From an uncultured Clostridia bacterium (GTDB lineage: Bacteria > Bacillota > Clostridia > Oscillospirales > Butyricicoccaceae), in assembly GCA_945947915.1 (NCBI GenBank), contig CAMEZQ010000002.1:1-64000 (forward strand): a stretch of DNA of 64,000 nucleotides. Direction: 5' to 3'. A model generated the notes under the pieces. The model saw only the letters and a list, made by a program, of their open reading frames with translations, did not search any database and was not told the DNA's origin. This document shows positions 1 through 64,000 of this stretch, piece by piece (position 1 is the first letter of the stretch; each line of letters starts with the position of its first letter). The position numbers and the translations under genes were made by a program.

Positions 1-54
1 GTTTTCCGTCCATACTATCGATACAAACTCAGATGAAAAAGGAGATTCTTTCAC

Positions 55-174
55 ATGAACAGAAACAACCAGAAGGAAAATGCCGCCTACGGCCAGACTG
101 GTGAGCAGAACAATAGCAAAAACAAAAACGGAAAAAACAAGAAAAACGCTTCCGACGCCAGCCAGCCTGAATAA
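55..174 (+). CDS. Small hydrophilic hypothetical protein (39 aa)
   Basis: A 39-residue frame starts at ATG 55 with GGAGA 8-9 bases upstream and ends at TAA 172-174, just before a strong terminator. The product is almost entirely Asn, Lys, Gln, Glu and Gly, with an NSKNKNGKNKKN stretch in its second half. It has no cysteine, hydrophobic segment or signal peptide, so it is likely soluble, basic and disordered. Composition is reminiscent of small spore-associated proteins, but I recognise no family. The ribosome site, start and terminator together make it credible as a gene; function is unknown. Confidence 0.55.
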   Translation: MNRNNQKENAAYGQTGEQNNSKNKNGKNKKNASDASQPE

Positions 175-191
175 GCTGCCGGCGCATGCGG

Positions 192-218
192 GCCGCGGAC
201 ATCGTCCGCGGCTTTTTT
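192..218 (+). terminator. Rho-independent terminator of the small ORF
   Basis: GCCGCGGAC pairs with GTCCGCGGC around a 3-base loop and is followed by six T. It lies 18 bases after the stop of the 39-aa gene. Confidence 0.85.
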
Positions 219-233
219 CTCATAAAGCGCAAG

Positions 234-257
234 AAAAAAGACGCCCGAGGGCGTCTT
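234..257 (-). terminator. Minus-strand terminator-like hairpin
   Basis: AAGACGCCC pairs with GGGCGTCTT; read on the minus strand the stem is followed by a T6 tract. No gene is visible directly upstream on that strand, so it probably stops read-through from the tRNA-Leu transcript. Confidence 0.6.
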
Positions 258-435
258 GGATGTGCAGCAGAATAAAGATGCTTGGGTCAAACAGCAATCA
301 AATATCTTTGACAACTTGGACCTTTATTCTTTGTTATAAAAAACTGTCCCGCACTGCGCTGCTTCTGAGGGTCTTCTCTGGAAAACTCGACTGCTGGCGA
401 CAGATCTGAAGCATCGCAGGCCGCAGTATTTGGGC
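258..435. other. Intergenic, no gene seen
   Basis: Between the two minus-strand terminators there is no frame with a usable ribosome site and no recognisable RNA gene. A transcript leaving tRNA-Leu that escaped the first hairpin would cross it. Confidence 0.4.
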
Positions 436-463
436 AAAAGAAAAGCCGCTGTATTGGAGCGAC
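436..463 (-). terminator. Terminator of tRNA-Leu
   Basis: On the minus strand GTCGCT pairs with AGCGGC (one G-U pair) and is followed by TTTTCTTT, starting 10 bases after the tRNA CCA end. Confidence 0.7.
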
Positions 464-472
464 TTTTTCAGT

Positions 473-559
473 TGGTGCGGATGAAGGGACTTGAACCCCC
501 ACGAAGTTGCCCTCACTAGCACCTGAAGCTAGCGCGTCTGCCGATTCCGCCACATCCGC
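473..559 (-). tRNA. tRNA-Leu (anticodon CAG)
   Basis: The minus strand folds into a class II tRNA. The acceptor GCGGATG pairs with CATCCGC, the discriminator is A and CCA is encoded. The anticodon stem CTAGC/GCTAG encloses loop TTCAGGT with anticodon CAG, followed by a long variable arm and a T arm containing GGTTCAAGTCC. It should read CUG leucine codons, the dominant leucine codon in this GC-rich sequence. Confidence 0.95.
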
Positions 560-573
560 AACTGACAAAAGCT

Positions 574-601
574 ATTATAACACTTTTTCTCCGCTTGTCA
601 A
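574..601 (-). promoter_or_regulatory. Promoter of tRNA-Leu
   Basis: On the minus strand TTGACA (596-601), a 16-base spacer and TATAAT (574-579) with an upstream TGT. This is close to consensus, as expected for a stable RNA gene. Confidence 0.85.
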
Positions 602-638
602 CACTTTTTTTCAGCCTTTTCGATCTTTTTTACAGGCC

Positions 639-1628
639 TTATCCGAAGATCATCGGCAGGTAATATTCACCCATGCGCTGTTCGCTCCACTGGCGGCTGT
701 CGCTCTCTATGACCTGATTGTAATAGGTCTCATAATCGTACAGTCCGCTGGTATAATTGAGCCAGGCTTCCCGGAAATCGCGGGCCTGGCTGAAAATATT
801 CAGATGGAGCAGCGGGCTCTTCCCATTCTTTTCCATCTGTTCCAGCAGCGCGATCATATCCCGCTGCCAGGCATGGCGCGTTTCGTGACAGATGACGCCC
901 ACCATGGTCTGCCAATCGTATTGCGCCAGCGCCGTGCGGCTGACGGCGATGGCCTCGTCTGCTTTATTATAATGCCCCAGCGTGCCGCTTTCCAGATCGT
1001 CCACCTGCACGGTACAGGCCGAACAGCCCAGCACGGCCGTCGTTTCCCAGTCGCAGACCTGCTGAAGCACGCCCAGCTTTTCGGCTTCACTCAATCCGGC
1101 CCATCGTTCCTCGTTCAACACGTCAAGCAGGCCGGCAAGATACTGTTCTTCATCGGGCAGCGCCGCCAGCCGCGCTTCAAACCCGGCGTCGGTCTGGCTT
1201 TCCACGGGGCCCGCGCCCTGCCAAAGCCAGGTCAGCCCCACGGCCAGAAGCAGGCACAGCGCCGCTGCCAGTACATATGTCCAGCGCCGTCCGGCGCCCT
1301 TTTCCAGCATCTCCAGCCGGTGGGCGCCGCGCATGCGGCGGTACCCCTGCGCGCCATCCCGATCTGTCAGCCGATAGGCTTCGCCCGCGCAGTCGGCCCA
1401 TTCCAGCAAAGATTGGATATGTGCCTGCACTTCCGCCGGCACCGGCCGCTGCTGCAGCCGCCAGCCGGCGCGTCCCTTTCGGATCGGCGCGGCGCAGGCA
1501 GCGCCGTCTTCCTCTGCGTAGACAAGATATTCTTTTCCGTCGGCGCCGATGAAGAAAAAGAGCGGCTGGGCACGCAGCTTCTCACCGCCGGTCCATTTGA
1601 ACACCGATACCGTTCCGGTCCCGGACAT
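639..1628 (-). CDS. Membrane-anchored metallopeptidase-like protein (HExxH)
   Basis: 329 aa starting at ATG 1628 behind GAGGAGGTGG; a longer upstream frame overlaps the preceding gene and lacks such a site. Residues 1-115 are a soluble, probably cytoplasmic, region. Residues about 118-137 form one transmembrane helix, and the rest would be outside. The outer domain contains HETRH at 248-252, matching the zinc-protease HExxH motif, with a later acidic candidate ligand in the IESDSRQW segment near 308. The arrangement resembles uncharacterised HExxH families with a downstream Glu-x-Asp. It follows a ZIP transporter by 29 bases in the same operon, suggesting a zinc-related role. Substrate is unknown and activity is inferred only from the motif. 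Confidence 0.6.
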   Translation of the reverse strand: MSGTGTVSVFKWTGGEKLRAQPLFFFIGADGKEYLVYAEEDGAACAAPIRKGRAGWRLQQRPVPAEVQAHIQSLLEWADCAGEAYRLTDRDGAQGYRRMRGAHRLEMLEKGAGRRWTYVLAAALCLLLAVGLTWLWQGAGPVESQTDAGFEARLAALPDEEQYLAGLLDVLNEERWAGLSEAEKLGVLQQVCDWETTAVLGCSACTVQVDDLESGTLGHYNKADEAIAVSRTALAQYDWQTMVGVICHETRHAWQRDMIALLEQMEKNGKSPLLHLNIFSQARDFREAWLNYTSGLYDYETYYNQVIESDSRQWSEQRMGEYYLPMIFG

Positions 1629-1657
1629 GACCCACCTCCTCACACAGAGCCTGCCGG

Positions 1658-2410
1658 TCACAGCAGGCGGTCAACAACGATCATTACGAAAAAGCCCGCC
1701 ATCATGGAAAAGGTCGCCAGCTTTTCATGGCCGCGGCTGTGGGTCTCGGGGATCATTTCATCTCCGACGATATAGAGCATGGTCCCGCCGGCAAAGGACA
1801 GGGCCAGCGGCAGAATGGCCTGCGACAGCATGGCCGCCGAATAGCCGATCAGCGTGCCGATGACCTCCACAAGGCCGGTGCAGAGCGCCAGAAAGAAGGT
1901 GCGTCCCGGCCGGATGCCGGCCATCAGCATGGGCGAAATGATGATCATTCCCTCGGGGATATTCTGAATGACGATGCCGATGGCCACCGAAAAGGCCCCC
2001 GTGATATCGCCGCCGCCGAAGGCCACGCCGGCCGCCAGGCCTTCGGGCAGATTATGTATGGCGATGGCCAGCACGAAAAGCAGGATCTTATTGATCTGTT
2101 CGTTATGCTTATGGTCTTCCGAATCGATGCCCGACATCCGGTGCAGATGGGGCACGGCGACGTCGATGAGATTCAGAAAGGCCGCGCCGAGAAACATGCC
2201 CAGGCCGATGACCCACACCTGCTGTTTTGGGACCAGCTCGACGGCCGGCAGGATCAGACCGGTCATGGCAGCCGAAAGCATGACGCCGGCCGCAAAGCCC
2301 ATCATGCCGTCATTCCATTTTTCGGGGATGCGGCGGAACAGAAAGCCCAGCAGGGCTCCAATAACGGTGGCGCCGCCAATGCTCAGCGCCGTCAGGATCA
2401 CAAGACGCAT
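1658..2410 (-). CDS. ZIP family metal transporter
   Basis: 250 aa with about eight membrane helices. The two ZIP metal-site motifs are intact: HNLPEG at 119-124 and QNIPEG at 149-154, with Glu182 in the next helix. A short His-rich cytoplasmic loop (SEDHKHNE, about 97-104) lies before the first motif. ZIP proteins import zinc, iron or manganese into the cytoplasm; the sequence does not decide which. ATG 2410 has GGAGGT well placed, although the frame stays open upstream for about 94 codons without a stop. It leads an operon with the HExxH protein and has its own promoter at 2450-2478. Confidence 0.92.
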   Translation of the reverse strand: MRLVILTALSIGGATVIGALLGFLFRRIPEKWNDGMMGFAAGVMLSAAMTGLILPAVELVPKQQVWVIGLGMFLGAAFLNLIDVAVPHLHRMSGIDSEDHKHNEQINKILLFVLAIAIHNLPEGLAAGVAFGGGDITGAFSVAIGIVIQNIPEGMIIISPMLMAGIRPGRTFFLALCTGLVEVIGTLIGYSAAMLSQAILPLALSFAGGTMLYIVGDEMIPETHSRGHEKLATFSMMAGFFVMIVVDRLL

Positions 2411-2449
2411 TTGTCTTACCTCCGTGTACAATTTATTTTCTACTTTTTC

Positions 2450-2478
2450 AGTATATATTATTTTTCCCGTTTCCGCAA
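2450..2478 (-). promoter_or_regulatory. Promoter of the ZIP operon
   Basis: On the minus strand TTGCGG (2473-2478), a 17-base spacer and TATACT (2450-2455), about 40 bases upstream of the ZIP start in an AT-rich stretch. Confidence 0.7.
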
Positions 2479-2850
2479 GATGGATGCCGGCCGCGGAAGG
2501 CGCCTGGCGGCCGCAGAAACAGACGGCCAGAAAGAAGCTGACAAAGGTGCCGGAGTGCCATCCGCCGGCCGTCGGCGCCAGCAGGACCACCGCCGCGCGG
2601 CACAGCGCCGCCCGGTATTTCCACCCGGCGGCCGCCAGCAGCGTCAGGAAAACAGCCGCTATGACCGGCCGCTTTTTTCGTATTTTTTTGATGGCGCACG
2701 CCCCCTTTTCCCGTTTACCCCAGACTATGCAGCCCGGCGGAGGCGCGTGTGCGCTTTTATTCTCACTGTCCGTTTGCTTTTATTCCATCTTTTATTCTAT
2801 CATATCACAAAATACGGCGGCCGTACACAGGAAAAGCGCCGGCGGCAGGA
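2479..2850. other. Intergenic stretch with an unassigned coding-like minus frame
   Basis: No confident gene. On the minus strand, from about 2692 down, an open frame reads like a short basic N-terminus followed by a hydrophobic helix (KKIRKKRPVIAAVFLTLLAA). It has GC-rich third positions and runs without a stop into the ZIP frame. The only start with a well-spaced ribosome site (AGGGGG, 8 bases) would be ATC; GTG candidates have no good site. It may be a decayed small membrane-protein gene. The part from 2720 to 2850 is AT-rich and holds nothing else I can name. Confidence 0.3.
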
Positions 2851-2879
2851 TTTACAACCGGCCGCCTTTTTGCTATACT
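2851..2879 (+). promoter_or_regulatory. Promoter of the peptidase pair
   Basis: TTTACA (2851-2856), a 17-base spacer and TATACT (2874-2879) preceded by TGC, so it also has an extended -10. Confidence 0.8.
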
Positions 2880-2960
2880 TATTCTATTCCCAAAGTATTT
2901 CTTCCTATGCTGACCCGCAAATACGGCAATCTGAATTGCAGAAAGAACAGGTGAAAACAA

Positions 2961-3698
2961 ATGAAACCCAAGATCCTGATCGTCAGCGAAGACGGCTTTG
3001 CCATGGATACCGGACATTTCGTCATCAGTCTGGACTACGGCAAGGCGATCTCCCAGGCCGGTGGGCTGCCCCTCGTGGCCTTCGACGTCCTGCACGCTGA
3101 CGCGTACGTCGACATGGCCGACGGCCTTTTCCTCACCGGCGGCCCCGATATGCACTGTTACCGCTATGGCGAGATCTACCGCGACCGCAGCGAGATCACG
3201 CCCTTCAGCCGCACCCGGGACGATCTGGACTTTGCCCTGTGCCAGCGCTTCCTGCAGGCCGGCAAGCCGGTATTCGGCGTAGGCCGCGGCATGCAGGTGC
3301 TCAATGTGGCGCTGGGCGGCACCCTGTATAAAGATATCGCGCGCGAGACCGGCAGCCCTCATCCCGACGCCGGCGCGCCCACAAGCGGCTTTGACGCCAC
3401 CACCGCCCCGGCGCAGTTCGCCTTCCACACCGTTTCGGTGCAGCCCGGCACCCGGCTGGCCGGCATTCTGGATCCGGTGGAAAAGGTCAACAGCTGCCAT
3501 CACGAGGCTGTGCGCACGCTGGGCGACGGCCTGATCGCCGCCGCTGCCGCGCCCGACGGCATCATTGAGGCCATCGAGCACCGGACCCTGCCCTGCTTCG
3601 GCGTCCAGTGGCACCCCGAACGCGCGGCCGGCAGCCTGCCCTGCGACGGCCGTCTCTTTACCCACTTTGTGCATCTCTGCAAGGAGGCGATCCAATGA
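2961..3698 (+). CDS. Peptidase C26 / gamma-glutamyl hydrolase-like protein lacking the catalytic Cys
   Basis: 245 aa with a class-I glutamine amidotransferase fold, closest to the PuuD/peptidase C26 group that hydrolyses gamma-glutamyl amides. The Gly-rich turn (TGGPDMH, 59-65), the VNSCHHE segment and the terminal GVQWHPE motif with the catalytic His and Glu are present. The nucleophile elbow, normally G-I-C-R-G, reads GVGRGMQ at 106-112. The catalytic Cys is Gly108, encoded GGC where TGC would be one base away. Hydrolysis by the usual mechanism is therefore not expected. The gene overlaps the start of an intact paralogue by 4 bases (ATGA), so the two are probably translated together. A regulatory or dimer-partner role is possible but unproven. 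Confidence 0.85.
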   Translation: MKPKILIVSEDGFAMDTGHFVISLDYGKAISQAGGLPLVAFDVLHADAYVDMADGLFLTGGPDMHCYRYGEIYRDRSEITPFSRTRDDLDFALCQRFLQAGKPVFGVGRGMQVLNVALGGTLYKDIARETGSPHPDAGAPTSGFDATTAPAQFAFHTVSVQPGTRLAGILDPVEKVNSCHHEAVRTLGDGLIAAAAAPDGIIEAIEHRTLPCFGVQWHPERAAGSLPCDGRLFTHFVHLCKEAIQ

Positions 3699-4399
3699 GA
3701 CCGATCATCTGCATCACCGGCGGCTACGCCTTTGACCGCCAGTTTCATTCCAAGAGCCTGACCCTCAACAAAACCTATACCGCGGCCGTGACGGCCGGCG
3801 GCGGCCTGCCCACACTGGCGCTGGATTTCGATGCCTTTGACGAATACGCCGCCATGGCCGACGGCCTGGTGCTTTCCGGCTCTCAGGGCTTCAGCCCCGA
3901 TCCCAGCCTGCTTTCCGACAGCCTGCACACCGAGCGCAACCAGTTCGAGCAGGCCATCGCCCGCGCCTTTCTCCAGGCTGGCAAACCCATCCTGGGCATC
4001 TGCCTGGGCCTGCAGCAGCTCAACGTCGTTTTCGGCGGCGACCTGCACCCCAATTTCAAGCTGGAGGACGGCGTGGAGCATATGATGACCAAGCACACCA
4101 TCGAAACGGCGGAGGGCTCCCTTATCCGCCGCCTGTTCGGCACCGGCTTTTACATCAACAGCCGTCACAACGTCAAGATCGGCACACTGGCGCCCGAGCT
4201 GGTGGTGACGGCCACTTCGCCCGACGGTGTCATCGAGGCATTTGAGCACAAGACCCTGCCGGTCATCGCCTGCCAGTGGCATCCAGAGCGCATGCGCGGC
4301 GATTTCCCCGAACCCCCCGAGGGCCCGGATATGACCCCGCTGTTTGAATCCTTCGTCGCCCTGTGCGCCGAGGAAAAACGCCGCCGCTGCGGCGAATGA
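3695..4399 (+). CDS. Peptidase C26 / gamma-glutamyl-gamma-aminobutyrate hydrolase family protein
   Basis: 234 aa from ATG 3695, with AAGGAGG at 3681-3687. This is the active-looking member of the pair. The nucleophile elbow GICLGLQ carries Cys103, and His196 and Glu198 sit in CQWHPE. RHN at 157-159 corresponds to the substrate-side His segment of the family. The oxyanion-side loop is unusual: SGSQGFSPDP replaces the common GGxDxxP. Family members cleave gamma-glutamyl compounds such as gamma-glutamyl-GABA in polyamine catabolism. No puu genes are nearby, so the substrate is open. A strong terminator follows. Confidence 0.88.
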   Translation: MRPIICITGGYAFDRQFHSKSLTLNKTYTAAVTAGGGLPTLALDFDAFDEYAAMADGLVLSGSQGFSPDPSLLSDSLHTERNQFEQAIARAFLQAGKPILGICLGLQQLNVVFGGDLHPNFKLEDGVEHMMTKHTIETAEGSLIRRLFGTGFYINSRHNVKIGTLAPELVVTATSPDGVIEAFEHKTLPVIACQWHPERMRGDFPEPPEGPDMTPLFESFVALCAEEKRRRCGE

Positions 4400-4419
4400 T
4401 CTTCGCTACCGCGTTTTTC

Positions 4420-4456
4420 AGCGGCCCGGTGCGCCCGGGCCGCTTTTCTGTTTTTT
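4420..4456 (+). terminator. Terminator of the peptidase pair
   Basis: A perfect 10-bp stem (AGCGGCCCGG with CCGGGCCGCT) around TGCGC, followed by TTTTCTGTTTTTT. Confidence 0.88.
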
Positions 4457-4491
4457 CGCGGCCAAAAAGCATGCCGCTGCCACAACGAAGA

Positions 4492-4525
4492 AAAGAGGAC
4501 GAAACACATGTTTCGTCCTCTTTTT
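4492..4525. terminator. Bidirectional terminator, mainly for pckA
   Basis: A 14-bp inverted repeat (AAAGAGGACGAAAC and its complement) around a 4-base loop, with T tracts on both strands. It lies 24 bases past the pckA stop. Confidence 0.85.
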
Positions 4526-4548
4526 GACAACAGATATATGCTTTGCTT

Positions 4549-6153
4549 TCAGATCCTGGGGCCGGCGGCGATCAACGCCTTACCAGCCTCATTGGTGGCA
4601 TATTTGGCAAAATTCCGGATAAAGCGGGAGGCCAGATCCTGCGCCTTGCTCTCCCACTCGCCAGTTTCCGCATAAGTATCGCGAGGATCAAGGATCGCGG
4701 GATCAACGCCGGGCAACTGGATGGGCACCTCGAAGTTGAAATAGGGGATCATCTTGGTGGATGCCGTATTGATCGCGCCGGAAAGAATGGCATCGATGAT
4801 ACCTCGGGTATCCTTGATGGAAATACGCTTGCCGGTGCCATTCCAACCAGTGTTGACCAGATATGCCCTGGCGCCGCTCATCTCCATTCGCTTGACCAGT
4901 TCTTCGGCGTATTTGGTTGGATGCAGCTCCAGAAACGCCTGACCAAAGCAGGCGGAGAAGGTGGGAGTCGGCTCAGTGATGCCGCGCTCGGTGCCGGCCA
5001 GCTTGGCGGTAAAGCCGGAAAGGAAGTAATACTTGGTTTGTTCAGGTGTCAGGATACTGACGGGAGGCAGTACGCCGAAAGCGTCAGCAGAGAGAAAGAT
5101 CACATTCTTGGCCGCAGGCGCAGAGGACACAGGGCGAACAATGTTCCGAATATGGTCAATAGGATAGGAAACACGGGTATTTTCAGTAACGGACTTGTCG
5201 GCAAAGTCGATCCTGCCATTCTCATCCAGCGTCACGTTCTCCAACAGGGCATTGCGTTTAATGGCATTGTAGATATCGGGCTCAGAGTCCTTATCCAGAT
5301 CGATGACCTTGGCATAGCAGCCACCCTCGAAGTTAAAGACGCCGTTGTCATCCCAGCCGTGCTCGTCATCACCGATCAGCAGCCGCTTGGGGTCGGTGGA
5401 CAGCGTGGTCTTGCCGGTACCGCTCAGGCCGAAAAAGATGGCGGTGTTCTCGCCGTTCATATCGGTATTGGCGGAGCAATGCATGGAGGCGATCCCCTTC
5501 AAAGGCAGATAGTAGTTCATCATGGAAAACATGCCCTTTTTCATCTCGCCGCCGTACCAGGTATTGATGATAACCTGCTCGCAGCTGGAAATATTGAAGG
5601 CAACACAGGTTTCGGAGTTCAGCCCCAACTCCCTAAAGTTCTCCACTTTCGCTTTTGAGGCGTTGTAAACAACGAAGTCCGGCTCAAAGTGTTCCAGTTC
5701 TTCCGCGGTAGGCTTGATGAACATGTTCTCAACAAAGTGCGCCTGCCACGCCACCTCCATAATGAAACGGATGGACATGCGGGTATCCTTATTGGCGCCG
5801 CAGAAGGCATCGACCACATACAGTTTCTTGCCGCACAACGCCTTGACGGCAATATCCTTCACCTTCTCCCAGACAGCCTCACTCATGGGGTGGTTGTCGT
5901 TCTGATACGCATCAGAAGTCCACCACACAGTGTCCCGCGAGTTATCATCCATAACAATGTACTTATCTTTGGGTGAACGGCCGGTGTAAATCCCGGTCAT
6001 TACGTTGACCGCGCCCAGCTCGCTGACACGCCCCGCAGCATAACCCTCCAGGCCGGGTCTGGTTTCTTCTTCGAAAAGCACCTCATAGGTGGGATTGTGC
6101 ATGATCTCAGTAACGGCAGTAATGCCATACTTGCGCAAATTGATCTCTGCCAT
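4549..6153 (-). CDS. pckA: Phosphoenolpyruvate carboxykinase (ATP)
   Basis: 534 aa, the normal length for the ATP-dependent enzyme that interconverts oxaloacetate plus ATP with PEP, CO2 and ADP. The kinase P-loop GLSGTGKTT is at 242-250, the metal-binding IGDDEHGW stretch at 260-267, and the substrate-binding TGRSPKDK at 57-64. In anaerobes it often runs in the carboxylating direction to conserve ATP on the way to C4 acids, but direction cannot be read from sequence. The ATG at 6153 has AAAGAGGT upstream. It is a single-gene unit with its own promoter (6262-6290) and terminator. Confidence 0.97.
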
Positions 6154-6261
6154 CTTGATTTATACCTCTTTCCCCATAGTCGCGACACCGGAAAAGCGCC
6201 GAGCGCCATCAGCCAGTGTCAGAAAAATGACTGCGCTATACAATACAGGTTTTGTCCTATT

Positions 6262-6290
6262 ATTGTATATGACGTCTGTCGATAAGTCAA
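6262..6290 (-). promoter_or_regulatory. Promoter of pckA
   Basis: Minus strand TTGACT (6285-6290), a 17-base spacer and TACAAT (6262-6267). This leaves a leader of about 100 bases before the start codon. Confidence 0.8.
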
Positions 6291-6357
6291 TTGAATTATT
6301 TAAATTTATTAAAAATTTTGTAAAACTTTAGTCATTTGATTAAAAATGACCGGACTG

Positions 6358-6386
6358 TTGAAAATCAGACGGGTTTTTGATATGAT
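6358..6386 (+). promoter_or_regulatory. Promoter of the membrane cyclophilin
   Basis: TTGAAA (6358-6363), a 17-base spacer and TATGAT (6381-6386), about 55 bases before the start codon. It points away from the pckA promoter, with about 70 AT-rich bases between them. Confidence 0.8.
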
Positions 6387-6445
6387 TAAACCTGTGTTTT
6401 TTCAAATACCGGAAGAATCAAGAATAACGAAAGGATGTATCCAAA

Positions 6446-7066
6446 TTGTCCAAAGATCTGAAAAAAACCATTGTGATCATGACGGTGCTGGTCCTGGCCG
6501 TTATCATCGGCGTAAAGATCTACAATAAAGCCAACGAACCCGTGCCGACGGTCAGCGGCAAATATACAGCCGACATCGTCGTGCAGGATTACGGCACCAT
6601 CACGGTGGAGCTGGATGCCGACGCGGCGCCTCTGACGGTGGAAAATTTCATCAAGCTGGCCAATGAGGGCTTCTACGACGGCCTGCGCTTCCACCGCGTC
6701 TATCCCCACTTCATGATCCAGGGCGGTTCGCCCGAAAGCGACGGCGTCGGCGGCAGCGGCGAATGCATCAAGGGTGAGTTTTCCAGCAACGGCGTCGACA
6801 ATCCCCTTTCCCACACCCGCGGCTGCATCTCCATGGCCCGCACCCAGCTGCCCGACAGCGCCAGCTCCCAGTTCTTCATCGTCCATGAAGACAGCACCTA
6901 TCTGGACGGCGATTACGCCGCCTTCGGCCATGTGACCGAGGGCATGGAGGTGGTCGACGCCATCTGCGACGTCATCGCCTCGGGCAGCGTCATCTGCGAC
7001 AGCAACGGCGTCATCCAGAATATCGACGACATGCCGGTCATCACCACCATCACCATCCGCGACTGA
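6446..7066 (+). CDS. Membrane-anchored cyclophilin-type peptidyl-prolyl isomerase
   Basis: 206 aa from a TTG start; AAAGGAT lies 9 bases upstream and the nearby ATG at 6435 is closed by a stop after 8 codons. Residues about 7-25 are a single hydrophobic anchor without a lipobox Cys, followed by a short linker and a cyclophilin domain from about 40. FHRV (82-85, catalytic Arg) and SQFFI are intact. It should catalyse cis-trans isomerisation of prolyl bonds outside the membrane, helping secreted proteins fold. A second, cytoplasmic cyclophilin is encoded at 48392. Confidence 0.9.
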   Translation: MSKDLKKTIVIMTVLVLAVIIGVKIYNKANEPVPTVSGKYTADIVVQDYGTITVELDADAAPLTVENFIKLANEGFYDGLRFHRVYPHFMIQGGSPESDGVGGSGECIKGEFSSNGVDNPLSHTRGCISMARTQLPDSASSQFFIVHEDSTYLDGDYAAFGHVTEGMEVVDAICDVIASGSVICDSNGVIQNIDDMPVITTITIRD

Positions 7067-7143
7067 TGCCGCCGGCCAGCCGGCTGATCTGCACAAAAAA
7101 CAGGTATGCGCTCTGACGAAGCGTTGGAAAGACAGTCAAACAT

Positions 7144-7174
7144 AAAAGGCGTGACCATACAGGTCACGCCTTTT
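7144..7174. terminator. Bidirectional terminator
   Basis: A 13-bp stem AAAAGGCGTGACC with its complement around a 5-base loop, ending in T4 on both strands. It serves the convergent cyclophilin and TIGR04076 genes. Confidence 0.8.
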
Positions 7175-7239
7175 ACAATATGCGGATTGCCGCAAAGGGA
7201 GCAGACTAAGATCTGTCCCGCTTCATGTACGGAAGTTCG

Positions 7240-7491
7240 TCAGTCTTCCATGATCTCTCCGTGGATGCTTACTCTGCATTCATCCGGACATTTGGCATCG
7301 AACCTTCGGGCACGCGCATTTCCATAGTCCAGTTCGGCACCGTTCAGCAGCGCGTAAACAGAGGGATAGATAGCATTCCATAATTCGTGACATAACGGAG
7401 GACATAAATCCCCGACAATGTACTCCTGACCTTTTTTGAAATATCCACTTCGGCAATTACTTTCCGTAATTGTAAGCTTTACTTTTGGCAT
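7240..7491 (-). CDS. TIGR04076 family protein
   Basis: 83 aa from ATG 7491 (AAAGGAA 8 bases upstream); the longer frame has no better site. It matches the uncharacterised TIGR04076 pattern: a basic KVKLTI start, Cys13, a Gly-rich turn, a GDLCPPLCHELW segment, the IYPSVYALLNGAEL stretch and a C-terminal CPDECRV. The conserved cysteines (13, about 29, 33, 66 and 70) suggest metal or disulfide chemistry. No function is established for the family and the neighbours give no clue. Confidence 0.75.
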   Translation of the reverse strand: MPKVKLTITESNCRSGYFKKGQEYIVGDLCPPLCHELWNAIYPSVYALLNGAELDYGNARARRFDAKCPDECRVSIHGEIMED

Positions 7492-7650
7492 TTCAGTTTT
7501 CCTTTCAAACACCGGTTTGCAGATCTGTTGGCTCCATATTGATTGTTTATACGCATATAACACAAAGGCACAGGAACAGCCACAGCATGACCTGCCGTGA
7601 CAGTTTTATGAGCACCGAGCCTTACCCATACCTGTTTTCTTTTGTGTTTT

Positions 7651-8787
7651 TCAGCTGTATTGCCGGATAAAGCGGCCCATCTCTTCCACTACGTCCTCCG
7701 CCTGCGGAAAGACGCCCATGGCGTTGAGATAGCCGTGGCCCATACCGTTGTAAAGGACCACCCGCACCGGTACGCCGGCGTCCCGCAGCTTGTGGGCCCA
7801 GGCAAGGGTATCTTTTTTGAGATAATCCAGCGCGCCCGCCGACAGGAAAGCCGGCGGCTGTCCTGCAGGGTCCCGGGTATAGGGACTGCACCATAGATCC
7901 GGGCCGGACACCCCCAGCATGGAGGCCAGCTGTTCAAAACTGCCGGCCAGCATCTCGGTCTGGCGCGTGATGCAGCGGGAGAGGCGGCGCTGGCGCGGTT
8001 CATAAATAAAGTCCGCACTTCCTGCCCTATAATACCGGTCTTCTACCCCAAAGGGATTGAGGGCGCCGTAGAGCAGGAGCTGCCCGCGCACCAGGCCAGT
8101 GCCGCGCGCCCGATAGGCGCAGTATTGGGCCAGGTTGCCGCCAGCGCTGTCGCCTGCCGCGAAGATGCGCGCCGGGTCGATGCCCAACCGCCCGGCGTTC
8201 CGGGCAATCCACATCAGCACCTGCCAGCAGTCTTCGTAAAGAGTAGGATAGGGGTGCTCGGGCGGCAGACGGTAGGCGACGCTGACCACCACCATGTGGA
8301 ATTTTTCGACGAACACCTTCCACGCCTCGTCGTAGGGCGGAATACTGCCGCCGACAAAGCCGCCGCCGTGCATAAAATACAGGCAGGCGCAGCCCGGCGC
8401 ACACGCGCCGCTTCGGTAAATGCGGATGGGGATGGGAAAGGCGTCCTGCGCCGTCACATACCCATCCTCCATTTGAATATCCCGGGTGCCGCAGGCGGCA
8501 CTGGCGATACGGTCGCAGCCCCGACGAAAATCGGCAAGCCCCCGTTCGTTCAAACGCATCCGCAGACGGTCCAGCAGAAAATCCGGCAAAAGGACCATGC
8601 GTTTGGCTGTCCGCCCCATGGGGCCGCCCAGCAGGCGCGGATCGATGGCAATATCGCTGCCGGCGTCGGGCGCGTATTTTTCCACGATCTCCAGGCCATG
8701 CTCCACCCGCACCCGCGCCGTGGCCTGCAGCGCCCGCAGAAACTCATCGGTGTACCATTTATGATCCCAGCTTTTTTTCTTTTTCAC
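7651..8787 (-). CDS. Alpha/beta hydrolase fold-3 (HSL family) esterase
   Basis: 378 aa from a GTG start with GAGGGG 8 bases upstream. The HSL oxyanion motif HGGG is at 140-143 and the nucleophile elbow GDSAGG at 212-217 (Ser214). Asp321 in GALDYL and His351 in GMGHGYLN complete the triad. The N-terminal 110 residues are an extra cap region. Such enzymes hydrolyse short acyl esters. No signal peptide is present, so it is cytoplasmic. It may stand alone; no clear promoter or terminator was found. Confidence 0.88.
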   Translation of the reverse strand: MKKKKSWDHKWYTDEFLRALQATARVRVEHGLEIVEKYAPDAGSDIAIDPRLLGGPMGRTAKRMVLLPDFLLDRLRMRLNERGLADFRRGCDRIASAACGTRDIQMEDGYVTAQDAFPIPIRIYRSGACAPGCACLYFMHGGGFVGGSIPPYDEAWKVFVEKFHMVVVSVAYRLPPEHPYPTLYEDCWQVLMWIARNAGRLGIDPARIFAAGDSAGGNLAQYCAYRARGTGLVRGQLLLYGALNPFGVEDRYYRAGSADFIYEPRQRRLSRCITRQTEMLAGSFEQLASMLGVSGPDLWCSPYTRDPAGQPPAFLSAGALDYLKKDTLAWAHKLRDAGVPVRVVLYNGMGHGYLNAMGVFPQAEDVVEEMGRFIRQYS

Positions 8788-8832
8788 ATGCGACGCCCCT
8801 CTGTTTTTGATTCTGCCGACATGCGGATCTGC

Positions 8833-8858
8833 AAAAAGACCGCCCAGCGGGCGGTCTT
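8833..8858 (-). terminator. Terminator of the SLH gene
   Basis: Minus strand: AAGACCGCCC pairs with GGGCGGTCTT around a 3-base loop, then TTTTTG, 10 bases after the SLH-protein stop. Confidence 0.82.
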
Positions 8859-8867
8859 GGAGCCGGT

Positions 8868-10136
8868 TCAGTCTTGTGTCTGCGGTGCCGCCCGCAGCTC
8901 GGGTGTCACCAGCCGCGCGATCATCGTGCAGGCCTCGGCACGGATCAGCGGCTGGTCGGGCAGAAAGCTGCCCTCGTCATCGCTGCCAGTCAGCACGCCG
9001 CTTTCGTAAAGCGCCAGAACGGCGGCGTAATCGGTATCGTTCTTTTTCAGATCGGGTATGGACTCCACCGTGATCGTCCGTGGCAGCTCCGTCAGATCGA
9101 CGGCACGACTGAGCAGCAGCGCCATCTCCCTGCGGGTGACCGGACGCTCGTAATCATCCGCGTCAAAGGTATCGCTGTCGATCATGCCGCGCTCCACGGC
9201 ATATCCCGCATAGACGCTGTACCAGGGGCTTTCCTGCAGAAAATCGCCCGAGCGGCCATAATAAATATTATGCAGGCGCGCGGCCATGGTAACAGCCTCA
9301 GCCACAGTCACCTGCCCCTGGGGATAAAAGGTGCCGTCGGCATTGCCCTTCATCAGATTGACTTCGTAGGCACGGCCGGCATAGGGAGCGTACCACTGGG
9401 TGGAAACATCGGAAAAGACGCCGTTTTCATATGTATTGACCGTGCGGAAATTGTCAAAGCTGCCGCTTGTGTAGATCTCCAGGTCGCTCTCGCCGGTCAG
9501 CAGACGGCGCAGGCCCGGCCAGGTGTATCCGCCCAGCTCGCCGGTCTCCAGAAATTCCGCGGCGTCGGCCTCCGTCAGCACCAGAACGTAATCGACCCCC
9601 AGATTGAACCAGAACAGCTCGGTCCATTTCTCATCTGGGATCACGTCGATGTTCTTATACCCCAGGTCCTCCATGGAATAGTAAAAATAGATACGGCCGG
9701 TATAAAGGCCGCTCAGCTTGCCCAGGTCCAGGCTGCCGCCCGTCTTGTCGGAGCTGCCGGAGGCCCGCTTGGCTTCCTGCCGCGCAAAGCCGACGCCCTG
9801 CTTATAAATCAGCTGATCTGGCGTCAGGCCGGCCTGATAAATGCAGCCGTCGAAGCGGCTGAGGGCGACCGAAACCGAAGCGCTCTCCCCCTTGGCGATG
9901 CGCACCACCGACACCGACAGGCTCTCTTCCTCTCCGTCGACGGTGGTATCGATCTCCAGCTGGCCCAGATAGCCGGGGAGGGTCATCCGCGCCTCGTAGC
10001 TGGCGCCCGATGCGTTGAGGGTGCCCAGAATGCCTTTGGTCAACGTCTGGGCGGCCAGGTCAGCGGCCTGTGCCGCAGGCGCGGCGGCCGTCAGAAGCAG
10101 CAGAGCGCAGAGCACAGCCGATATCCTGCTTTTCAT
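8868..10136 (-). CDS. Secreted S-layer homology (SLH) domain protein
   Basis: 422 aa from ATG 10136, with AAAGGAG 6 bases upstream. Residues 1-24 are a Sec signal peptide ending AQA. Residues about 30-235 form a unique extracellular region rich in beta-type sequence, with no family I recognise. Three SLH repeats follow at about 241-295, 303-350 and 359-411. The first has the typical FSDVSTQWYAPYAGRAY and DGTFYPQGQVTVAEA signatures. SLH triplets anchor proteins to secondary cell-wall polymer, so this is a cell-surface protein. The function of the N-terminal domain is unknown. Confidence 0.9.
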   Translation of the reverse strand: MKSRISAVLCALLLLTAAAPAAQAADLAAQTLTKGILGTLNASGASYEARMTLPGYLGQLEIDTTVDGEEESLSVSVVRIAKGESASVSVALSRFDGCIYQAGLTPDQLIYKQGVGFARQEAKRASGSSDKTGGSLDLGKLSGLYTGRIYFYYSMEDLGYKNIDVIPDEKWTELFWFNLGVDYVLVLTEADAAEFLETGELGGYTWPGLRRLLTGESDLEIYTSGSFDNFRTVNTYENGVFSDVSTQWYAPYAGRAYEVNLMKGNADGTFYPQGQVTVAEAVTMAARLHNIYYGRSGDFLQESPWYSVYAGYAVERGMIDSDTFDADDYERPVTRREMALLLSRAVDLTELPRTITVESIPDLKKNDTDYAAVLALYESGVLTGSDDEGSFLPDQPLIRAEACTMIARLVTPELRAAPQTQD

Positions 10137-10176
10137 GGTAAACTCCTTTCGCCGGAAAACGGGTATTGTCATCTTC

Positions 10177-10206
10177 ATCTTAGCCGAAAGGTCCATGGGC
10201 TGTCAA
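10177..10206 (-). promoter_or_regulatory. Promoter of the SLH gene
   Basis: Minus strand TTGACA (10201-10206), an 18-base spacer and TAAGAT (10177-10182). Confidence 0.65.
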
Positions 10207-10236
10207 TGGAGAAATTGTAAATCTTTGTAAATCAGC

Positions 10237-11103
10237 TTATTCCACCCGAAGCTGCTTGAAGCCCCGGCCCAGTACCTCGTTGACGTCGGACAGCATCATA
10301 AAGGCCGTGTCGTCGATCTCCAGGATCATTTTCTTGACCTGGTTGGCCTCATGCCGGCGGATGACGCACAGCAGCACCTCGCGCTCCTCGCCGGTGTACA
10401 TTCCGATACCGTGGAGGGCGGTGACGCCGTGACCCACCCGTTCCATCAGCGCTTTGGCCGTCTCCTCGGGCTTCCTGGTAATGATCAGTGCCTTTTTCTG
10501 ATGGTCGCTGCCGTAGACAACGGCGTCTGTCATATTGCTGACGGCGTACTGCATGATGATGCCGTACATCAGCAGCTCCATGCTCTTCAGCGCCGCGGCG
10601 CTGCCCAGCAGAACGCAGACATTGACAGCCATACTGGTGGTACCCATGGGCACCGAAAAGTGTTTGTACATGAACTTGCCGATGACATCGACGCCGCCAG
10701 AAGTACCGCCCGTGCGGATGATCAGGCCGTAGCCTACACCCTTCAGGATGCCGCCGAAGACCGACGCCAACAGGATATCGCCCTCAAAAACCGGCAGAAA
10801 ACCGGCCAGGTCGGTGAGGATCGAGCTGAAAATGATCATAAACATGGTCTTGCAGAAAAAATCCCGGCCCAGGCCCTTGAACCCGGCCAGCAGAAGCGGC
10901 ACATTGAGCGCCATGGTGACAACGCCGATGGGCAGCTTCCACAGATAATTGGTCAGCAGGGCGATGCCCGAAACGCCGCCCGAGGGGATCTGCATGGGCG
11001 CGGCAAAACATTTGACCGAAATGACATAAAGCACCGAGCCGACGACGATCAGCAGATAATCCTTCAGCAGCCCCAGCAGGCGGCTTTTCTGTTTGGTTTG
11101 CAT
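10237..11103 (-). CDS. YitT family membrane protein (with DUF2179 domain)
   Basis: 288 aa from ATG 11103 (GAGAAGGT upstream). Five or six membrane helices cover the first 200 residues, with the family signatures PSGGVSGIA and IIRTGGTSGGVDVIG. A cytoplasmic DUF2179 domain of about 80 residues ends the protein. Function is not established for YitT proteins; transport has been suggested. It is the last gene of the lspA-rluD-HAD-yitT run, 42 bases after the HAD gene. A shorter paralogue without DUF2179 lies at 32171. Confidence 0.88.
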   Translation of the reverse strand: MQTKQKSRLLGLLKDYLLIVVGSVLYVISVKCFAAPMQIPSGGVSGIALLTNYLWKLPIGVVTMALNVPLLLAGFKGLGRDFFCKTMFMIIFSSILTDLAGFLPVFEGDILLASVFGGILKGVGYGLIIRTGGTSGGVDVIGKFMYKHFSVPMGTTSMAVNVCVLLGSAAALKSMELLMYGIIMQYAVSNMTDAVVYGSDHQKKALIITRKPEETAKALMERVGHGVTALHGIGMYTGEEREVLLCVIRRHEANQVKKMILEIDDTAFMMLSDVNEVLGRGFKQLRVE

Positions 11104-11145
11104 GATAAATACCTTCTCTTTCCGTTCTTTCACTTGCTATCCGGA

Positions 11146-11955
11146 TCACGGATATTTTTTGTCCAGCTGCGCGACCAGCGCCGCGATGGCGGCGCCGTTT
11201 TCCGGCAGCACGCATCTGGCCCGGGCCAGCACGGCCGGACGGGCGTTGCAGGGAGCGCAGGCGTTGGGACCGGCCGCGGCCAGCAGCTCCAGGTCGTTGG
11301 TGCCGTCACCCACCGCGTAGAAATCCGCCGGTCGGACTCCCAACCAGTCCCGCAGCCACAGGGCGCTGTCCCCTTTGGAAAACCCGGCGGCCGTGATCTC
11401 GTAAATATGCGGCAGGGAAAACTGGGCAAAAACGCGGCCATTATGCTGCCGTGTCACATACTCCATGGCGTCCAGCAGTACCTCGTGTTCCTCAAGCAAA
11501 TTGATCTTGAGCCAGGGCAGCGGGATCTCCTCCGCCGTCCGTCGGCGCAGTTCCAGCCCGACATTCCTGTGGTGGCGTTCGGTGTAGGCGTTGTGATTGA
11601 CCACATACTGCACACCCGGCAGGCAGACTTCGACGCCCACCATGGGAAAGCGCTCGACGACGCCGCGCACGATTTCCCCTGCCTCAACACCCAGCGCCGC
11701 CTGCCGCAGGGTGCGGCCGCTGTCCAGCTCGGTGATCCAGGCGCCGTTGTCCACAATGGAGGGCGCACTGGTGCGCAGCTGCGGCAGGAACCGCTCCACC
11801 GAACGGCGCGCCCGGCCGGTGGCCACCGAAAAAAGCCCGCCTTCTTCAATAAAATGATCGACAGCCGCCCGGTCGGCCTGCGAAAGCTCCCCCCGGCTGT
11901 CCAGCAGCGTGCCGTCCATATCGGTCAGGATCCATACTCCAGAAAACCGCTTCAT
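11146..11955 (-). CDS. HAD superfamily (Cof-type) phosphatase
   Basis: 269 aa. The ATG at 11955 overlaps the rluD stop as ATGA and has GGGAGGTG upstream. Motif I is TDMDGTLLD at about 11-19, motif II is in FSVATGRA, the conserved Lys lies in FSKGDSA and motif IV is VGDGTNDLE. The cap is the IIB type of Cof/YidA proteins, which dephosphorylate small sugar phosphates or similar metabolites. The exact substrate is not predictable. Cotranscribed with rluD and lspA. Confidence 0.88.
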   Translation of the reverse strand: MKRFSGVWILTDMDGTLLDSRGELSQADRAAVDHFIEEGGLFSVATGRARRSVERFLPQLRTSAPSIVDNGAWITELDSGRTLRQAALGVEAGEIVRGVVERFPMVGVEVCLPGVQYVVNHNAYTERHHRNVGLELRRRTAEEIPLPWLKINLLEEHEVLLDAMEYVTRQHNGRVFAQFSLPHIYEITAAGFSKGDSALWLRDWLGVRPADFYAVGDGTNDLELLAAAGPNACAPCNARPAVLARARCVLPENGAAIAALVAQLDKKYP

Positions 11956-12875
11956 TGGCTCACCTCCCGCAGTCTGGCTTCGAATTCCGTAAAATAGGCA
12001 GGCAGCGGGCAGCTGAACTCCATCGCCTCCCCCGAGTCGGGATGAATGAACCGGATGCGCCCGGCATGCAGGCACTGCCCTTCCAGCCCGGTCTTTTCCC
12101 GGCCGTGCCCATAGACCGCGTCGCCAGCCAGCGGATGACCGATATGGGCCATATGCACGCGGATCTGATGGGTGCGCCCGGTCTCCAGGCGGCAGCGCAC
12201 ATGGCTGTAGCCCACATATCGGGCGACGGTTTCGTAATGGGTGACGGCCCGGCGGCCGTCGGGCACCACAGCCATCTTCTTGCGGTCGCGCACGCTGCGG
12301 CCGATAGGCGCGTCGATGGTGGCGGCGTCCTCCCGCATGCGGCCGAGGACAATAGCCTCATAGATCCGCGACAGGCTCTTGTCCTTCAATTGCGCCGCCA
12401 GCGCGGCATGGGCGCGGTCGTTTTTGGCGATCATCAGCAGCCCGCTGGTATCCTTGTCGATCCGGTGGACGATGCCGGGGCGCAGCGCGCCGCCGATGCC
12501 CGAAAGGCTGTCGCCGCAATGATACATAACCGCGTTGACCACCGTCCCGTCGGGATGGCCGGGCGCCGGGTGCACCACCATGCCTTTTGGCTTGTTGATG
12601 ACCAGCACGCTGGCGTCTTCATAAACGATATCCAATGGGATATTCTGAGGCAGGATCTCTGCGGGCGCCGGCGGCGGCACCTCGGCCTCGACCCGGTCGC
12701 CGGGCCGGAGCTTCTGGTTCTTTTTGGCCGCCGTCCCATTGACCGTGATATACCCGGCGGCGCACAGGCTCTGGACACGGCTGCGCGAAAGCTCCTCCAT
12801 GGCGTCGGCCAGGAACTGATCCAGCCGCGTGCCGGCCTCCGACGGCGTGATGGTGAAAAGCTCCCGTTCGCTCAT
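11952..12875 (-). CDS. RluA/RluD family 23S rRNA pseudouridine synthase
   Basis: 307 aa from ATG 12875, overlapping the lspA stop as ATGA, with GGGGAG 8 bases upstream. An S4 RNA-binding domain covers about 16-63. The catalytic domain contains HRIDKDTSG with the nucleophile Asp140 and the GRTHQIRVHM motif near the C-terminus. The order lspA-rluD is common in Firmicutes and supports the RluD-like assignment. Exact target uridines cannot be deduced. Confidence 0.93.
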   Translation of the reverse strand: MSERELFTITPSEAGTRLDQFLADAMEELSRSRVQSLCAAGYITVNGTAAKKNQKLRPGDRVEAEVPPPAPAEILPQNIPLDIVYEDASVLVINKPKGMVVHPAPGHPDGTVVNAVMYHCGDSLSGIGGALRPGIVHRIDKDTSGLLMIAKNDRAHAALAAQLKDKSLSRIYEAIVLGRMREDAATIDAPIGRSVRDRKKMAVVPDGRRAVTHYETVARYVGYSHVRCRLETGRTHQIRVHMAHIGHPLAGDAVYGHGREKTGLEGQCLHAGRIRFIHPDSGEAMEFSCPLPAYFTEFEARLREVSQ

Positions 12876-13360
12876 CGGCCGTTCTCCCCTTTCTGTGACT
12901 GCTCCCGTGCCTGCTCGGCCCGGTAATCCCGCCAGGCCACCAGGATAAAAAGGCATGCGCCCACGGTGATACAGATATCGGCAAAATTAAAAACGGGAAA
13001 ATGGATGAGCCGGAAATCAAACATATCGATGACATATCCCAGACGCAGCCGATCGACAAAATTGCCCACCGCTCCGCCGGCGATACAGGCGATGCAGGCA
13101 TGGCCCAGATGCCCACGGAACATACCGCTTTTATACAGCCACCCAAAAACCAGAAAGGCGGCCAGTGTGATGACGATGAAGAAGCCCCGCCGCCCCTCCA
13201 GCATGGAAAAGGCAGCGCCGGTATTTTCCACATAGGTCAAATGAAAAACACCTTGCAGCAGGGGCAGGCTGCCCAGCGGCCGCAGCACTGTGACGGCCCA
13301 GTATTTGATCAGCTGATCGGCGGCGATCAGCAAAACGGTCAGGATCAGGTAAACAATCAT
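12872..13360 (-). CDS. lspA: Lipoprotein signal peptidase (signal peptidase II)
   Basis: 162 aa with four membrane helices. The family motifs carry both catalytic aspartates: GNFVDRLRLGYVID with Asp112 and FNFADI with Asp128. NTGAAFSML, the conserved N-terminal motif, is at 46-54. The enzyme removes signal peptides from prolipoproteins in the membrane; substrates in this window include the lipoproteins at 13499 and 33495. ATG 13360 has GGAGG at good spacing. It leads an operon with rluD, a HAD phosphatase and yitT; an extended -10 (TGTTAAAAT) lies about 50 bases upstream. Confidence 0.95.
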   Translation of the reverse strand: MIVYLILTVLLIAADQLIKYWAVTVLRPLGSLPLLQGVFHLTYVENTGAAFSMLEGRRGFFIVITLAAFLVFGWLYKSGMFRGHLGHACIACIAGGAVGNFVDRLRLGYVIDMFDFRLIHFPVFNFADICITVGACLFILVAWRDYRAEQAREQSQKGENGR

Positions 13361-13432
13361 AATTTTCCTCCGGTCTGCATGGCGGCAGAATCATTTCCGG
13401 TCTATTTTAACATTTTCCAAAGCAAAAGTACA

Positions 13433-13458
13433 GGGCACAGGTCTCACGGCCTGTGCCC
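13433..13458 (-). terminator. Probable terminator of the DUF4349 lipoprotein gene
   Basis: GGGCACAGG pairs with CCTGTGCCC around an 8-base loop, 40 bases past the stop. The tract after it on the minus strand is only moderately T-rich, so efficiency is uncertain. Confidence 0.45.
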
Positions 13459-13498
13459 ATAATCTAACACGGTGTTCCGCCTTTTTCAAGGTGTTGGG

Positions 13499-14449
13499 TT
13501 ATTTTTTATCCGGTTCTATGTTTTCGTGCTTCTTGCCTAATTTTTTATAGATCTTTTTGGCTATAATCACAATTGCTGCCAGGACAGCCGCCCAGAAGAT
13601 CAGCAGCAGACTGTCGCCCAGCAGGAAGACGATCAGGTCGCTGACCATATCCCGGATGGTGACCATGCTGCTCCTGAACCGCGCTGCGATACGCTCGCCC
13701 AGGCTGAGCGGCGCCTGCCGGAGTTGGTCGGGCTCGAATACCTCCTCGATATACAGTTCCACCCGGCTGTAGTCCACCTGGTTGTCCAGCCGGCGCAGCG
13801 TGCCATCGATGCTCTCGATCTCATAACGGACGTCGCTGAGCGCCTGCTCAATGGTGATCATATCGGCCATGCTCTCAGCCTGCGCCAGCAGCTCCAGGAG
13901 CCGCGTTTCCTGCACCCGCAGGTTGTTGAGCCGTGCCTCGGAATCGTAATAATAATCGGTAACGTCATCGGTGCCCTTGCTGCTTTGGGTGACCGAGGCC
14001 CAGGCGGTAAGGCTCTGGACGAAGTCCCCGGCCGCCGCGGCAGGAATGCGCAGGGTATAGCTGGCCGTACGGGCGTACACTCTGCCGTAATCGACCGCGC
14101 CGCTGCCGGTGCGGCTGCTCTGCTCGATATAGCCGCCGGCCTGGACGGCCGCCATCTCGATCTGCGAGAGGGTCTCGTCAAACTGCAGGGTCTGCAGCTC
14201 GGCATTATATGTATAGATGATCTTACGCTGGCCGAGGGCTTCGGCGGTGTTCTGCAGGCCCAGCTCCTCGCCTTTCATGTTTTCCGTCGTTTCCATGTCC
14301 ACAGCCTGTCCGGCGCTGTTATCCCATGTGACGGATTCTGTCGGCGCTGCGGAATCGCTCTTATAGCTGCTGCTGCCGCAGGCCGTCATGCCGATGCTCA
14401 TCAGCAGGACCAGCAGTACGGCAAGGATGCCTTTGAGGGGATGTTTCAT
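13499..14449 (-). CDS. DUF4349 lipoprotein
   Basis: 316 aa from ATG 14449 with AAGGAGGA upstream. The N-terminus is a lipoprotein signal with lipobox MTAC (Cys24). The middle matches DUF4349: a beta-rich stretch, the DYYYDSEARLNNLRVQETRLLELL coiled-coil-like region, and ITIEQALSDVRYEIESIDG. A transmembrane helix lies at about 277-300, followed by a Lys-rich tail. The protein would thus be tethered at both ends, with the bulk outside. DUF4349 proteins are of unknown function. Transcribed away from the AEC transporter. Confidence 0.88.
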   Translation of the reverse strand: MKHPLKGILAVLLVLLMSIGMTACGSSSYKSDSAAPTESVTWDNSAGQAVDMETTENMKGEELGLQNTAEALGQRKIIYTYNAELQTLQFDETLSQIEMAAVQAGGYIEQSSRTGSGAVDYGRVYARTASYTLRIPAAAAGDFVQSLTAWASVTQSSKGTDDVTDYYYDSEARLNNLRVQETRLLELLAQAESMADMITIEQALSDVRYEIESIDGTLRRLDNQVDYSRVELYIEEVFEPDQLRQAPLSLGERIAARFRSSMVTIRDMVSDLIVFLLGDSLLLIFWAAVLAAIVIIAKKIYKKLGKKHENIEPDKK

Positions 14450-14524
14450 AAATTCCTCCTTAATTATTACAAATATATTAAGCCTTTGTTTGTTAGACCG
14501 AAAACATTTTTATTTGTTCCACCC

Positions 14525-14553
14525 TGTTCAAAAAAATTTTTTTGATGTATACT
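14525..14553 (+). promoter_or_regulatory. Promoter of the AEC transporter
   Basis: TGTTCA (14525-14530), a 17-base A/T-tract spacer and TATACT (14548-14553) with an upstream TG. The A7T7 run in the spacer is notable. Confidence 0.55.
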
Positions 14554-14589
14554 AAGTCTGGTTTAAAAAAACGATATGAGGTGATCAAC

Positions 14590-15531
14590 ATGTCCGTCTT
14601 TGGCGCATTCAGCGGCATCTTCACGATCTTTCTGCTTTTCGCGGCCGGATTTCTGGCCACAAAGCAAAAGGTTCTGACGCCCGAGCATTACGCCTTCTGC
14701 ACCAAGCTGCTGACCGGCTATGCCATCCCGGTGCTGCTTTTCGAAAACGCCACCCGCAACATGACCCTTTCTTTCATCCGGGAAATGGGCCTGCTGCTGC
14801 TTGTCCCCTTCGCTGTGCAGATCCTTTCCTTCGGCGTTGCCATTCTTTCGGGAAAGCTCTTCCGCATCGAGGAAAAGCGCCGCGGCGTTTTTACCGCCAT
14901 GTTCAGCATGGCCAACACCATCTTCATCGGCCTGCCGGTCTGCACCGAGATCTTCGGCGACGCCGGCACGCCCTACGTCATGGCCTTTTATCTGGCCAAC
15001 ACCACCTGCTTCTGGATGCTGGCCGTTCCTCTGCTGGCCCGGGACGGCAGCGGTGAAGCTCCTTCCATGCTCCAGCGCCTGAAGAATTCCTTCTCCAAGC
15101 AGGTGCGGGGCTTCCTGCTGGGCTCGGTAGTTGGTCTGCTGAGCATTCCCCTGCCCGGCTTTCTGCTCAGCGCCGCCAAATACATCGGCAATCTGACGAC
15201 GCCGCTGTCGGCCATGATGGTCGGCCATCTGTTCGCCACCATGGGCAAGGACGCTTTCCGCACCGATAAGCTGGTGCGCACAGCCCTGGTGGGCAAATGC
15301 CTGATCTGCCCGCTGCTGGCCGCCGGCCTCTGCCTGCTGCTGGGCGTGCCCCAGCTGGCCGCCGGCGTCTTTATCGTGCTGAGCGCCATGCCGGTCATGA
15401 ACCAGACGGTCATCATGGCCAGCCAGTACGGTGCCGACGACCGAGCCGCCGCCAAGGGTCTGGCCCTCTCGCTGATCTGCTGCATGGCCTGCATTCCGGT
15501 CATTGTCGCCCTGGTCAGCACCCTTTATTAA
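14590..15531 (+). CDS. AEC (auxin efflux carrier) family transporter
   Basis: 313 aa from ATG 14590 with GAGGTGA upstream. It has ten predicted membrane helices in two halves of five, typical of the AEC fold, including an N-terminal GIFTIFLLFAAGFLATKQ and the ANTIFIGLP motif in the middle. Bacterial AEC proteins export organic acids such as malate or other small anions; the substrate cannot be assigned. Single-gene unit followed by the structured repeat region rather than an ordinary terminator. Confidence 0.87.
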   Translation: MSVFGAFSGIFTIFLLFAAGFLATKQKVLTPEHYAFCTKLLTGYAIPVLLFENATRNMTLSFIREMGLLLLVPFAVQILSFGVAILSGKLFRIEEKRRGVFTAMFSMANTIFIGLPVCTEIFGDAGTPYVMAFYLANTTCFWMLAVPLLARDGSGEAPSMLQRLKNSFSKQVRGFLLGSVVGLLSIPLPGFLLSAAKYIGNLTTPLSAMMVGHLFATMGKDAFRTDKLVRTALVGKCLICPLLAAGLCLLLGVPQLAAGVFIVLSAMPVMNQTVIMASQYGADDRAAAKGLALSLICCMACIPVIVALVSTLY

Positions 15532-15566
15532 CAGATATTTCCGGCCTCTTTAAACGCGGAACACCG

Positions 15567-15850
15567 CGATCTACTCGCCGGAAATCTATGGAATCTGTGG
15601 GGACCCCAAGAGGATCCTTGGGATCCTCGCGCAAGCGCGCTTTTGCGCTCCGCCGGCAGTCCGGCGTCGATTTTCGGCGATCTACTCGCCGGAAATCTAT
15701 GGAATTTGTGGGGACCCCAAGAGGATCCATGGGATCCTCGCGCAAGTGCGCTTTTGCGCTCCGCCGGCAGTCCGGCGCCGATTTCCGGCGATCCACTCGC
15801 CGGAAATCTATGGAATTTTGGGGGACCCCAAGAGGATCCATGGGATCCTC
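15567..15850. repeat. Tandem 111-bp palindrome-rich repeat, two full copies and one partial
   Basis: Copies run 15567-15677, 15678-15788 and 15789-15850. Copies 1 and 2 differ at 5 of 111 positions. Each unit contains several stem-loops. One at each junction pairs GATTTCCGGCGA with TCGCCGGAAATC. One pairs GAGGATCC with GGATCCTC, one GCGCAA with TTGCGC, and one CGCCGG with CCGGCG. Most copy differences fall in loops or keep pairing through a G-U pair. The partial third copy ends by closing a 14-bp inverted repeat (15825-15855 region). No ribosome site or family supports the open frames that cross it on both strands. Confidence 0.92.
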
Positions 15851-16023
15851 TTGGGGAGATGCATCTCCCCTATTTCAAGTGACGGCCGGCCTTTCGGCCG
15901 CTGCCGGCCATCACCTATTATCTACAATATGCCGCGCCCCCGGCCGGTGACACTGCATACCTGCATACCGCGCGGCCCATTCTTTAATCTTTTCAAGAAT
16001 CATTACACAAGGAGCTTACGACC
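15851..16023. other. Structured remainder of the intergenic region before rpe
   Basis: After the repeats comes an 8-bp palindrome GGGGAGAT/ATCTCCCC (15853-15870), then GGCCGGC/GCCGGCC-type hairpins at about 15883-15909. The last 100 bases hold the AAGGAG ribosome site of rpe. No convincing promoter was found for rpe here. Confidence 0.5.
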
Positions 16024-16671
16024 ATGGCCAAGCTTTCTCCCTCTATCCTCTCCGCCGATTTTGCCAATCTGGGCCGCGATGTGGCCCGCGTTCACGACGC
16101 CGGCGCCGATATGATCCATGTAGATGTTATGGACGGCCATTTCGTCCCAAACATTTCCATCGGCGTGCCCGTTGTCCAGTCTTTGCGCCGGGCCACCGAC
16201 GCCTTTCTTGACGTCCATCTGATGATCTCCCAGCCGGAAAAATACATCGACGCCTTTGCCAGGGCCGGCGCCGACCTGATCAATATCCACTACGAAGCCG
16301 AGGGCGATATGGACGCGCTGATCGACCGCATCCACGCCCTGGGCAAGCAGGCGGCTCTGACCATCAAGCCGGCCACCCCGGCCAGCGTTCTGTTTCCCTA
16401 CCTGCCCAAGCTGGACATGGTGCTGGTCATGTCGGTGGAGCCGGGCTTCGGCGGCCAGAGCTTTATGCCGGACATGCTGGATAAAGTCCGCGCCCTCCGC
16501 GCCGAGATCGACGCCCGCGGCCTCAGCTGCGCCATCGAGATCGACGGCGGCGTCAATCTGAAAAACGCCCCCGACATCATCGAGGCAGGCACCGATATTC
16601 TGGTGGCCGGTTCGGCTGTCTTCGGCGCTGACGACGTTCCTGCCCGCGTGGCGGCTTTCAAGGCCCTGTGA
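16024..16671 (+). CDS. rpe: Ribulose-phosphate 3-epimerase
   Basis: 215 aa, full family length. TIM-barrel enzyme interconverting D-ribulose 5-phosphate and D-xylulose 5-phosphate in the pentose phosphate pathway. Conserved stretches are SPSILSADF at the N-terminus, HVDVMDGHFVPN with the catalytic and metal Asp/His, MSVEPGFGGQ for phosphate binding and EIDGGVN with the second catalytic Asp. ATG 16024 follows AAGGAG. It stands alone here, unlike the common rsgA-rpe arrangement, and sits directly downstream of the repeat array. Confidence 0.96.
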   Translation: MAKLSPSILSADFANLGRDVARVHDAGADMIHVDVMDGHFVPNISIGVPVVQSLRRATDAFLDVHLMISQPEKYIDAFARAGADLINIHYEAEGDMDALIDRIHALGKQAALTIKPATPASVLFPYLPKLDMVLVMSVEPGFGGQSFMPDMLDKVRALRAEIDARGLSCAIEIDGGVNLKNAPDIIEAGTDILVAGSAVFGADDVPARVAAFKAL

Positions 16672-16698
16672 TCTGAAGTGAACATATAGAAAAGACGC

Positions 16699-16731
16699 AA
16701 AAGACGCACGAAAGTCCTTCGTGCGTCTTTT
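16699..16731. terminator. Bidirectional terminator
   Basis: A 14-bp perfect stem (AAAAGACGCACGAA) around a 5-base loop between the convergent rpe and S1-domain genes. Confidence 0.88.
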
Positions 16732-16742
16732 GTTATGGAAGT

Positions 16743-17675
16743 TTACGCAAAATGCGTGGCCACATATTTGCCCCGGCATTCGGATGGCGAATAGACCCAT
16801 CGCTCAATGCGTCCGCTGCGGATGTAGTAATCATCGGGCGTGACCAGGCGCCGCCGGCGATGCTCCAGGCGGTCGATGACGATGAGTTTGACCTTCATAC
16901 GGTCGGGCAGAATCGACTTGACGTAAACCGAAACGCTGTCACCCACAGTCAGTCCTGCTTTTGCCTCGGCCAGCCCCGAAAGATTTGGTGTCAGTTCGAC
17001 GAATACACCGTAGTCGGGCACGCCGCGCACGATACCCACCCGGGTCTGACCGGCCGTGATGCCTTCCAGATTCTCCTTCCAGGTGCCCAGCAGCTCCCGA
17101 TGGGTCAGCGTTACCCGTTCCAGGCGGCGGTCGGCCTCAAGTACGGCGGCATGGATCTGCTGCCCCGTCGCAAACCGTTCCCGGGGATGGGCGATGCGGG
17201 AGACCGAGATATTCTCGATACCGATGAGGGAAGGCAGCCCGCAGCCCATATCGACAAACGCGCCGAAGGGCTCCAGATGAGTCACCGTGCAATCGATGAC
17301 CTCCCCCGGCGCCAGTTCTTCCAACAGCCAGTCCAGCGCCGCCTCCTGGGCACTGCGCCGGGAGAGGATATACCGATCTCCCATCCGGTCGATGACGTGA
17401 AAACAAACGGGTCTTCCCACCCGGGAAAGCAGGGCGATCTCCCGCACCCGGCCGGTATCGATGCCCAGCGCCCCCTCTTCCCTGGGAATGGTGCCCCAAA
17501 GGCCCGGCCCCAGCTGCACGGTCAGCTCGCGGCCCGGCTCGCAGGCCACAGCCATTCCCTCCAGCACGGCGCCGTCGGCCATGGCCCGGGCCATGCCGGC
17601 ATGAGAGGACGTATAATTCTGATTGCGCGGGCTTTCCAGCCGCCGTCCTTCGGGCAGGTATTCTCCCTGCGGCAT
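16743..17675 (-). CDS. S1 RNA-binding domain protein
   Basis: 310 aa from ATG 17675 with AAGGAGG upstream. It has an S1-like N-terminal segment (about 38-105), a clear S1 domain at about 122-192 (GEVIDCTVTHLEPFGAFVDM) and another at about 207-268 (GQTRVGIVRGVPDYGVFVEL). The last 40 residues are basic. It resembles short RpsA-like proteins of Clostridia that lack the six-repeat architecture of ribosomal protein S1. It likely binds RNA in the cytoplasm; the target is unknown. Confidence 0.85.
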   Translation of the reverse strand: MPQGEYLPEGRRLESPRNQNYTSSHAGMARAMADGAVLEGMAVACEPGRELTVQLGPGLWGTIPREEGALGIDTGRVREIALLSRVGRPVCFHVIDRMGDRYILSRRSAQEAALDWLLEELAPGEVIDCTVTHLEPFGAFVDMGCGLPSLIGIENISVSRIAHPRERFATGQQIHAAVLEADRRLERVTLTHRELLGTWKENLEGITAGQTRVGIVRGVPDYGVFVELTPNLSGLAEAKAGLTVGDSVSVYVKSILPDRMKVKLIVIDRLEHRRRRLVTPDDYYIRSGRIERWVYSPSECRGKYVATHFA

Positions 17676-17748
17676 ATCCGCACTCCTCCTTCATCTGTTG
17701 ATCTTCGTTTCTAATGATATGTATATGCAGCAGCGGCACGATGGTTGC

Positions 17749-17777
17749 TTGTATTTTCGCCGGTTTCCTGCTATACT
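17749..17777 (+). promoter_or_regulatory. Promoter of the DUF951 operon
   Basis: TTGTAT (17749-17754), a 17-base spacer and TATACT (17772-17777) with the extended TGC. A small hairpin CCGGC-AAAA-GCCGG follows just before the ribosome site. Confidence 0.78.
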
Positions 17778-17825
17778 GTTTGAGAAACCTCCGGCAAAAG
17801 CCGGAACCAAGGAGGTCTGTGTCCC

Positions 17826-18020
17826 ATGGAGATCAAGATCGGCGATGTTCTGGTCATGAAAAAGCCCCATCCCTGCGGCTGCTTTGAATTTGCCGTCCTG
17901 CGCGTCGGCATGGACTTCCGTCTGCGCTGCACGGGCTGCGGCCACGAGTTTCTCATCTCCCGCCAGAAGGCGGAGAAAAGCGCCCGGCAGGTCATTTCCA
18001 AAGAAAGCACTGGTGAATAG
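17826..18020 (+). CDS. DUF951 protein
   Basis: 64 aa. The family pattern is clear: IGDVLVMKKPHPCG, then W/FxVLRVGMDFRLRCTGCGH. Cys19, Cys35 and Cys38, with His14 or His40, could form a small zinc site. DUF951 proteins are short basic Firmicute proteins of unknown function, often near DNA or RNA maintenance genes. AAGGAGG precedes the ATG. First gene of a three-gene operon. Confidence 0.9.
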   Translation: MEIKIGDVLVMKKPHPCGCFEFAVLRVGMDFRLRCTGCGHEFLISRQKAEKSARQVISKESTGE

Positions 18021-18022
18021 AA

Positions 18023-18550
18023 ATGGAAACACTTCTTCTGGTCGTTGATATGCAGAACGATTTTATCGACGGCGCACTGGGCACACCCGAAGCCCAGGCC
18101 GTCCTGCCGGCCGTGGAAGCCCGCATCCGCGCCCACAGGGGGCCTGTCATCTTTACACGGGATACCCACGATGCCGGCTATCTGAACACCCAGGAGGGCA
18201 AGCGGCTGCCTGTGCCCCACTGTGTGGCCGGTACGCCCGGCTGGGAATTGGCGCCCGCCCTGGAAGCGCTGCGTCAGGCGCGCCAGGCTCCCTGTGTCGA
18301 TAAGCCCACTTTCGGCTCCATCGAGCTGGCTCACCGGCTGCGCCGCGCCGCCGATGCGGGCGAATTCGGCGCCGTTGAGCTGGTGGGTGTCTGCACCGAC
18401 ATCTGCGTTTTGTCCAATGCCCTGCTGCTCAAGGCCGCTCTGCCCGAGATTCCCATTTCGGTCAACGCCGCCTGCTGCGCCGGCGTCACGCCCGAAAGCC
18501 ACGCAACCGCCCTCCGCGCCATGGCGGCCTGCCAGATCGATATTTTATGA
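18023..18550 (+). CDS. Isochorismatase/nicotinamidase family cysteine hydrolase
   Basis: 175 aa. The catalytic triad of the family is present: Asp9 in VVDMQNDF, Lys94 in DKPTFGS and Cys128 in GVCTDICV. Asp47, His49 and His66 match the metal-binding D-x-H...H of nicotinamidases, so conversion of nicotinamide to nicotinate is a plausible reaction. Related amidases share the same residues. The start lies 2 bases after the DUF951 stop with only a weak ribosome site, suggesting translational coupling. Confidence 0.87.
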   Translation: METLLLVVDMQNDFIDGALGTPEAQAVLPAVEARIRAHRGPVIFTRDTHDAGYLNTQEGKRLPVPHCVAGTPGWELAPALEALRQARQAPCVDKPTFGSIELAHRLRRAADAGEFGAVELVGVCTDICVLSNALLLKAALPEIPISVNAACCAGVTPESHATALRAMAACQIDIL

Positions 18551-18993
18551 TCATTCTCAAGATCGTTCCCAAAGACCCCTTCATCCTGCCCGGATCCGAG
18601 GTCTATGCCCGGCTGGTCGATCATGTGGTGGCCGCCTTTCCCGGCTGTGAGATCGCCGACGCCCAGAGCGACATGCCTCAGTTCGTCGACTGCGGCGACG
18701 GCCTGGAGGCCGTCACCTGCCCCCTCTGCCGGCAGGCCATCGACTGTGAAGACTGGTCGATCCTCATGGACGCCACCTACGACGACGAGGGATTTACGAC
18801 ACTGGACATCGTCACCCCCTGCTGCGGCAGGCCCTCCCGGCTGGACAAGCTGATCTACCGGGCGCCCTGCGCTTTCTCCTGCTTTGAGATCGACGTGGCC
18901 GATCCCCCGCGCATCCCGCCTTCCCTGCTGCGGGATCTGGAGGCCATCGCCGGCTTTTCCTTTCAGACCATTCTGGCCGAATACGACGAATAG
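18547..18993 (+). CDS. Cys-rich hypothetical protein
   Basis: 148 aa; the ATG overlaps the hydrolase stop as ATGA. I recognise no family. The N-terminal 45 residues (MIILKIVPKDPF...) could form a beta-alpha unit. The middle has CPLC at about 58-61 and a CCG pair near 97-99, a plausible zinc-ribbon-like site. The C-terminal third is hydrophobic-amphipathic. It is certainly coding by operon position, overlap and terminator. No function is proposed. Confidence 0.75.
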   Translation: MIILKIVPKDPFILPGSEVYARLVDHVVAAFPGCEIADAQSDMPQFVDCGDGLEAVTCPLCRQAIDCEDWSILMDATYDDEGFTTLDIVTPCCGRPSRLDKLIYRAPCAFSCFEIDVADPPRIPPSLLRDLEAIAGFSFQTILAEYDE

Positions 18994-19014
18994 CCTGCCT
19001 TCCGGCAGGACATC

Positions 19015-19050
19015 AAAAAAGACGCGTACCACACGGTACGCGTCTTTTTT
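19015..19050. terminator. Bidirectional terminator
   Basis: A 16-bp stem (AAAAAAGACGCGTACC) around ACAC, with T6 on both strands, between convergent operons. Confidence 0.9.
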
Positions 19051-19062
19051 CCTGTTCCGAGC

Positions 19063-20409
19063 TCAGTCCCGCCCGGCATTTCTGCCGGATGTCCGTTTCA
19101 GCCAAAAAGCGCGCAGGCTCCAGACCAGCAGCAGCACCGTCCAGCAGACGGCTTCGGCGTAGGCGATGGACATATTGCCAAAGTGGGGCTTCATGGCGTA
19201 AGACGTCGCCAGACGCAGAGCCAGCACGGCGATCTGCACGGCGCTGGTGAACTTCATGTCACCCAGCCCCTTGAGATAGCTCTGCACGGCCGTGCCGGCG
19301 GCGAAGACCGGATAAAAGCTGCCCAGCGCGATGAAAAAGCGGCGGCCGATGTCGACGGCCTCGGACGACACGCCGAACAGGGCGATCAGTCTGCCGCCGA
19401 AGCAAAGCACCACGGCCGTCAGCACCAGCGACACGGCGCTGATCATGCCCAGGCCCACCCAAAGGGTCCGGGAGGCCCGCGCACGATGCCCGCCGCCGAT
19501 ATTCTGTCCCACCGCCGTCGAAACGCCGTGGCCCAGATTCATCACCGGCAGCAGCATGACGCTGTCGATGCGGTAGGCGGTGGATATGGCGGCCACGGTG
19601 GCCGTGCCGAAGCTGTTCTGAAATCCCTGCAGCAGCATGGAACCCACCGACTGGATGCTGGAGGACAGCGCCATGGGCAGACCGAAAAAGAAGCCCTCCC
19701 GCAGGACAGCCGCATCGGGCCGGATCTTTCGCGGGTCGAACGACAGCCCGGGATACTTTCTGACCGTATATCCCAGCACGAAAACCGTCATTAAGATCTG
19801 CGAGACCGAGGTGGCCAGCGCCGCGCCGGCGGCGCCCCAGCCGAAAACGCCGACGAAAAGCAGATCGAGCAGCACATTGGCCGCCGACGAAACGACGATG
19901 GCCAGAAAGGGGGCGCGGCTGTCGCCCATGCCCCGCAGAACGGCGGCGTAAACGTTATAAACGGCCATGAAGGGCGTGCCGATCAGATAAAACCGCAGAT
20001 ACGCCGCGCTCATGGTAAAAATATCGGCCGGCGTGTCAAACAGGCGCAGCATGGGCACGGCGCCCGCTCCCATCACCAGCGCGGCCGCGGCAGACACCGC
20101 ACCGCACAGCGGCGCAAAGGCGGCCAGGATCTCCCGCAGCCGCTCCCGCCGGCCCATGCCGAACTGCTGCGCCGCCCATACGGCCAGTCCGGCCGTAAAG
20201 CCGGTGATGACCAGGGTGATCAGCCGGGAGACCGAGCCGCTGGCGCCGACGGCGGCCAGCGCGGCCTCGCCCTCCATATTGCCGACGATGAAGGAATCGG
20301 CCCAGCTGTACAGCTGCTGCAGCAGGCCGCTGAGGGCCAGCGGCACCGAAAAGGCCACAAGGCTGCGCATCAGGCTGCCCTGGGTCATATCTATATTCTT
20401 TTTGCCCAT
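19063..20409 (-). CDS. MATE family efflux transporter
   Basis: 448 aa with twelve predicted helices. The N-terminal signature IDMTQGSLMRSL...VPLALSGLLQQLYSWADSFIVG is typical of MATE/NorM-like exporters, and the second half repeats the pattern around GLPMALSSSIQSVGSMLLQ. These proteins export cationic drugs or metabolites using a Na+ or H+ gradient. The ATG follows GGAGG, which lies inside the end of the DUF1294 gene. Last gene of the rsmA operon; a different MATE is at 23549. Confidence 0.93.
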   Translation of the reverse strand: MGKKNIDMTQGSLMRSLVAFSVPLALSGLLQQLYSWADSFIVGNMEGEAALAAVGASGSVSRLITLVITGFTAGLAVWAAQQFGMGRRERLREILAAFAPLCGAVSAAAALVMGAGAVPMLRLFDTPADIFTMSAAYLRFYLIGTPFMAVYNVYAAVLRGMGDSRAPFLAIVVSSAANVLLDLLFVGVFGWGAAGAALATSVSQILMTVFVLGYTVRKYPGLSFDPRKIRPDAAVLREGFFFGLPMALSSSIQSVGSMLLQGFQNSFGTATVAAISTAYRIDSVMLLPVMNLGHGVSTAVGQNIGGGHRARASRTLWVGLGMISAVSLVLTAVVLCFGGRLIALFGVSSEAVDIGRRFFIALGSFYPVFAAGTAVQSYLKGLGDMKFTSAVQIAVLALRLATSYAMKPHFGNMSIAYAEAVCWTVLLLVWSLRAFWLKRTSGRNAGRD

Positions 20410-20415
20410 GCCTGT

Positions 20416-20700
20416 TTACCTCCGAAGCAGCCAGAAGGCCGCCAGCCCCATCTGCGCGCACAGAATGAGAGGAACGCCGATGGTAAACCTGCGGTGCCTG
20501 GTCTTATGGCGGAAACAGCGCATGCCCAGCAGAAGCCCGACGCTGCCGCCCAGGGCGGCCGACAGCAGAAGGGTCTTTTCGGAAATGCGCCACTTCCCCC
20601 GCCGCGCCCGACGCTTGTCGATGCCGCAGAGCACAAAGGCCGCCGCGTTGATCAGCAGGAGCCAGAACCAGACAAGTTCCCGTACAGATACTTGCATCAT
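20416..20700 (-). CDS. DUF1294 membrane protein
   Basis: 94 aa from ATG 20700; a GTG two codons upstream is also possible. The family signature DKRRARRGKWRISEKTLLL is present between two hydrophobic helices, and a third helix ends the protein. RHKTRHRRF is the conserved basic motif of the second loop. DUF1294 proteins are small membrane proteins of unknown function. Located between alkX and the MATE gene with very short gaps, so cotranscribed. Confidence 0.85.
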   Translation of the reverse strand: MMQVSVRELVWFWLLLINAAAFVLCGIDKRRARRGKWRISEKTLLLSAALGGSVGLLLGMRCFRHKTRHRRFTIGVPLILCAQMGLAAFWLLRR

Positions 20701-20713
20701 AACCACTTTCTTT

Positions 20714-21892
20714 TTATTCCAGGATCTCCACCTGCCGGCAGCCGTTGAGCCGTGCCAGCCGCCGCAGGGCGCCCTCGAAGGCGCCGCGGAAGGCGGCCGA
20801 ATCCCGGAAGCCCAGTTCGGGCCAGAACCGCCGCAGGGTCAGCACGCCGCTTTTGGCGTCGGCCACCGGCTCGGCCCGGCCCACCAGCGCGTCACGGTAG
20901 AGGACGGGCAGCACATAAGCGCCGTATTTCCGGTCGCTTTCCGGCGTGTAGATCTCCCATTTATATTGAAAATCAAAAATATCTGCCGCCAGCCGCCGGT
21001 CCCACAGCAGGTTATCCAGCGGCGCGAGCAGCTCGCAGCGGGACGGGACCCGCAGGCCAGGCGCACAGGCCGCTTCCAGCACCGGACGGTCGCGGCTGTC
21101 GATATAATACCGACGCCCTTCCACCTCCAGGGGCAGGATGGCGCCCTCGGCCTCCAGCGCCGCGAAGGCGGCGCGGCGCAGCGGGCCGGTCAGGCCGCGC
21201 AGGCCCAAAAAGCCGTCGCCCGGCCGGTTTTCCATCATGCCGATGGAGCGCAGCCGCCGGCGGACGATCCACTTGTAAAAATCCGCGTCGTCGGGATGGG
21301 GGTCGGGCGCCGTGACCTGCTCCTCCAGGCCCACTTTTTCCGGCAGCGCGTACCAGCGCACCACCCCTTCCTTGTGGTGGATGACCAGACGGCCCTCGTG
21401 ATAGAGGCGCTCGGCCGCCGCCCGGCCTACCGAGGTGGGGCCCCAGGGCCAGTCGATCTTGTCCCGCAGCCCGATATCTCTGGCCGAGATACATTCCTGC
21501 CGGGCGGCCAGCGCCAGCACCTGGGGGATGACCCGGTCGATCTCCTCTCGGCTGCGGCCGTTTTCGGCATACCGCTTTCGGGTGCGGCCAAAGTATTTGA
21601 AGTCCTCCGCCGGCAGGATGCACATGCATTTGTCGAAATAATCCACGAGCACGCGGTCTTTATACAGCAGCTCCCACAGCATTTCCGGCCGGTATCCGGC
21701 CACGCGGGCGTGGATGGTCAATTCGGGACTGCGGCCGCAGATGCTGACCGGATCGTACTGGATGGCGCCCAGGGTATCAAAAAGGGCGCGCACGCCATTC
21801 TTGCCCGCATACTGCCGCCTGCCCAGCAATCCGTGGCGCAGCAGCAGATAACGGGCCGCCTGCTTTTTGGTGATCTGCGGCACAGAGATCAT
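20714..21892 (-). CDS. YcaQ/AlkX-type winged-helix DNA glycosylase
   Basis: 392 aa; the start overlaps the rsmA stop as ATGA. It belongs to the HTH_42/DUF1006 family of crosslink-repair glycosylases. The catalytic Q-x-D motif of the AlkX branch is seen as QYD at 45-47. The LLYKDRVLVDYFDKCMC segment and the tandem winged-helix region (about 100-330) follow. Family enzymes unhook interstrand crosslinks made by nitrogen mustards and related alkylators. The pairing with a MATE pump could reflect toxin resistance, but that is inference. Confidence 0.85.
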   Translation of the reverse strand: MISVPQITKKQAARYLLLRHGLLGRRQYAGKNGVRALFDTLGAIQYDPVSICGRSPELTIHARVAGYRPEMLWELLYKDRVLVDYFDKCMCILPAEDFKYFGRTRKRYAENGRSREEIDRVIPQVLALAARQECISARDIGLRDKIDWPWGPTSVGRAAAERLYHEGRLVIHHKEGVVRWYALPEKVGLEEQVTAPDPHPDDADFYKWIVRRRLRSIGMMENRPGDGFLGLRGLTGPLRRAAFAALEAEGAILPLEVEGRRYYIDSRDRPVLEAACAPGLRVPSRCELLAPLDNLLWDRRLAADIFDFQYKWEIYTPESDRKYGAYVLPVLYRDALVGRAEPVADAKSGVLTLRRFWPELGFRDSAAFRGAFEGALRRLARLNGCRQVEILE

Positions 21893-22770
21893 TTTTCCGC
21901 ACCCTCGGCCAATGCCGCGCCGATGGCGTTGGTCAGGGCGGCAAAGGCGGCAATGTCCAGCCGCTCGCCCCGCACGCCGGGATCGATGCCGCAGCTCTCC
22001 ATGCAGGCGCGGAGCTGCCCCTTGTCCAGCCGGCTGCCGAAGCCGGTGCCCAGACAGTTGGGAAGGGTCTTGCGCCGCTGGGCAAAGGCCGCCTTGACCA
22101 CCTGGAAAAAGAGGGTTTCGTCGCAGACCTCCACCGGCGGCGTTTTATAAAGATCCATGCGCACCACGGCCGAATCGACCTTGGGCGACGGGACGAAGCA
22201 TTCCCGGCCCACTTCCAGCACAGTCCGGGCCTGGGCGTGATAGGCGATATAGGGCGTAAAGGCGCCGTAATCGGCCGTGCCGGCGGCGGCACAGATCCGG
22301 TCGGCCACCTCTTTCTGCACCATGACCGTGATGGAATCAAAGCACCGGCTGTCGATGAGGGCCGAAATGGCCGGCGTGGTGATATAATAGGGCAGGTTGG
22401 CGCAGGCCACGATCCGCCGGGCATCCGGGAAGTGGGTCCGGACGATCTGGGGCAGATCGACCTTGAGGACATCGCCGGACAGCAGGGTGAAATTGTCAAA
22501 CTCCCCCATGGTGTCGGCCAGCAGCGCCGGCAGGCGCTTGTCCAGCTCGATGGCCACCACCTTTTTGGCCCGCCTGCACAATTCCTGGGTCAGTGTGCCG
22601 ATGCCGGGGCCGACCTCCAGCACGCAGGTTTCTTCATCGATGCCGGCCAGCTCGGCAATATCCCGTGGCACCGACGGCTCACAGAGAAAATTCTGCCCCA
22701 GCCCCTTGGAAAAGGAAAACCCGTGCTTGGCCAGCAGCACTCTGATCACATCGAGATTGCAAAGATCCAT
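21889..22770 (-). CDS. rsmA: 16S rRNA adenine(1518/1519)-N6-dimethyltransferase
   Basis: 293 aa, normal for KsgA/RsmA. GLGQNFL at 23-29 opens the SAM-binding domain, LEVGPGIGTLT is motif I and NLPYY at 125-129 is the catalytic motif IV. The C-terminal helical domain is complete. It dimethylates two adjacent adenines near the 3' end of 16S rRNA during small-subunit maturation. GAAGGAG precedes ATG 22770. The leader at 22815-22865 has mutually exclusive stems and a T6 tract that could attenuate transcription. Confidence 0.96.
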   Translation of the reverse strand: MDLCNLDVIRVLLAKHGFSFSKGLGQNFLCEPSVPRDIAELAGIDEETCVLEVGPGIGTLTQELCRRAKKVVAIELDKRLPALLADTMGEFDNFTLLSGDVLKVDLPQIVRTHFPDARRIVACANLPYYITTPAISALIDSRCFDSITVMVQKEVADRICAAAGTADYGAFTPYIAYHAQARTVLEVGRECFVPSPKVDSAVVRMDLYKTPPVEVCDETLFFQVVKAAFAQRRKTLPNCLGTGFGSRLDKGQLRACMESCGIDPGVRGERLDIAAFAALTNAIGAALAEGAEK

Positions 22771-22814
22771 AGTCTATCTCCTTCCATACGCCGCGCCGCG
22801 TGATTTCTGCGCGT

Positions 22815-22865
22815 AAAAAAGCCCGCAAATGCGGCTGCCGAAATCCGCATCCGGGATTTTTCGGC
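22815..22865 (-). promoter_or_regulatory. Possible attenuator in the rsmA leader
   Basis: On the minus strand a GC-rich hairpin (22821-22834) is followed by T6 (22820-22815). Its upstream arm can instead pair with 22845-22850 (ATGCGG/CCGCAT), and that region can also join a 7-bp stem between 22837-22843 and 22859-22865. Overlapping alternatives of this kind are typical of terminator/antiterminator leaders. No ligand class is recognised. Confidence 0.35.
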
Positions 22866-22942
22866 AGGTCAGGCTCCGCCCTGCAGGACGGCAGGCTGCG
22901 GTGTTTTTCCCGGCACATGTCCGTGAAATAAACAATTTCATA

Positions 22943-22972
22943 GAAAAAGTCCGGCCAAAGCCGGACTTTTTC
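22943..22972. terminator. Terminator of the MATE-GNAT pair
   Basis: A 13-bp stem (GAAAAAGTCCGGC) around CAAA, T-rich on both strands, 44 bases past the GNAT stop. Confidence 0.85.
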
Positions 22973-23015
22973 GACAGTCTCAATCTTCCCGACTGCGAGC
23001 TTTTTCTTCTTTGTT

Positions 23016-23552
23016 TTATTTTAACACAGGTCTTCCGGTGGCGCAACCGCTTTTTGCCTCCCCCGGGCCCGGCGGCGTCACAGACCATACCTGCAGGCCG
23101 TCCTCCGCGCCCTCCCAGACACCGCCCAGTCCCATGATGCAGGCGCGGCTGGCGGTATTCTCCGGCACGGTCTCCAGCAGAACGCGTCCGATGCCCTCCC
23201 GGGCGGCCAGGGCCAGCAGGGCCAGGCTGATCTCGCGGGCATAGCCCAGCCCCCAGCACGACCGCCGCAGCACACAGCCCAGCTCCCATACACCGGGCCT
23301 GCCCGGCCAGGGATGCCAGATGACGTGCCCCGCCGGCTCGCCGTCCTCCCGGCGGCAGAGCAGATAGATGCGCGGCGGCCGGCAGGCGCCGCAGGCAGCC
23401 AGAAAGGCCTCGGCCCGCGCCCGGTCGAAGGGCGGCTCGATATACCGCATGACTTCCGGATCGCCCAGCCATGCCAGCGCGCGGTCGGCATCCGACGGTT
23501 CGGCCGTGCGGAGCAGCAGCCGCTCGGTGGTCAGATACGGCCCGCCGCTCAT
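23016..23552 (-). CDS. GNAT family N-acetyltransferase (RimJ/RimL-like)
   Basis: 178 aa; ATG 23552 overlaps the MATE stop as ATGA. The N-terminus LTTERLLLRTAEPSDADRAL is the RimJ/RimL signature. The acetyl-CoA-binding stretch appears as a degenerate R-x-x-G-x-G/A in RRSCWGLGYAREI. Family members acetylate protein N-termini or small molecules, including some antibiotics. Translational coupling to a MATE pump would suit a resistance-type pair, but no substrate can be assigned. Confidence 0.85.
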   Translation of the reverse strand: MSGGPYLTTERLLLRTAEPSDADRALAWLGDPEVMRYIEPPFDRARAEAFLAACGACRPPRIYLLCRREDGEPAGHVIWHPWPGRPGVWELGCVLRRSCWGLGYAREISLALLALAAREGIGRVLLETVPENTASRACIMGLGGVWEGAEDGLQVWSVTPPGPGEAKSGCATGRPVLK

Positions 23553-24919
23553 TTCAGGCTCTGCTCCCGGCGAAGCCTGCGGAAAATGGCAAAATAGAAA
23601 TAGATCATCACGCCCATGGCGGCGCAGAACCAGCCGAAGGGATAACCAAAATAGACGTTGCGGACGTCATAATGGACCGACATGGTAACGGCCAGGAAGA
23701 TCTGGCGGCAGACCACCATACCGAAAATAGACAGGACCATCACGACCCTGGATTTGCCGAAGCCGCGGGTGGCATTGGCAAACAGCGCGTTGAGCGACTG
23801 GATGAAATAGCAGGGCATCATGACGTGGACCATGCCGACGCCGTAGGCCATGGCGTCGGGATCGGTGGTGAAAAAGGTGATCAGCTTATCGGCCAGGAAA
23901 TAGACCGGCGTGCCGATGATGGCGATCATGGTGAAATTGATCATCATACAGTAAGCGATCGACCGGAAAATACGGTCGAGCTTGCCGGCGCCGTAATTCT
24001 GGCTGATGAAGGTGGTGGCCGACTGGCCGACCGACTGGGCGATCAGGCCCACAAACTTGTCGATCTTTTTGGCGGCGCCGATGCCGGCCATGGCCGACGA
24101 GCCGAAGCTGTTGATGTAACGCTGGACGAAAAGATTGGAAACCGAAACGATGCTGGACTGAATGGCCGAAGGCAGGCCCAGGTCGATCACCTCCAGCACC
24201 AGCTCCTTTTCCATCCGCAGCCGGCGCAGGGTCACTTTATAGACATCGTCGGTCTGGGTGAGCTGCCGGAAGACCAGAAGCACCGATGTGACCTGCGAGA
24301 TGATGGTGGCCAGCGCGACGCCGATGACACCCATCCGCAGCCAGACGACGAAAGTCAGGTCAAGAACGATATTGACGCAGCTGGAAATGACCAGATAATA
24401 GAACGGATGCCGGGAATCGCCCACGGCGCGCAGCACGCCGGCACTGACATTATAAATGGCTGTGAACAGAATGCCGGCCAGATAGATCCGCAGATAGGAG
24501 GCCGCCTCGCCGTAAACGTCATCGGGACAGCCGACGACGTGCAGCAGCGCCGGCGTGAACAGGATGCCCAGCGCCGCCATGGCCAGCCCCAGCACCAGGG
24601 CAAAGCACAGGGAGGTATGGATGGCGTCGCTCAGGCGCTCGTAGTTTTTGGCGCCGAAATACCGGGCCAGCAGAACGCCGCAGCCCACCGAAAGGCCGGA
24701 AAAAAAGCCGATCAGCAGCTGCGAGATGTCCGCGCTGGCCGATACGGCTGCCAAAGCCGTCGTGCCCACATAACGGCCGACCACGATGGCGTCAACACTG
24801 TTGTACAAATTCTGAAAGACCTGTCCCACCAGGATGGGCATGGCAAAGGTGACGATGAGGCGCACGATATTGCCTTCTGTCAGGTCCATGCTGCTTTTTT
24901 TCAACGGAACACTGCGCAA
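23549..24919 (-). CDS. MATE family efflux transporter
   Basis: 456 aa. The TTG start at 24919 has AAGGAGA upstream; an internal ATG at residue 11 is the alternative. Twelve helices, with the MATE signatures LTEGNIVRLIVTFAMPILVGQVFQ-like N-terminus and the mirrored second half (GLPSAIQSSIVSVSNLFVQ). Phe/Tyr-rich C-terminal helices end in a basic tail. Distinct from the MATE at 19063 by sequence, so not a recent duplicate. Its promoter is at 24970-24998. Confidence 0.92.
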   Translation of the reverse strand: MRSVPLKKSSMDLTEGNIVRLIVTFAMPILVGQVFQNLYNSVDAIVVGRYVGTTALAAVSASADISQLLIGFFSGLSVGCGVLLARYFGAKNYERLSDAIHTSLCFALVLGLAMAALGILFTPALLHVVGCPDDVYGEAASYLRIYLAGILFTAIYNVSAGVLRAVGDSRHPFYYLVISSCVNIVLDLTFVVWLRMGVIGVALATIISQVTSVLLVFRQLTQTDDVYKVTLRRLRMEKELVLEVIDLGLPSAIQSSIVSVSNLFVQRYINSFGSSAMAGIGAAKKIDKFVGLIAQSVGQSATTFISQNYGAGKLDRIFRSIAYCMMINFTMIAIIGTPVYFLADKLITFFTTDPDAMAYGVGMVHVMMPCYFIQSLNALFANATRGFGKSRVVMVLSIFGMVVCRQIFLAVTMSVHYDVRNVYFGYPFGWFCAAMGVMIYFYFAIFRRLRREQSLK

Positions 24920-24969
24920 AACACAATCTCTCCTTTTACTTTTTTCTTACAGATTCTTTACCATTTAAC

Positions 24970-24998
24970 ATTATACCCGCATCATCCGCCGTTTGCAA
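24970..24998 (-). promoter_or_regulatory. Promoter of MATE-GNAT
   Basis: Minus strand TTGCAA (24993-24998), a 17-base spacer and TATAAT (24970-24975). Confidence 0.82.
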
Positions 24999-25146
24999 GT
25001 CCGCGCACTGCCGCCGAAGACCGTGCGTTTTCTTACGCTAATTGGTTAAAATGCCGAAGTGCAGTCGAAAAAAAGCCATTTTTGCCGCCTTCTCTATAAA
25101 ATCTGCATAAATCGTTTCTATTATATTCTTTTTTCAGACTTTTTTA

Positions 25147-25175
25147 TTGCCAATCCAAATAAAAAATGCTAAAAT
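25147..25175 (+). promoter_or_regulatory. Promoter of the Crp/Fnr regulator
   Basis: TTGCCA (25147-25152), a 17-base spacer and TAAAAT (25170-25175) with the extended TGC. Confidence 0.75.
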
Positions 25176-25232
25176 AGTGTCATATGCATCAAGTGAGAAT
25201 GGCGATTCTGAAAAGTTTAGGAGATGTACACA

Positions 25233-25925
25233 ATGAACACTTACTCTTATTCCCTTGCTCTGGCTCCCGTCAGTCCCGACACAGCCGCAAAGCTCGAAAC
25301 GCTCCTGGCACCGATCGCAGAACTTCTCGAATTTGCCCCCAGACAGGTTGTCTGCGATCTGCAGGACAGCGGCAAATATGTCTATTTTCTCAAATCCGGT
25401 AAGACTGCCCACTATATCACCGACGGTGTCGATGAAAAGCTGCTTTACCATCTGACGGCCGGCCGTGTGTTCGGCAATCTCTCCCCCGCCGACGGCCGGA
25501 CGGTCGAGGTCCGCGCCATCGCGCTGGAAAAAACGGCGGTCCTCCGCGTCGAGCGCGCAGCCTATCTGAAGCTGCTGCACAAGCAGGCCGATTTCGCCCT
25601 GATCATGCTGACCATGCAGGCCGATTTCGACCAGTATCTGACCCGCGAGATCGACAATCTCTCCTTCAATTCCTGCAAGACCCGTCTGATGCGCATCTAT
25701 TGCTCCCAGGTCGACACCGGCAAGATCGAAGACGGCAAATGGTACGGTCTGGCCAGCAAGCTGACCCACAACGAGCTGGCCGCCATCGTCGGCAGCGCCC
25801 GGGTCACCATCAGCAAGCTGATCAACGAACTGTGCGACGACGGCTTTATCCGCATCATCAACCGCCGCGCCCAGGTCAATATGGCGGCCTATGAAAAATT
25901 CCTGGCCGACCACGCGGAAGACTGA
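25233..25925 (+). CDS. Crp/Fnr family transcriptional regulator
   Basis: 230 aa from the second ATG (25233), which has AGGAGA 8 bases upstream; the ATG at 25224 overlaps that site. Residues about 20-115 form the cyclic-nucleotide-binding-like beta roll, with a linking helix to about 145. The C-terminal winged helix contains LTHNELAAIVGSARVTISKL, the Crp/Fnr recognition helix pattern. It has no Fnr-type N-terminal Cys cluster, so it is not expected to hold a 4Fe-4S cluster. The effector and targets are unknown. Single-gene unit with a strong terminator. Confidence 0.9.
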   Translation: MNTYSYSLALAPVSPDTAAKLETLLAPIAELLEFAPRQVVCDLQDSGKYVYFLKSGKTAHYITDGVDEKLLYHLTAGRVFGNLSPADGRTVEVRAIALEKTAVLRVERAAYLKLLHKQADFALIMLTMQADFDQYLTREIDNLSFNSCKTRLMRIYCSQVDTGKIEDGKWYGLASKLTHNELAAIVGSARVTISKLINELCDDGFIRIINRRAQVNMAAYEKFLADHAED

Positions 25926-25944
25926 TCTGTCTTTTTCAAATGAT

Positions 25945-25978
25945 AAAAACGCCCTCTCGGCCGAGAGGGCGTTTTTTT
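25945..25978 (+). terminator. Terminator of the Crp/Fnr gene
   Basis: A perfect palindrome AAAACGCCCTCTCGG with its complement, followed by T7. Confidence 0.9.
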
Positions 25979-26038
25979 GACATTTGCCGGCGGACGGATG
26001 CGGGCGCCGAAATGCAAACATTTGTTCTTAAAAATGAT

Positions 26039-26067
26039 TTGCAAAAACAAAAGATCCATGCTATGAT
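26039..26067 (+). promoter_or_regulatory. Promoter of the ttcA-like gene
   Basis: TTGCAA (26039-26044), a 17-base spacer and TATGAT (26062-26067) with the extended TGC. Confidence 0.8.
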
Positions 26068-26143
26068 ATTTTATATGCCTTTTTTCTCTCCCGTGCCGAA
26101 GACACGGGCAGGCACTTGATCGCACCGATGAGGAGGAACTGTC

Positions 26144-26890
26144 ATGCAGAAAATGCTTTCCCATCTGCGCCGCTGCGTCGACGAATACCGCATGATCCAG
26201 CCCGGCGACCGCATCGCCATCGGCGTTTCGGGCGGCAAGGATTCTCTCGTCCTGCTGCGCACCCTGGCCGAGCTGCGCAAATTTTATCCGGTGCCCTTTG
26301 AGCTGGTGGCCATCACCCTCGATATGGGCTATGAAAACGCCGATTTTTCATCGATTGCCCGGCTTTGCCAGAGTCTGGACGTACCCTATATCGTCAAAAA
26401 AACCGATATTAAGCAGGTTATATTTGATATACGCAGGGAAAAGAACCCCTGTGCCCTGTGCGCCAAGCTGCGGCGCGGCTCTCTCAACGATGCTGCCAGG
26501 GAACAGGGCTGCGGCAAGGTGGCCCTGGGCCATCATTTTGACGACGCCGTGGAGACCTTCATGCTGTCCCTCTTTTACGAGGGCCGCCTGAGCTGCTTCC
26601 GGCCGGTGACCTATCTCGACCGCACCGATCTGACCGTCATCCGTCCCATGCTCTATATGACCGAGCGGGAGGTCATCAACTTTGCCGCCCGCCAGGCGCT
26701 GCCCATCTGCAAAAGCGGATGTCCGGTCGATAAAGAGACCAAGCGGGAGGATGTCAAGCAGCTGCTCCGCACCCTGGAGCACGACTACCACGACCTGCGC
26801 CAGCACATCTTCGGCGCCATGCAGCGCCTGCCGCTGGACGGCTGGGCGCCTACCGACCCCCGCGGCCGCAAAACGAAAGGCGGCGACTGA
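26144..26890 (+). CDS. TtcA-like tRNA 2-thiocytidine biosynthesis ATPase
   Basis: 248 aa with GAGGAGG upstream of ATG 26144. The PP-loop SGGKDS is at 29-34. The family Cys pair is C-x-x-C at 103-106 (CALC), and the C-terminal Cys189 and Cys193 could supply the third cluster ligand. TtcA-type proteins use a [4Fe-4S] cluster and ATP to put sulfur on cytidine 32 of tRNA. Shorter than the E. coli protein but typical of Clostridia. The next gene on the same strand starts after 400 bases, so it is probably monocistronic. Confidence 0.88.
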   Translation: MQKMLSHLRRCVDEYRMIQPGDRIAIGVSGGKDSLVLLRTLAELRKFYPVPFELVAITLDMGYENADFSSIARLCQSLDVPYIVKKTDIKQVIFDIRREKNPCALCAKLRRGSLNDAAREQGCGKVALGHHFDDAVETFMLSLFYEGRLSCFRPVTYLDRTDLTVIRPMLYMTEREVINFAARQALPICKSGCPVDKETKREDVKQLLRTLEHDYHDLRQHIFGAMQRLPLDGWAPTDPRGRKTKGGD

Positions 26891-26903
26891 TCCGCCGCCG
26901 GCG

Positions 26904-27185
26904 TCAGTCGATGCGGAGCCGCAGGTTTTCCCCCTGGTCCTCCAGCAGGCGGCGGTTTTCCAGCGAAATGCCCTGGGCACGCACCCGCCCCAGCAGATGG
27001 GTGTAACGCGCCTGCTCGGCGTGCATTTCATAAATACAGGAGGCCACCATATCCGGCTCGGTGACGTATTCAAACTTCTGCCGCGCGCTGTCCAGGGCCA
27101 TTTTGGCATCAAAAAGCTGCCGCAGCAGGTCCTTTTCGGATGCGTCCAGGTCGTTGTGCTGCTTTTTTCTCTTGAGAAGCTGCAT
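26904..27185 (-). CDS. DUF2508 (YaaL-like) protein
   Basis: 93 aa from ATG 27185 with GGGAGGA upstream. It starts with a Lys-rich segment (LLKRKKQHN) followed by two long amphipathic helices containing the family core, LLRQLFDAKMALDSARQKFEYV and an alpha segment beginning ASCIYEM. It resembles YaaL, encoded next to bofA in Bacillus and of unknown function. Here it is alone, convergent with the TtcA-like gene with only 13 bases between the stops. Confidence 0.75.
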   Translation of the reverse strand: MQLLKRKKQHNDLDASEKDLLRQLFDAKMALDSARQKFEYVTEPDMVASCIYEMHAEQARYTHLLGRVRAQGISLENRRLLEDQGENLRLRID

Positions 27186-27305
27186 CTGTATCCTCCCTTT
27201 TCTGGCTGTTTTTGCCTTGTAGAATCTATGCGTTATTTTTGCCCGTTATGCGGGAGAATATAAAAAGATCCGCAAAAGTTTCCCCCCTCCAGGAGGTTTT
27301 TATTT

Positions 27306-29303
27306 ATGCCCAAATCCCCCAAGCCGTCTTACGGCAACGACAGTATCTCGTCCCTCAAGGGCGCCGACCGCGTGCGCAAGCGCCCGGGCGTCATTTTCGG
27401 CTCCGACTCCATCGAGGGCTGTCAGCACGCCTTTTTCGAGATCCTTTCCAATTCCATCGACGAGGCCCGGGAAGGCTACGGCGACCGCATCCTGGTGACC
27501 GTTTATGCCGACCGTTCCATCGAGGTCGAAGACTTCGGCCGCGGCATCCCGCTGGACTATAACGAAAAAGAGGGCCGCTTCAACTGGGAGCTGGTCTACT
27601 GCGAACTGTACGCCGGCGGCAAATACCAGAACAACACCGGCGAGAATTACGAATACGCCCTGGGCCTCAACGGTCTGGGCGCCTGCGCCACCCAATACGC
27701 GTCCCGCTATATGGAAGTCACCTCCTACCGCGACGGCTTCAAATACAGCCTGCGCTTTGAGCGGGGCGAAAACGTCACCCCCGGCAAAGACCGGCTGATC
27801 CGCGAGCCCTACGGCGGCCGGCGCACCGGCACCATCCAGCATTTTCTGCCCGACCTGGACGTTTTCACCGACATTGACATTCCCCACGAATATTTTGCCG
27901 CCGTGCTCAAAAAGCAGGCGGTGGTCAACGCCGGCCTGCGCTTTATCCTGCGCATCGAGGAGGAAAAGGGCCGCTTTGCCGAACAGGAGATCTGCTATCC
28001 CAACGGCATCGTCGATTACGTCACCGAGCTGGCCGGCGCCGACGCCATTTCCGGCGTCCGCTTTGCCAAAACCGAAAAAACCGGCCGCGACCGCGCCGAC
28101 AAGCCGGAATACAGGGTCAAGGCAGAGGCGGCCTTCTGCTTCTGCAACGCCAACCCGGTGGTGGAATACTACCACAATTCCTCTTTCCTGGAATACGGCG
28201 GCGCCCCCGACAAGGCCGTGCGCTCGGCCTTCGTTTCGGCCTTCGACGGCTATATCAAGCAGTCGGGCAAATATCAGAAAAACGAGAGCCGCATCCGCTT
28301 CAACGATATTTCCGACAGCCTCATCCTCATCACCAACGGCTTCTCTACCCTGACCTCCTACGAAAACCAGACCAAGAAGTCGATCACCAACAAGTTCATC
28401 CAGGATATGATGACCGATTTCATCAAATCGACCCTGGAGATCTGGTTCATCGAAAACAAGGACGAGGCCGACAGGGTCTGCGACCAGGTGCTGGTCAACA
28501 AGCGCTCCCGGGAGCAGGCCGAAAAGACCCGCCTCAACCTGAAGAAAAAGCTCTCGGGCACCATGGACGTCACCAACCGCATCCAGCGCTTCGCCGACTG
28601 CCGCTCCAAGGACGTCTCCCGCCGGGAGGTCTACATCGTCGAGGGCAACTCGGCCCTGGGCTCCTGCAAGCAGGGCCGCGACCCCGAATTCCAGGCCATC
28701 ATGCCCATCCGCGGCAAGATCCTCAACTGCCTCAAGGCCGACTACGACAAGATCTTCAAAAGCGAGATCATCACCGACCTCATCAAGATCCTGGGCTGCG
28801 GCGCCGAGATCAAAAGCAAGAACAAGGATATGGCCACTTTCGATATGGACAATCTGCGCTGGAACAAGGTCATAATCTGCACCGACGCCGATTACGACGG
28901 CTATCAGATCCGCACCCTGCTGCTGACCATGCTCTACCGCCTGACGCCCCGCCTCATCGAGGAGGGATATGTTTATATCGCCGAAAGCCCGCTGTTTGAG
29001 ATCACCTGCAAGGAGAAATCCTATTTCGCCTATTCGGAAAAAGAACGCGACGATATTCTGAAAAAGCTGGAGGGCAAAAAATACGAGATCATGCGCTCCA
29101 AGGGCCTGGGCGAAAACGAACCGGAGATGATGTGGCAGACCACCATGAATCCCGAGACCCGCCGCCTGATCAAGATCCTGCCCTCCGAGGCCGCCCTGAC
29201 CGCCCGGATGTTCGACATCCTGCTGGGCGACAACCTCAGCGGACGCAAGGATTTTATCGCCGAAAACGGCGCCAAGTACCTCGACATGGCCGATATCAGC
29301 TGA
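27306..29303 (+). CDS. Divergent type IIA topoisomerase subunit B (ParE/GyrB-like)
   Basis: 665 aa. The order is a GHKL ATPase domain (LSNSIDEA with the Mg-binding Asn49, GRGIP at 78-82, GLNGLGA near 120-126), a transducer domain, and a TOPRIM domain. TOPRIM motifs are atypical: EGNSALG at 446-452 where gyrases have EGDSAGG, and TDADYDGY at 526-533 where TDADVDGS is usual. The catalytic Glu and the DxD acids are kept, so activity is plausible. It pairs with the A-type subunit 19 bases downstream. Such second sets occur in Clostridia beside the canonical gyrase. AGGAGG precedes ATG 27306. Confidence 0.88.
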   Translation: MPKSPKPSYGNDSISSLKGADRVRKRPGVIFGSDSIEGCQHAFFEILSNSIDEAREGYGDRILVTVYADRSIEVEDFGRGIPLDYNEKEGRFNWELVYCELYAGGKYQNNTGENYEYALGLNGLGACATQYASRYMEVTSYRDGFKYSLRFERGENVTPGKDRLIREPYGGRRTGTIQHFLPDLDVFTDIDIPHEYFAAVLKKQAVVNAGLRFILRIEEEKGRFAEQEICYPNGIVDYVTELAGADAISGVRFAKTEKTGRDRADKPEYRVKAEAAFCFCNANPVVEYYHNSSFLEYGGAPDKAVRSAFVSAFDGYIKQSGKYQKNESRIRFNDISDSLILITNGFSTLTSYENQTKKSITNKFIQDMMTDFIKSTLEIWFIENKDEADRVCDQVLVNKRSREQAEKTRLNLKKKLSGTMDVTNRIQRFADCRSKDVSRREVYIVEGNSALGSCKQGRDPEFQAIMPIRGKILNCLKADYDKIFKSEIITDLIKILGCGAEIKSKNKDMATFDMDNLRWNKVIICTDADYDGYQIRTLLLTMLYRLTPRLIEEGYVYIAESPLFEITCKEKSYFAYSEKERDDILKKLEGKKYEIMRSKGLGENEPEMMWQTTMNPETRRLIKILPSEAALTARMFDILLGDNLSGRKDFIAENGAKYLDMADIS

Positions 29304-29322
29304 CACGAAAGGCACACGAAAC

Positions 29323-31503
29323 ATGAGCAAGAAATATTATTCCGAACAAGAGATCGCCGAAACGCTGGAGACCAACTACATGCCCTACGCCATGAGCGTC
29401 ATCGTCTCCCGTGCCCTGCCTGAGATCGACGGCTTCAAGCCCTCCCACCGCAAGCTGCTCTATACCATGTATAAGATGGGCCTGCTCAGCGGCGCGCTGA
29501 CCAAGTCGGCCAACGTGGTGGGCCAGACCATGAAGCTCAATCCCCACGGCGACGCGGCCATCTACGAGACCATGGTCCGTCTGACCCGCGGCAACGAATC
29601 GCTGCTGGTGCCCTTTGTGGAATCCAAGGGCAATTTCGGCAAGGTCTATTCCCGCGATATGGAATACGCGGCCCCCCGTTATACCGAGGTCAAGCTGGCC
29701 CCCATCTGTGAGCTGCTTTTCAGCGACATCGACAGCGACGCCGTCGACTTCGTCGACAATTACGACGGCAAGCTCAAGGAGCCCACCCTGCTGCCGGCCG
29801 CCTTTCCCAATATTCTGGTCAATCCCAATCTGGGCATCGCCGTCGGCATGGCCTGCAACATCTGCGGTTTCGACCTGAACGAGGTCTGCCGCACCACCAT
29901 CGAGCTTTTGAAAAATCCCGATCACGATATCCTTTCCACCCTGCCGGCCCCCGATTTTCCCACCGGCGGCGAGCTGATCTACAACCCGGCCCAGATGGCC
30001 GATATCTATCAGACCGGCCGCGGTTCCTTCAAGGTGCGGGCCGTGTGGAACTATCTCAAAAAGGAACGCATCATCGAGATCACCCAGATCCCCTACACCA
30101 CCACGGCCGAGGCCATCATCGACAAAATGACCGAGCTGATCAAGGCCGGCAAGCTGCGCGAGGTGGCCGACGTCCGCGATGAGACCGGCCTGCAGGGCCT
30201 CAAGATCGCCATCGACATCAAAGCCGGCACTGATCCCGACAAGCTGATGCAGAAGCTGATGAAAATGACGCCGCTGACCGACAGCTTCTCCTGCAATTTC
30301 AATATCCTCATCGGCGGCACTCCCCGCGTGATGGGCGTGCGGGAGATCCTGCAGGAATGGAGCGCCTGGCGCGGCGAGTGCATCCGCCGGCGCATCTATT
30401 TCGACCTGCGCAAAAAAGAAAACCGCCTGCACCTGCTATTGGGCCTCAAGACCATCCTGCTGGATATCGACAAGGCCATCGCCATCATCCGCGGCACCGA
30501 GGAGGACGCGCTGGTCGTCCCCAATCTGATGATCGGTTTCGGCATCGACGAGACCCAGGCCGAGTTCATTGCCGAGATCAAGCTGCGCAACATCAACAAA
30601 GAGCATATCCTGACCCGCCTCAAGGAGACCGAGAACCTGGAAAAGGAGATCCGCCGCCTGCAGGGCATCCTCAAGGATCCCAAAAAGATCCAGGGCATCA
30701 TCATCGACGAGCTGGAAAAGGTCATTAAAAAATACCCTACCCAGCGCAAAACGGCCATCGTGCCGGAAAACGAGATCGAAAAATTCGACGAGACCGAACA
30801 GATCGAAGATTATCCCGTCCACGTTTTTCTCTCCCGCGAGGGCTATTTCAAAAAGATCACCCCCCTCTCGCTGCGCATGGGCGGCGAACAGAAGTTCAAG
30901 GAGGGCGACGCCCTGCGCCAGACGGCACAGGCCACCAACCGGCAGAAGATCATCTTCCTGACCAACCAGGCACGCGCCTACAAGGCGCGCCTGCACGAGT
31001 TCGACGACCACAAGGCCAGCCTGCTGGGCGATTACCTGCCCCAGAAGCTGGGCATGGACGCCGGCGAGGTGCCGGTCTTTTTCTTCCTGCCGGGCGATTA
31101 CAGCGGCAGCCTGCTCTTCTGCTTTGAAAACGGCAAAGCCGCCAGGATCGAAGCGGCCGCCTACAACACCAAATCCAACCGCCGCCGGCTGACCGGCGCC
31201 TACAGCGACAAATCGCCCCTCTGTGCCGTGCTCCACCTGCCGGAGGACGCCGAGGTCGCCCTTTACACCCAGAGCCGCCTGCTGCTCTTCGATTCGGCCC
31301 TGCTGGCCCCCAAGGCCACCCGCGCCTCCCAGGGCGTGGCTGTTTTCGCCCTCAAAAAGGGGCAGACCGTGACGGCCGCGCGCCGTGCGGCCGACGCCGA
31401 TATCCACAATCCCTCCCGTTACCGCACCCGGACGCTGCCGGGCGCCGGCGCCCTCATCAAGCCGGAGGACGCGCTGGAGCGGCAGATCTCACTGGAAGAA
31501 TAA
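29323..31503 (+). CDS. Divergent type IIA topoisomerase subunit A (ParC/GyrA-like)
   Basis: 726 aa. The breakage-reunion domain starts with MPYAMSVIVSRALPEIDG, and the catalytic Tyr120 lies in APRYTEVK after the Arg typical of the family. PHGDAAIYETMVRL is the conserved loop near the quinolone pocket. The coiled-coil gate runs to about 490. The C-terminal region (about 510-700) is weakly beta-pinwheel-like without a clear GyrA box, suggesting a topoisomerase IV-like activity (decatenation) rather than negative supercoiling; that is inference. Cotranscribed with the B subunit. Confidence 0.88.
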   Translation: MSKKYYSEQEIAETLETNYMPYAMSVIVSRALPEIDGFKPSHRKLLYTMYKMGLLSGALTKSANVVGQTMKLNPHGDAAIYETMVRLTRGNESLLVPFVESKGNFGKVYSRDMEYAAPRYTEVKLAPICELLFSDIDSDAVDFVDNYDGKLKEPTLLPAAFPNILVNPNLGIAVGMACNICGFDLNEVCRTTIELLKNPDHDILSTLPAPDFPTGGELIYNPAQMADIYQTGRGSFKVRAVWNYLKKERIIEITQIPYTTTAEAIIDKMTELIKAGKLREVADVRDETGLQGLKIAIDIKAGTDPDKLMQKLMKMTPLTDSFSCNFNILIGGTPRVMGVREILQEWSAWRGECIRRRIYFDLRKKENRLHLLLGLKTILLDIDKAIAIIRGTEEDALVVPNLMIGFGIDETQAEFIAEIKLRNINKEHILTRLKETENLEKEIRRLQGILKDPKKIQGIIIDELEKVIKKYPTQRKTAIVPENEIEKFDETEQIEDYPVHVFLSREGYFKKITPLSLRMGGEQKFKEGDALRQTAQATNRQKIIFLTNQARAYKARLHEFDDHKASLLGDYLPQKLGMDAGEVPVFFFLPGDYSGSLLFCFENGKAARIEAAAYNTKSNRRRLTGAYSDKSPLCAVLHLPEDAEVALYTQSRLLLFDSALLAPKATRASQGVAVFALKKGQTVTAARRAADADIHNPSRYRTRTLPGAGALIKPEDALERQISLEE

Positions 31504-31538
31504 CCGATATAGAACACGCAACGCGTGGTTTATATAAA

Positions 31539-31654
31539 CGCAAAGATAAAAACGCATCGCGCATGCCCATGCGCCAGAGCCGGTTGGTAGCCCGGCCGTC
31601 CGGAGCCTGTCTCCGGGTAAGTAACCTGCCCCTCCGGGTTGTCCGTTCTTTGCG
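31539..31654 (+). ncRNA. Structured leader RNA, probable yjdF-motif (azaaromatic) riboswitch
   Basis: The leader of the yjdF gene is closed by an 8-bp stem, CGCAAAGA (31539-31546) with TCTTTGCG (31647-31654). Inside are GCGCATG/CATGCGC and several CCGG/CCGG-type stems. The closing stem ends about 10 bases before the ribosome site. yjdF-motif RNAs are known upstream of yjdF genes in Firmicutes and bind azaaromatic compounds. The assignment here rests on gene context and the closed multi-stem fold, not on a covariance search. Confidence 0.55.
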
Positions 31655-31680
31655 GAATCTTTATAAGGAGGGTTTCGTTT

Positions 31681-32091
31681 ATGGACACCGTATGGGGAAC
31701 GCTGACGGTATTTTTTGAAGATCCCTTTTGGGTGGGCATCTTTTCGCGGACGGAAAACGGAAGGCTGTCGGCCTGCAAGGTCACCTTCGGCGCCGAGCCG
31801 AAGGACGGCGAGATCTGGGACTTCGTTTTGAAAAACTATCGCCGGCTGGTCTTCAGTCCGTCTGTTGACGCGGCGGTGGGCGCTTTGCCGCCCAATCCCA
31901 AGCGGGCGCGCCGGACCGCGGAAAAACAGCTCATGCACGCCGGGACAAGATCCCAGCAGGCTTTGCAGCTGCAGCGCGAAGCCGGAAAGCTGCAGCGCCG
32001 GTCGGTCAGCAAGGCGCAGAAAGAGGCTGAAAAAGAGCGTCGATTCGCCTTGAAACAGCAAAAACGAAAAGAAAAACACAGGGGCCGGTAA
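31681..32091 (+). CDS. yjdF: YjdF family protein (DUF2992)
   Basis: 136 aa from ATG 31681 with AAGGAGG upstream. The N-terminal half has the family pattern LTVFFEDPFWVGIFSR, a KVTFGAEPKDGEIWDFVLKNY core and the Pro-Lys-Arg turn PNPKRARR. The C-terminal half is a long, highly charged helix of Lys, Arg, Glu and Gln (about 80-136). The function is unknown, but the gene is a classic target of a riboswitch that senses azaaromatics, so a role in coping with such toxic compounds is assumed in the literature. It is followed by strong hairpins. Confidence 0.9.
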   Translation: MDTVWGTLTVFFEDPFWVGIFSRTENGRLSACKVTFGAEPKDGEIWDFVLKNYRRLVFSPSVDAAVGALPPNPKRARRTAEKQLMHAGTRSQQALQLQREAGKLQRRSVSKAQKEAEKERRFALKQQKRKEKHRGR

Positions 32092-32110
32092 GGCCCCTGT
32101 GGAGGCTGAC

Positions 32111-32140
32111 GAAAAAGTCCGGCGATCGCCGGACTTTTTC
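32111..32140. terminator. Bidirectional terminator
   Basis: A perfect 30-base palindrome GAAAAAGTCCGGCGA with its complement. A second hairpin (CAGGGGCC/GGCCCCTG) overlaps the end of yjdF. Confidence 0.85.
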
Positions 32141-32170
32141 TATGGGATTGTTTTTGAATGACCGATCAGC

Positions 32171-32773
32171 TTACGCTTGGGCGGAGCCGATCTTCTGTAT
32201 CAGCCCGATCAGCTTGGAGGAAATGGTGACGGTGATCAGCGAATAGAAGATGCGTTTCACCGGAATATAGCTGAGCGACAGGGTCAGCACCAGAACATCT
32301 GTGAATAAATATGCGTTGGAAATATCCATATGCGTGGTTTTGGAAATGGCCATGGCCAGCGCGTCGTCGCCGCCGGCCGCGCCGCCGATGCGCACGCACA
32401 GCCCGACGCCCAGGCCGACGAAGCAGGCGCCCAGCACGGCGGCCAGCAGCGGCATGCCGGAAAGGTCAGGCAGCAGCGGGCCTGTGAACTCGCACAAACG
32501 GTAATTGAGGGCGAACCCGGCGCTGGCCGCCAGAGAATACCGGGCGAAATCCCAGCCCAGATACCGGAAGCCCACGGCATAGCAGAGCAGGTCGAGGACG
32601 GGGCTGGTGACCGACGGCGACCAGCCGAACCAGTTTTCCAGCAGCAGCACGGCGCCCAGAACGCCGCCCTCGGTGACGGCGCAGCGGGCGTGGATATTAT
32701 AAAGGCCGAAGGCCAGAATGGACGTTCCGAAAAACAGGATCAGATAATTTTTGATTTTACCGAAAAAGTGCAT
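32171..32773 (-). CDS. YitT-type membrane protein, short form
   Basis: 200 aa with five helices and the YitT signatures AVTEGGVLGAVLLLENW and IGGAAGGDDALAM. It lacks the C-terminal cytoplasmic DUF2179 domain found in the paralogue at 10237, and the stop is followed directly by a terminator, so this is the full gene. ATG 32773 has GAAAGGAA upstream. The substrate is unknown. Its own promoter lies at 32806-32834. Confidence 0.82.
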   Translation of the reverse strand: MHFFGKIKNYLILFFGTSILAFGLYNIHARCAVTEGGVLGAVLLLENWFGWSPSVTSPVLDLLCYAVGFRYLGWDFARYSLAASAGFALNYRLCEFTGPLLPDLSGMPLLAAVLGACFVGLGVGLCVRIGGAAGGDDALAMAISKTTHMDISNAYLFTDVLVLTLSLSYIPVKRIFYSLITVTISSKLIGLIQKIGSAQA

Positions 32774-32805
32774 TTGAGATTTCCTTTCAAAAATATTTTT
32801 ATAGT

Positions 32806-32834
32806 ATCATAGCATATTTTTGACTGGAAGGCAA
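32806..32834 (-). promoter_or_regulatory. Promoter of the short YitT gene
   Basis: Minus strand TTGCCT (32829-32834), a 17-base spacer and TATGAT (32806-32811) with the extended TGC. Confidence 0.8.
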
Positions 32835-32944
32835 GCGCTGCGCGCTTTTTTCAAAGCCGCTGTAAAGAGACGAACTTTACACCCCTTTTCTGCATACACT
32901 GGCATAGATCCCAGGAAAAGAGGTGTTCTCCCCTGCCCCAGCTT

Positions 32945-33433
32945 TTGCCCTACGACCGCGATGCCGCCGTGGCCTACGCCCACAAATGGGCCTATTTCCG
33001 CAATCCGGCCTATTACGATTTTCAGGAGATCGGCGGCGACTGCACCAATTTTGCCAGCCAGTGTCTTTACGCCGGCAGCGGCGTTATGAACTTTACCCCG
33101 GTCTACGGCTGGTATTACCGCAATGCCAACGACCGTGCGCCGGCCTGGACCGGCGTTCCGTATTTTTACAATTTTCTCACGCGCAACCAGGGCGTGGGTC
33201 CTTTCGGCTTTGATGCCGATATCAGCCAGGTGGAACCGGGCGATTTCGTTCAGCTGGCCACCATCCGCCCCGATTTCCACCATACGCCCGTCATCGTTTC
33301 CATCGAAGGCACGCCCAGCCTGCGCACCATTTATGTTGCCGCCCACACCGGCGATGTCGACTGCCGCCCCCTCAGCTCCTACATAACCATGCACAAACTG
33401 CGTTTTATTCACATCGAAGGCGTGCGCGCCTGA
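32945..33433 (+). CDS. Amidase_6-type putative amidase/peptidase
   Basis: 162 aa from TTG 32945. A CTG four codons upstream (32933) is far better placed, 7 bases after AGGTG, and may be the real start. Sequence matches the NlpC/P60-like Amidase_6 family: YDRDAAVAYAHKWAYFRNP, then GGDCTNFASQC with the catalytic Cys33 and HHTPVI with the candidate catalytic His at 112-113. Family members are often secreted wall-associated amidases, but this one has no signal peptide. The substrate is unknown. Terminator follows directly. Confidence 0.82.
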   Translation: MPYDRDAAVAYAHKWAYFRNPAYYDFQEIGGDCTNFASQCLYAGSGVMNFTPVYGWYYRNANDRAPAWTGVPYFYNFLTRNQGVGPFGFDADISQVEPGDFVQLATIRPDFHHTPVIVSIEGTPSLRTIYVAAHTGDVDCRPLSSYITMHKLRFIHIEGVRA

Positions 33434-33446
33434 GGGACGCATAAAG

Positions 33447-33477
33447 AAACGGCTCCGGAAAACCGGAGCCGTTTTTT
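33447..33477. terminator. Bidirectional terminator
   Basis: A 12-bp stem AAACGGCTCCGG around AAAA with T6, between the convergent amidase and ABC binding-protein genes. Confidence 0.88.
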
Positions 33478-33494
33478 GCACGGGTATCTTCTGA

Positions 33495-34478
33495 TCACTC
33501 GGCCAGCAGGTCGAGCAGATAGGCGTAGCTCTCGCCCCAACGGGCGTTGGGCTTATAGTGGAAGAGATCCTGGGGCAGGATATAGTACCGGCCCTCTTTG
33601 ACGGCGGTCAGGCCGTTCCAGGCCGGATTGCCGGTCAGCGCCTTGTCCAGATTGTCCAGGGCGGCCTGGACATCGGAGCCCATGGTGGTGACAAAGATAT
33701 AGTCGGGGTCGGACTGGATGACCTCCTCGATGCTGATCTCCTCCAGCAGGCTGTCGTATTTATCCAGAATATTCTCCAGGCCGAAATCCGACAGCATGAT
33801 GCCGGTCATGTTCTCGCTGTCCTTGGCCTTGAAGCCGGTGCTGTAGGCACGGATGAGCAGTACGGTGCTGCCCGAAAGGTCGGGCGCCTGCGCCAGCGCA
33901 TCTTCGATCTGCTGCTGCACGGCCAGACCCTTTTCGGCATACAGGTCGTCGCGGCCGGTCAGACGGCAGAACTGCCCGAGCAGGTCAAGATAATCCTCAA
34001 AATACTCGACCTTGAACAATCCGCAGGGAATGCCGGCCTGCCGCAGCGTAACGGCGATCTCGGCGTGGCTGCTGGTATCGGCCGAAAGGATGACAAAATC
34101 CGGCTCGACGGCCAGAATGGCCTCCAGGTCGGGGTCCTTGATGGTGCCGACGATCTGCACGTCTTCTCCCAGGTCCAGATCCCGCTCGGTGACGGCGTCC
34201 TTGGTGGTGGCCACCAGCGTGCCGCCGGCGTTGAGCCAGATCTCGCCAAAGGAGCCGCTGAGCGAAGCCACACGCACGGGACACGCCTCAAAGGTCAGGG
34301 TATCGCCGGCGGCATCCTCGATGGTCAGCGTTTCACCGGCGTCGTTCTGCGGCTCTTCCGTCTGGCTCTCTCCGGACTGGGCCTGCCCGGCGTCCGGCGT
34401 CTGTCCGCCGCAGGCAGCCAGAGACAGAAGCAGGCAGAGCAGCAGGGGCAGCGCAAATTTTCCCATATTGTGTTTCAA
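33495..34478 (-). CDS. FecB/BtuF-type ABC transporter substrate-binding lipoprotein
   Basis: 327 aa from TTG 34478, with GGGAGG 8 bases upstream; ATG at residue 5 is the alternative. A lipoprotein signal ends LAAC with Cys23. A Glu/Gln/Asp-rich linker (25-48) leads to a two-lobed periplasmic-binding fold (RVASLSGSFGEIWLNAGG, DLEAILAVEPDFVIL) of the iron-siderophore/cobalamin/metal class. It probably delivers its ligand to the permease and ATPase encoded divergently at 35500-37265. The ligand cannot be read from sequence. Confidence 0.87.
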   Translation of the reverse strand: MKHNMGKFALPLLLCLLLSLAACGGQTPDAGQAQSGESQTEEPQNDAGETLTIEDAAGDTLTFEACPVRVASLSGSFGEIWLNAGGTLVATTKDAVTERDLDLGEDVQIVGTIKDPDLEAILAVEPDFVILSADTSSHAEIAVTLRQAGIPCGLFKVEYFEDYLDLLGQFCRLTGRDDLYAEKGLAVQQQIEDALAQAPDLSGSTVLLIRAYSTGFKAKDSENMTGIMLSDFGLENILDKYDSLLEEISIEEVIQSDPDYIFVTTMGSDVQAALDNLDKALTGNPAWNGLTAVKEGRYYILPQDLFHYKPNARWGESYAYLLDLLAE

Positions 34479-34610
34479 AACGATAACCTCCCGGTTTTTT
34501 CTTGCTTTTCTATCATAACACTTGACAATGCATTTGTAAAATACTAATATATCCTAAAAAGTCATTATATTTCCCTAATGCTTAACAGATGCCGGAGGAA
34601 CCCATATTTT

Positions 34611-35507
34611 ATGACCAACCGCAACCTGGAGATCTTTGTCGCAGTGGCCGAATGCGGCAAAATGAGCGCCGCGGCCCGCACGCTTTTTATCACCCAATCG
34701 TCGGTCAGCCAGGCCATCGCCGAGATCGAGCGGGAATACGGCGTCCGGCTGTTCGACCGTCTTTCCCGCAGCCTTTATCTGACCGAGACCGGCCGGGATT
34801 TTCTGATCTATGCCAAAAAAGCCCTGAGCCTCCACCGGGAAATGGAGGATTTCCTGCGGGACACCTCCCAGATGCGCCGCATCCGCATCGGCGCCACCGT
34901 CACCGTGGGGACCTGCCTGATCAGCCCGCTGGCCGCAAGGCTCAAGGAGCAGGAGCCCGACCTGCGCGCTGAGGTGACGGTGGCCAACACCCACGAGCTG
35001 GAGGACAAGCTGCTGCACAGCCAGCTGGACATCGGCCTGGTGGAAGGGCGGATCATCCATCCCGATCTGGTCACCCAGCCGGTGATGGGCGATGAAATGG
35101 TGCTGATCTGCGGCGCCGGCCACGCCTTTTTCGGCCGTCCCTCGGTCCCCATCGAAGCCCTGGCCGACCTGCCTCTGATCCTGCGTGAGCCGGGCAGCGG
35201 CACCCGCGCACAGCTGGAAAGCGCCATGCAGCAGCGCGGCCTGCCCCTCAACGGCCTGTGGGAATGCTGCAATTCCGAAGCCATTCTGAGCGCCGTACAG
35301 TACGGTCACGGCGCCAGCGTCATCTCCCGCCGGCTGGTGGAGGGCCGCTGCGGCAGCACCCTCTGGAGCTGCGCCATCACCGGCGCCGACCTGACCCGCA
35401 CCTTTGACCTGGTCTTCCATAAGGACAAGCTGATGACCGGCGCCATGCGCCGTTTTATCGATCTGTGCGGCACCCTGGAACAGGAGAACGGAGGCATTCA
35501 TGCGTGA
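34611..35507 (+). CDS. LysR family transcriptional regulator
   Basis: 298 aa from ATG 34611 (GGAGG about 10 bases upstream). The winged helix is at 1-60, with MSAAARTLFITQSSVSQAI as the HTH. The effector-binding domain starts near 90 (RRIRIGATVTVGTCLISPL) and resembles the CysB/CysL-type two-lobed fold. It overlaps the permease gene by 8 bases and is therefore cotranscribed with a FecCD-type importer, an unusual partner for a LysR protein. It may control the divergent binding-protein gene; no operator was identified. Confidence 0.9.
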   Translation: MTNRNLEIFVAVAECGKMSAAARTLFITQSSVSQAIAEIEREYGVRLFDRLSRSLYLTETGRDFLIYAKKALSLHREMEDFLRDTSQMRRIRIGATVTVGTCLISPLAARLKEQEPDLRAEVTVANTHELEDKLLHSQLDIGLVEGRIIHPDLVTQPVMGDEMVLICGAGHAFFGRPSVPIEALADLPLILREPGSGTRAQLESAMQQRGLPLNGLWECCNSEAILSAVQYGHGASVISRRLVEGRCGSTLWSCAITGADLTRTFDLVFHKDKLMTGAMRRFIDLCGTLEQENGGIHA

Positions 35508-36495
35508 TCTTTCCTTTCCCCGCCAGCGGCTTTTCCGGGCGCTGCCCCTTCTGCTGCTGCTGGTGATGGCGGCCTCCCTTTGTCTGGGCAGCGCCGGGCT
35601 GTCCCTTTCTGAATTATATCAGGGACTGCGCGATCCGCACAGCGCCGCCTACCGCATCCTCTTTTACGCCCGCCTGCCCCGGATGCTGGGCGGCCTGCTT
35701 GCCGGCGCTTCCCTGGCCGTTTCGGGCGCGCTGCTTCAGAATGTTCTCAACAATTCTCTGGCCGGCCCCAATGTGATCGGCGTCAATGCTGGCGCCGGCC
35801 TGGGCACCCTCATCGTCATGTCCATCTCCCCCTTTGCCGTCCAATGGATGCCCATGGCGGCCTTTTTCGGCGCGCTGCTCACGGCCCTGCTCATCTATGC
35901 CGTCGCCTCCATTTCAGGCGCGTCGCGCACCACGCTGATCCTGGCCGGCGTTGCCATCAGCAGCATCATCAACGCCGTTTCGGCCTGTATCAAGACCTTT
36001 TTCCCCGAGCTCTCCCTGTCTTACGCCACCTTTTCCGTGGGCTCCCTGGCCAATACGACCATGGACCAGGTCAAATGGGCGGCCGTTTACGCCCTGCCGG
36101 CGCTGCTGGCCGTCATGCTGGTCCGCCACGATATGAATATCCTGGCCCTGGGCGAGGAGACTGCCGGCGCTCTGGGTCTGCCGGTGCGCGCCTATCGCTT
36201 CCTGCTCATCTGCCTGGCCGCCGTGCTGGCCGGGGCCGCTGTCAGCTACGGCGGACTGATCGGCTTTGTTGGGCTGCTGGTGCCCCATATGGCCCGCATG
36301 CTCTTCGGCAGCGACCACCGGATAGCCGTGCCGGCGTCGGCACTGTTGGGGGCCATTTCCCTGCTGCTCTGCGACCTGCTGGGACGCACCCTCTTCGCCC
36401 CCTTTGAGCTGCATGTGGGCATCGTCCTGTCGGTCATCGGCGGGGCCGGCTTCATCTTCCTGATCCTCAAACGCAAGGGAGGGCGGCTGTCATGA
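35500..36495 (+). CDS. FecCD family ABC transporter permease
   Basis: 331 aa with about ten membrane helices. Family motifs are RLPRMLGGLLAGASLAVSG, NPLA-type LNNSLAGPNVIGVNAGAGLG, the EAA-like coupling loop near GEETAGALGL and GLIGFVGLLVPHMARML. It forms the membrane channel of a type II importer for iron-siderophore, heme or cobalamin-like ligands. The ATG overlaps the LysR stop; GGAGG lies inside the LysR gene end. Confidence 0.93.
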   Translation: MRDLSFPRQRLFRALPLLLLLVMAASLCLGSAGLSLSELYQGLRDPHSAAYRILFYARLPRMLGGLLAGASLAVSGALLQNVLNNSLAGPNVIGVNAGAGLGTLIVMSISPFAVQWMPMAAFFGALLTALLIYAVASISGASRTTLILAGVAISSIINAVSACIKTFFPELSLSYATFSVGSLANTTMDQVKWAAVYALPALLAVMLVRHDMNILALGEETAGALGLPVRAYRFLLICLAAVLAGAAVSYGGLIGFVGLLVPHMARMLFGSDHRIAVPASALLGAISLLLCDLLGRTLFAPFELHVGIVLSVIGGAGFIFLILKRKGGRLS

Positions 36496-37265
36496 TCGAA
36501 CTTCGCCATCTGCAGACCGGCTTTGACGGCCGCGTCGTTTCCCGCGACCTGTCCCTGCGGCTGGAAAAGGGACGGCTGCTGACGCTGATCGGCCCCAACG
36601 GCTGCGGCAAGACCACCCTGCTGCGCACCCTTGCCCGGGCGCTGCCCGCCCGGGGCGGCGAGATCCTGCTGGACGGGCAGCCGCTGCAAAGCTACCGCCG
36701 CCGGGCGCTGGCGCTGCACGTCGCCTATCTGCCCCAGTCCCGCGAGGTCCCCGACATTACGGCAGAGGCGCTGATCGCCCACGGCCGCTTCCCCCATCTG
36801 GGGTTTTCCAGGCGGCTGTCGGAGCGCGACCGCATCGCTGTTGAAGACGCCATTCACCTGGCCGGCGCCGACGGACTGCGGCACAAGAGCCTGAAAACGC
36901 TGTCGGGCGGCGAGCGCCAGCGGGTCTATCTGGCCATGGTCATCGCCCAGGAGACCGGCCTGGTGCTGCTGGACGAGCCTGGGACCTATCTGGACATCGG
37001 CAGCCGCTTTGAGGTGATGGAGATCGCCCGCCGACTGTGCGCCCGGGGCGCCGCGGTGGTCATGACCCTCCACGACCTGGCCGACGCCATGGCCTTTTCA
37101 GACCGGATCTGCCTGATGGACGCGGAGGGCGTCATCCGGTGCGACGGCAGCCCCGGACAGGTCTACGACTCCGGCCTGCTGGAGCAGGTCTTCGGTGTCG
37201 CCGTGCAGCGGGTGACGCTGCCCGAAGGTCAGACCCAGTATTGCTTCCTGCCCCGGCATGTATAA
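36492..37265 (+). CDS. FecE-type ABC transporter ATPase
   Basis: 257 aa; start overlaps the permease stop as ATGA. Walker A GPNGCGKTT at 34-42, Q-loop at LPQSREVP, signature LSGGERQRV at 137-145, Walker B LVLLDEP near 157-163 and the switch His in LHDLAD. The residue after the Walker B DEP, usually Thr, is Gly164, an unusual but non-catalytic change. Powers import through the upstream permease. Confidence 0.93.
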   Translation: MIELRHLQTGFDGRVVSRDLSLRLEKGRLLTLIGPNGCGKTTLLRTLARALPARGGEILLDGQPLQSYRRRALALHVAYLPQSREVPDITAEALIAHGRFPHLGFSRRLSERDRIAVEDAIHLAGADGLRHKSLKTLSGGERQRVYLAMVIAQETGLVLLDEPGTYLDIGSRFEVMEIARRLCARGAAVVMTLHDLADAMAFSDRICLMDAEGVIRCDGSPGQVYDSGLLEQVFGVAVQRVTLPEGQTQYCFLPRHV

Positions 37266-37301
37266 GCATTTTCTTATTCTCGCCTAAGCCGATTTGATAA
37301 T

Positions 37302-37329
37302 TTGCAAAAGAGCCGAAACATGCTATGAT
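37302..37329 (+). promoter_or_regulatory. Promoter of the sulfur gene pair
   Basis: TTGCAA (37302-37307), a 16-base spacer and TATGAT (37324-37329) with the extended TGC. Confidence 0.78.
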
Positions 37330-37416
37330 AAAATTAATTCTGTCCGTTTTTCCGGAATGCCCGTGTCAGATGTATGGAAGACCGATACAGAGCCGATACA
37401 GAAAGGATCGATATTT

Positions 37417-39045
37417 ATGAAAATTCTCATCGTCGGCGGCGTCGCTGCCGGCACCAAGACCGCGGCCAAGCTGCGGCGTGAGGATCCCGACGCCGAAGTG
37501 GTCATTCTGACCAAATCCCAGGAGATCTCTTACGCCGGCTGCGGCCTGCCCTATTATGTGGGCCAGGTCATCCCCGAGCGCAGCCAGCTCTTCGTCAATA
37601 CGCCCGAGAGCTTCCAGGCGCTGACCGGCGCCCGCGTCTGCAACAATACCGAGGTCGTTGCCGTCGACCGTGCCGCCAAGACGGTGACGGCCGTATGCGG
37701 CGGCGTGGAGACCGTCCACAGCTATGACAAGCTGGTGCTGGCCGTCGGCGCTTCCCCCATCCGGCCCGACGTGCCCGGCCGGGATCTGGACAACGTGTTT
37801 TATCTGGGCTCTCCCGCCGACGCCGACGCCCTCAAGGCGGCAGTCGACAGCGGCGAGATCCGCCGGGCCATCGTGGTGGGCGCCGGCCTGATCGGCCTGG
37901 AGGCCGCGGAGAATCTGAACGCGCGCGGCGTCAAGACCTCGGTCATTGATATCGCGCCCCAGGTGCTGCCCAACCTGCTGGATGAGGAAATGGCCGCCTA
38001 TGTGGAAAACCGGCTGGCCGACGAAGGAGTCATGCCCTTTACCGGCGTCGGTCTGGAAGGCATTCTGGGCGAGACCCGGGTGGAAAAGGTGCAGACCTCC
38101 AGGCGCGCCATGAAGGCCGACGCCTGCGTTCTGGCCCTGGGCTTCCGTCCCAACACGGCCTTTTTGGAAAACAGCGGCCTGGAAATGATCCGCGGCCTGC
38201 TGGTGGTCGACGGCCATATGCGCACCAGCGACCCCGATATCTACGCCTGCGGCGACTGCGCCATCGTCACCCACCGTCTGACCGGCGAACGCCGCTGGTC
38301 GGCCATGGGCTCGACGGCCAACATCTGCGGCCGCATCGCCGCCAAGAGTCTGGCCGGCCATGACTGCGCTCCCCATCCCGGCGTTCTGGGCACGGCTGTG
38401 GCCCGCCTGCCCGGCATCAACATGGGCCGCACCGGTCTGACCGAAAAAGAGGCCCGGACTGCCGGCATGGACGTGGAGACCGTCGTGGCCGTTTCCGACG
38501 ACAAGGCCCACTATTACCCCGGCTCCAATCCCTTTATCATGAAGCTGATCGCCGACCGCCGGAGCCACAAGCTGCTGGGCCTGCAGGTGCTGGGCAAGGG
38601 CAATGTGGACAAGATCACCGACATCGCCGTCACCGCCATCTCGCTGGGCGCCGCTCTGGAAGACCTGCAGTATTGTGATTTCGCCTACGCGCCCCCCTTC
38701 TCCACGGCCATTCACCCCTTTGAAACGGCCGTCAACATCCTGCTCAACAAGCTGGAAGGCGCCTATGAGACCATGACGCCGGCCGAATATATGCACGGCG
38801 CCGCCGAAGGCTATACCATCGTCGATACTTCCCAAAATCCCGCCCTGCCCGGCCGTCCCTATATCGATCTGACCCAGGTCTGCGGCCCGGTGGAGGGCTT
38901 TGCCCCCGATCAGAAGCTTTTGATCGTCTGCAACAAGGGCCGCCGCGCCTATCTGCTGCAGAACCGTCTCAAGCATTTCGGCTATACCAATACCCGCGTG
39001 CTGGAAGGCGGCACCACCTTTACCCCCAGCCTGCTGGAAGAATAA
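37417..39045 (+). CDS. CoA-disulfide reductase-like flavoenzyme with C-terminal rhodanese domain
   Basis: 542 aa from ATG 37417 (GAAAGGAT 8 bases upstream). The FAD-binding GGVAAGTKTAAKLRR is at 7-21, the redox-active Cys42 in YAGCGLPYYVG is the CoA-disulfide reductase/NADH oxidase signature, and VVGAGLIGLEAAENL is the NAD(P)H site. From about 465 to the end is a rhodanese-like domain whose active-site loop is CNKGRRA (Cys505). Such fusions reduce CoA disulfide, persulfides or polysulfide. A sulfite reductase-like gene follows 42 bases downstream, so an anaerobic sulfur or thiol-redox role is likely. Confidence 0.9.
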   Translation: MKILIVGGVAAGTKTAAKLRREDPDAEVVILTKSQEISYAGCGLPYYVGQVIPERSQLFVNTPESFQALTGARVCNNTEVVAVDRAAKTVTAVCGGVETVHSYDKLVLAVGASPIRPDVPGRDLDNVFYLGSPADADALKAAVDSGEIRRAIVVGAGLIGLEAAENLNARGVKTSVIDIAPQVLPNLLDEEMAAYVENRLADEGVMPFTGVGLEGILGETRVEKVQTSRRAMKADACVLALGFRPNTAFLENSGLEMIRGLLVVDGHMRTSDPDIYACGDCAIVTHRLTGERRWSAMGSTANICGRIAAKSLAGHDCAPHPGVLGTAVARLPGINMGRTGLTEKEARTAGMDVETVVAVSDDKAHYYPGSNPFIMKLIADRRSHKLLGLQVLGKGNVDKITDIAVTAISLGAALEDLQYCDFAYAPPFSTAIHPFETAVNILLNKLEGAYETMTPAEYMHGAAEGYTIVDTSQNPALPGRPYIDLTQVCGPVEGFAPDQKLLIVCNKGRRAYLLQNRLKHFGYTNTRVLEGGTTFTPSLLEE

Positions 39046-39087
39046 TTCGTCATCAACCATTTTTCATAATTTAGGAGGATTTTCCCC

Positions 39088-40035
39088 ATGGCCAATCTCA
39101 CCGCACAGGAAAAAAAGGCCCTCAAGGGCCGCGGCTACATCATCACCAACGACGGCGAGCACTTCATCGCCCGCATCATCACCATCGACGGCACCCTCAA
39201 CGCCGACGAGATGGCCTGCATCACCGAGGCTGCCCGCCGCTTCGGCAGCGGCGTCGTCGCCATGACCTCGCGCATGACCGTCGAAGTCCAAGGCATTCCC
39301 TATGAAAATATCGAAGCCTTTGACGCCTTCATCAGCGAAGCCGGCCTCTACACCGGCGGCACCGGCGCCCGCGTCCGCCCCATCGTCCCCTGCAAGGGGA
39401 CCGTCTGCGTCCACGGCCTGATCGATACCCAGGCCCTGGCCCGGGAGCTGCACGAGACCTTCTACAAGGGCTGGTATGACGTCAAGCTGCCCCACAAGTT
39501 CAAGATCGGCATCGGCGGCTGCCCCAACAACTGCATCAAGCCGGGCCTCAACGACTTCGGCATCATGGGCCAGCGCATGCCCGCCTACGACATGGACGAC
39601 TGCTCGGGATGTAAGAAGTGCGGCGTCGTCGACGTCTGCCCCGTCAAGGCAGCCTTTATCAACGACGACGGCCTGATGGAGATCAACCGCGCCGCCTGCA
39701 ACAACTGCGGCAAGTGCATCGAAGCCTGCCACTTTGACTGCGTCTCCGAGGCCAAGGCCGGCTATAAGATCATGGTCGGCGGCATCTGGGGCAAGCGCCA
39801 GCGCCTGGCCACCGTCATCGACGAGATCTACACCAAGGAAGAGCTGTTCAAGATGATCGAAAAGGCGCTGCTGCTCTATCGTGAGCAGGGCGAGACCGGC
39901 GAGCGCTTCGGCATGTTCATCGAGCGCATCGGCACCGACAACTTCATCGCCCAGCTCAAGAGCGACGACGTGCTGGCCCGCAAGGAAGAGATCCTGGCGG
40001 CGCCTCTCCACCTGGAAAGCAAGGCCACCTGCTGA
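39088..40035 (+). CDS. Siroheme-type sulfite/nitrite reductase-like protein with 4Fe-4S ferredoxin domain
   Basis: 315 aa with AGGAGG before ATG 39088. An N-terminal ferredoxin-like half domain (about 10-90) is followed by the siroheme-[4Fe-4S] ligands Cys102, Cys107, Cys145 and Cys149 (CKGTVC and GGCPNNC). Two ferredoxin clusters follow: C172, C175, C178, C184, the last spacing being longer than usual, and C204, C207, C210, C214. Length and layout match the small single-subunit anaerobic sulfite reductase-like proteins (AsrC type). AsrA and AsrB partners are absent nearby. It probably acts with the flavoenzyme upstream in sulfur metabolism. Confidence 0.9.
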   Translation: MANLTAQEKKALKGRGYIITNDGEHFIARIITIDGTLNADEMACITEAARRFGSGVVAMTSRMTVEVQGIPYENIEAFDAFISEAGLYTGGTGARVRPIVPCKGTVCVHGLIDTQALARELHETFYKGWYDVKLPHKFKIGIGGCPNNCIKPGLNDFGIMGQRMPAYDMDDCSGCKKCGVVDVCPVKAAFINDDGLMEINRAACNNCGKCIEACHFDCVSEAKAGYKIMVGGIWGKRQRLATVIDEIYTKEELFKMIEKALLLYREQGETGERFGMFIERIGTDNFIAQLKSDDVLARKEEILAAPLHLESKATC

Positions 40036-40065
40036 TCCACTTCAAAAACCGCATAAATAGAACAA

Positions 40066-40108
40066 AAGCCCCGCGCATCGTATCTCGCACGATGCGCGGG
40101 GCTTGTTT
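40066..40108. terminator. Bidirectional terminator
   Basis: A 16-bp stem AAGCCCCGCGCATCGT around a 7-base loop with T-rich flanks on both strands. It ends the sulfur pair and clpB. Confidence 0.88.
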
Positions 40109-40135
40109 TATGCAGGCAGCGCTTTGTTGTTTTTG

Positions 40136-42727
40136 TTATTTCAGTCTGGCGGTCAGTTCGCCGTCCTGGGCGTCGATGCAGATGACGGCGCCGGGGGCGG
40201 GATCCTCGCGGATGATCAGACGGGCGGCCAGTGTTTCCACATGGTGCTGAATATAGCGCTTGAGGGGACGGGCGCCGAAGATGGGGTCGTAGCCGCCATC
40301 GATGATCTGGGCCTTGGCGGCGTCGGTCACCTCGATGGACAGCTGCTTTTCCTCCAGACGGCGGCGCAGTGAATCCAGCATCAGATCGACAATGGCCGAG
40401 ATCTGGCTCTTGCTCAGCGGCGTATAGAAGACGGTCTCGTCGATGCGGTTGAGGAATTCCGGACGGAACTGCTGCCGCAGCAGCGCCGTGACCGTATCCT
40501 TGGTCTTGTCGCTGAGCACCCCTTCGCCGGCCTCTTCCAGAATATACTGGGAGCCCAGGTTGGAGGTCATGATGATGATGGTGTTCTTGAAATCCACCGT
40601 GCGGCCCTGGCTGTCGGTGATGCGGCCGTCGTCCAGCACCTGCAGCAGGATGTTGAAGACATCGGGGTGGGCCTTTTCGATCTCATCAAACAGCACCACC
40701 GAATAGGGCTTGCGGCGCACGGCCTCGGTCAGCTGGCCGCCTTCCTCATAGCCCACATATCCCGGAGGCGCGCCGATCAGACGGGATACGGCGAATTTCT
40801 CCATATATTCGCTCATATCGATGCGCACCATGCTGTTTTCGTCATCAAAGAGGGCCTGGGCCAGCGTCTTGGCCAGCTCGGTCTTGCCGACGCCGGTGGG
40901 GCCGAGGAACAGGAAAGAACCGATGGGCCGGTTGGGGTCCTGGATGCCGGCGCGGGAGCGCAGGATGGCGTCGCAGACCTTGGTGACGGCCTCGTCCTGC
41001 CCGATGACCCGGCGGTGCAGGATCTCCTCCAGATGGAGCAGCTTCTCGCGCTCGCCCTCCATCAGCTTGGAGACCGGGATGCCGGTCCAGCGGCCGATGA
41101 TGCGGGCGATCTCCTCCTCGCCCACCGTGTCGCGCAGCAGGCTGCCGCCCTTGGCGCTGACCTCCTCGGCGGCCTGCAGCTGCTTCTGCAGCTCCGGCAG
41201 GCGGCCGTATTTCAGTTCGGCGGCCTTGTTGAGGTCGTATTCGTTCTCGGCACGCTCGATCTGGGCGTTGACATGCTCGATCTCGGCGCGCAGCTCCCGG
41301 ACCTTGACGATGGCCTGTTTTTCGTTATCCCAACGGGCCTTCATCTCGCCGAACTGCTCCCGCTGCTGGGCCAGCTCTTTCTGCACTTCCTCCAGACGGG
41401 CCTGAGACAACTTATCTGTCTCCTTCTTGAGGGCGGCCTCGGCGATCTCGTTCTGCATGATCTTTCTGGAGATCTCATCCAGCTCGGCCGGCATGGAATC
41501 GATCTCGGTGCGGATCATGGCGCAGGCTTCGTCCACCAGATCGATGGCCTTGTCGGGCAGGAAACGGTCGGAGATATAGCGGTTGGACAGGGTAGCCGCG
41601 GCGATGAGGGCGCTGTCGTGGATCTTGACGCCGTGGAAGACCTCATAGCGTTCCTTCAGACCGCGCAGAATGGAAATGGTGTCCTCCACCGTCGGCTCAT
41701 CAACGGTGACCGGCTGGAACCGGCGCTCCAGCGCCGCGTCTTTTTCGATATATTTCCGGTATTCATCCAGCGTGGTGGCGCCGATGCAGTGCAGCTCGCC
41801 CCGGGCCAGCATGGGCTTGAGCAGATTGCCGGCGTCCATGGAGCCCTCGGTCTTGCCGGCACCGACGATGGTGTGCAGCTCGTCGATGAACAGAATGATC
41901 TTGCCCTCACTGCTCTTGACGGCGTTGAGCACCGCCTTGAGGCGCTCTTCAAACTCGCCGCGGTATTTTGCGCCGGCGATGAGGGCGCCCATATCCAGCG
42001 AGAAGATCTGCCGGTCGCGCAGGCCGGCCGGCACGTCGCCCTTGACGATACGCTGGGCCAGGCCTTCGGCGATGGCCGTCTTGCCGACGCCCGGCTCACC
42101 GATCAGGCAGGGGTTGTTTTTGGTCTTTCTCGAAAGGATACGGATGACCGAACGGATCTCGCTGTCGCGGCCAATGACCGGATCCAGCTTCTGCTCCCGG
42201 GCCATTTCCACCAAGTCACGGCCGTATTTTTTCAGAACGTCATAAGTGCCTTCGGGATTGTCGCCGGTCACGCGGGCGTTGCCGCGGACATCCTTGAGGG
42301 CCACGAGAAAGTTCTGGCTGGTGATGCCGTATTTTTTCAGAATATCCCGCGTAGCGTCTTCGGCCTTCTCGATCAGGCCAAGAAATACATGCTCCACCGA
42401 AACATATTCGTCGGACATGCGCTGGGCCTGCGCCTCCGCCTCGGTCAGGGCACGGTCGGCGCCCTGCGAAATATAGACCTTATCCATCTCCCGGGCGCCG
42501 CCCGAGACCTTGGGCAGCTTGTCGACGGCGGCCTGGGCATCACGCGCCACGGCCTGGTCGTCGACGCCCATCTTGCGCAGCAGCTGGGCAATGAGGCTGC
42601 TGTCGTATCCCAGCAGCGCGCAGAGCAGATGCTCCTGTTCGATCTGGGGATTGCCGTTCTGGCTGGCCGTCGTCTGGGCCAGGCGAATGACTTCGATGGT
42701 TTTTTCCGTTAATTTATTGGTGTTCAT
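40136..42727 (-). CDS. clpB: ATP-dependent disaggregase ClpB
   Basis: 863 aa, full length. The order is an N-terminal Clp repeat domain (1-145), AAA-1 with Walker A GEPGVGKT near 206-213, a long coiled-coil middle domain (about 400-530) typical of ClpB and absent in ClpA, AAA-2 with GPTGVGKT near 606, and a C-terminal D2-small domain. It rescues aggregated proteins with DnaK. ATG 42727 has GAGGAGG upstream. No CIRCE or CtsR-type heptads are visible. The gene is cotranscribed with a ribbon-helix-helix protein 12 bases upstream, which may control it. Confidence 0.96.
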
Positions 42728-42739
42728 ACAGACTCCTCC

Positions 42740-43384
42740 TCACATAAGAAGCAGATGGTTATTCATATAATCTTCATAGGTCTGGGCGATCTTCCGGGTG
42801 GGGTCGCTGTCCGCCGGCAGCGCGGCAAAATAAAGCTTCATGCATTTGTCCAGCGTTTCGACGTAATCAATAATGGCCTGCCCCAGGGCTTCGCCCGTCT
42901 GCGGCGTTTCCGGCCGGCGCAGGGTGCGGCTGTAGCGGCCGGCGCCGATGCTGCAGGGCGGCTCAAAGGCCAGAAAGCTGCGCTCCACCGCGGCCCACAG
43001 GGTGAAAAAGCCGTTCATGCAGTCGATCAGATCCCGGCTCTGGGTGCGCATGGTCACCCGCAGCTCGCCCAGGGCGTCGCTGTTTTTATACAGCTCCACG
43101 CTGTATTTGACGGTGGGGTTGTATTTATAGCGAAGGGCGCTTTTGAGGGCCAGGTGGGTATCGGAGGGCTGCAGCATGACCTGCAGCTGGTCCATGCTGT
43201 CCACCAGCTCGACGGCCTTGGAAAAAATATCGCTCAGCCGCTTTTCCGGCGTGGTGTAAGAAACATATTGGGCCAGGATCTGGTTGATCATGTTGGAACG
43301 GCTGGTGCCTTCCCGATAGGCCAGACGGTCGATCTCTGCCACAACATCATCGGAAAGTACGATGCTGTAAACGCTCTTGTTCAT
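42740..43384 (-). CDS. Ribbon-helix-helix (CopG-type) regulator-like protein
   Basis: 214 aa. Residues 1-45 are a typical RHH fold: a beta strand SVYSIVLSDDVVAEIDRLA, then SRSNMINQILAQYV. Residues 50-214 are a helical domain I cannot assign. RHH proteins bind DNA as dimers and often autoregulate. The gene leads the clpB operon with a strong promoter (43412-43439) flanked by an AT-rich palindrome, so control of clpB is a reasonable inference, though unproven. Confidence 0.78.
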   Translation of the reverse strand: MNKSVYSIVLSDDVVAEIDRLAYREGTSRSNMINQILAQYVSYTTPEKRLSDIFSKAVELVDSMDQLQVMLQPSDTHLALKSALRYKYNPTVKYSVELYKNSDALGELRVTMRTQSRDLIDCMNGFFTLWAAVERSFLAFEPPCSIGAGRYSRTLRRPETPQTGEALGQAIIDYVETLDKCMKLYFAALPADSDPTRKIAQTYEDYMNNHLLLM

Positions 43385-43411
43385 AGTCTTCCCTCTTTTC
43401 TCTTGGCTTAT

Positions 43412-43439
43412 ATTGTACCACGCAGAAATAATTTGTCAA
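43412..43439 (-). promoter_or_regulatory. Promoter of the RHH-clpB operon
   Basis: Minus strand TTGACA (43434-43439), a 16-base spacer and TACAAT (43412-43417) with TGG. AATTATATAATT, a perfect palindrome, abuts the -35 at 43443-43454 and is a candidate operator. Confidence 0.82.
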
Positions 43440-43530
43440 GCGAATTATATAATTTAAAATACAAATTATCAATTTGTTCACAAAATTCAGAACACAGAAA
43501 AAGCCCGGATGCAGCGGATGAGAAACAGGT

Positions 43531-43567
43531 AAAAAATAAGCCCCAAAGGCATCTGCCTTTGGGGCTT
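43531..43567 (-). terminator. Terminator of the tRNA pair
   Basis: A 14-bp near-perfect inverted repeat (AAGCCCCAAAGGCA) followed by T6 on the minus strand, immediately after the tRNA-Ser CCA. Confidence 0.88.
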
Positions 43568-43568
43568 G

Positions 43569-43660
43569 TGGCGGAGCAGGAGGGATTCGAACCCTCGAGC
43601 CGCTCATCACGGCTACACGATTTCCAATCGTGCTCGTTATGGCCTCTTCGATACTGCTCC
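43569..43660 (-). tRNA. tRNA-Ser (anticodon GGA)
   Basis: Class II tRNA on the minus strand: acceptor GGAGCAG/CTGCTCC, discriminator G, encoded CCA, and a long variable arm. The anticodon stem CACGA/TCGTG encloses loop TTGGAAA with anticodon GGA. The T arm contains GGTTCGAATCC. Confidence 0.95.
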
Positions 43661-43693
43661 ATAACTGATATATGATAAAGATGATAGAAGGCT

Positions 43694-43770
43694 TGGTGGG
43701 CCCTCAGGGACTCGAACCCGGGACCGTCCGGTTATGAGCCGGATGCTCTAACCAACTGAGCTAAGGGCCC
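43694..43770 (-). tRNA. tRNA with CAU anticodon (elongator Met or Ile2)
   Basis: A 77-base minus-strand cloverleaf with encoded CCA, acceptor GGGCCCT and its pair, D arm TAGCTCAGTTGGTTAGAGC, anticodon loop CTCATAA with CAT, and T arm GGTTCGAGTCC. The loop sequence fits either elongator methionine tRNA or the isoleucine tRNA that needs lysidine at C34. It is not an initiator, since the acceptor starts with a G-C pair. Transcribed upstream of tRNA-Ser. Confidence 0.93.
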
Positions 43771-43802
43771 GTGTGATATACCGCTTAATCACGGCAGAAG
43801 TT

Positions 43803-43831
43803 ATTATACCGCAGCTCTGCGAAAAATGCAA
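43803..43831 (-). promoter_or_regulatory. Promoter of the tRNA pair
   Basis: Minus strand TTGCAT (43826-43831), a 17-base spacer and TATAAT (43803-43808). Confidence 0.85.
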
Positions 43832-43869
43832 GCATAATTTTCAAAAGAATACGAATTTTTTCCGGTGCG

Positions 43870-43969
43870 CCGGAACGGCAAAAAAAGAAGCCGTTCCGGG
43901 ATAAAATAGAGGATGTGCCGTAAGGCCGGGATATTCTCCGGCACATGCCGGAGAATATCAAAGGCCTTT
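43870..43969 (-). terminator. Two hairpins after gap, probable termination/processing region
   Basis: First after the gap stop is a long hairpin at 43922-43969 (GATATTCTCCGGC with its complement, extended by AAGGCC/GGCCTT), with no T tract. Then CCGGAACGGC/GCCGTTCCGG (43870-43899) carries a T7 run in its loop. This is an unusual layout for a simple terminator. Confidence 0.45.
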
Positions 43970-43984
43970 GCCTGTTGTTGTCGC

Positions 43985-45049
<1,065 letters not shown>

Positions 45050-45065
45050 TTACTCGCACAATTTT

Positions 45066-45094
45066 ATTATAAGCGAAATGAATATTTAAAACAA
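45066..45094 (-). promoter_or_regulatory. Promoter of gap
   Basis: Minus strand TTGTTT (45089-45094), a 17-base spacer and TATAAT (45066-45071), within a very AT-rich stretch. Confidence 0.8.
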
Positions 45095-45130
45095 GTAAAG
45101 AAACGGAAAAACAGAAAAAAGAAAAATAAT

Positions 45131-45159
45131 TTGTCATCCAGTCGGTTTTCGTTTACAAT
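45131..45159 (+). promoter_or_regulatory. Promoter of the degenerate kinase gene
   Basis: TTGTCA (45131-45136), a 17-base spacer and TACAAT (45154-45159), divergent from gap. Confidence 0.8.
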
Positions 45160-45219
45160 AGAATTGATTTGTCCCGCCGGTCCGCCGGCAAAGAAACAAA
45201 TGGTTAGCAGGTGAATATA

Positions 45220-46287
45220 TTGTCCGAACTCAACCTTCTTTCTGCCCTTTCTCCGGAAGAATTCTATATTGTCGCCTCCCGCAGCGGCCGGGTGCTGCAC
45301 GTTTCCCCTTCCCTGGCCGCGGCTTTGGGCGCCGACCTGGTGGGCCGCAATCTGAACGACGTGATGGAAGACCGCGTCGTGTCCGATCTGATCCTGCACG
45401 TATCGGCGGAAAACGTGTACCGCTTCGACTGTGTGCTCGGCGGCCGGGCCTACGACTGCGGCAGCCGCCTTTCGGAAAGCGGCAGCATGGTGCTGGTCTT
45501 CAGCCCGGTGTCGGCCGATGACCCCGGCAGCAGCAGCCTGGAGCTGGTGCGCTATCTCAGCCGGGAGATCAACAGCAATCTGGAGAGCATGAACATCGCC
45601 CTGCACACCCTGACCCAGACCGCAGATCCTGCCCAGTCCCTGGCCATGCTGACCCGCGGCATCCTCAATCTGAGCCGCATCTCCAAAAACGTGGCCGCCA
45701 AAGCCGATTTTGAACAGGGCTGCCTGCTCCTCGATCCGCGCAGCGGCGACCTGGCCGGAGATATCCGGGATATCTGCCGCCGCGCCCGGCAGATGTGCGC
45801 CGGTTTCGCCGACCTGCAGCTGGATGAAGGCGGGACCGAAGCGGCGCCCGCCGTCTACGACCGCACGGCCGTCCAGCGCATCCTGCTCAATCTGATCGCC
45901 TTTCACCTGGACGTCAGCGTCTGCAAAAAGCCCGGCCTGCATATCCGCGTCGAACGCGCACCGGAGGAGATGACCGTCACGATGCAGCTCCGGGGCAGCC
46001 GGCAGCCCGACCGGATGCCGCTGGAGGCCCCCTGCGGCGAGACCATTCCGGGGCAGGGCATCGAACTGGAGATCGCCGCGATGCTCACCCGCAAGCTGGG
46101 CGGTACGCTCATCACCACCGGCCGGGAAGACGGCGGCCGTGCCTGCCGGCTGTCGCTGCCCATCACCCAGGACAGCCAGGGCACCTTTTCCAGCACCCGC
46201 ATCGAATGGTACGGCGGCCTCGATATCGTCGAGGTCGAGCTGTCCGGCGTCCTGCCTTCCGAAGCCTACCGCAAGCCGCGGACATAA
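45220..46287 (+). CDS. Degenerate sensor-histidine-kinase-like protein
   Basis: 355 aa from TTG 45220, which has AGGTGA 6 bases upstream; GTG 45211 in the same frame has no good site. Residues about 8-100 look like a PAS-type sensor ([32 protein letters not shown]). Next comes a dimerisation-helix-like region with SREINSNLESM where kinases have SHELRTPL, so the phosphoacceptor His is replaced by Arg. A GHKL-like domain follows, with a weak N-box (LLNLIAFHLD) and PGQGIELEIAAML in place of GTGLGLSI. It may bind a ligand or a partner without autophosphorylating. No response regulator is adjacent. Confidence 0.7.
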   Translation: MSELNLLSALSPEEFYIVASRSGRVLHVSPSLAAALGADLVGRNLNDVMEDRVVSDLILHVSAENVYRFDCVLGGRAYDCGSRLSESGSMVLVFSPVSADDPGSSSLELVRYLSREINSNLESMNIALHTLTQTADPAQSLAMLTRGILNLSRISKNVAAKADFEQGCLLLDPRSGDLAGDIRDICRRARQMCAGFADLQLDEGGTEAAPAVYDRTAVQRILLNLIAFHLDVSVCKKPGLHIRVERAPEEMTVTMQLRGSRQPDRMPLEAPCGETIPGQGIELEIAAMLTRKLGGTLITTGREDGGRACRLSLPITQDSQGTFSSTRIEWYGGLDIVEVELSGVLPSEAYRKPRT

Positions 46288-46329
46288 CCGCTCCGCCGCC
46301 GGCATAAGCTTTTCCCGGAGGTGATGGCT

Positions 46330-46731
46330 TTGCCGCAACAGAAAAACGACACCCGCAGGCAGGTCCGCTGTGTCCAGGCCCAGATCGCCGCCGTGCTGGC
46401 CACCATGGTGGGCAGCGCTCTGGTGCTGGTCTCCCTGCAGGGCTCCATCGACCGTCTGCTGGACCGTTTTCCCAATAAAGATTACAGCTATCTTGACATA
46501 CTCTCCCGCATCAGCGGCCTGATTTTTCTGGCCACGGCCGTCTTCTATTTTACAGATACCTGGCGGCAGTGCCGGGAAAGCCCCGAGCAGCGCAGCCTGC
46601 GGATCCTGCTGGCCGCCAACCTGCTGGCGCTGGCCGTGGCCGCCGTCAAGCTGGGCATGATCTTTCAGGCCCCCTCCGGCACGGGCCGGGCGGAAGCCGA
46701 AGAAGAAGACCTGGCGGCGGAGCTGCTCTGA
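46330..46731 (+). CDS. Small membrane protein, unknown
   Basis: 133 aa from TTG 46330, with a perfect GGAGGTGAT 8 bases upstream (GTG 46321 and ATG 46324 lie inside that site). Three helices are predicted: about 17-38, 59-76 and 88-112. The N-terminus is charged and the C-terminal 17 residues very acidic (AEAEEEDLAAELL). I recognise no family. It follows the degenerate kinase by 42 bases and may be cotranscribed; the stop is 7 bases from the convergent gene. Confidence 0.65.
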   Translation: MPQQKNDTRRQVRCVQAQIAAVLATMVGSALVLVSLQGSIDRLLDRFPNKDYSYLDILSRISGLIFLATAVFYFTDTWRQCRESPEQRSLRILLAANLLALAVAAVKLGMIFQAPSGTGRAEAEEEDLAAELL

Positions 46732-46738
46732 CGGACGT

Positions 46739-47029
46739 TCAGCCGGCAGAAGGCCCGCCGCTGCCGCCCTTCAGCGCCGTGACGGCCGCTTCCAGAGCGG
46801 CCAGACGCTGTTCCAGTGCCGCCGCCTGCGCGGCGCTCTCCCGCGTCTGCCGCCGGTTGTCCAGCAACTGCTGCTGGGTGGCGTCGGTGATCATGACCTG
46901 TGCGATGAGCATGAGAAAATTGCCCAGCGAGTTCTGCTGGTCGGCATCCAGTCCGCCCAGAAAGGCAAACCCCAGCACGGTACCCAGCGCCGACATAAGT
47001 TCCGAAGGCATATTGAAGAAAAAAGACAG
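46739..47029 (-). CDS. Small hydrophobic/coiled-coil protein, unknown
   Basis: 96 aa if it starts at CTG 47029, which lies 6 bases after AGGGGGG; the first ATG is 47011 (90 aa) and has no ribosome site. The first 45 residues are amphipathic-hydrophobic (MPSELMSALGTVLGFAFLGGL, NSLGNFLMLIAQVMI). The rest is a coiled-coil-like Gln/Ala/Leu helix ending in GGSGG. The DADQQNSLGNF segment recalls small Clostridia proteins of unknown function. It has its own promoter and is convergent with the preceding gene. Confidence 0.6.
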   Translation of the reverse strand: MSFFFNMPSELMSALGTVLGFAFLGGLDADQQNSLGNFLMLIAQVMITDATQQQLLDNRRQTRESAAQAAALEQRLAALEAAVTALKGGSGGPSAG

Positions 47030-47047
47030 GATGATCCCCCCTGGTGC

Positions 47048-47076
47048 AGTATATGCGTCGGGAAAAGATCTGGAAA
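47048..47076 (-). promoter_or_regulatory. Promoter of the small coiled-coil gene
   Basis: Minus strand TTTCCA (47071-47076), a 17-base spacer and TATACT (47048-47053). It ends 4 bases before the ribosome site of the divergent gene at 47091. Confidence 0.6.
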
Positions 47077-47090
47077 ACAGGAGGTCCCTC

Positions 47091-48284
47091 TTGAAAATAC
47101 AGTCCTCGCTCCGCCATCTGGCCGGCCTGCTGGTCCTGCTGCTCCTGCTCCCGGCCCTGGCCGGCAGCAGCCCCATCCAGGCGAAAAACGACCTGGTCTA
47201 TCTGTTTATCAATGACACACTCATCAAAAGCATGACCAGCAGCAACATGCCCATCCGCATCAACAACAGCATGTATATCTCCTACCGGTATCTGGTGCGC
47301 ATCAAGCCCATCAAATATTTCTACGACGAAGATATGCGCATCCTGAAAGTCTATACCGCCGACAGCTCGCTGATCTTTGACGTGGGCAACAGCATTACAT
47401 ACGACCAGGACGGCAAGATCTATTCCTATCTGGCCGAGATCCGCGGCGGCGTGCTTTATGTGCCCATCGAGTTTATCTGCCGCATTTTCGGCGCCGTCTA
47501 CAGCCAGTATTCCAGCGAATACGGCCCGGTCATCCGCATCAACAGCATCATGTCCTCCTACAGCGATACCGAGCTGACGGCGGCCAACCGGGAAGCCATG
47601 AAAGCCCTGTACGACGAATATTATCCGGCTGCCGAGCAAACGGCGCCGGTGCAGCCCGATCCGCCCGACGTCACGCCGGAGCCCGATCCGGCGCCGGACG
47701 AGCCCGGGCCGGTCCGCCGCCGTACGGTCTATCCCATGATCTGCGGCCCCATCAACGCCAATACCCAGACCATTCTGTCGGCACTGGAGACCTACGGCTG
47801 GCAGGCCTCCTTCTTCCTTTCCGAAGAAGATCTTACAGCCCAGGGGGATCTGCTGCGCCGCATCGTCTGCGGCGGCCACAGCCTGGGCCTGTACGTTTCA
47901 GCTGCTGACCCGGTGGCCCAGGCCGACGCCCTCAACGAGCTGCTTTCCTCCATGGTCCTGCGCAAATCCCGTCTGGTCTGCATCCGGGAGGGCAGCCGCG
48001 CCCTTTCGGCCGCCCAGAAGCAGGCCCTGCATGACGCCGGCTACCGCATCTGGGATGGCAGCCTCGATCCGGGCAGCGCCGCGAAAAGCGGCGATACAGT
48101 GGCCGCCAACGGCCGTAATCTGCTGCAGAACGCCGGCAGCACCTCCAGCCTGCTGCTCTGCTCCACCGAGGGCAGCCGGGGCGCTGTTTATTCTCTGCTG
48201 CATTATATGCGGGACAACAGCTTTACCGTCGCGCCCATCGATGACTGGACCACGCCCATCAACGCCATTCAATATTACGGCTGA
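47091..48284 (+). CDS. Secreted protein: amine-oxidase-N-like domain plus degenerate polysaccharide deacetylase domain
   Basis: 397 aa from TTG 47091 (AGGAGG 6 bases upstream). Signal peptide about 1-31. Residues 50-155 resemble the copper amine oxidase N-terminal-like domain common in Clostridia (RINNSMYISYRYLVR, GGVLYVPIEFICRIFGA). A Pro/Asp/Glu linker (about 185-208) leads to a NodB-like fold at 213-395. Its TFDDGP metal motif is PMICGP (215-220), and the H-x-x-x-x-H site keeps only the first His (GHSLGL). It is therefore probably not an active deacetylase, perhaps a wall- or glycan-binding protein. Confidence 0.72.
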   Translation: MKIQSSLRHLAGLLVLLLLLPALAGSSPIQAKNDLVYLFINDTLIKSMTSSNMPIRINNSMYISYRYLVRIKPIKYFYDEDMRILKVYTADSSLIFDVGNSITYDQDGKIYSYLAEIRGGVLYVPIEFICRIFGAVYSQYSSEYGPVIRINSIMSSYSDTELTAANREAMKALYDEYYPAAEQTAPVQPDPPDVTPEPDPAPDEPGPVRRRTVYPMICGPINANTQTILSALETYGWQASFFLSEEDLTAQGDLLRRIVCGGHSLGLYVSAADPVAQADALNELLSSMVLRKSRLVCIREGSRALSAAQKQALHDAGYRIWDGSLDPGSAAKSGDTVAANGRNLLQNAGSTSSLLLCSTEGSRGAVYSLLHYMRDNSFTVAPIDDWTTPINAIQYYG

Positions 48285-48300
48285 TGGACCGGGGCCGAAG

Positions 48301-48329
48301 TTGAAACTGCCCGGCAAATGTGCTATAAT
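48301..48329 (+). promoter_or_regulatory. Promoter of the cytoplasmic cyclophilin
   Basis: TTGAAA (48301-48306), a 17-base spacer and TATAAT (48324-48329) with the extended TGC: the strongest promoter in the window. Confidence 0.88.
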
Positions 48330-48391
48330 AACCAAAATATCGTTTTCTGCGCATTCTGAAAAAGAAAACCACAATAAGGAGAAACACCAAT

Positions 48392-48868
48392 ATGGCAAAG
48401 ACAAATATCATCAAGGCCGTCATTAAAATGCAGAACGGCGAAAATATCAATCTGGAGCTTTATCCCGACATCGCCCCCATCACGGTCGAGAACTTCGTCA
48501 AGCTGGCCAACCAGGGCTTCTATAACGGCGTGACCTTCCACCGCGTTGTTCCCGGCTTCGTCATTCAGGGCGGCGACCCCACCGGCACCGGCACCGGCGG
48601 CCCCGGCTGGCGCATCAAGGGCGAGTTTGCGTCCAACGGCGTCAAGAACGACCTCAAGCACACCAGAGGCGTCCTGTCCATGGCCCGCACCCAGGATCCC
48701 AACTCGGCCGGCAGCCAGTTCTTCATCATGCTGGACACCCATCCCCATCTGGACGGCGAATACGCCGCCTTCGGCAAGGTCACTTCGGGCATGGAGGTCG
48801 TCGACAAGATCGTGGAAGACAGCCAGAAGGGCGTCACCTCCACCATGCGCACCGTCAAGATCAAATAA
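48392..48868 (+). CDS. Cyclophilin-type peptidyl-prolyl cis-trans isomerase
   Basis: 158 aa, a bare cyclophilin domain without signal or anchor, so cytoplasmic. [15 protein letters not shown] carries the catalytic Arg, and SQFFI and AAFGKV complete the active site. It resembles the PpiB type of general folding helpers and contrasts with the membrane-anchored form at 6446. AAGGAGA precedes ATG 48392. The very strong promoter suggests high expression. Confidence 0.95.
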
Positions 48869-48898
48869 GCCTGCCTGCGTATATATGCTCCCGTCAGA

Positions 48899-48942
48899 AA
48901 AGGCACAGCCGTTTATGCACACACGGCTGTGCCTTTCTTTTT
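48899..48942 (+). terminator. Terminator of the cyclophilin gene
   Basis: A 13-bp stem AAAGGCACAGCCG with its complement around a 12-base loop, then TTTCTTTTT. It also faces the end of the convergent MarR gene. Confidence 0.85.
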
Positions 48943-48958
48943 GCCGCGGCGGCGGCAG

Positions 48959-49423
48959 TTATTCTTCCTGTTCCAGACGCTTGCGGGCGTTGGGAAAGCC
49001 CGCGCGGCTTTCGGCCTTGGAGCGCTGATAGAGCTTTTCCATCGTTTCCAGAAAAGCCTCCCGTTCCGGCGCGCTGAGCGTTTCCAGCAGCCAATCGTAA
49101 AAGGCCGTCTCAATGGCCGTGCGGGAATGCTTGAGCGCTTCGGCTGCGGCCGTCGCGTAGAGATGCTGGCTGCGGCCATCCTCCGGATCGGGCCGGCGGC
49201 ACAAGAGCCCTTTGGCTTCCAGGCTGCGCACCCGGCGGGCGGCTGCCCCCTTGTCCATCTGCAGGTTCTCACAGATCTCCTTCTGCGTGATGCCCGGCCG
49301 ATGGCGAACCAGATGGAGCAGGTCCAGCTCTCCCGCGCCGACTCCCGTATCTTTCATGGTGCGGATGACCAGCTTTTCCGCCTCACGCGCGATCTTGGTC
49401 ATCTGCCGGTTGGTGTTTTCCAT
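48959..49423 (-). CDS. MarR family transcriptional regulator
   Basis: 154 aa from ATG 49423 (GAGGGA upstream). The winged helix is clear: GELDLLHLVRHRPGITQKEICENLQMDKGAAARRVRSLEAKGLL, then a basic wing DPEDGRSQ. Flanking helices form the dimer. MarR proteins are usually released from DNA by small ligands or oxidants. It is divergent from a nucleoside hydrolase with about 190 bases between, making that gene or itself the likely target. Confidence 0.92.
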   Translation of the reverse strand: MENTNRQMTKIAREAEKLVIRTMKDTGVGAGELDLLHLVRHRPGITQKEICENLQMDKGAAARRVRSLEAKGLLCRRPDPEDGRSQHLYATAAAEALKHSRTAIETAFYDWLLETLSAPEREAFLETMEKLYQRSKAESRAGFPNARKRLEQEE

Positions 49424-49469
49424 AAGATCCCTCGTTTCTTTCCGGGCGCCGGCAGATGCCGGCAAATTG

Positions 49470-49498
49470 ATGATACACCACCCGACCGTGAAAATCAA
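49470..49498 (-). promoter_or_regulatory. Promoter of marR-type gene
   Basis: Minus strand TTGATT (49493-49498), a 17-base spacer and TATCAT (49470-49475). Confidence 0.7.
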
Positions 49499-49500
49499 GC

Positions 49501-49540
49501 GGCGCTGCCCCTTGCGCCAGCAGCGCCTTTCGCGTACAAT
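49501..49540 (+). promoter_or_regulatory. Promoter of the nucleoside hydrolase, with overlapping inverted repeat
   Basis: TTGCGC (49512-49517), a 17-base spacer and TACAAT (49535-49540). GGCGCTG (from 49501) and CAGCGCC flank the -35, forming an imperfect inverted repeat. It is a candidate MarR operator between the two divergent promoters. Confidence 0.6.
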
Positions 49541-49612
49541 ATAGACAATCAGAACAAATGGCATGGGCGGCTCTGCAGCAAAGGCCGCGCCTGCCCTTCG
49601 GAGGTGCTGCTT

Positions 49613-50566
49613 ATGAACAAGATCCCCCTGATCCTCGACTGCGACCCGGGTGTTGACGACAGCTTCGCCCTCGCACTGCTGGCCGCTTCGCCCCAAATCG
49701 AGCTGCTGGCCGTCACGCCGGTGGAGGGCAACGTACCCGCCAGCCGCACGCGCCGCAACGCACTGGGTCTCTGCCAGATGCTCGGCCTGGACTGCCGCGT
49801 GGCCTTCGGCGCCGAGCGCCCCCTGCGCAAAGCCTACACCCGCGACGCTTCGGCCGTCCACGGCGCTTCGGGCGTCGGCTCGCTGGTCTTCCCCGAGATC
49901 ACCAGAACCCCTGACCCCCTGCCCGCCTGGGAAGTGATCTACCGGGAAGCTGTGCGCTGCGGCGGTCAGCTGGTGCTGCTGGCCGTCGGGCCGTTGACCA
50001 ACATCGCCACCGCCCTGCGCCTGCATCCCGATCTGCCCCGGTATCTCAAAAAACTGTGCATCATGGGCGGCGGCACCTTCGGCAACGTGGCGGCCAGCGG
50101 CGGCCGAGCCGAATTCAACATCTGGGTAGACCCCACGGCAGCCAAAGAGGTCTTTGCGCAGGTCGAAGTGTGGATGGTCGGGCTGGACGCCACCCACGCT
50201 TCCGCCGTCACAGCCGCCGATTTTGACGAAATGATCGCCCTGTGCGGCAGCGGTGACGGGGCCCTCGTTCCCCGGGAGCTGGCCCGGTTTTCCAAGCAGA
50301 ACAGCCTGGAAAATGGCTGCGACAACCACATCATCCACGACGCCCTGGCCGCCGCTTCGGTCATCGATCCACAGGTGGTCACCTTCGAGCGCCGACACAT
50401 TACAGTAGAAGACCGGGATGGGGCCCCAAACCAGGGAGAAACTCTGGTCTCGTTGCCCGACGGTACCCACCCTGCCAATTGCCAAATGGCCGTGGGGGTC
50501 GACCGGGCGCGCTTCACCGCCATGCTCAAGGACATGTGCCGGCATTACGCGTCCGCCGCGCGATAA
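49613..50566 (+). CDS. Inosine-uridine preferring nucleoside hydrolase
   Basis: 317 aa from ATG 49613 with GGAGGTG upstream. The calcium/active-site motif DCDPGVDD is at 9-16, the second motif is VGPLTNIATAL, and the C-terminal catalytic His lies in HIIHDALA. It releases the base from ribonucleosides, feeding purine or pyrimidine salvage. The substrate (purine or pyrimidine) is not decided by sequence alone. Probably cotranscribed with the nitroreductase 72 bases downstream. Confidence 0.93.
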   Translation: MNKIPLILDCDPGVDDSFALALLAASPQIELLAVTPVEGNVPASRTRRNALGLCQMLGLDCRVAFGAERPLRKAYTRDASAVHGASGVGSLVFPEITRTPDPLPAWEVIYREAVRCGGQLVLLAVGPLTNIATALRLHPDLPRYLKKLCIMGGGTFGNVAASGGRAEFNIWVDPTAAKEVFAQVEVWMVGLDATHASAVTAADFDEMIALCGSGDGALVPRELARFSKQNSLENGCDNHIIHDALAAASVIDPQVVTFERRHITVEDRDGAPNQGETLVSLPDGTHPANCQMAVGVDRARFTAMLKDMCRHYASAAR

Positions 50567-50638
50567 GCCCGGCCGGATGATCCGCATACGCAAACGATAG
50601 CCATACATCAAAATCATATATCAAAAGGAGCGATCCCT

Positions 50639-51163
50639 ATGGAATTACTGGAAATGATGTGCCGCCGCCGCAGCGTGCGCCGCTATACCGGCGCCCCCGT
50701 GCCCGAGGAAGATCTGCGCAAGATCCTGCAGGCCGGCCTGCTCTCGGCCTCCGGCCACGCCGCCCGCCCCTGGGAGTTGGTGGTCGTCCGCAATAAGGCC
50801 ACCCTCAAGGCACTGTCCGACTGCCGCATCGGCTCGGCCAGAATGTTGGAGCACGCCGATTGTGCCGTCGTCGTGCTGGGCAATCCCGAAAAATCCAACG
50901 TCTGGACCGAAGACTGCGCCGGTATGATGACCAATATGCACCTGATGGCCGACAGTCTGGGCGTCGGCAGCTGTTGGATCCAGGGACGCCTTCGTGAAGC
51001 GCCCAACGGCGACAGCACCGAGGAATACGTCCGCCGTGTCGTCGGTTTCCCTCAGGGCCTGCGCCTGGAAGCCATCCTTTCCCTCGGTATGCCGGAAACC
51101 CATCCCGACCCTCACACGCTGGAAGAAGTCGACTGGAGCCGCGTCCACGCCGAAACCTATTGA
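50639..51163 (+). CDS. Nitroreductase family protein
   Basis: 174 aa with AAAAGGAG before ATG 50639. FMN-binding features of the family: RRRSVRRYTGAPVPEEDLRKIL at the start, SGHAARPWELVVV, and NMHLMADSLGVGSCWIQG. It has no ferredoxin domain. Such flavoproteins reduce nitroaromatics, quinones or enones with NAD(P)H. The physiological substrate is unknown. Confidence 0.9.
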   Translation: MELLEMMCRRRSVRRYTGAPVPEEDLRKILQAGLLSASGHAARPWELVVVRNKATLKALSDCRIGSARMLEHADCAVVVLGNPEKSNVWTEDCAGMMTNMHLMADSLGVGSCWIQGRLREAPNGDSTEEYVRRVVGFPQGLRLEAILSLGMPETHPDPHTLEEVDWSRVHAETY

Positions 51164-51176
51164 TCTGTTTTTTCAC

Positions 51177-51216
51177 AAAAACCGGCGGACAGCCACAGGC
51201 TGTCCGCCGGTCTTAT
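51177..51216. terminator. Bidirectional terminator
   Basis: A 14-bp stem ACCGGCGGACAGCC around ACA with T-rich flanks, between convergent redox genes. Confidence 0.88.
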
Positions 51217-51771
51217 TTATTTCTGCCCGTTGAAAAAGTCGGCGACACTTCGCAAAGCTCCGTCCAACTCGTGGGCCAGGGCGGCGGGACGGCGGTCGGT
51301 ATCGAGATAGAGCACCGGCTCGTGCAGGTCCCAGGCGTTCATCTGGTGGAGCAGGATGTTGGCTGTGATCTGTGCCAGATCGGGCCGACCGCTGCCGCCG
51401 CCCACCAGCAGCACAGCGCCCCGCTTCCGGCCGCCGCGCAGATCGGTGCCATGGAAGTGCTCTGCCGCGTAATTGACCTGCATACGGCTGAGGATGTTCA
51501 GCATCGGCGGCGTCAGGTTGCGGAAATAGACCGGCGAAGCCACCAGAATATTGTCACATTCCCCCATGGCGTCATAAACGGCCGTCATGCCATCCCGCAC
51601 GGCGCAGCCGGGTGATTTCTGGCAGGCGCGGCAGTCGATGCAGGGCCGGATGCCATCGTAAGCCTGGATCTGCCGGATCTCTCCTTCCAGCATGGGGATC
51701 AGCCGCTCCAGCAGCGCGGCCGTGTCGCCGCCGCGGCGGGGCGAACCATTGAGGATCAGTGTTTTCTTCAT
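51217..51771 (-). CDS. Iron-sulfur flavoprotein / NADPH-dependent FMN reductase family
   Basis: 184 aa with GAAAGGAAGG upstream. The flavodoxin-like N-terminus LILNGSPRRGGDT binds FMN phosphate. Cys44, Cys47, Cys50 and Cys56 (CIDCRACQKSPGC) make the compact C-x2-C-x2-C-x5-C of iron-sulfur flavoproteins, likely holding a [4Fe-4S] cluster. ASPVYFRNLTPPMLNIL is the second flavin loop. It probably transfers electrons to a soluble acceptor in redox defence. Confidence 0.9.
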   Translation of the reverse strand: MKKTLILNGSPRRGGDTAALLERLIPMLEGEIRQIQAYDGIRPCIDCRACQKSPGCAVRDGMTAVYDAMGECDNILVASPVYFRNLTPPMLNILSRMQVNYAAEHFHGTDLRGGRKRGAVLLVGGGSGRPDLAQITANILLHQMNAWDLHEPVLYLDTDRRPAALAHELDGALRSVADFFNGQK

Positions 51772-51816
51772 ATGCGCCTTCCTTTCGGCTGTCGACGCAG
51801 CCCGTTTGGTTGTTAC

Positions 51817-51845
51817 AGTATAACAGCTTTCGGCTGCTGGCGCAA
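51817..51845 (-). promoter_or_regulatory. Promoter of the iron-sulfur flavoprotein
   Basis: Minus strand TTGCGC (51840-51845), a 17-base spacer and TATACT (51817-51822). Confidence 0.75.
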
Positions 51846-51861
51846 TTCAACCGGCACTTGA

Positions 51862-51902
51862 TTGACAGCCGCCGCCAAAAGAAGTATAGTAAATGCTATA
51901 AT
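51862..51902 (+). promoter_or_regulatory. Promoter(s) of the serine hydrolase
   Basis: TTGACA (51862-51867), a 17-base spacer and TATAGT (51885-51890); 6 bases further is a second extended -10, TGCTATAAT (to 51902), so two start sites are possible. Confidence 0.78.
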
Positions 51903-51983
51903 GACAGTTTGTGCGGCATTGCCGGCCGCCCCTGTCAGGCGCCCTTCCGGCGCACCGACTATTTTTATAAAAGGAGAATCTTT

Positions 51984-53855
51984 ATGAATCAGCTGACCCA
52001 AGAGCTTTCCGAGATCCTGCGCTATGGTCTGCCCAAGGACTATACCTCGGTCTCCTACGCCATTCTCAAAGACGGCGAGCTGCTGGCCTGTGACGCGCTG
52101 GGCACCCAGGGCGGCAAGGACAAGCTGCCGGCCACCGTCGACTGCACCTATAACGTGGCTTCGGTGTCCAAGATCTACTGCACCGTCGCCGTCATGCAGC
52201 TTGTGGAAAAAGGCCTGCTGGAGCTGGACCGTCCGGTCTGTGAATACCTGCCCCGGCTGACCATGCTGGACGAACGCTACCGCCGCATCACCCTCCGCCA
52301 CTGCCTGAGCCACACCAGCGGCCTGCCCGGCACCCAGTGGAAGGGCTTCTCGGTGGCCGACGTTTCCAGCGCCGACTATTACGAAGACGTCTACGCCTAT
52401 CTGGCCCACAGCCATCTGAAGGCCGAGCCGGGCGAATATGCCGTCTACTGCAACGACGGCTTTACCCTGGCCGAGATGGTGGTGGCCGCCGTCACGGGCG
52501 AAAAATACGCCGATTACTGCCAGGCCCACATCACCGACCCCATCGGCGCCCTTTCCAGCCGCCTTTCCCCCAACCGCAACCCCGCGCATCCGCTGATCTG
52601 CGAGGGCAGAGGCCCCGCCGAACTGCTGCTTATCCAGGGCGGCGCCGGCTATACCACCTCCATGCGCGACCTGTGCAAATTCGGTTGCCTCTTCCTGGAG
52701 GAGAATGATATCATCAGCCAGGCCAGCAAGGCCGAAATGGCCAAGAAGCAGGGCCGCACCTTCCTCGCCCACGACGAGCGCTCGGCCAATTACGGTCTGG
52801 GCTGGGATACCGTCTGCTTCACCCATCCCGAATACGACCTGGGCGAGGGCGTCCTGGTCAAGGGCGGCAACAGCTTCCAGTTCACCACCCAGTTCATCGT
52901 CATCCCCAAGTACAACGCCGTGCTGGCCATCTCCGAGACCCACGACTGCCATCTGGACGTCCAGGAGACCATCCTGCGGATGTTCGCCGTCGCCATGCTG
53001 CGCCAGGGCGTCTGCATCTATAAGAATTACAAGCCGGTGCCCCAGGAGATGATCGACACCGTGGGCGGCACCTATCTGATCCCCAGCGGCATCCTCAATC
53101 TGCACCTCTACGGCGCTCACGCCACCATCACCATGGACGATACCCGCGGCGGCAGCCGCCAGTGGCTGAAGAATTTCCACTTCGACGGCCAGATCTTCCA
53201 TTCGGAGGACAACCGCACCCTGCTCTTTGAAAAGAACGGCGAGGACATCTTCGCCCTCTCGGCCTACAACGGCATCACGGCCCCCATGGCCCAGAAGGCG
53301 CTGCCCGGCCCCGCCCTCTCCCAGGCCTGGCTCGACCGCGTGGGCAAAAAGTATATTCTGGTGGATGCCAACACCTACGACATCGTCCTCAACGACGTGG
53401 TGACCAGCTTCCAGGTGGCGCTGCTCCCCGGCTGCGAAGGCGTGGTCGTCCTCTCCTTCTCGGGCCGCAGCGACAGCGGCGTTTACGGCCTGTTTGAGTC
53501 GGCTGTCAAGCCCTTGAGCGACGATATCGCCACCGGCTTCCTGCGCACGCCGGCCAATCCCAGCCGCGATCTGATGTCCCCCTGCTTCGAGCGCCGCAGC
53601 GGCGCCGAATACTGCACCGTGGCCTCCTTCACCTACCGCGACGCTGCTTCCCTGCCCATCTACGAGGGCCAGGGCTTCCAGGCGCCGGAAAAGGAGAACC
53701 GCGTCTACCGCCTGCCCTATCCGCTGGCCAAGCTGCCCGAGATCCCCGAGGGCCGCCGCCTCATGCTGCTGGACGACGAGATGGTCTGCGTTTACGACTC
53801 GCTGACCCAGCCCGATTTCAAGCCGCTGGACAAGGGCTACATCCTCTTTATCTGA
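51984..53855 (+). CDS. Beta-lactamase family (class C-like) serine hydrolase
   Basis: 623 aa from ATG 51984 with AAAAGGAGA upstream. The serine-beta-lactamase/DD-peptidase fold fills residues about 10-370: S-x-x-K with Ser60 and Lys63 (ASVSK), Y-x-N with Tyr155 and Asn157 (YCN), and HTSGL. A C-terminal extension of about 250 residues forms beta-rich domains like those of Pab87/EstB-type esterases. There is no signal peptide, so a cytoplasmic peptidase or esterase is more likely than penicillin binding. Substrate unknown; single-gene unit. Confidence 0.87.
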   Translation: MNQLTQELSEILRYGLPKDYTSVSYAILKDGELLACDALGTQGGKDKLPATVDCTYNVASVSKIYCTVAVMQLVEKGLLELDRPVCEYLPRLTMLDERYRRITLRHCLSHTSGLPGTQWKGFSVADVSSADYYEDVYAYLAHSHLKAEPGEYAVYCNDGFTLAEMVVAAVTGEKYADYCQAHITDPIGALSSRLSPNRNPAHPLICEGRGPAELLLIQGGAGYTTSMRDLCKFGCLFLEENDIISQASKAEMAKKQGRTFLAHDERSANYGLGWDTVCFTHPEYDLGEGVLVKGGNSFQFTTQFIVIPKYNAVLAISETHDCHLDVQETILRMFAVAMLRQGVCIYKNYKPVPQEMIDTVGGTYLIPSGILNLHLYGAHATITMDDTRGGSRQWLKNFHFDGQIFHSEDNRTLLFEKNGEDIFALSAYNGITAPMAQKALPGPALSQAWLDRVGKKYILVDANTYDIVLNDVVTSFQVALLPGCEGVVVLSFSGRSDSGVYGLFESAVKPLSDDIATGFLRTPANPSRDLMSPCFERRSGAEYCTVASFTYRDAASLPIYEGQGFQAPEKENRVYRLPYPLAKLPEIPEGRRLMLLDDEMVCVYDSLTQPDFKPLDKGYILFI

Positions 53856-53869
53856 TCCTTCCGCGTACA

Positions 53870-53913
53870 AATACGCCCGGTATCGATGTAATGATACCGG
53901 GCGTATTCTTTTT
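53870..53913. terminator. Bidirectional terminator
   Basis: A 15-bp stem AATACGCCCGGTATC around an 8-base loop, then CTTTTT. Confidence 0.85.
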
Positions 53914-53926
53914 CTGTCGATCTGTT

Positions 53927-54928
53927 TTACTGTTTGTGCAGCTGGAACTCGGGCTGGGTATAGCCCACCAGCTCTTCTTTGTGGTTGCGCACCTCGCTGC
54001 GCCGCCATGCGTCGAAATAATGCATGTTGCTGTCATTGATGACGCCCAGCTGCCGCAGGACCTCGACCACCACCATATTGCGCACGTCGCCGCTGCCGTC
54101 GTCGATCTTGACGGCGATACCGATGCCCCGGTCGACCAGGCCGACGATATAATAGCCGGCGGCGCCCGACTTGGCAAAGACCGGCAGATGGGTCATCAGG
54201 GCTTCATCGATGCGTCCGGTGCCGGAGGTCATCAGCGGATGGTTCCGCATGGCCGTGGTGATGCGGCGCGCATAGGCGGCCCGGGGTTCCGGCAGAGTCT
54301 CGGGTCTGGCCATCCGGGCCACGCCGTAGGCCATGCGGCAGAGGGGCAGGGCGTGGACGGGCACGCCGCAGCCGTCGGTGCCCAGCACGATCTTTTCGGG
54401 GTCATAATCGCACAGATCGCCGATCATCCGGGTGATGCGCTTCTGCACGTTATGTCCCCGTGTGTAGTAATCCTCCAGCGATTCGCCCAGATATTTGGCG
54501 GTGATCAGCATGCCGCTGTGCTTGCCCGAGCAGTTGCAGTGGATCTCGCTGTAAGGGATGCCGGCCTGCTCCAGCGCCTGGGCTGCCGGCGCGTAGAGGG
54601 GCGCGTGGCGGCCGCACTGCAGGAAGCTCTCGTCCAGCCCGGCCTTGGCCAGCACGCTGCGGACGGCATTGACGTGCATCTCCTCACCGTTGTGGGAAGC
54701 GCAGAGCAGCGCCAGCTCTTCCTCGGTCAGGCCGTAGGCGTCGACGGCGCCGCTTTCCACCGCGCACATGGCCTGCATGGGCTTGGCCGACGAACGGGCG
54801 AAGGCCACCTTTTCGGGGTCGCCGCAGGCGTAAAGCAGCTTGCCCTCGGCGTCGACCACGGCGATGTGGCCGGTGTAGATGAGATCCCGCAGATCTCCGC
54901 GATAGGAATATGCCAGAATTTCCATCAT
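53927..54928 (-). CDS. L-asparaginase II family protein (PF06089)
   Basis: 333 aa with AAGGAGAG upstream of ATG 54928. It belongs to the ReAV-like Asparaginase_II family, unrelated to E. coli AnsA/AnsB. The nucleophile region ARSSAKPMQ, the Cys-rich CNCSGKHSGML and TDGCGVP segments (zinc-binding and active-site residues in the rhizobial enzyme) are intact. It hydrolyses asparagine to aspartate and ammonia. No signal peptide, so intracellular. Second gene of an operon with GDPD. Confidence 0.9.
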   Translation of the reverse strand: MMEILAYSYRGDLRDLIYTGHIAVVDAEGKLLYACGDPEKVAFARSSAKPMQAMCAVESGAVDAYGLTEEELALLCASHNGEEMHVNAVRSVLAKAGLDESFLQCGRHAPLYAPAAQALEQAGIPYSEIHCNCSGKHSGMLITAKYLGESLEDYYTRGHNVQKRITRMIGDLCDYDPEKIVLGTDGCGVPVHALPLCRMAYGVARMARPETLPEPRAAYARRITTAMRNHPLMTSGTGRIDEALMTHLPVFAKSGAAGYYIVGLVDRGIGIAVKIDDGSGDVRNMVVVEVLRQLGVINDSNMHYFDAWRRSEVRNHKEELVGYTQPEFQLHKQ

Positions 54929-54969
54929 TTTTCTCTCCTTTATCGTTTCTGTATAGCACGCCCCAAGAA

Positions 54970-55800
54970 TCAGGGCGTAAAATGCTCAAAAATCACTATG
55001 GCGCCGGCTTTCTCAGCCCGGTGCATGGCCTCTAAGCTGCGGATAGTCCAGCTGACCAGCTGCGCCCCCAGCAGGCCGCAGGCGATGCGCACCGGCAGCT
55101 TTTCCCGGTCGGGGTCGTTATAAGCGATAAAATCCGGCCGGGTCAGGGCGTTGGTCAGCAGATGGGTCATGGCAAAACGCTGCCAGAGGGGCAGGCTGCT
55201 GTCGTCGCCGTGGGCCAGAAAGTCCTCCGAAAGCTGGCCCCGCACCGTTTCGGGACTGTTTTTGCGGAACCACCGGACGGCCCGGGGATCAAAGGATTCG
55301 ACGCAGTAGGTACAGCCGGAGCCGCGCAGGGCGGCGTCGGCCAGCGTGCAGAGCTGCGCCGCATTGTGCTTCCAGGTCTTGAGCTCGACGATGAGGGGCG
55401 TCCGTCCGGCAAAAAGGGGCAGCACTTCCGACAAAAGCGGCGCCCGGTGGGCAGTCCCCAGAATGGGCAGCGCCCGCAGCTCGTCATAGGTCAGCTCCTC
55501 CACGACGGCCGAAGTGCCGCACAGGCGCTCCAGCCGGCTGTCGTGAATGACCACCAGCCGGCGGTCCAGGGTCATGTGGACGTCCAGCTCGGCGCCGTAG
55601 CCCTTGGCGGCCGCCGCCGCGAAGGCCGGCAGGGTATTTTCCGGGATGCCCTTTTCCAGATCGTGCAGCCCCCGGTGGGCATAGCGATACCGGCGCAGTC
55701 GGCCCAGTCCCGGATGCTCCCAGCGTGGCGTCTGTGCCCAGAGATAAATCCCTGCACCGGCCAGTGCGGCGCGGGTCAGGGTCTTGCACAGTTTTTTCAT
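54970..55800 (-). CDS. Glycerophosphodiester phosphodiesterase
   Basis: 276 aa with AAGGAG before ATG 55800. A short hydrophobic N-terminus (about 7-22) could anchor it. The active site of the GDPD barrel is complete: His42 in AHRG, Glu54 in PENT, Glu71 and Asp73 in ELDVH and His86. It cleaves glycerophosphodiesters to glycerol 3-phosphate and an alcohol, salvaging phospholipid head groups. Leads the operon with asparaginase; a TTCACA/TAAAAT promoter with an 18-base spacer lies at 55842-55871. Confidence 0.92.
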   Translation of the reverse strand: MKKLCKTLTRAALAGAGIYLWAQTPRWEHPGLGRLRRYRYAHRGLHDLEKGIPENTLPAFAAAAAKGYGAELDVHMTLDRRLVVIHDSRLERLCGTSAVVEELTYDELRALPILGTAHRAPLLSEVLPLFAGRTPLIVELKTWKHNAAQLCTLADAALRGSGCTYCVESFDPRAVRWFRKNSPETVRGQLSEDFLAHGDDSSLPLWQRFAMTHLLTNALTRPDFIAYNDPDREKLPVRIACGLLGAQLVSWTIRSLEAMHRAEKAGAIVIFEHFTP

Positions 55801-55891
55801 TCCGCTTGGCTCCTTCTTGTATGGTATCGGTATACAGGCTTATTTTACCACCGTTACCCCCGTCCTGTGAACTGTATTTTGACAAAAAATC

Positions 55892-55922
55892 AAATGCCGC
55901 CCGCCAATGCGGACGGCATTTT
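55892..55922 (-). terminator. Terminator of the Mrp-type antiporter operon
   Basis: AAATGCCG-x-CCGC pairs with GCGG-x-CGGCATTT around CAAT, with T-rich sequence after it on the minus strand. It lies 7 bases past the last antiporter gene, so the operon ends here. Confidence 0.82.
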
Positions 55923-55928
55923 TATGTT

Positions 55929-57854
55929 TTACAGCTTGAACATCAGGTAGACCAGCGTCACCACCACGCCGATGCCGAAGAGCATCAGCTCGAACTGCAG
56001 CGTCTGGCTGATGGCGCCCACCCGGACGTATTCTTTGGAATAGCGGCCGAAGTGATGGTCCTCTCCCGGCTTCACCCGCTGGGGCGCCTTGTAATTCATC
56101 AGCGCCGCGCCCAGGCGAACGACGAGGTCGGTCAGACTGTAGGCCAGCCGGGCGGCAAAGGCGCCGGCAAAGGCCGTCAGGCCCAGAAGCGGACGGTAAA
56201 CGTCGTCCTCCAGATCGATGAGGGCCGTCGCCCGGACGTAATCGCCGGTACGGTGGTCGGTGAGCAGACCGCGGACGAACAAAAGGTAGACCAGCGCGCC
56301 GATGGTCAGCGAAATGGCCGCGCCCTTGAGGTTCTCCAGGCTGAAGTAATGCACGGCAAAGGGGGCGCTGCGCAGCGATTCCGCCGTGAAAGCGGCGATC
56401 TTTTCATAGGTCTGGGCCGGCCGGAGACCCATGAGCAGCAGCGCTGCCGCCGCGGGCGCAATGGCCGTCAGACTGCCCTTGTCGATGCGCACCGGATGGC
56501 CGGCCGACCGGGGCTTCTGGACGAACAGCTTGACGAACAGCTTGGTCATATAGGCCGCCGTCAGACCGCCCGAGATCAGAAAGGCCCATTCGACCCCTTC
56601 CAGCAGGCCGGCAGCGCTGCCCGAAGCCAGATGGATCTGCTCGACGATGCTCTCGTGCAGCAGGGTCTTGCTGACATAGCCGCCGAAGCCGGGCACGCCG
56701 GCCAGCGACATGGCGCCCAGCAGGAAGCAGATCTTGAGGGGCAGGCAGCTGCGCCCGGCGCCCTGCAGCTCGTTGAGGTCTAGGGTGTGCTTATGCTTGT
56801 AAAGCACGCCGGCCGCGATGAAGAGCACCAGCTTGGTCAGGCCGTGATTGAGGGCGTGGGCCACGATGCCGCCGGCGGCCAGGGCCGTTTCCTCCCCCGT
56901 CGTCAGCATGGCGGCGCCCACCAGGATAAAGCCGATCTGGGACAGGGACGAGCAGGCCAGTGTCCGCTTGAGGTCCACCGAAAACACGGCCAGCACCGCG
57001 CCCAATACCATCGTCACCGTGCCCAGGGCCAGCAGGATCATGCTCAGCCGCCGGTCGCCCCACAAAAGGCAGGTGATGATGAGCAGGATGCCGAACACGC
57101 CCGACTTGGTCAGAATGCCCGACAGCAGGGCGCTGGAGGGCGCCGGCGCCGCCGGATGGGCTTTGGGCAGCCAGACGTGGAAGGGATACATACCGGCCTT
57201 GATGCCGAAGCCCACCAGCAGGCAGCAGGCCGACAGGAAGAGGCCCTGCCGGTCGCCGCAGGCCGCCGCCAGCTCCGGCAGCGCGCCCAGATCCAGCGTG
57301 CCCAGCATATGCTGCAGCCGGAAAAGGCCGTAGAGCATGACCAGGCCGCCGATCATGGCCATGGCCAGATAGGTGTCGGCCGCCTTTTGGGCCGCCTCGG
57401 TCTCGTTGTGGGCCACCCACACCCAGGAGGCCAGCGACATGGTCTCAAAGCAGATATAGAGGGTAAAGAGGTCGCCGGCATAAAAGACGCCCAGGATGCC
57501 GCCCAGTGTCAGCAGCAGAAAGGCGTCGTAGCGCGCACAGCGCGGCTCGCCCCGGAAATAGGCCGGGTCGGCCAGCGAGCTCATGGTGAACATAAAGGCG
57601 CAGAGCAGGCCGAACAGGCTGCGCACGCCGCCCGACGCAAAGGAGACCCCCTGCAGGAACAGGTCGGGAACGGCCAATCGGCAGGCCGGCATCCGGGCCA
57701 GATACAGGGCGGCGGCCAGCACGGCCAGACAAACAAGGGTCACGGCGCCGTCCCCCAGCCGGGCCGACCGGCGGCGCAGGCTGTAAACGACGGGCGCCGC
57801 CGCCATGGGCAGCAGCACGCACAGCGGCAGGAGATATTCTGTTTTCATCAGCAT
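55929..57854 (-). CDS. Mrp/complex I-type antiporter subunit (NuoL/M/N family), fourth
   Basis: 641 aa from ATG 57854, with AGGAGG 8 bases upstream. About 14 core helices carry the proton-translocation residues Glu137 in TM5 (ICFETMSL), Lys219 in TM7, Lys250 in TM8 and Lys341 in TM12. The C-terminal 170 residues add two or more helices and a soluble segment with SKEYVRVG, more like NuoL/MbhH than a plain MrpD. Last gene of an eight-gene run. It should exchange Na+ or K+ for H+ as part of a membrane complex. Confidence 0.88.
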   Translation of the reverse strand: MLMKTEYLLPLCVLLPMAAAPVVYSLRRRSARLGDGAVTLVCLAVLAAALYLARMPACRLAVPDLFLQGVSFASGGVRSLFGLLCAFMFTMSSLADPAYFRGEPRCARYDAFLLLTLGGILGVFYAGDLFTLYICFETMSLASWVWVAHNETEAAQKAADTYLAMAMIGGLVMLYGLFRLQHMLGTLDLGALPELAAACGDRQGLFLSACCLLVGFGIKAGMYPFHVWLPKAHPAAPAPSSALLSGILTKSGVFGILLIITCLLWGDRRLSMILLALGTVTMVLGAVLAVFSVDLKRTLACSSLSQIGFILVGAAMLTTGEETALAAGGIVAHALNHGLTKLVLFIAAGVLYKHKHTLDLNELQGAGRSCLPLKICFLLGAMSLAGVPGFGGYVSKTLLHESIVEQIHLASGSAAGLLEGVEWAFLISGGLTAAYMTKLFVKLFVQKPRSAGHPVRIDKGSLTAIAPAAAALLLMGLRPAQTYEKIAAFTAESLRSAPFAVHYFSLENLKGAAISLTIGALVYLLFVRGLLTDHRTGDYVRATALIDLEDDVYRPLLGLTAFAGAFAARLAYSLTDLVVRLGAALMNYKAPQRVKPGEDHHFGRYSKEYVRVGAISQTLQFELMLFGIGVVVTLVYLMFKL

Positions 57855-57866
57855 GACATACACCTC

Positions 57867-59324
57867 CTAAAACAGCCAGAGATCCAGGCAGGACTGCAGA
57901 TCCTGGTTAAAAATGCCCATACAGACGATCAGCACGCACAGAAGGACCTGCACCGGAGCCATCCAGGTCAGCTCCAGACGCTCGCCGCGCCCGATCTGAC
58001 CGTTGGCCGGAAAATAAGCCCTGGACAGAATGCTCATCAGATAGAGCGCCGTCAGAAAGGCCGAAAACATCAGCGCGGCGATGCCGGCGATGGGCAGCCA
58101 GCCGCCGTCGTAGCCGGCCGCCGTGCCGATGATCCATTTGCTGAAAAAGCCGGGCAGCGGCGGCACGCCCATCAGGGCAGCCGATGCGATGGTGAAGCAG
58201 CCAAAGGTCACAGGCAGGCGCCCCGCCAGGCCGCCGATCTCGTCCAGATATTCCTTTTCGGTGGTGACCAGAATGCAGCCGACCCCGAAAAAGAGGGTGA
58301 TCTTGATGAAGGCGTGGGCCAGCATGTGCATGCAGGCCGCCTTGAGAGCCAGGTTGGACATCAGCGTCACGGAAAACAGGATATAGGAAAGATTGCTGAC
58401 CGTCGACCAGGCCAGACGGCGCTTGAGGTGATTCTGCCGCAGCGCCAGCAGCGAGCCGCCGGCAATGGTCACGATGGCGGCCGCCATGGGGATATACTGG
58501 GCAAAGGTGCCGCGCAGCAGCTCAACGCCGAAGGTATAATAGGTCAGACGGATGCAGGCGAAGGCGCCGGCCTTGACGACGGCGGCCGCGTGGAGCAGCG
58601 CCGTCACGGGGGTGGGCGCCACCGAAGCCGTGGGCAGCCAGAGGCTCATGGGGAAGAGCGCCGCCTTGACGCCGAAGCCGAAAAAGGCCAGCGTGAAAGC
58701 GACGCGCAGCGTATTGGCCGTCTGGGCGTCGAAGGCCGTGCCCATCGTGCCGCCCAGCACGAAACCGCCGCCGCTGCCGTAAACATAGCTGAAAACAATG
58801 GCGATGAAGCCCAGCGCCGCGCCGGCCATGGAATAGAGCAGATACCGTCTGCCGGCAAACCGGGCCTTGTCGTCCATCTTATGCATGACCAGAGGCAGCG
58901 TGGCCAGGGTCAGCATCTCGAAGAACATATACAGCGTCACCATATTGCCGGCAAAGGCGATGCCGGAACATACGCCGTAGGAAAGCAGGAAGAATGCGAA
59001 GAAGCGCGGCTCGCCGCCCTCGTGCTTCATATAGTCAAAGGCGTAGAGGGTGGTCAGCGGCCAGAGCACGGCAATGATCAGGATAAAGACCCTGGAAAGG
59101 CCGTCGGCCGCCAGCGTCACATCCAGCCCCTGGGTAAAATGCAGCAAGGTCACCGGCTCCAGGCGGGCGAAAAATGTGACATACAGCAGCGCCAGGCTGT
59201 TGACCAGCGCCGCGCCGAACACATAGCCGTGCAGCAGCCGCAGGTCGCCCGATATCCGCCGGCTGCAAAGCCCCAAAGCGGCAGCCATCGGAAAAAGGAT
59301 GGCGAAAAGCATGAGAAATTCCAT
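57867..59324 (-). CDS. Mrp/complex I-type antiporter subunit (NuoL/M/N family), third
   Basis: 485 aa with TTTAAGGAGGG upstream of ATG 59324. About 14 helices. Key residues: Glu136 (FFEMLTL), Lys220 (GVKAALFP), Lys251 (VVKAGAFA) and Lys341 (HAFIKITL), with conserved loops SLWLPTA and SVAPTPVTALLHAA. All charge-relay positions are kept, so it should conduct protons. It follows the second antiporter gene with 11 bases between them. Confidence 0.9.
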   Translation of the reverse strand: MEFLMLFAILFPMAAALGLCSRRISGDLRLLHGYVFGAALVNSLALLYVTFFARLEPVTLLHFTQGLDVTLAADGLSRVFILIIAVLWPLTTLYAFDYMKHEGGEPRFFAFFLLSYGVCSGIAFAGNMVTLYMFFEMLTLATLPLVMHKMDDKARFAGRRYLLYSMAGAALGFIAIVFSYVYGSGGGFVLGGTMGTAFDAQTANTLRVAFTLAFFGFGVKAALFPMSLWLPTASVAPTPVTALLHAAAVVKAGAFACIRLTYYTFGVELLRGTFAQYIPMAAAIVTIAGGSLLALRQNHLKRRLAWSTVSNLSYILFSVTLMSNLALKAACMHMLAHAFIKITLFFGVGCILVTTEKEYLDEIGGLAGRLPVTFGCFTIASAALMGVPPLPGFFSKWIIGTAAGYDGGWLPIAGIAALMFSAFLTALYLMSILSRAYFPANGQIGRGERLELTWMAPVQVLLCVLIVCMGIFNQDLQSCLDLWLF

Positions 59325-59335
59325 AAAAGCCCTCC

Positions 59336-60769
59336 TTAAAACATTGCCGACGCGACCGTCCGGAAGAAGGACGCCAGCCCTGCCGGGAAGATGCCCAGCA
59401 GCGCCGCCGCCCCGGCCAGCACGACCATGGGCAGCACCATGGCCGGGCCGCCGTCGGTCACCTTGGCCTTAAAGCCTTCGCCGGGGAAATAGCCCCGGGC
59501 CACGATGGGCAGCAGGTAGCCGGCCGTCAGCAGGGCGCTGACCATCAGCACGACCAGGCCGGTCTGCGCCGCCGCGCTCCCCTGCTCCAGCGCCGCCGCA
59601 GCCAGCTGCCACTTGGCGGCAAAACCTCCGAAGGGCGGAATGCCGATCAGCGACAGGGCAAAGCAGGTAAAGGCCGCCATGACACGCGGCATGCGCCGCC
59701 CCATGCCCAGCAGTCCGTCCACGTTGTGGACGTCACAGTGATGGATAAAGGCGCCGGCGCACAGAAAGAGGCCGATCTTGGCGCAGGCGTGAAAGACCAC
59801 CTGCAGCAGCGCGCCGCAGACGCCGGCCGGCGTGCACAGCATCATGCCGAAGATCACATAGGAAAGCTGGCTGACGCTGGAGTAGGCCAGGCGTTTTTTG
59901 AACTGCTTTTCCTTATAGGCCAGCATGGACCCGGCAAAGATCGTGGCGATGCTCAGGACGAGCAGGACGGTCTGGGGGAACGTGCCGGCCAGATTGCGGC
60001 CGCCGAAAACGTAAAAGGCGGCGCGCATCATGCCCAGAATGCCGGCCTTGGTGATGATGCCCGACAAAAGGGCGCTGGCCGGCGCCGGCGCCACGGGATG
60101 AGCCGTGGGCAGCCAGTTGGCCATGGGCATCATGCCGGCCTTGCAGGAAAAGCCCAGGGCGATGAGCAGGAAGGCCCAAAGCTGGCGGGCGTCCAGCGCC
60201 ATCTGGCCCACCCGTCCGAAGGCGTGTATCGGCAGACCGCCGCCCAGGATCATGCCCATCAGCACCAGGCTGGCCCCAAAGACCGAAAAGCCCAGATACT
60301 TCATGGCCGCCAGGCTGGCCTCCTCTCCCCCGCTGTACAAAACCAGGGGGAAGGACAGCAGGCTCATCAGTTCGAAAAACATGTAGAATGTGATCAGATT
60401 CCCGGCCAGGCAGAGACCCATCATGGCGCCCAGGGTCATCAGCGTAAAGCCGAAAAAGACAGGCTGGCGCTTGTCGCGGCCCAGATATTCACAGGCGTAG
60501 ACCAGCGCCAGAAAGAAGGCCGCGGCGATGAGCGCCATGAAAAAGATGCCCAGACGGTCGGCCCGCAGGATCAGGGACAGAAAATATGTAATTTCGATCC
60601 GGACCCCCTCCCCCGCGCCGCTGCGCACGGCCGGGAAGATGGTCAGACAGCACAGCAGCGCCGCCAGACAAGCCGTCCGGCCGCACTGCCCGGGCCGGCG
60701 CAGCAGGATATACAGGCCGGCGCAGGCCGGCAGCAGCACCGGAAGCAACAAAATGAAAAGCTGCATCAT
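59336..60769 (-). CDS. Mrp/complex I-type antiporter subunit (NuoL/M/N family), second
   Basis: 477 aa; two adjacent ATG codons (60769, 60766) follow AAGGAGG. Key residues Glu133 (FFELMSLL), Lys210 (SCKAGMMP), Lys241 (ITKAGILG) and Lys331 (CAKIGLFL). NWLPTAHPVAPAPASALLSG is the family loop. The four antiporter subunits here are clearly distinct in sequence, so they are not a recent duplication. Confidence 0.9.
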   Translation of the reverse strand: MMQLFILLLPVLLPACAGLYILLRRPGQCGRTACLAALLCCLTIFPAVRSGAGEGVRIEITYFLSLILRADRLGIFFMALIAAAFFLALVYACEYLGRDKRQPVFFGFTLMTLGAMMGLCLAGNLITFYMFFELMSLLSFPLVLYSGGEEASLAAMKYLGFSVFGASLVLMGMILGGGLPIHAFGRVGQMALDARQLWAFLLIALGFSCKAGMMPMANWLPTAHPVAPAPASALLSGIITKAGILGMMRAAFYVFGGRNLAGTFPQTVLLVLSIATIFAGSMLAYKEKQFKKRLAYSSVSQLSYVIFGMMLCTPAGVCGALLQVVFHACAKIGLFLCAGAFIHHCDVHNVDGLLGMGRRMPRVMAAFTCFALSLIGIPPFGGFAAKWQLAAAALEQGSAAAQTGLVVLMVSALLTAGYLLPIVARGYFPGEGFKAKVTDGGPAMVLPMVVLAGAAALLGIFPAGLASFFRTVASAMF

Positions 60770-60778
60770 TCTCCCTCC

Positions 60779-62269
60779 TTACAGCATGGAAAGGCCCATC
60801 CGGATGACCCGAAGGACCGGACCGGCAGCCGTGCCCAGCAGCACCACACCGGCCATCAGCACGACGGCAGCCACGGCAAAGCCGCGGTTGGGCGTGCGCA
60901 GCTCCTCGTATTCTTCCGCCGGCCGGGACCAGATGGCAATGATGGCCGGGATGTAATAGAGCGCGTTGAGCACCGAGGATACGGCCAGGGCCAGAATGGC
61001 CGCCCACATCCGCAAGCCGCCCACGACGGCGGCTTCGGCAAAGAAGAACTTGGCCGTAAAGCCGGTCAGAAGCGGAATGCCGATCATCGACAGGCCGCCC
61101 AGCGTAAAGCCGACGCCGGCCAGACGGTCGCTGCGGGCCGTGCCGCGCAGGCGGTAGAGGCTCTTTTCGTGGTGCCGGATCTCACTCAGCCGTCCGGCGC
61201 TCAGAAAGAGCAGCGGCTTGGTGACGGCGTGGGACAGGATCTGGAAAAAGGCCGCCACAATGCCGGCGTCGGTGCCCAGGCCGATGCCCATGAAGATATA
61301 TCCGATCTGGGCGATGGAAGAATAGGCCAGCATGCGCTTGATATGCTCCTCACGCATGGCCATCACCGAGCCCAGCAGCATACCGGCGATGCCGAAGACA
61401 AACAGGATATCCATGATGGACAGGCTGCGCACGACGCTGATGGAAAAGACCCGGTAGAAAATGCGGATCAGGAAAATGATATAGCCCTTGAGGACCAGGC
61501 CCGACAGCACGGCACTGGAGCTGGTGGTGGCGCCGCCGTGGGCCTGGGGCAGCCAGGCGTAAAAGGGAAACATGGCGCTCTTGATGCCCATACCGATGGC
61601 CAGCAGGCCGCAGACGACGGTCAGCGGCACATGATAGCCGCCGGCCAGGCTGAGCAGCTGCACCCGCGTCAGCAGCTGGGGCATGAGCAGGTGGCCGGTC
61701 ACGCAGTAAAGCAGGGCCAGGCCGATGAGAAAGAGACCGGAGCCCAGAAGGCTGATGACCAGATACCGGATGGTGGCCGCGATGGTCTTTTCGGTATCAC
61801 GGGCCATGACGATGGCGCAGGCGGCCAGCGTGCTGATCTCAATAAATACGTATCCCGTAAAGATATCGTTGGTAAAGGACAGGGCCAGCAGCGACGCCAG
61901 GATCATGCACATCATGGTGAAATAAAACCGCTGCTTGGGCGGCAGGACGTCTTCCATGAAGGTCTGGCGGCCGCCCAGAATGGACATGGCCATGACCAGC
62001 GCGAAAACGGCCGTCAGCATGGCTTCCAGGGGGCCGACATACAGCTCGTTGCCCCAGGGAGCCGGAAAATGGCCCATCTGATAGACGAAGCTCTCCTCCC
62101 GCGCATACAGGATGCCGGCCAGCCCGCCGCACAGCAGGGCGACGGCCAGACAAACGGCCACCGTCGTGCGCAGCGCCGTCTGCCCGTTCTTCTGCAGCGG
62201 CATGGTGATCCCCCCAACCATGCACAGGAAAATGCACACAAAAGGAATATTATAATAGATCGGCTGCAT
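60779..62269 (-). CDS. Mrp/complex I-type antiporter subunit (MrpD/NuoN-like), first
   Basis: 496 aa; ATG 62269 overlaps the stop of the C-subunit gene. Key residues Glu144 (VFIEISTL), Lys230 (GIKSAMFP), Lys261 (VLKGYIIF) and Lys351 (AVTKPLLF). WLPQAHGGATTSSSAVLSG is the conserved loop; its placement right after the MrpC-like subunit matches MrpD in canonical order. Confidence 0.92.
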   Translation of the reverse strand: MQPIYYNIPFVCIFLCMVGGITMPLQKNGQTALRTTVAVCLAVALLCGGLAGILYAREESFVYQMGHFPAPWGNELYVGPLEAMLTAVFALVMAMSILGGRQTFMEDVLPPKQRFYFTMMCMILASLLALSFTNDIFTGYVFIEISTLAACAIVMARDTEKTIAATIRYLVISLLGSGLFLIGLALLYCVTGHLLMPQLLTRVQLLSLAGGYHVPLTVVCGLLAIGMGIKSAMFPFYAWLPQAHGGATTSSSAVLSGLVLKGYIIFLIRIFYRVFSISVVRSLSIMDILFVFGIAGMLLGSVMAMREEHIKRMLAYSSIAQIGYIFMGIGLGTDAGIVAAFFQILSHAVTKPLLFLSAGRLSEIRHHEKSLYRLRGTARSDRLAGVGFTLGGLSMIGIPLLTGFTAKFFFAEAAVVGGLRMWAAILALAVSSVLNALYYIPAIIAIWSRPAEEYEELRTPNRGFAVAAVVLMAGVVLLGTAAGPVLRVIRMGLSML

Positions 62270-62652
62270 CAGTCCACCTTCTTCTTTGCCATCATCATGA
62301 TCTCGTCAAAATCCACCGTGTGGTAGTGCTTGTACAGGCGCTGCACCAGCGCCAGAAAGAAGGCCGACACGCTGACCGAAACGACGATGCCGGTGAGCAC
62401 CAGGCCGGCCGGGATGGGATTGACATACTGAGAAGCGTCGGTGACGCCATTCTGGACGATGGGCGCCATGCGGCCCTCGATATAGCCCTGTGAGGCCAGA
62501 AACAGAAAGACCGACGAGTCCATGACGTTGAAGGCGACGATCTTCTTGATGAGATTGTTCTGCAGCAGCAGGTTCATAAACCCGATGCCGAACAGAACGA
62601 CGGCCGCGATCTCAAACCGCAGCGAAACGGCTTTTTCCAAAAAGGCCTGCAT
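62269..62652 (-). CDS. Mrp-type antiporter subunit C (NuoK-like)
   Basis: 127 aa with three helices. Core MrpC/NuoK features: FGIGFMNLLLQNNLIKKIVAFNVMDSSVFLFLAS, PIPAGLVLTGIVVSVSVSAFFLAL. The ATG shares one base with the stop of the B-subunit gene and GGAGAT lies 4-5 bases upstream. The final helix ends in an acidic/basic tail. It forms the small core helix bundle between antiporter subunits. Confidence 0.9.
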   Translation of the reverse strand: MQAFLEKAVSLRFEIAAVVLFGIGFMNLLLQNNLIKKIVAFNVMDSSVFLFLASQGYIEGRMAPIVQNGVTDASQYVNPIPAGLVLTGIVVSVSVSAFFLALVQRLYKHYHTVDFDEIMMMAKKKVD

Positions 62653-63551
62653 CAGATCTCCCCCCTTGCAAACAATACGTAAAACCCGTACATCGTACAG
62701 GCGACCACCATGCCGACGCAGATATCCAGCACCAGGATGAGACCCGAGCTGAAGATGGCCCCCGGCGTCCCCAGCGGGATCCCGGTGGGCAGGCCGTTGG
62801 CGCCGGTGTAAAACGAATAGGCCTTGCTGGCGGCATAGCAGAGCAGCGCGCTGGAGGTGATGCGCCGGAAGGTCTTCATGGTGAAGATCTCCCGCACCTT
62901 GTCGGTGCCGAAGGCCGAGCCGTACAGGATCAGCCCCGCGCCCATGATGGCGCCGCCCGAAAAGCCGCCGCCCGGCGAGATATGGCCGTTCAAGACGACA
63001 TAGATGCCGAACAGAAAAATGCAGGGCATGACCAGCGAGACCACCTTTTGCAGGATGCGGTCGCTGGCCTCCTTTTCGATGATCCGCTCGTGGGCCTCCT
63101 GGATATCCTCTTCGGCGCTGATGTTCTTTTCATCGCGCAGCAGCAGCATCATTACGCTGGTCACGGCCAGGAAAAGCACCGAGGATTCGCCGAAGGTATC
63201 AAAGGCGCGGTAATCGAGGATCATGCCGGACACCATATTGACGGCGCCGGTCTCCTCCAGACCCTTTTCCACATAACGCTCGACCACCTCGTTGACGGCC
63301 GGATTGTTGGGCTCGCCGAACAGAGGCAGATGGAACACGGTAAAAAGCAGCACGGCCACAACGGTCAGACAGACGATCAGCGCCACCGCCCGGTATTCCC
63401 ACCGGAAGAGGCGCACCCGCATTTCCTCGTTCAGATGGAACAAAGGATGCTTTTCATGGGCCGACTGTCCGGCTTCCCGCCGGAGGGGCCTGGATTCTTC
63501 CGCCGTGCCGTTGACCCAGGCTGTAAAAGCCTTCCAGGTATTCTTTTTCAT
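62652..63551 (-). CDS. Fused MbhE-like and MrpB-like subunit
   Basis: 299 aa with AGGAGGG before ATG 63551. Residues about 50-140 match the MbhE-type protein of hydrogen-evolving membrane hydrogenases: NEVVERYVEKGLEETGAVNMVSG, DYRAFDTFGESSVLF. Residues about 165-299 are MrpB/MnhB: PCIFLFGIYVVLNGHISPGGGFSGGAIM and three helices. In Mbh these are separate genes, so this looks like a fusion, or an undivided ancestral form. The N-terminal 45 residues are soluble and charged. Confidence 0.87.
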   Translation of the reverse strand: MKKNTWKAFTAWVNGTAEESRPLRREAGQSAHEKHPLFHLNEEMRVRLFRWEYRAVALIVCLTVVAVLLFTVFHLPLFGEPNNPAVNEVVERYVEKGLEETGAVNMVSGMILDYRAFDTFGESSVLFLAVTSVMMLLLRDEKNISAEEDIQEAHERIIEKEASDRILQKVVSLVMPCIFLFGIYVVLNGHISPGGGFSGGAIMGAGLILYGSAFGTDKVREIFTMKTFRRITSSALLCYAASKAYSFYTGANGLPTGIPLGTPGAIFSSGLILVLDICVGMVVACTMYGFYVLFARGEI

Positions 63552-63564
63552 ACAGCCATCCCTC

Positions 63565-63819
63565 CTATTCGTCCTTGGTGCCCTTGAGGGCGTGGATCTT
63601 CTTGAGCGTGGTCAGAAACAGGATGCCGGTCACGCCGGCGCCCACCGCCGCTTCGGTAATGGCCAGGTCGGGGCTTTGCAGCAGTGCCCAGATCACGGTC
63701 ATGATCAGACTGTACGCCATATAGATGACCACGGCCACCAGCAGGCGCCTGGATGTCAGCGCCGACACGGCGCACAGGATGAGCGCCAGGATCAGCAGCA
63801 GCTCAAAGGCGATCGTCAT
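63565..63819 (-). CDS. MbhD-like (DUF4040) antiporter subunit
   Basis: 84 aa with GAGGTGATCC upstream of ATG 63819. Two to three helices with the DUF4040 signature LLQSPDLAITEAAVGAGVTGILFL, as in MrpA C-terminal/MbhD modules. The gene overlaps the end of the G-subunit gene by 17 bases. In canonical Mrp this segment is part of the large MrpA protein. Confidence 0.88.
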   Translation of the reverse strand: MTIAFELLLILALILCAVSALTSRRLLVAVVIYMAYSLIMTVIWALLQSPDLAITEAAVGAGVTGILFLTTLKKIHALKGTKDE

Positions 63820-64000
63820 GGCGGATCACCTCGCATTCATCGGCAATATGGGCGTGGGTCAGCACCTCGGCCCGGGCGATCAGATGACTCATCACCGGGC
63901 TGGCCAGCCACATGAAAACGATAATGGCCAGCAGCTTGGCCGAAAGCGCCGTCAGCCCCGAAAGGACCATCAGCCCGCTCAGCACCAGCAGCAGCCCCAG
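63803..64000 (-). CDS. Mrp-type antiporter subunit G, partial (5' end outside window)
   Basis: Only the C-terminal 65 codons are visible; the frame is open to the right edge. SAKLLAIIVFMWLASPVMSHLIARAE is the MnhG/PhaG signature, followed by a short His/Asp-rich cytoplasmic tail. The start, and likely E- and F-type subunits, lie beyond 64000. Confidence 0.85.
   Translation of the reverse strand: MGLLLVLSGLMVLSGLTALSAKLLAIIVFMWLASPVMSHLIARAEVLTHAHIADECEVIRHDDRL

Follow-up and report, generated by a model that had tools for sequence, protein, structure and literature searches.

We conclude that the 111-bp repeat in the window, the whole 64,000-nucleotide stretch of DNA analysed here, is a worn tandem copy of a dispersed family of tiny non-coding hairpin elements, sited at gene 3′ ends in one bacterial family of the gut, that is apparently undescribed in the openly licensed literature, and the element family, rather than the window locus, is the finding. 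Its members have conserved base pairing and a position after the stop codon, include copies with a duplicated gene end and with an arm (a′) complementary to sequence (a) at the point P where the duplication begins, and occur as lineage-specific insertions. We consider it probable that the family comprises small non-autonomous mobile elements and that the window array is a decayed, tandemly expanded member.

The hairpin family and its array in the window

Across loci the elements are built in one order. Hairpin 1 is often GCGC-loop-GCGC and hairpin 2 often CGCCGGCAGTCCGGCG; hairpin 3 (GATTT...AAATC) is followed by a linker resembling TATTGAAT, the motif GGGGnCCCC and a variable closing hairpin whose end is often GGGGAA. 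The core, which contains the first three hairpins, spans 87 positions and is preceded mostly by ACGG or GCGG. A search with a single unit returned the array's three copies; its other matches, in this genome and in those of congeners, were weak and partial. A covariance model built from 12 copies matched 16 copies in this genome and 4–73 in six congeners (E ≤ 0.01), the 73 being in G006, a genome that is 98% complete. Of 87 family genomes, 39 had model matches, in some cases a weak and solitary one, and an order sample gave matches in 27 of 394 genomes at E ≤ 1e-4, of which 12 lie outside the family with 1–5 weak matches each. The named carriers are uncultured Clostridia or Oscillospiraceae MAGs. 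When the genome collection was scanned with a near-exact pattern no match was obtained; a looser core pattern yielded 14 stretches, all from MAGs, and the agreement among separate MAG assemblies argues against an artefact. No Rfam family matched the element at gathering score. Carriage by phages or plasmids was considered and rejected, since the phage, plasmid and viral collections held no similar sequence at the sensitivity used.

In the window, the array starts directly after the stop codon (15531) of a 329-aa ORF on the + strand (14542..15531), read in the preliminary description as a putative AEC-type permease, and rpe lies about 170 bp further on. Tandem Repeats Finder reported a repeat at 15566-15850 with a period of 111, 2.6 copies and 95% matches, which bears out the earlier claim of two full copies and a partial third. 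Together with the inverted repeats, this places on the + strand a first unit of 111 bp (15566..15676), a second of 111 bp (15677..15787) and a partial third of 63 bp (15788..15850). The five differences that had been counted between the first two units are exactly 15595/15706 (C/T), 15618/15729 (T/A), 15636/15747 (C/T), 15667/15778 (T/C) and 15674/15785 (T/C), and the partial unit differs from the second at 3 of 63 positions. The 12-bp stem said to span each junction is perfect at 15780-15808; at 15669-15697 it includes one U-G pair. The partial copy had also been described as ending where a longer inverted repeat is completed; such a repeat exists (15826-15839 with 15843-15856, 14 bp, perfect), and it closes six bases beyond the end that had been assigned. 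It forms the complete closing hairpin (15826..15856, + strand, 14 bp, 3-nt loop, inverted repeat I4) and is the 3′ end of the array.

Read as family members, all on the + strand, the copies begin with a 5′-truncated one at 15532..15628. It retains a remnant of hairpin 3 (15532-15545 with 15577-15590, inverted repeat I5), a closing hairpin without its outer pairs (15604-15628) and a weak covariance-model match (15522-15607, 13.9 bits). Complete core A (15635..15718; model R1, 88.7 bits, E 1.3e-26) consists of hairpin 1 (15637-15648), hairpin 2 (15651-15666), hairpin 3 (15669-15697), the linker and GGGGACCCC, and its closing hairpin (15715-15739) is missing the outer pairs. Complete core B (15746..15829; model R1, 88.6 bits, E 1.4e-26) repeats this order with hairpin 1 at 15748-15759, hairpin 2 at 15762-15777, hairpin 3 at 15780-15808, the linker and GGGGACCCC. 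The region folds far better than its dinucleotide shuffles (z −9.65), as is expected of any palindrome array. No duplicate of the upstream gene end was found at the window array, where the repeats are those of the array itself. The array is best read as an old, 5′-truncated and tandemly expanded family member with no recognisable gene-end duplicate left; short-period arrays like it also occur in G059.

Two frames cross the array, one of 108 aa in antisense (15515-15841, strand −) and one of 217 aa in sense (15297-15950), and automatic annotation could call both of them genes. Despite these frames, a coding reading of the 37-codon unit was rejected, in agreement with the preliminary description, because changes in relatives track base pairing and not codons. 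Nearby, a 39-bp tandem repeat (15307-15385, 2 copies, 77%) lies within the upstream gene, and a weak match to the Collinsella-1 RNA (15853-15964, strand −, 16.6 bits against a curated threshold of 35) lies just downstream of the array.

Duplicated gene ends and the complementary arm

Direct repeats across the element were found at 54 of 108 copies in a first set, with thresholds picked after inspecting the data, compared with 5 of 320 mismatched pairings; some of these repeats are tandem element copies. A second set, fetched after the pattern had been noticed in the first, gave 17 of 63 copies against 0.3% of controls. Under stricter placing, 46 of 164 distinct copies from both sets have a direct repeat, with a median of 54 bp and a range of 21–133 bp. 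Most copies, the window's included, have neither a direct repeat nor a strong arm. With ORFs assigned by length and position, the repeats are mostly the last codons of the upstream gene: they start at a point P within it and finish close to its stop codon, no more than 6 nt away in 28 of 38 cases.

Between the two copies of a gene end, 2.0% of first, 2.3% of second and 18.1% of third codon positions differ. Third positions hold 119 of 147 mismatches, and 116 differing codons are synonymous and 18 non-synonymous, in pooled counts that retain a few element-to-element repeats and so dilute the contrast. At three loci (L080, L293 and L295) the stop codon itself differs between the copies at the same place, TAA versus TGA. 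Given the synonymous differences and the stop-codon swaps, both copies therefore appear to have a past as working gene ends.

A conventional account would have an ordinary insertion generate a target-site duplication of long and variable length, after which the repeats would undergo gene conversion and the gene copy would take in alleles from other strains, with the synonymous differences arising after insertion. In its favour, the differences between copies are patchy, one gene's downstream copy retains segments common to another species (L129 and L148), both nusA copies carry codons specific to G002, and the YPAL element makes variable duplications of 3–26 bp (PMC2229807). However, a non-coding downstream copy should change at all codon positions, and the 81% of mismatches seen at third positions far exceeds the 45% or so expected on a rough estimate (p 4e-19). 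Moreover, repeats that are identical or nearly so also reach the vicinity of the stop codon (L113, L140, L149 and L157). We regard ordinary insertion as doubtful on this balance.

Filled and empty sites were found in congeners, with gene names such as nusA and dnaJ assigned by reading the protein. The nusA unit is present in G002 and its site is empty in the six other congeners; the dnaJ unit, flanked by identical 53-bp repeats, is present in G006 and the site is empty in G000, G001 and G003, the other congeners with a readable gene end. In two orthologous gene pairs (L149/L158 and L178/L180), both members have elements but P differs from one species to the other, and gene ends have therefore been hit repeatedly. 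In another gene two species share the same P and a third has the element after the stop. Housekeeping genes such as nusA, dnaJ and era have elements at their ends. Compared with G004, the upstream nusA copy differs at 27% of codons, like the gene body (24%), and the downstream copy at 55%. This pattern makes it harder to hold that the upstream copy is foreign in every case, and would also be compatible with reversible excision, with the import of alleles or with gene conversion.

The arm a′ lies within the insert, directly before hairpin 1, and is complementary to sequence across P, so that the a/a′ pairing straddles the start of the repeat. Arms are about 9–18 nt long. Those with a score of at least 10 were present in 31% of copies and 1.7% of controls in the first set, and in 29% and 1.3%, respectively, in the second. 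Copies whose P is fixed by a direct repeat include 25 strong arms, of which 20 overlap P; we estimate that chance would give about 3. There is a weak base preference at P, with A at −4 (24/46), G at −2 (27/46) and A at −1 (21/46), and T occupies position 0 in just 1 of 46. Mismatches between gene-end copies show a weak rise near P.

Base pairing and the nature of the folded strand

The preliminary description had proposed a comparison with relatives and a covariation test, and the outcome was strongly positive. Among 124 matches in the first set, both-side changes occurred in 22 of 23 pairs and 96.7% of cells pair, values reached by 0 of 500 shuffles; the 83 matches of the second set, mostly loci new to the analysis, gave 23 of 23 pairs and 92.6%, with both alignments fitted to the covariance model and the counts thus biased towards it. 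When the partners were slid by 1–3 columns, the covariation score, about 0.5 in register, fell to at most 0.10. The pairing-preserving changes noted earlier in the window came from two tandem copies alone, which is thin evidence, and it is the covariation among relatives that makes the strong case.

G-U pairs make up 29 of 2,347 pairs in element stems (1.2%, hairpin 1's outermost pair set aside), compared with 28 of 369 (7.6%) in the stems of 17 tRNAs from the same loci. Element stems commonly show exchanges of the GC-to-AU type but hardly ever the GU pair that would lie between the two. This rarity of G-U pairs makes folded DNA more likely than a selected RNA, and we infer that DNA hairpins, or copying of one arm from the other, would account for it better than RNA would.

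These data also bear on the possibility that the elements are immobile, cis-acting RNA or 3′-UTR structures kept for regulation as stabilisers, terminators or processing sites. The strongly conserved pairing would suit such a role, as would the position of about 41 of 96 copies, which lie no more than 40 nt after the end of a sense ORF. We nevertheless judge it improbable given the G-U deficit, a closing hairpin without a terminator U tail, the lack of an Rfam match, some copies lying antisense to the nearest gene end (L085) and the gene-end duplicates, which regulation does not account for. The suggestion of a terminator array finds no support in the window either, where the array contains a single weak terminator-like site. 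What survives of the earlier reading as a selected structure or non-autonomous mobile repeat is that the element is selected, non-coding and most like a non-autonomous mobile palindrome; REP proper and a terminator array lack support, and RNA is the less likely form. The dispersed family, the synonymously differing gene-end duplicates and the target-complementary arm had escaped that reading.

Proposed mobile unit and comparison with known systems

A complete unit would consist of the gene 3′ end from P to the stop codon, followed by arm a′, hairpins 1–3, the linker and the closing hairpin. We propose that this stretch, bounded by P and the far edge of the closing hairpin and the simplest unit to fit the data, may enter the gene at P in the form of folded single-stranded DNA, and that a′ may base-pair with the cut site much as the guides of IS200/IS605 elements do; this single-strand and guide step, taken alone, is tentative. 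The gene would then receive an in-frame end from the unit, and its previous end would be displaced downstream or come back into use after excision. In the window, copies would have recombined to give the 111-bp tandem, leaving the original gene-end duplicate no longer recognisable. It is conceivable, at a similarly low level of confidence, that the family is a gene-free homing element of about 0.15–0.2 kb guided by base pairing, a folded single-stranded DNA that uses its 9–18 nt arm to locate the matching gene end in another cell and delivers a synonymously different working end. In housekeeping genes, such an element might behave as a natural gene drive on a small scale. Several points count against the mobile unit: no enzyme was found, the named carriers are MAGs, most copies have neither a direct repeat nor a strong arm, each new gene site needs a new arm that the model does not account for, and the nusA upstream copy looks native and the downstream copy odd, the opposite of simple import of a foreign end. 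Enzyme-free template switching at strong hairpins during replication is very unlikely. In this scenario a growing strand whose 3′ end lies near the stop would fold back on itself, use the inverted arm as template, go on to copy an element from elsewhere and return near P. It could operate in the identical dnaJ case, where AAAAGC at the repeat end can anneal as a primer to GCTTTT of the arm region, with the copied arm directly after it, but it leaves the base preference at P, the stop-proximal repeat ends and the synonymous divergence unexplained.

YPAL/RU-2 of Yersinia is the nearest described kind found and REP is also close, and the present family departs from both in defining features. YPAL/RU-2 is about 170 bp long and not A+T-rich, has internal inverted repeats, targets sites at or beside dyad symmetry with variable duplications, and is known from empty and filled sites (PMC2229807). 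The present family is like it in size, in not being A+T-rich, and in internal inverted repeats, variable duplications and empty and filled sites. As regards dyad symmetry at the target, the a/a′ pairs do straddle P, with a′ itself belonging to the insert. It differs, by description rather than by sequence, in duplications of 21–133 bp (median 54) that mostly end near stop codons, in the synonymous differences between duplicates and in the target-complementary arm. REP elements are 20–50 nt long, follow a tetranucleotide such as GTAG and are tied to the Y1 enzyme TnpAREP (PMC8266576). The likeness lies in extragenic palindromes of many copies that are likely mobile as single-stranded DNA; in contrast, the core here has 87 positions and mostly ACGG or GCGG before it. 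A Y1 transposase (PF01797) was absent from G000–G003, G005 and G006 and within the genus was found only in G004. With Y1 missing in six of seven genus genomes, and palindrome length and tag also differing, a reading as REP proper was not sustained, and a REP/RAYT or IS605 Y1 enzyme was rejected as the mover.

In IS608, of the IS200/IS605 group, the 4 nt immediately 5′ to a hairpin act as a guide and base-pair with the cleavage site, and inserts carry tnpA (PMC5934647). The elements described here likewise have, in a subset (20 of 25 strong arms), a guide-like arm 5′ of a hairpin and complementary to P, a likeness of geometry and not proof of cleavage. They differ in the arm of about 9–18 nt, in the gene end lying between cut site and arm, and in the lack of TnpA/TnpB in high-copy genomes. 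TnpB (PF07282) was absent from all seven genus genomes, and homing guided by TnpB with recoding near P was rejected on this ground and on the weakness of the mismatch rise there. Reverse transcription by a group II intron, retron or DGR was rejected because RVT_1 (PF00078) is lacking in high-copy genomes, being absent from G006 and from G002–G005. No special tyrosine recombinase stood out, and the widely shared ones look Xer-like by eye. A MITE was set aside because the repeats are 21–133 bp rather than short and fixed and because the 5′ side is gene-specific, so that the ends, on reading, are not inverted copies.

Integrative elements and islands that enter gene 3′ ends are kilobases long, carry an integrase and use one target; they re-supply the host gene end and displace the old one. 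The present family shares with them insertion in the gene 3′ end, a gene end re-supplied by the insert and an old end that is moved, and is unlike them in being about 0.15–0.2 kb, non-coding and present at many genes.

If the proposed unit is correct, gene-free bacterial elements would enter housekeeping genes harmlessly, each insertion supplying a working gene end. A site apparently chosen by base pairing would be a new route of mobile-DNA targeting and a possible natural model for programmable insertion, and in gut metagenomes the elements would be a source of spurious small ORFs and of broken contigs.

Several further loci show elements beside other features. At tRNA genes, the duplicate at L135 appears to contain the tRNA 3′ end and terminator, and at L021 and L012 the closing hairpin fuses with a terminator-like palindrome beside the tRNA. 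Elements at L085, L083 and L160 adjoin convergent amidohydrolase-like genes, and the closing hairpin at L085 appears to include the stop codon of the antisense gene. At L148 an FMN riboswitch (L148:235-346, 113.7 bits) lies upstream of a RibU-like gene with an element at its 3′ end, and orthologues of this gene in two other species also carry an element.
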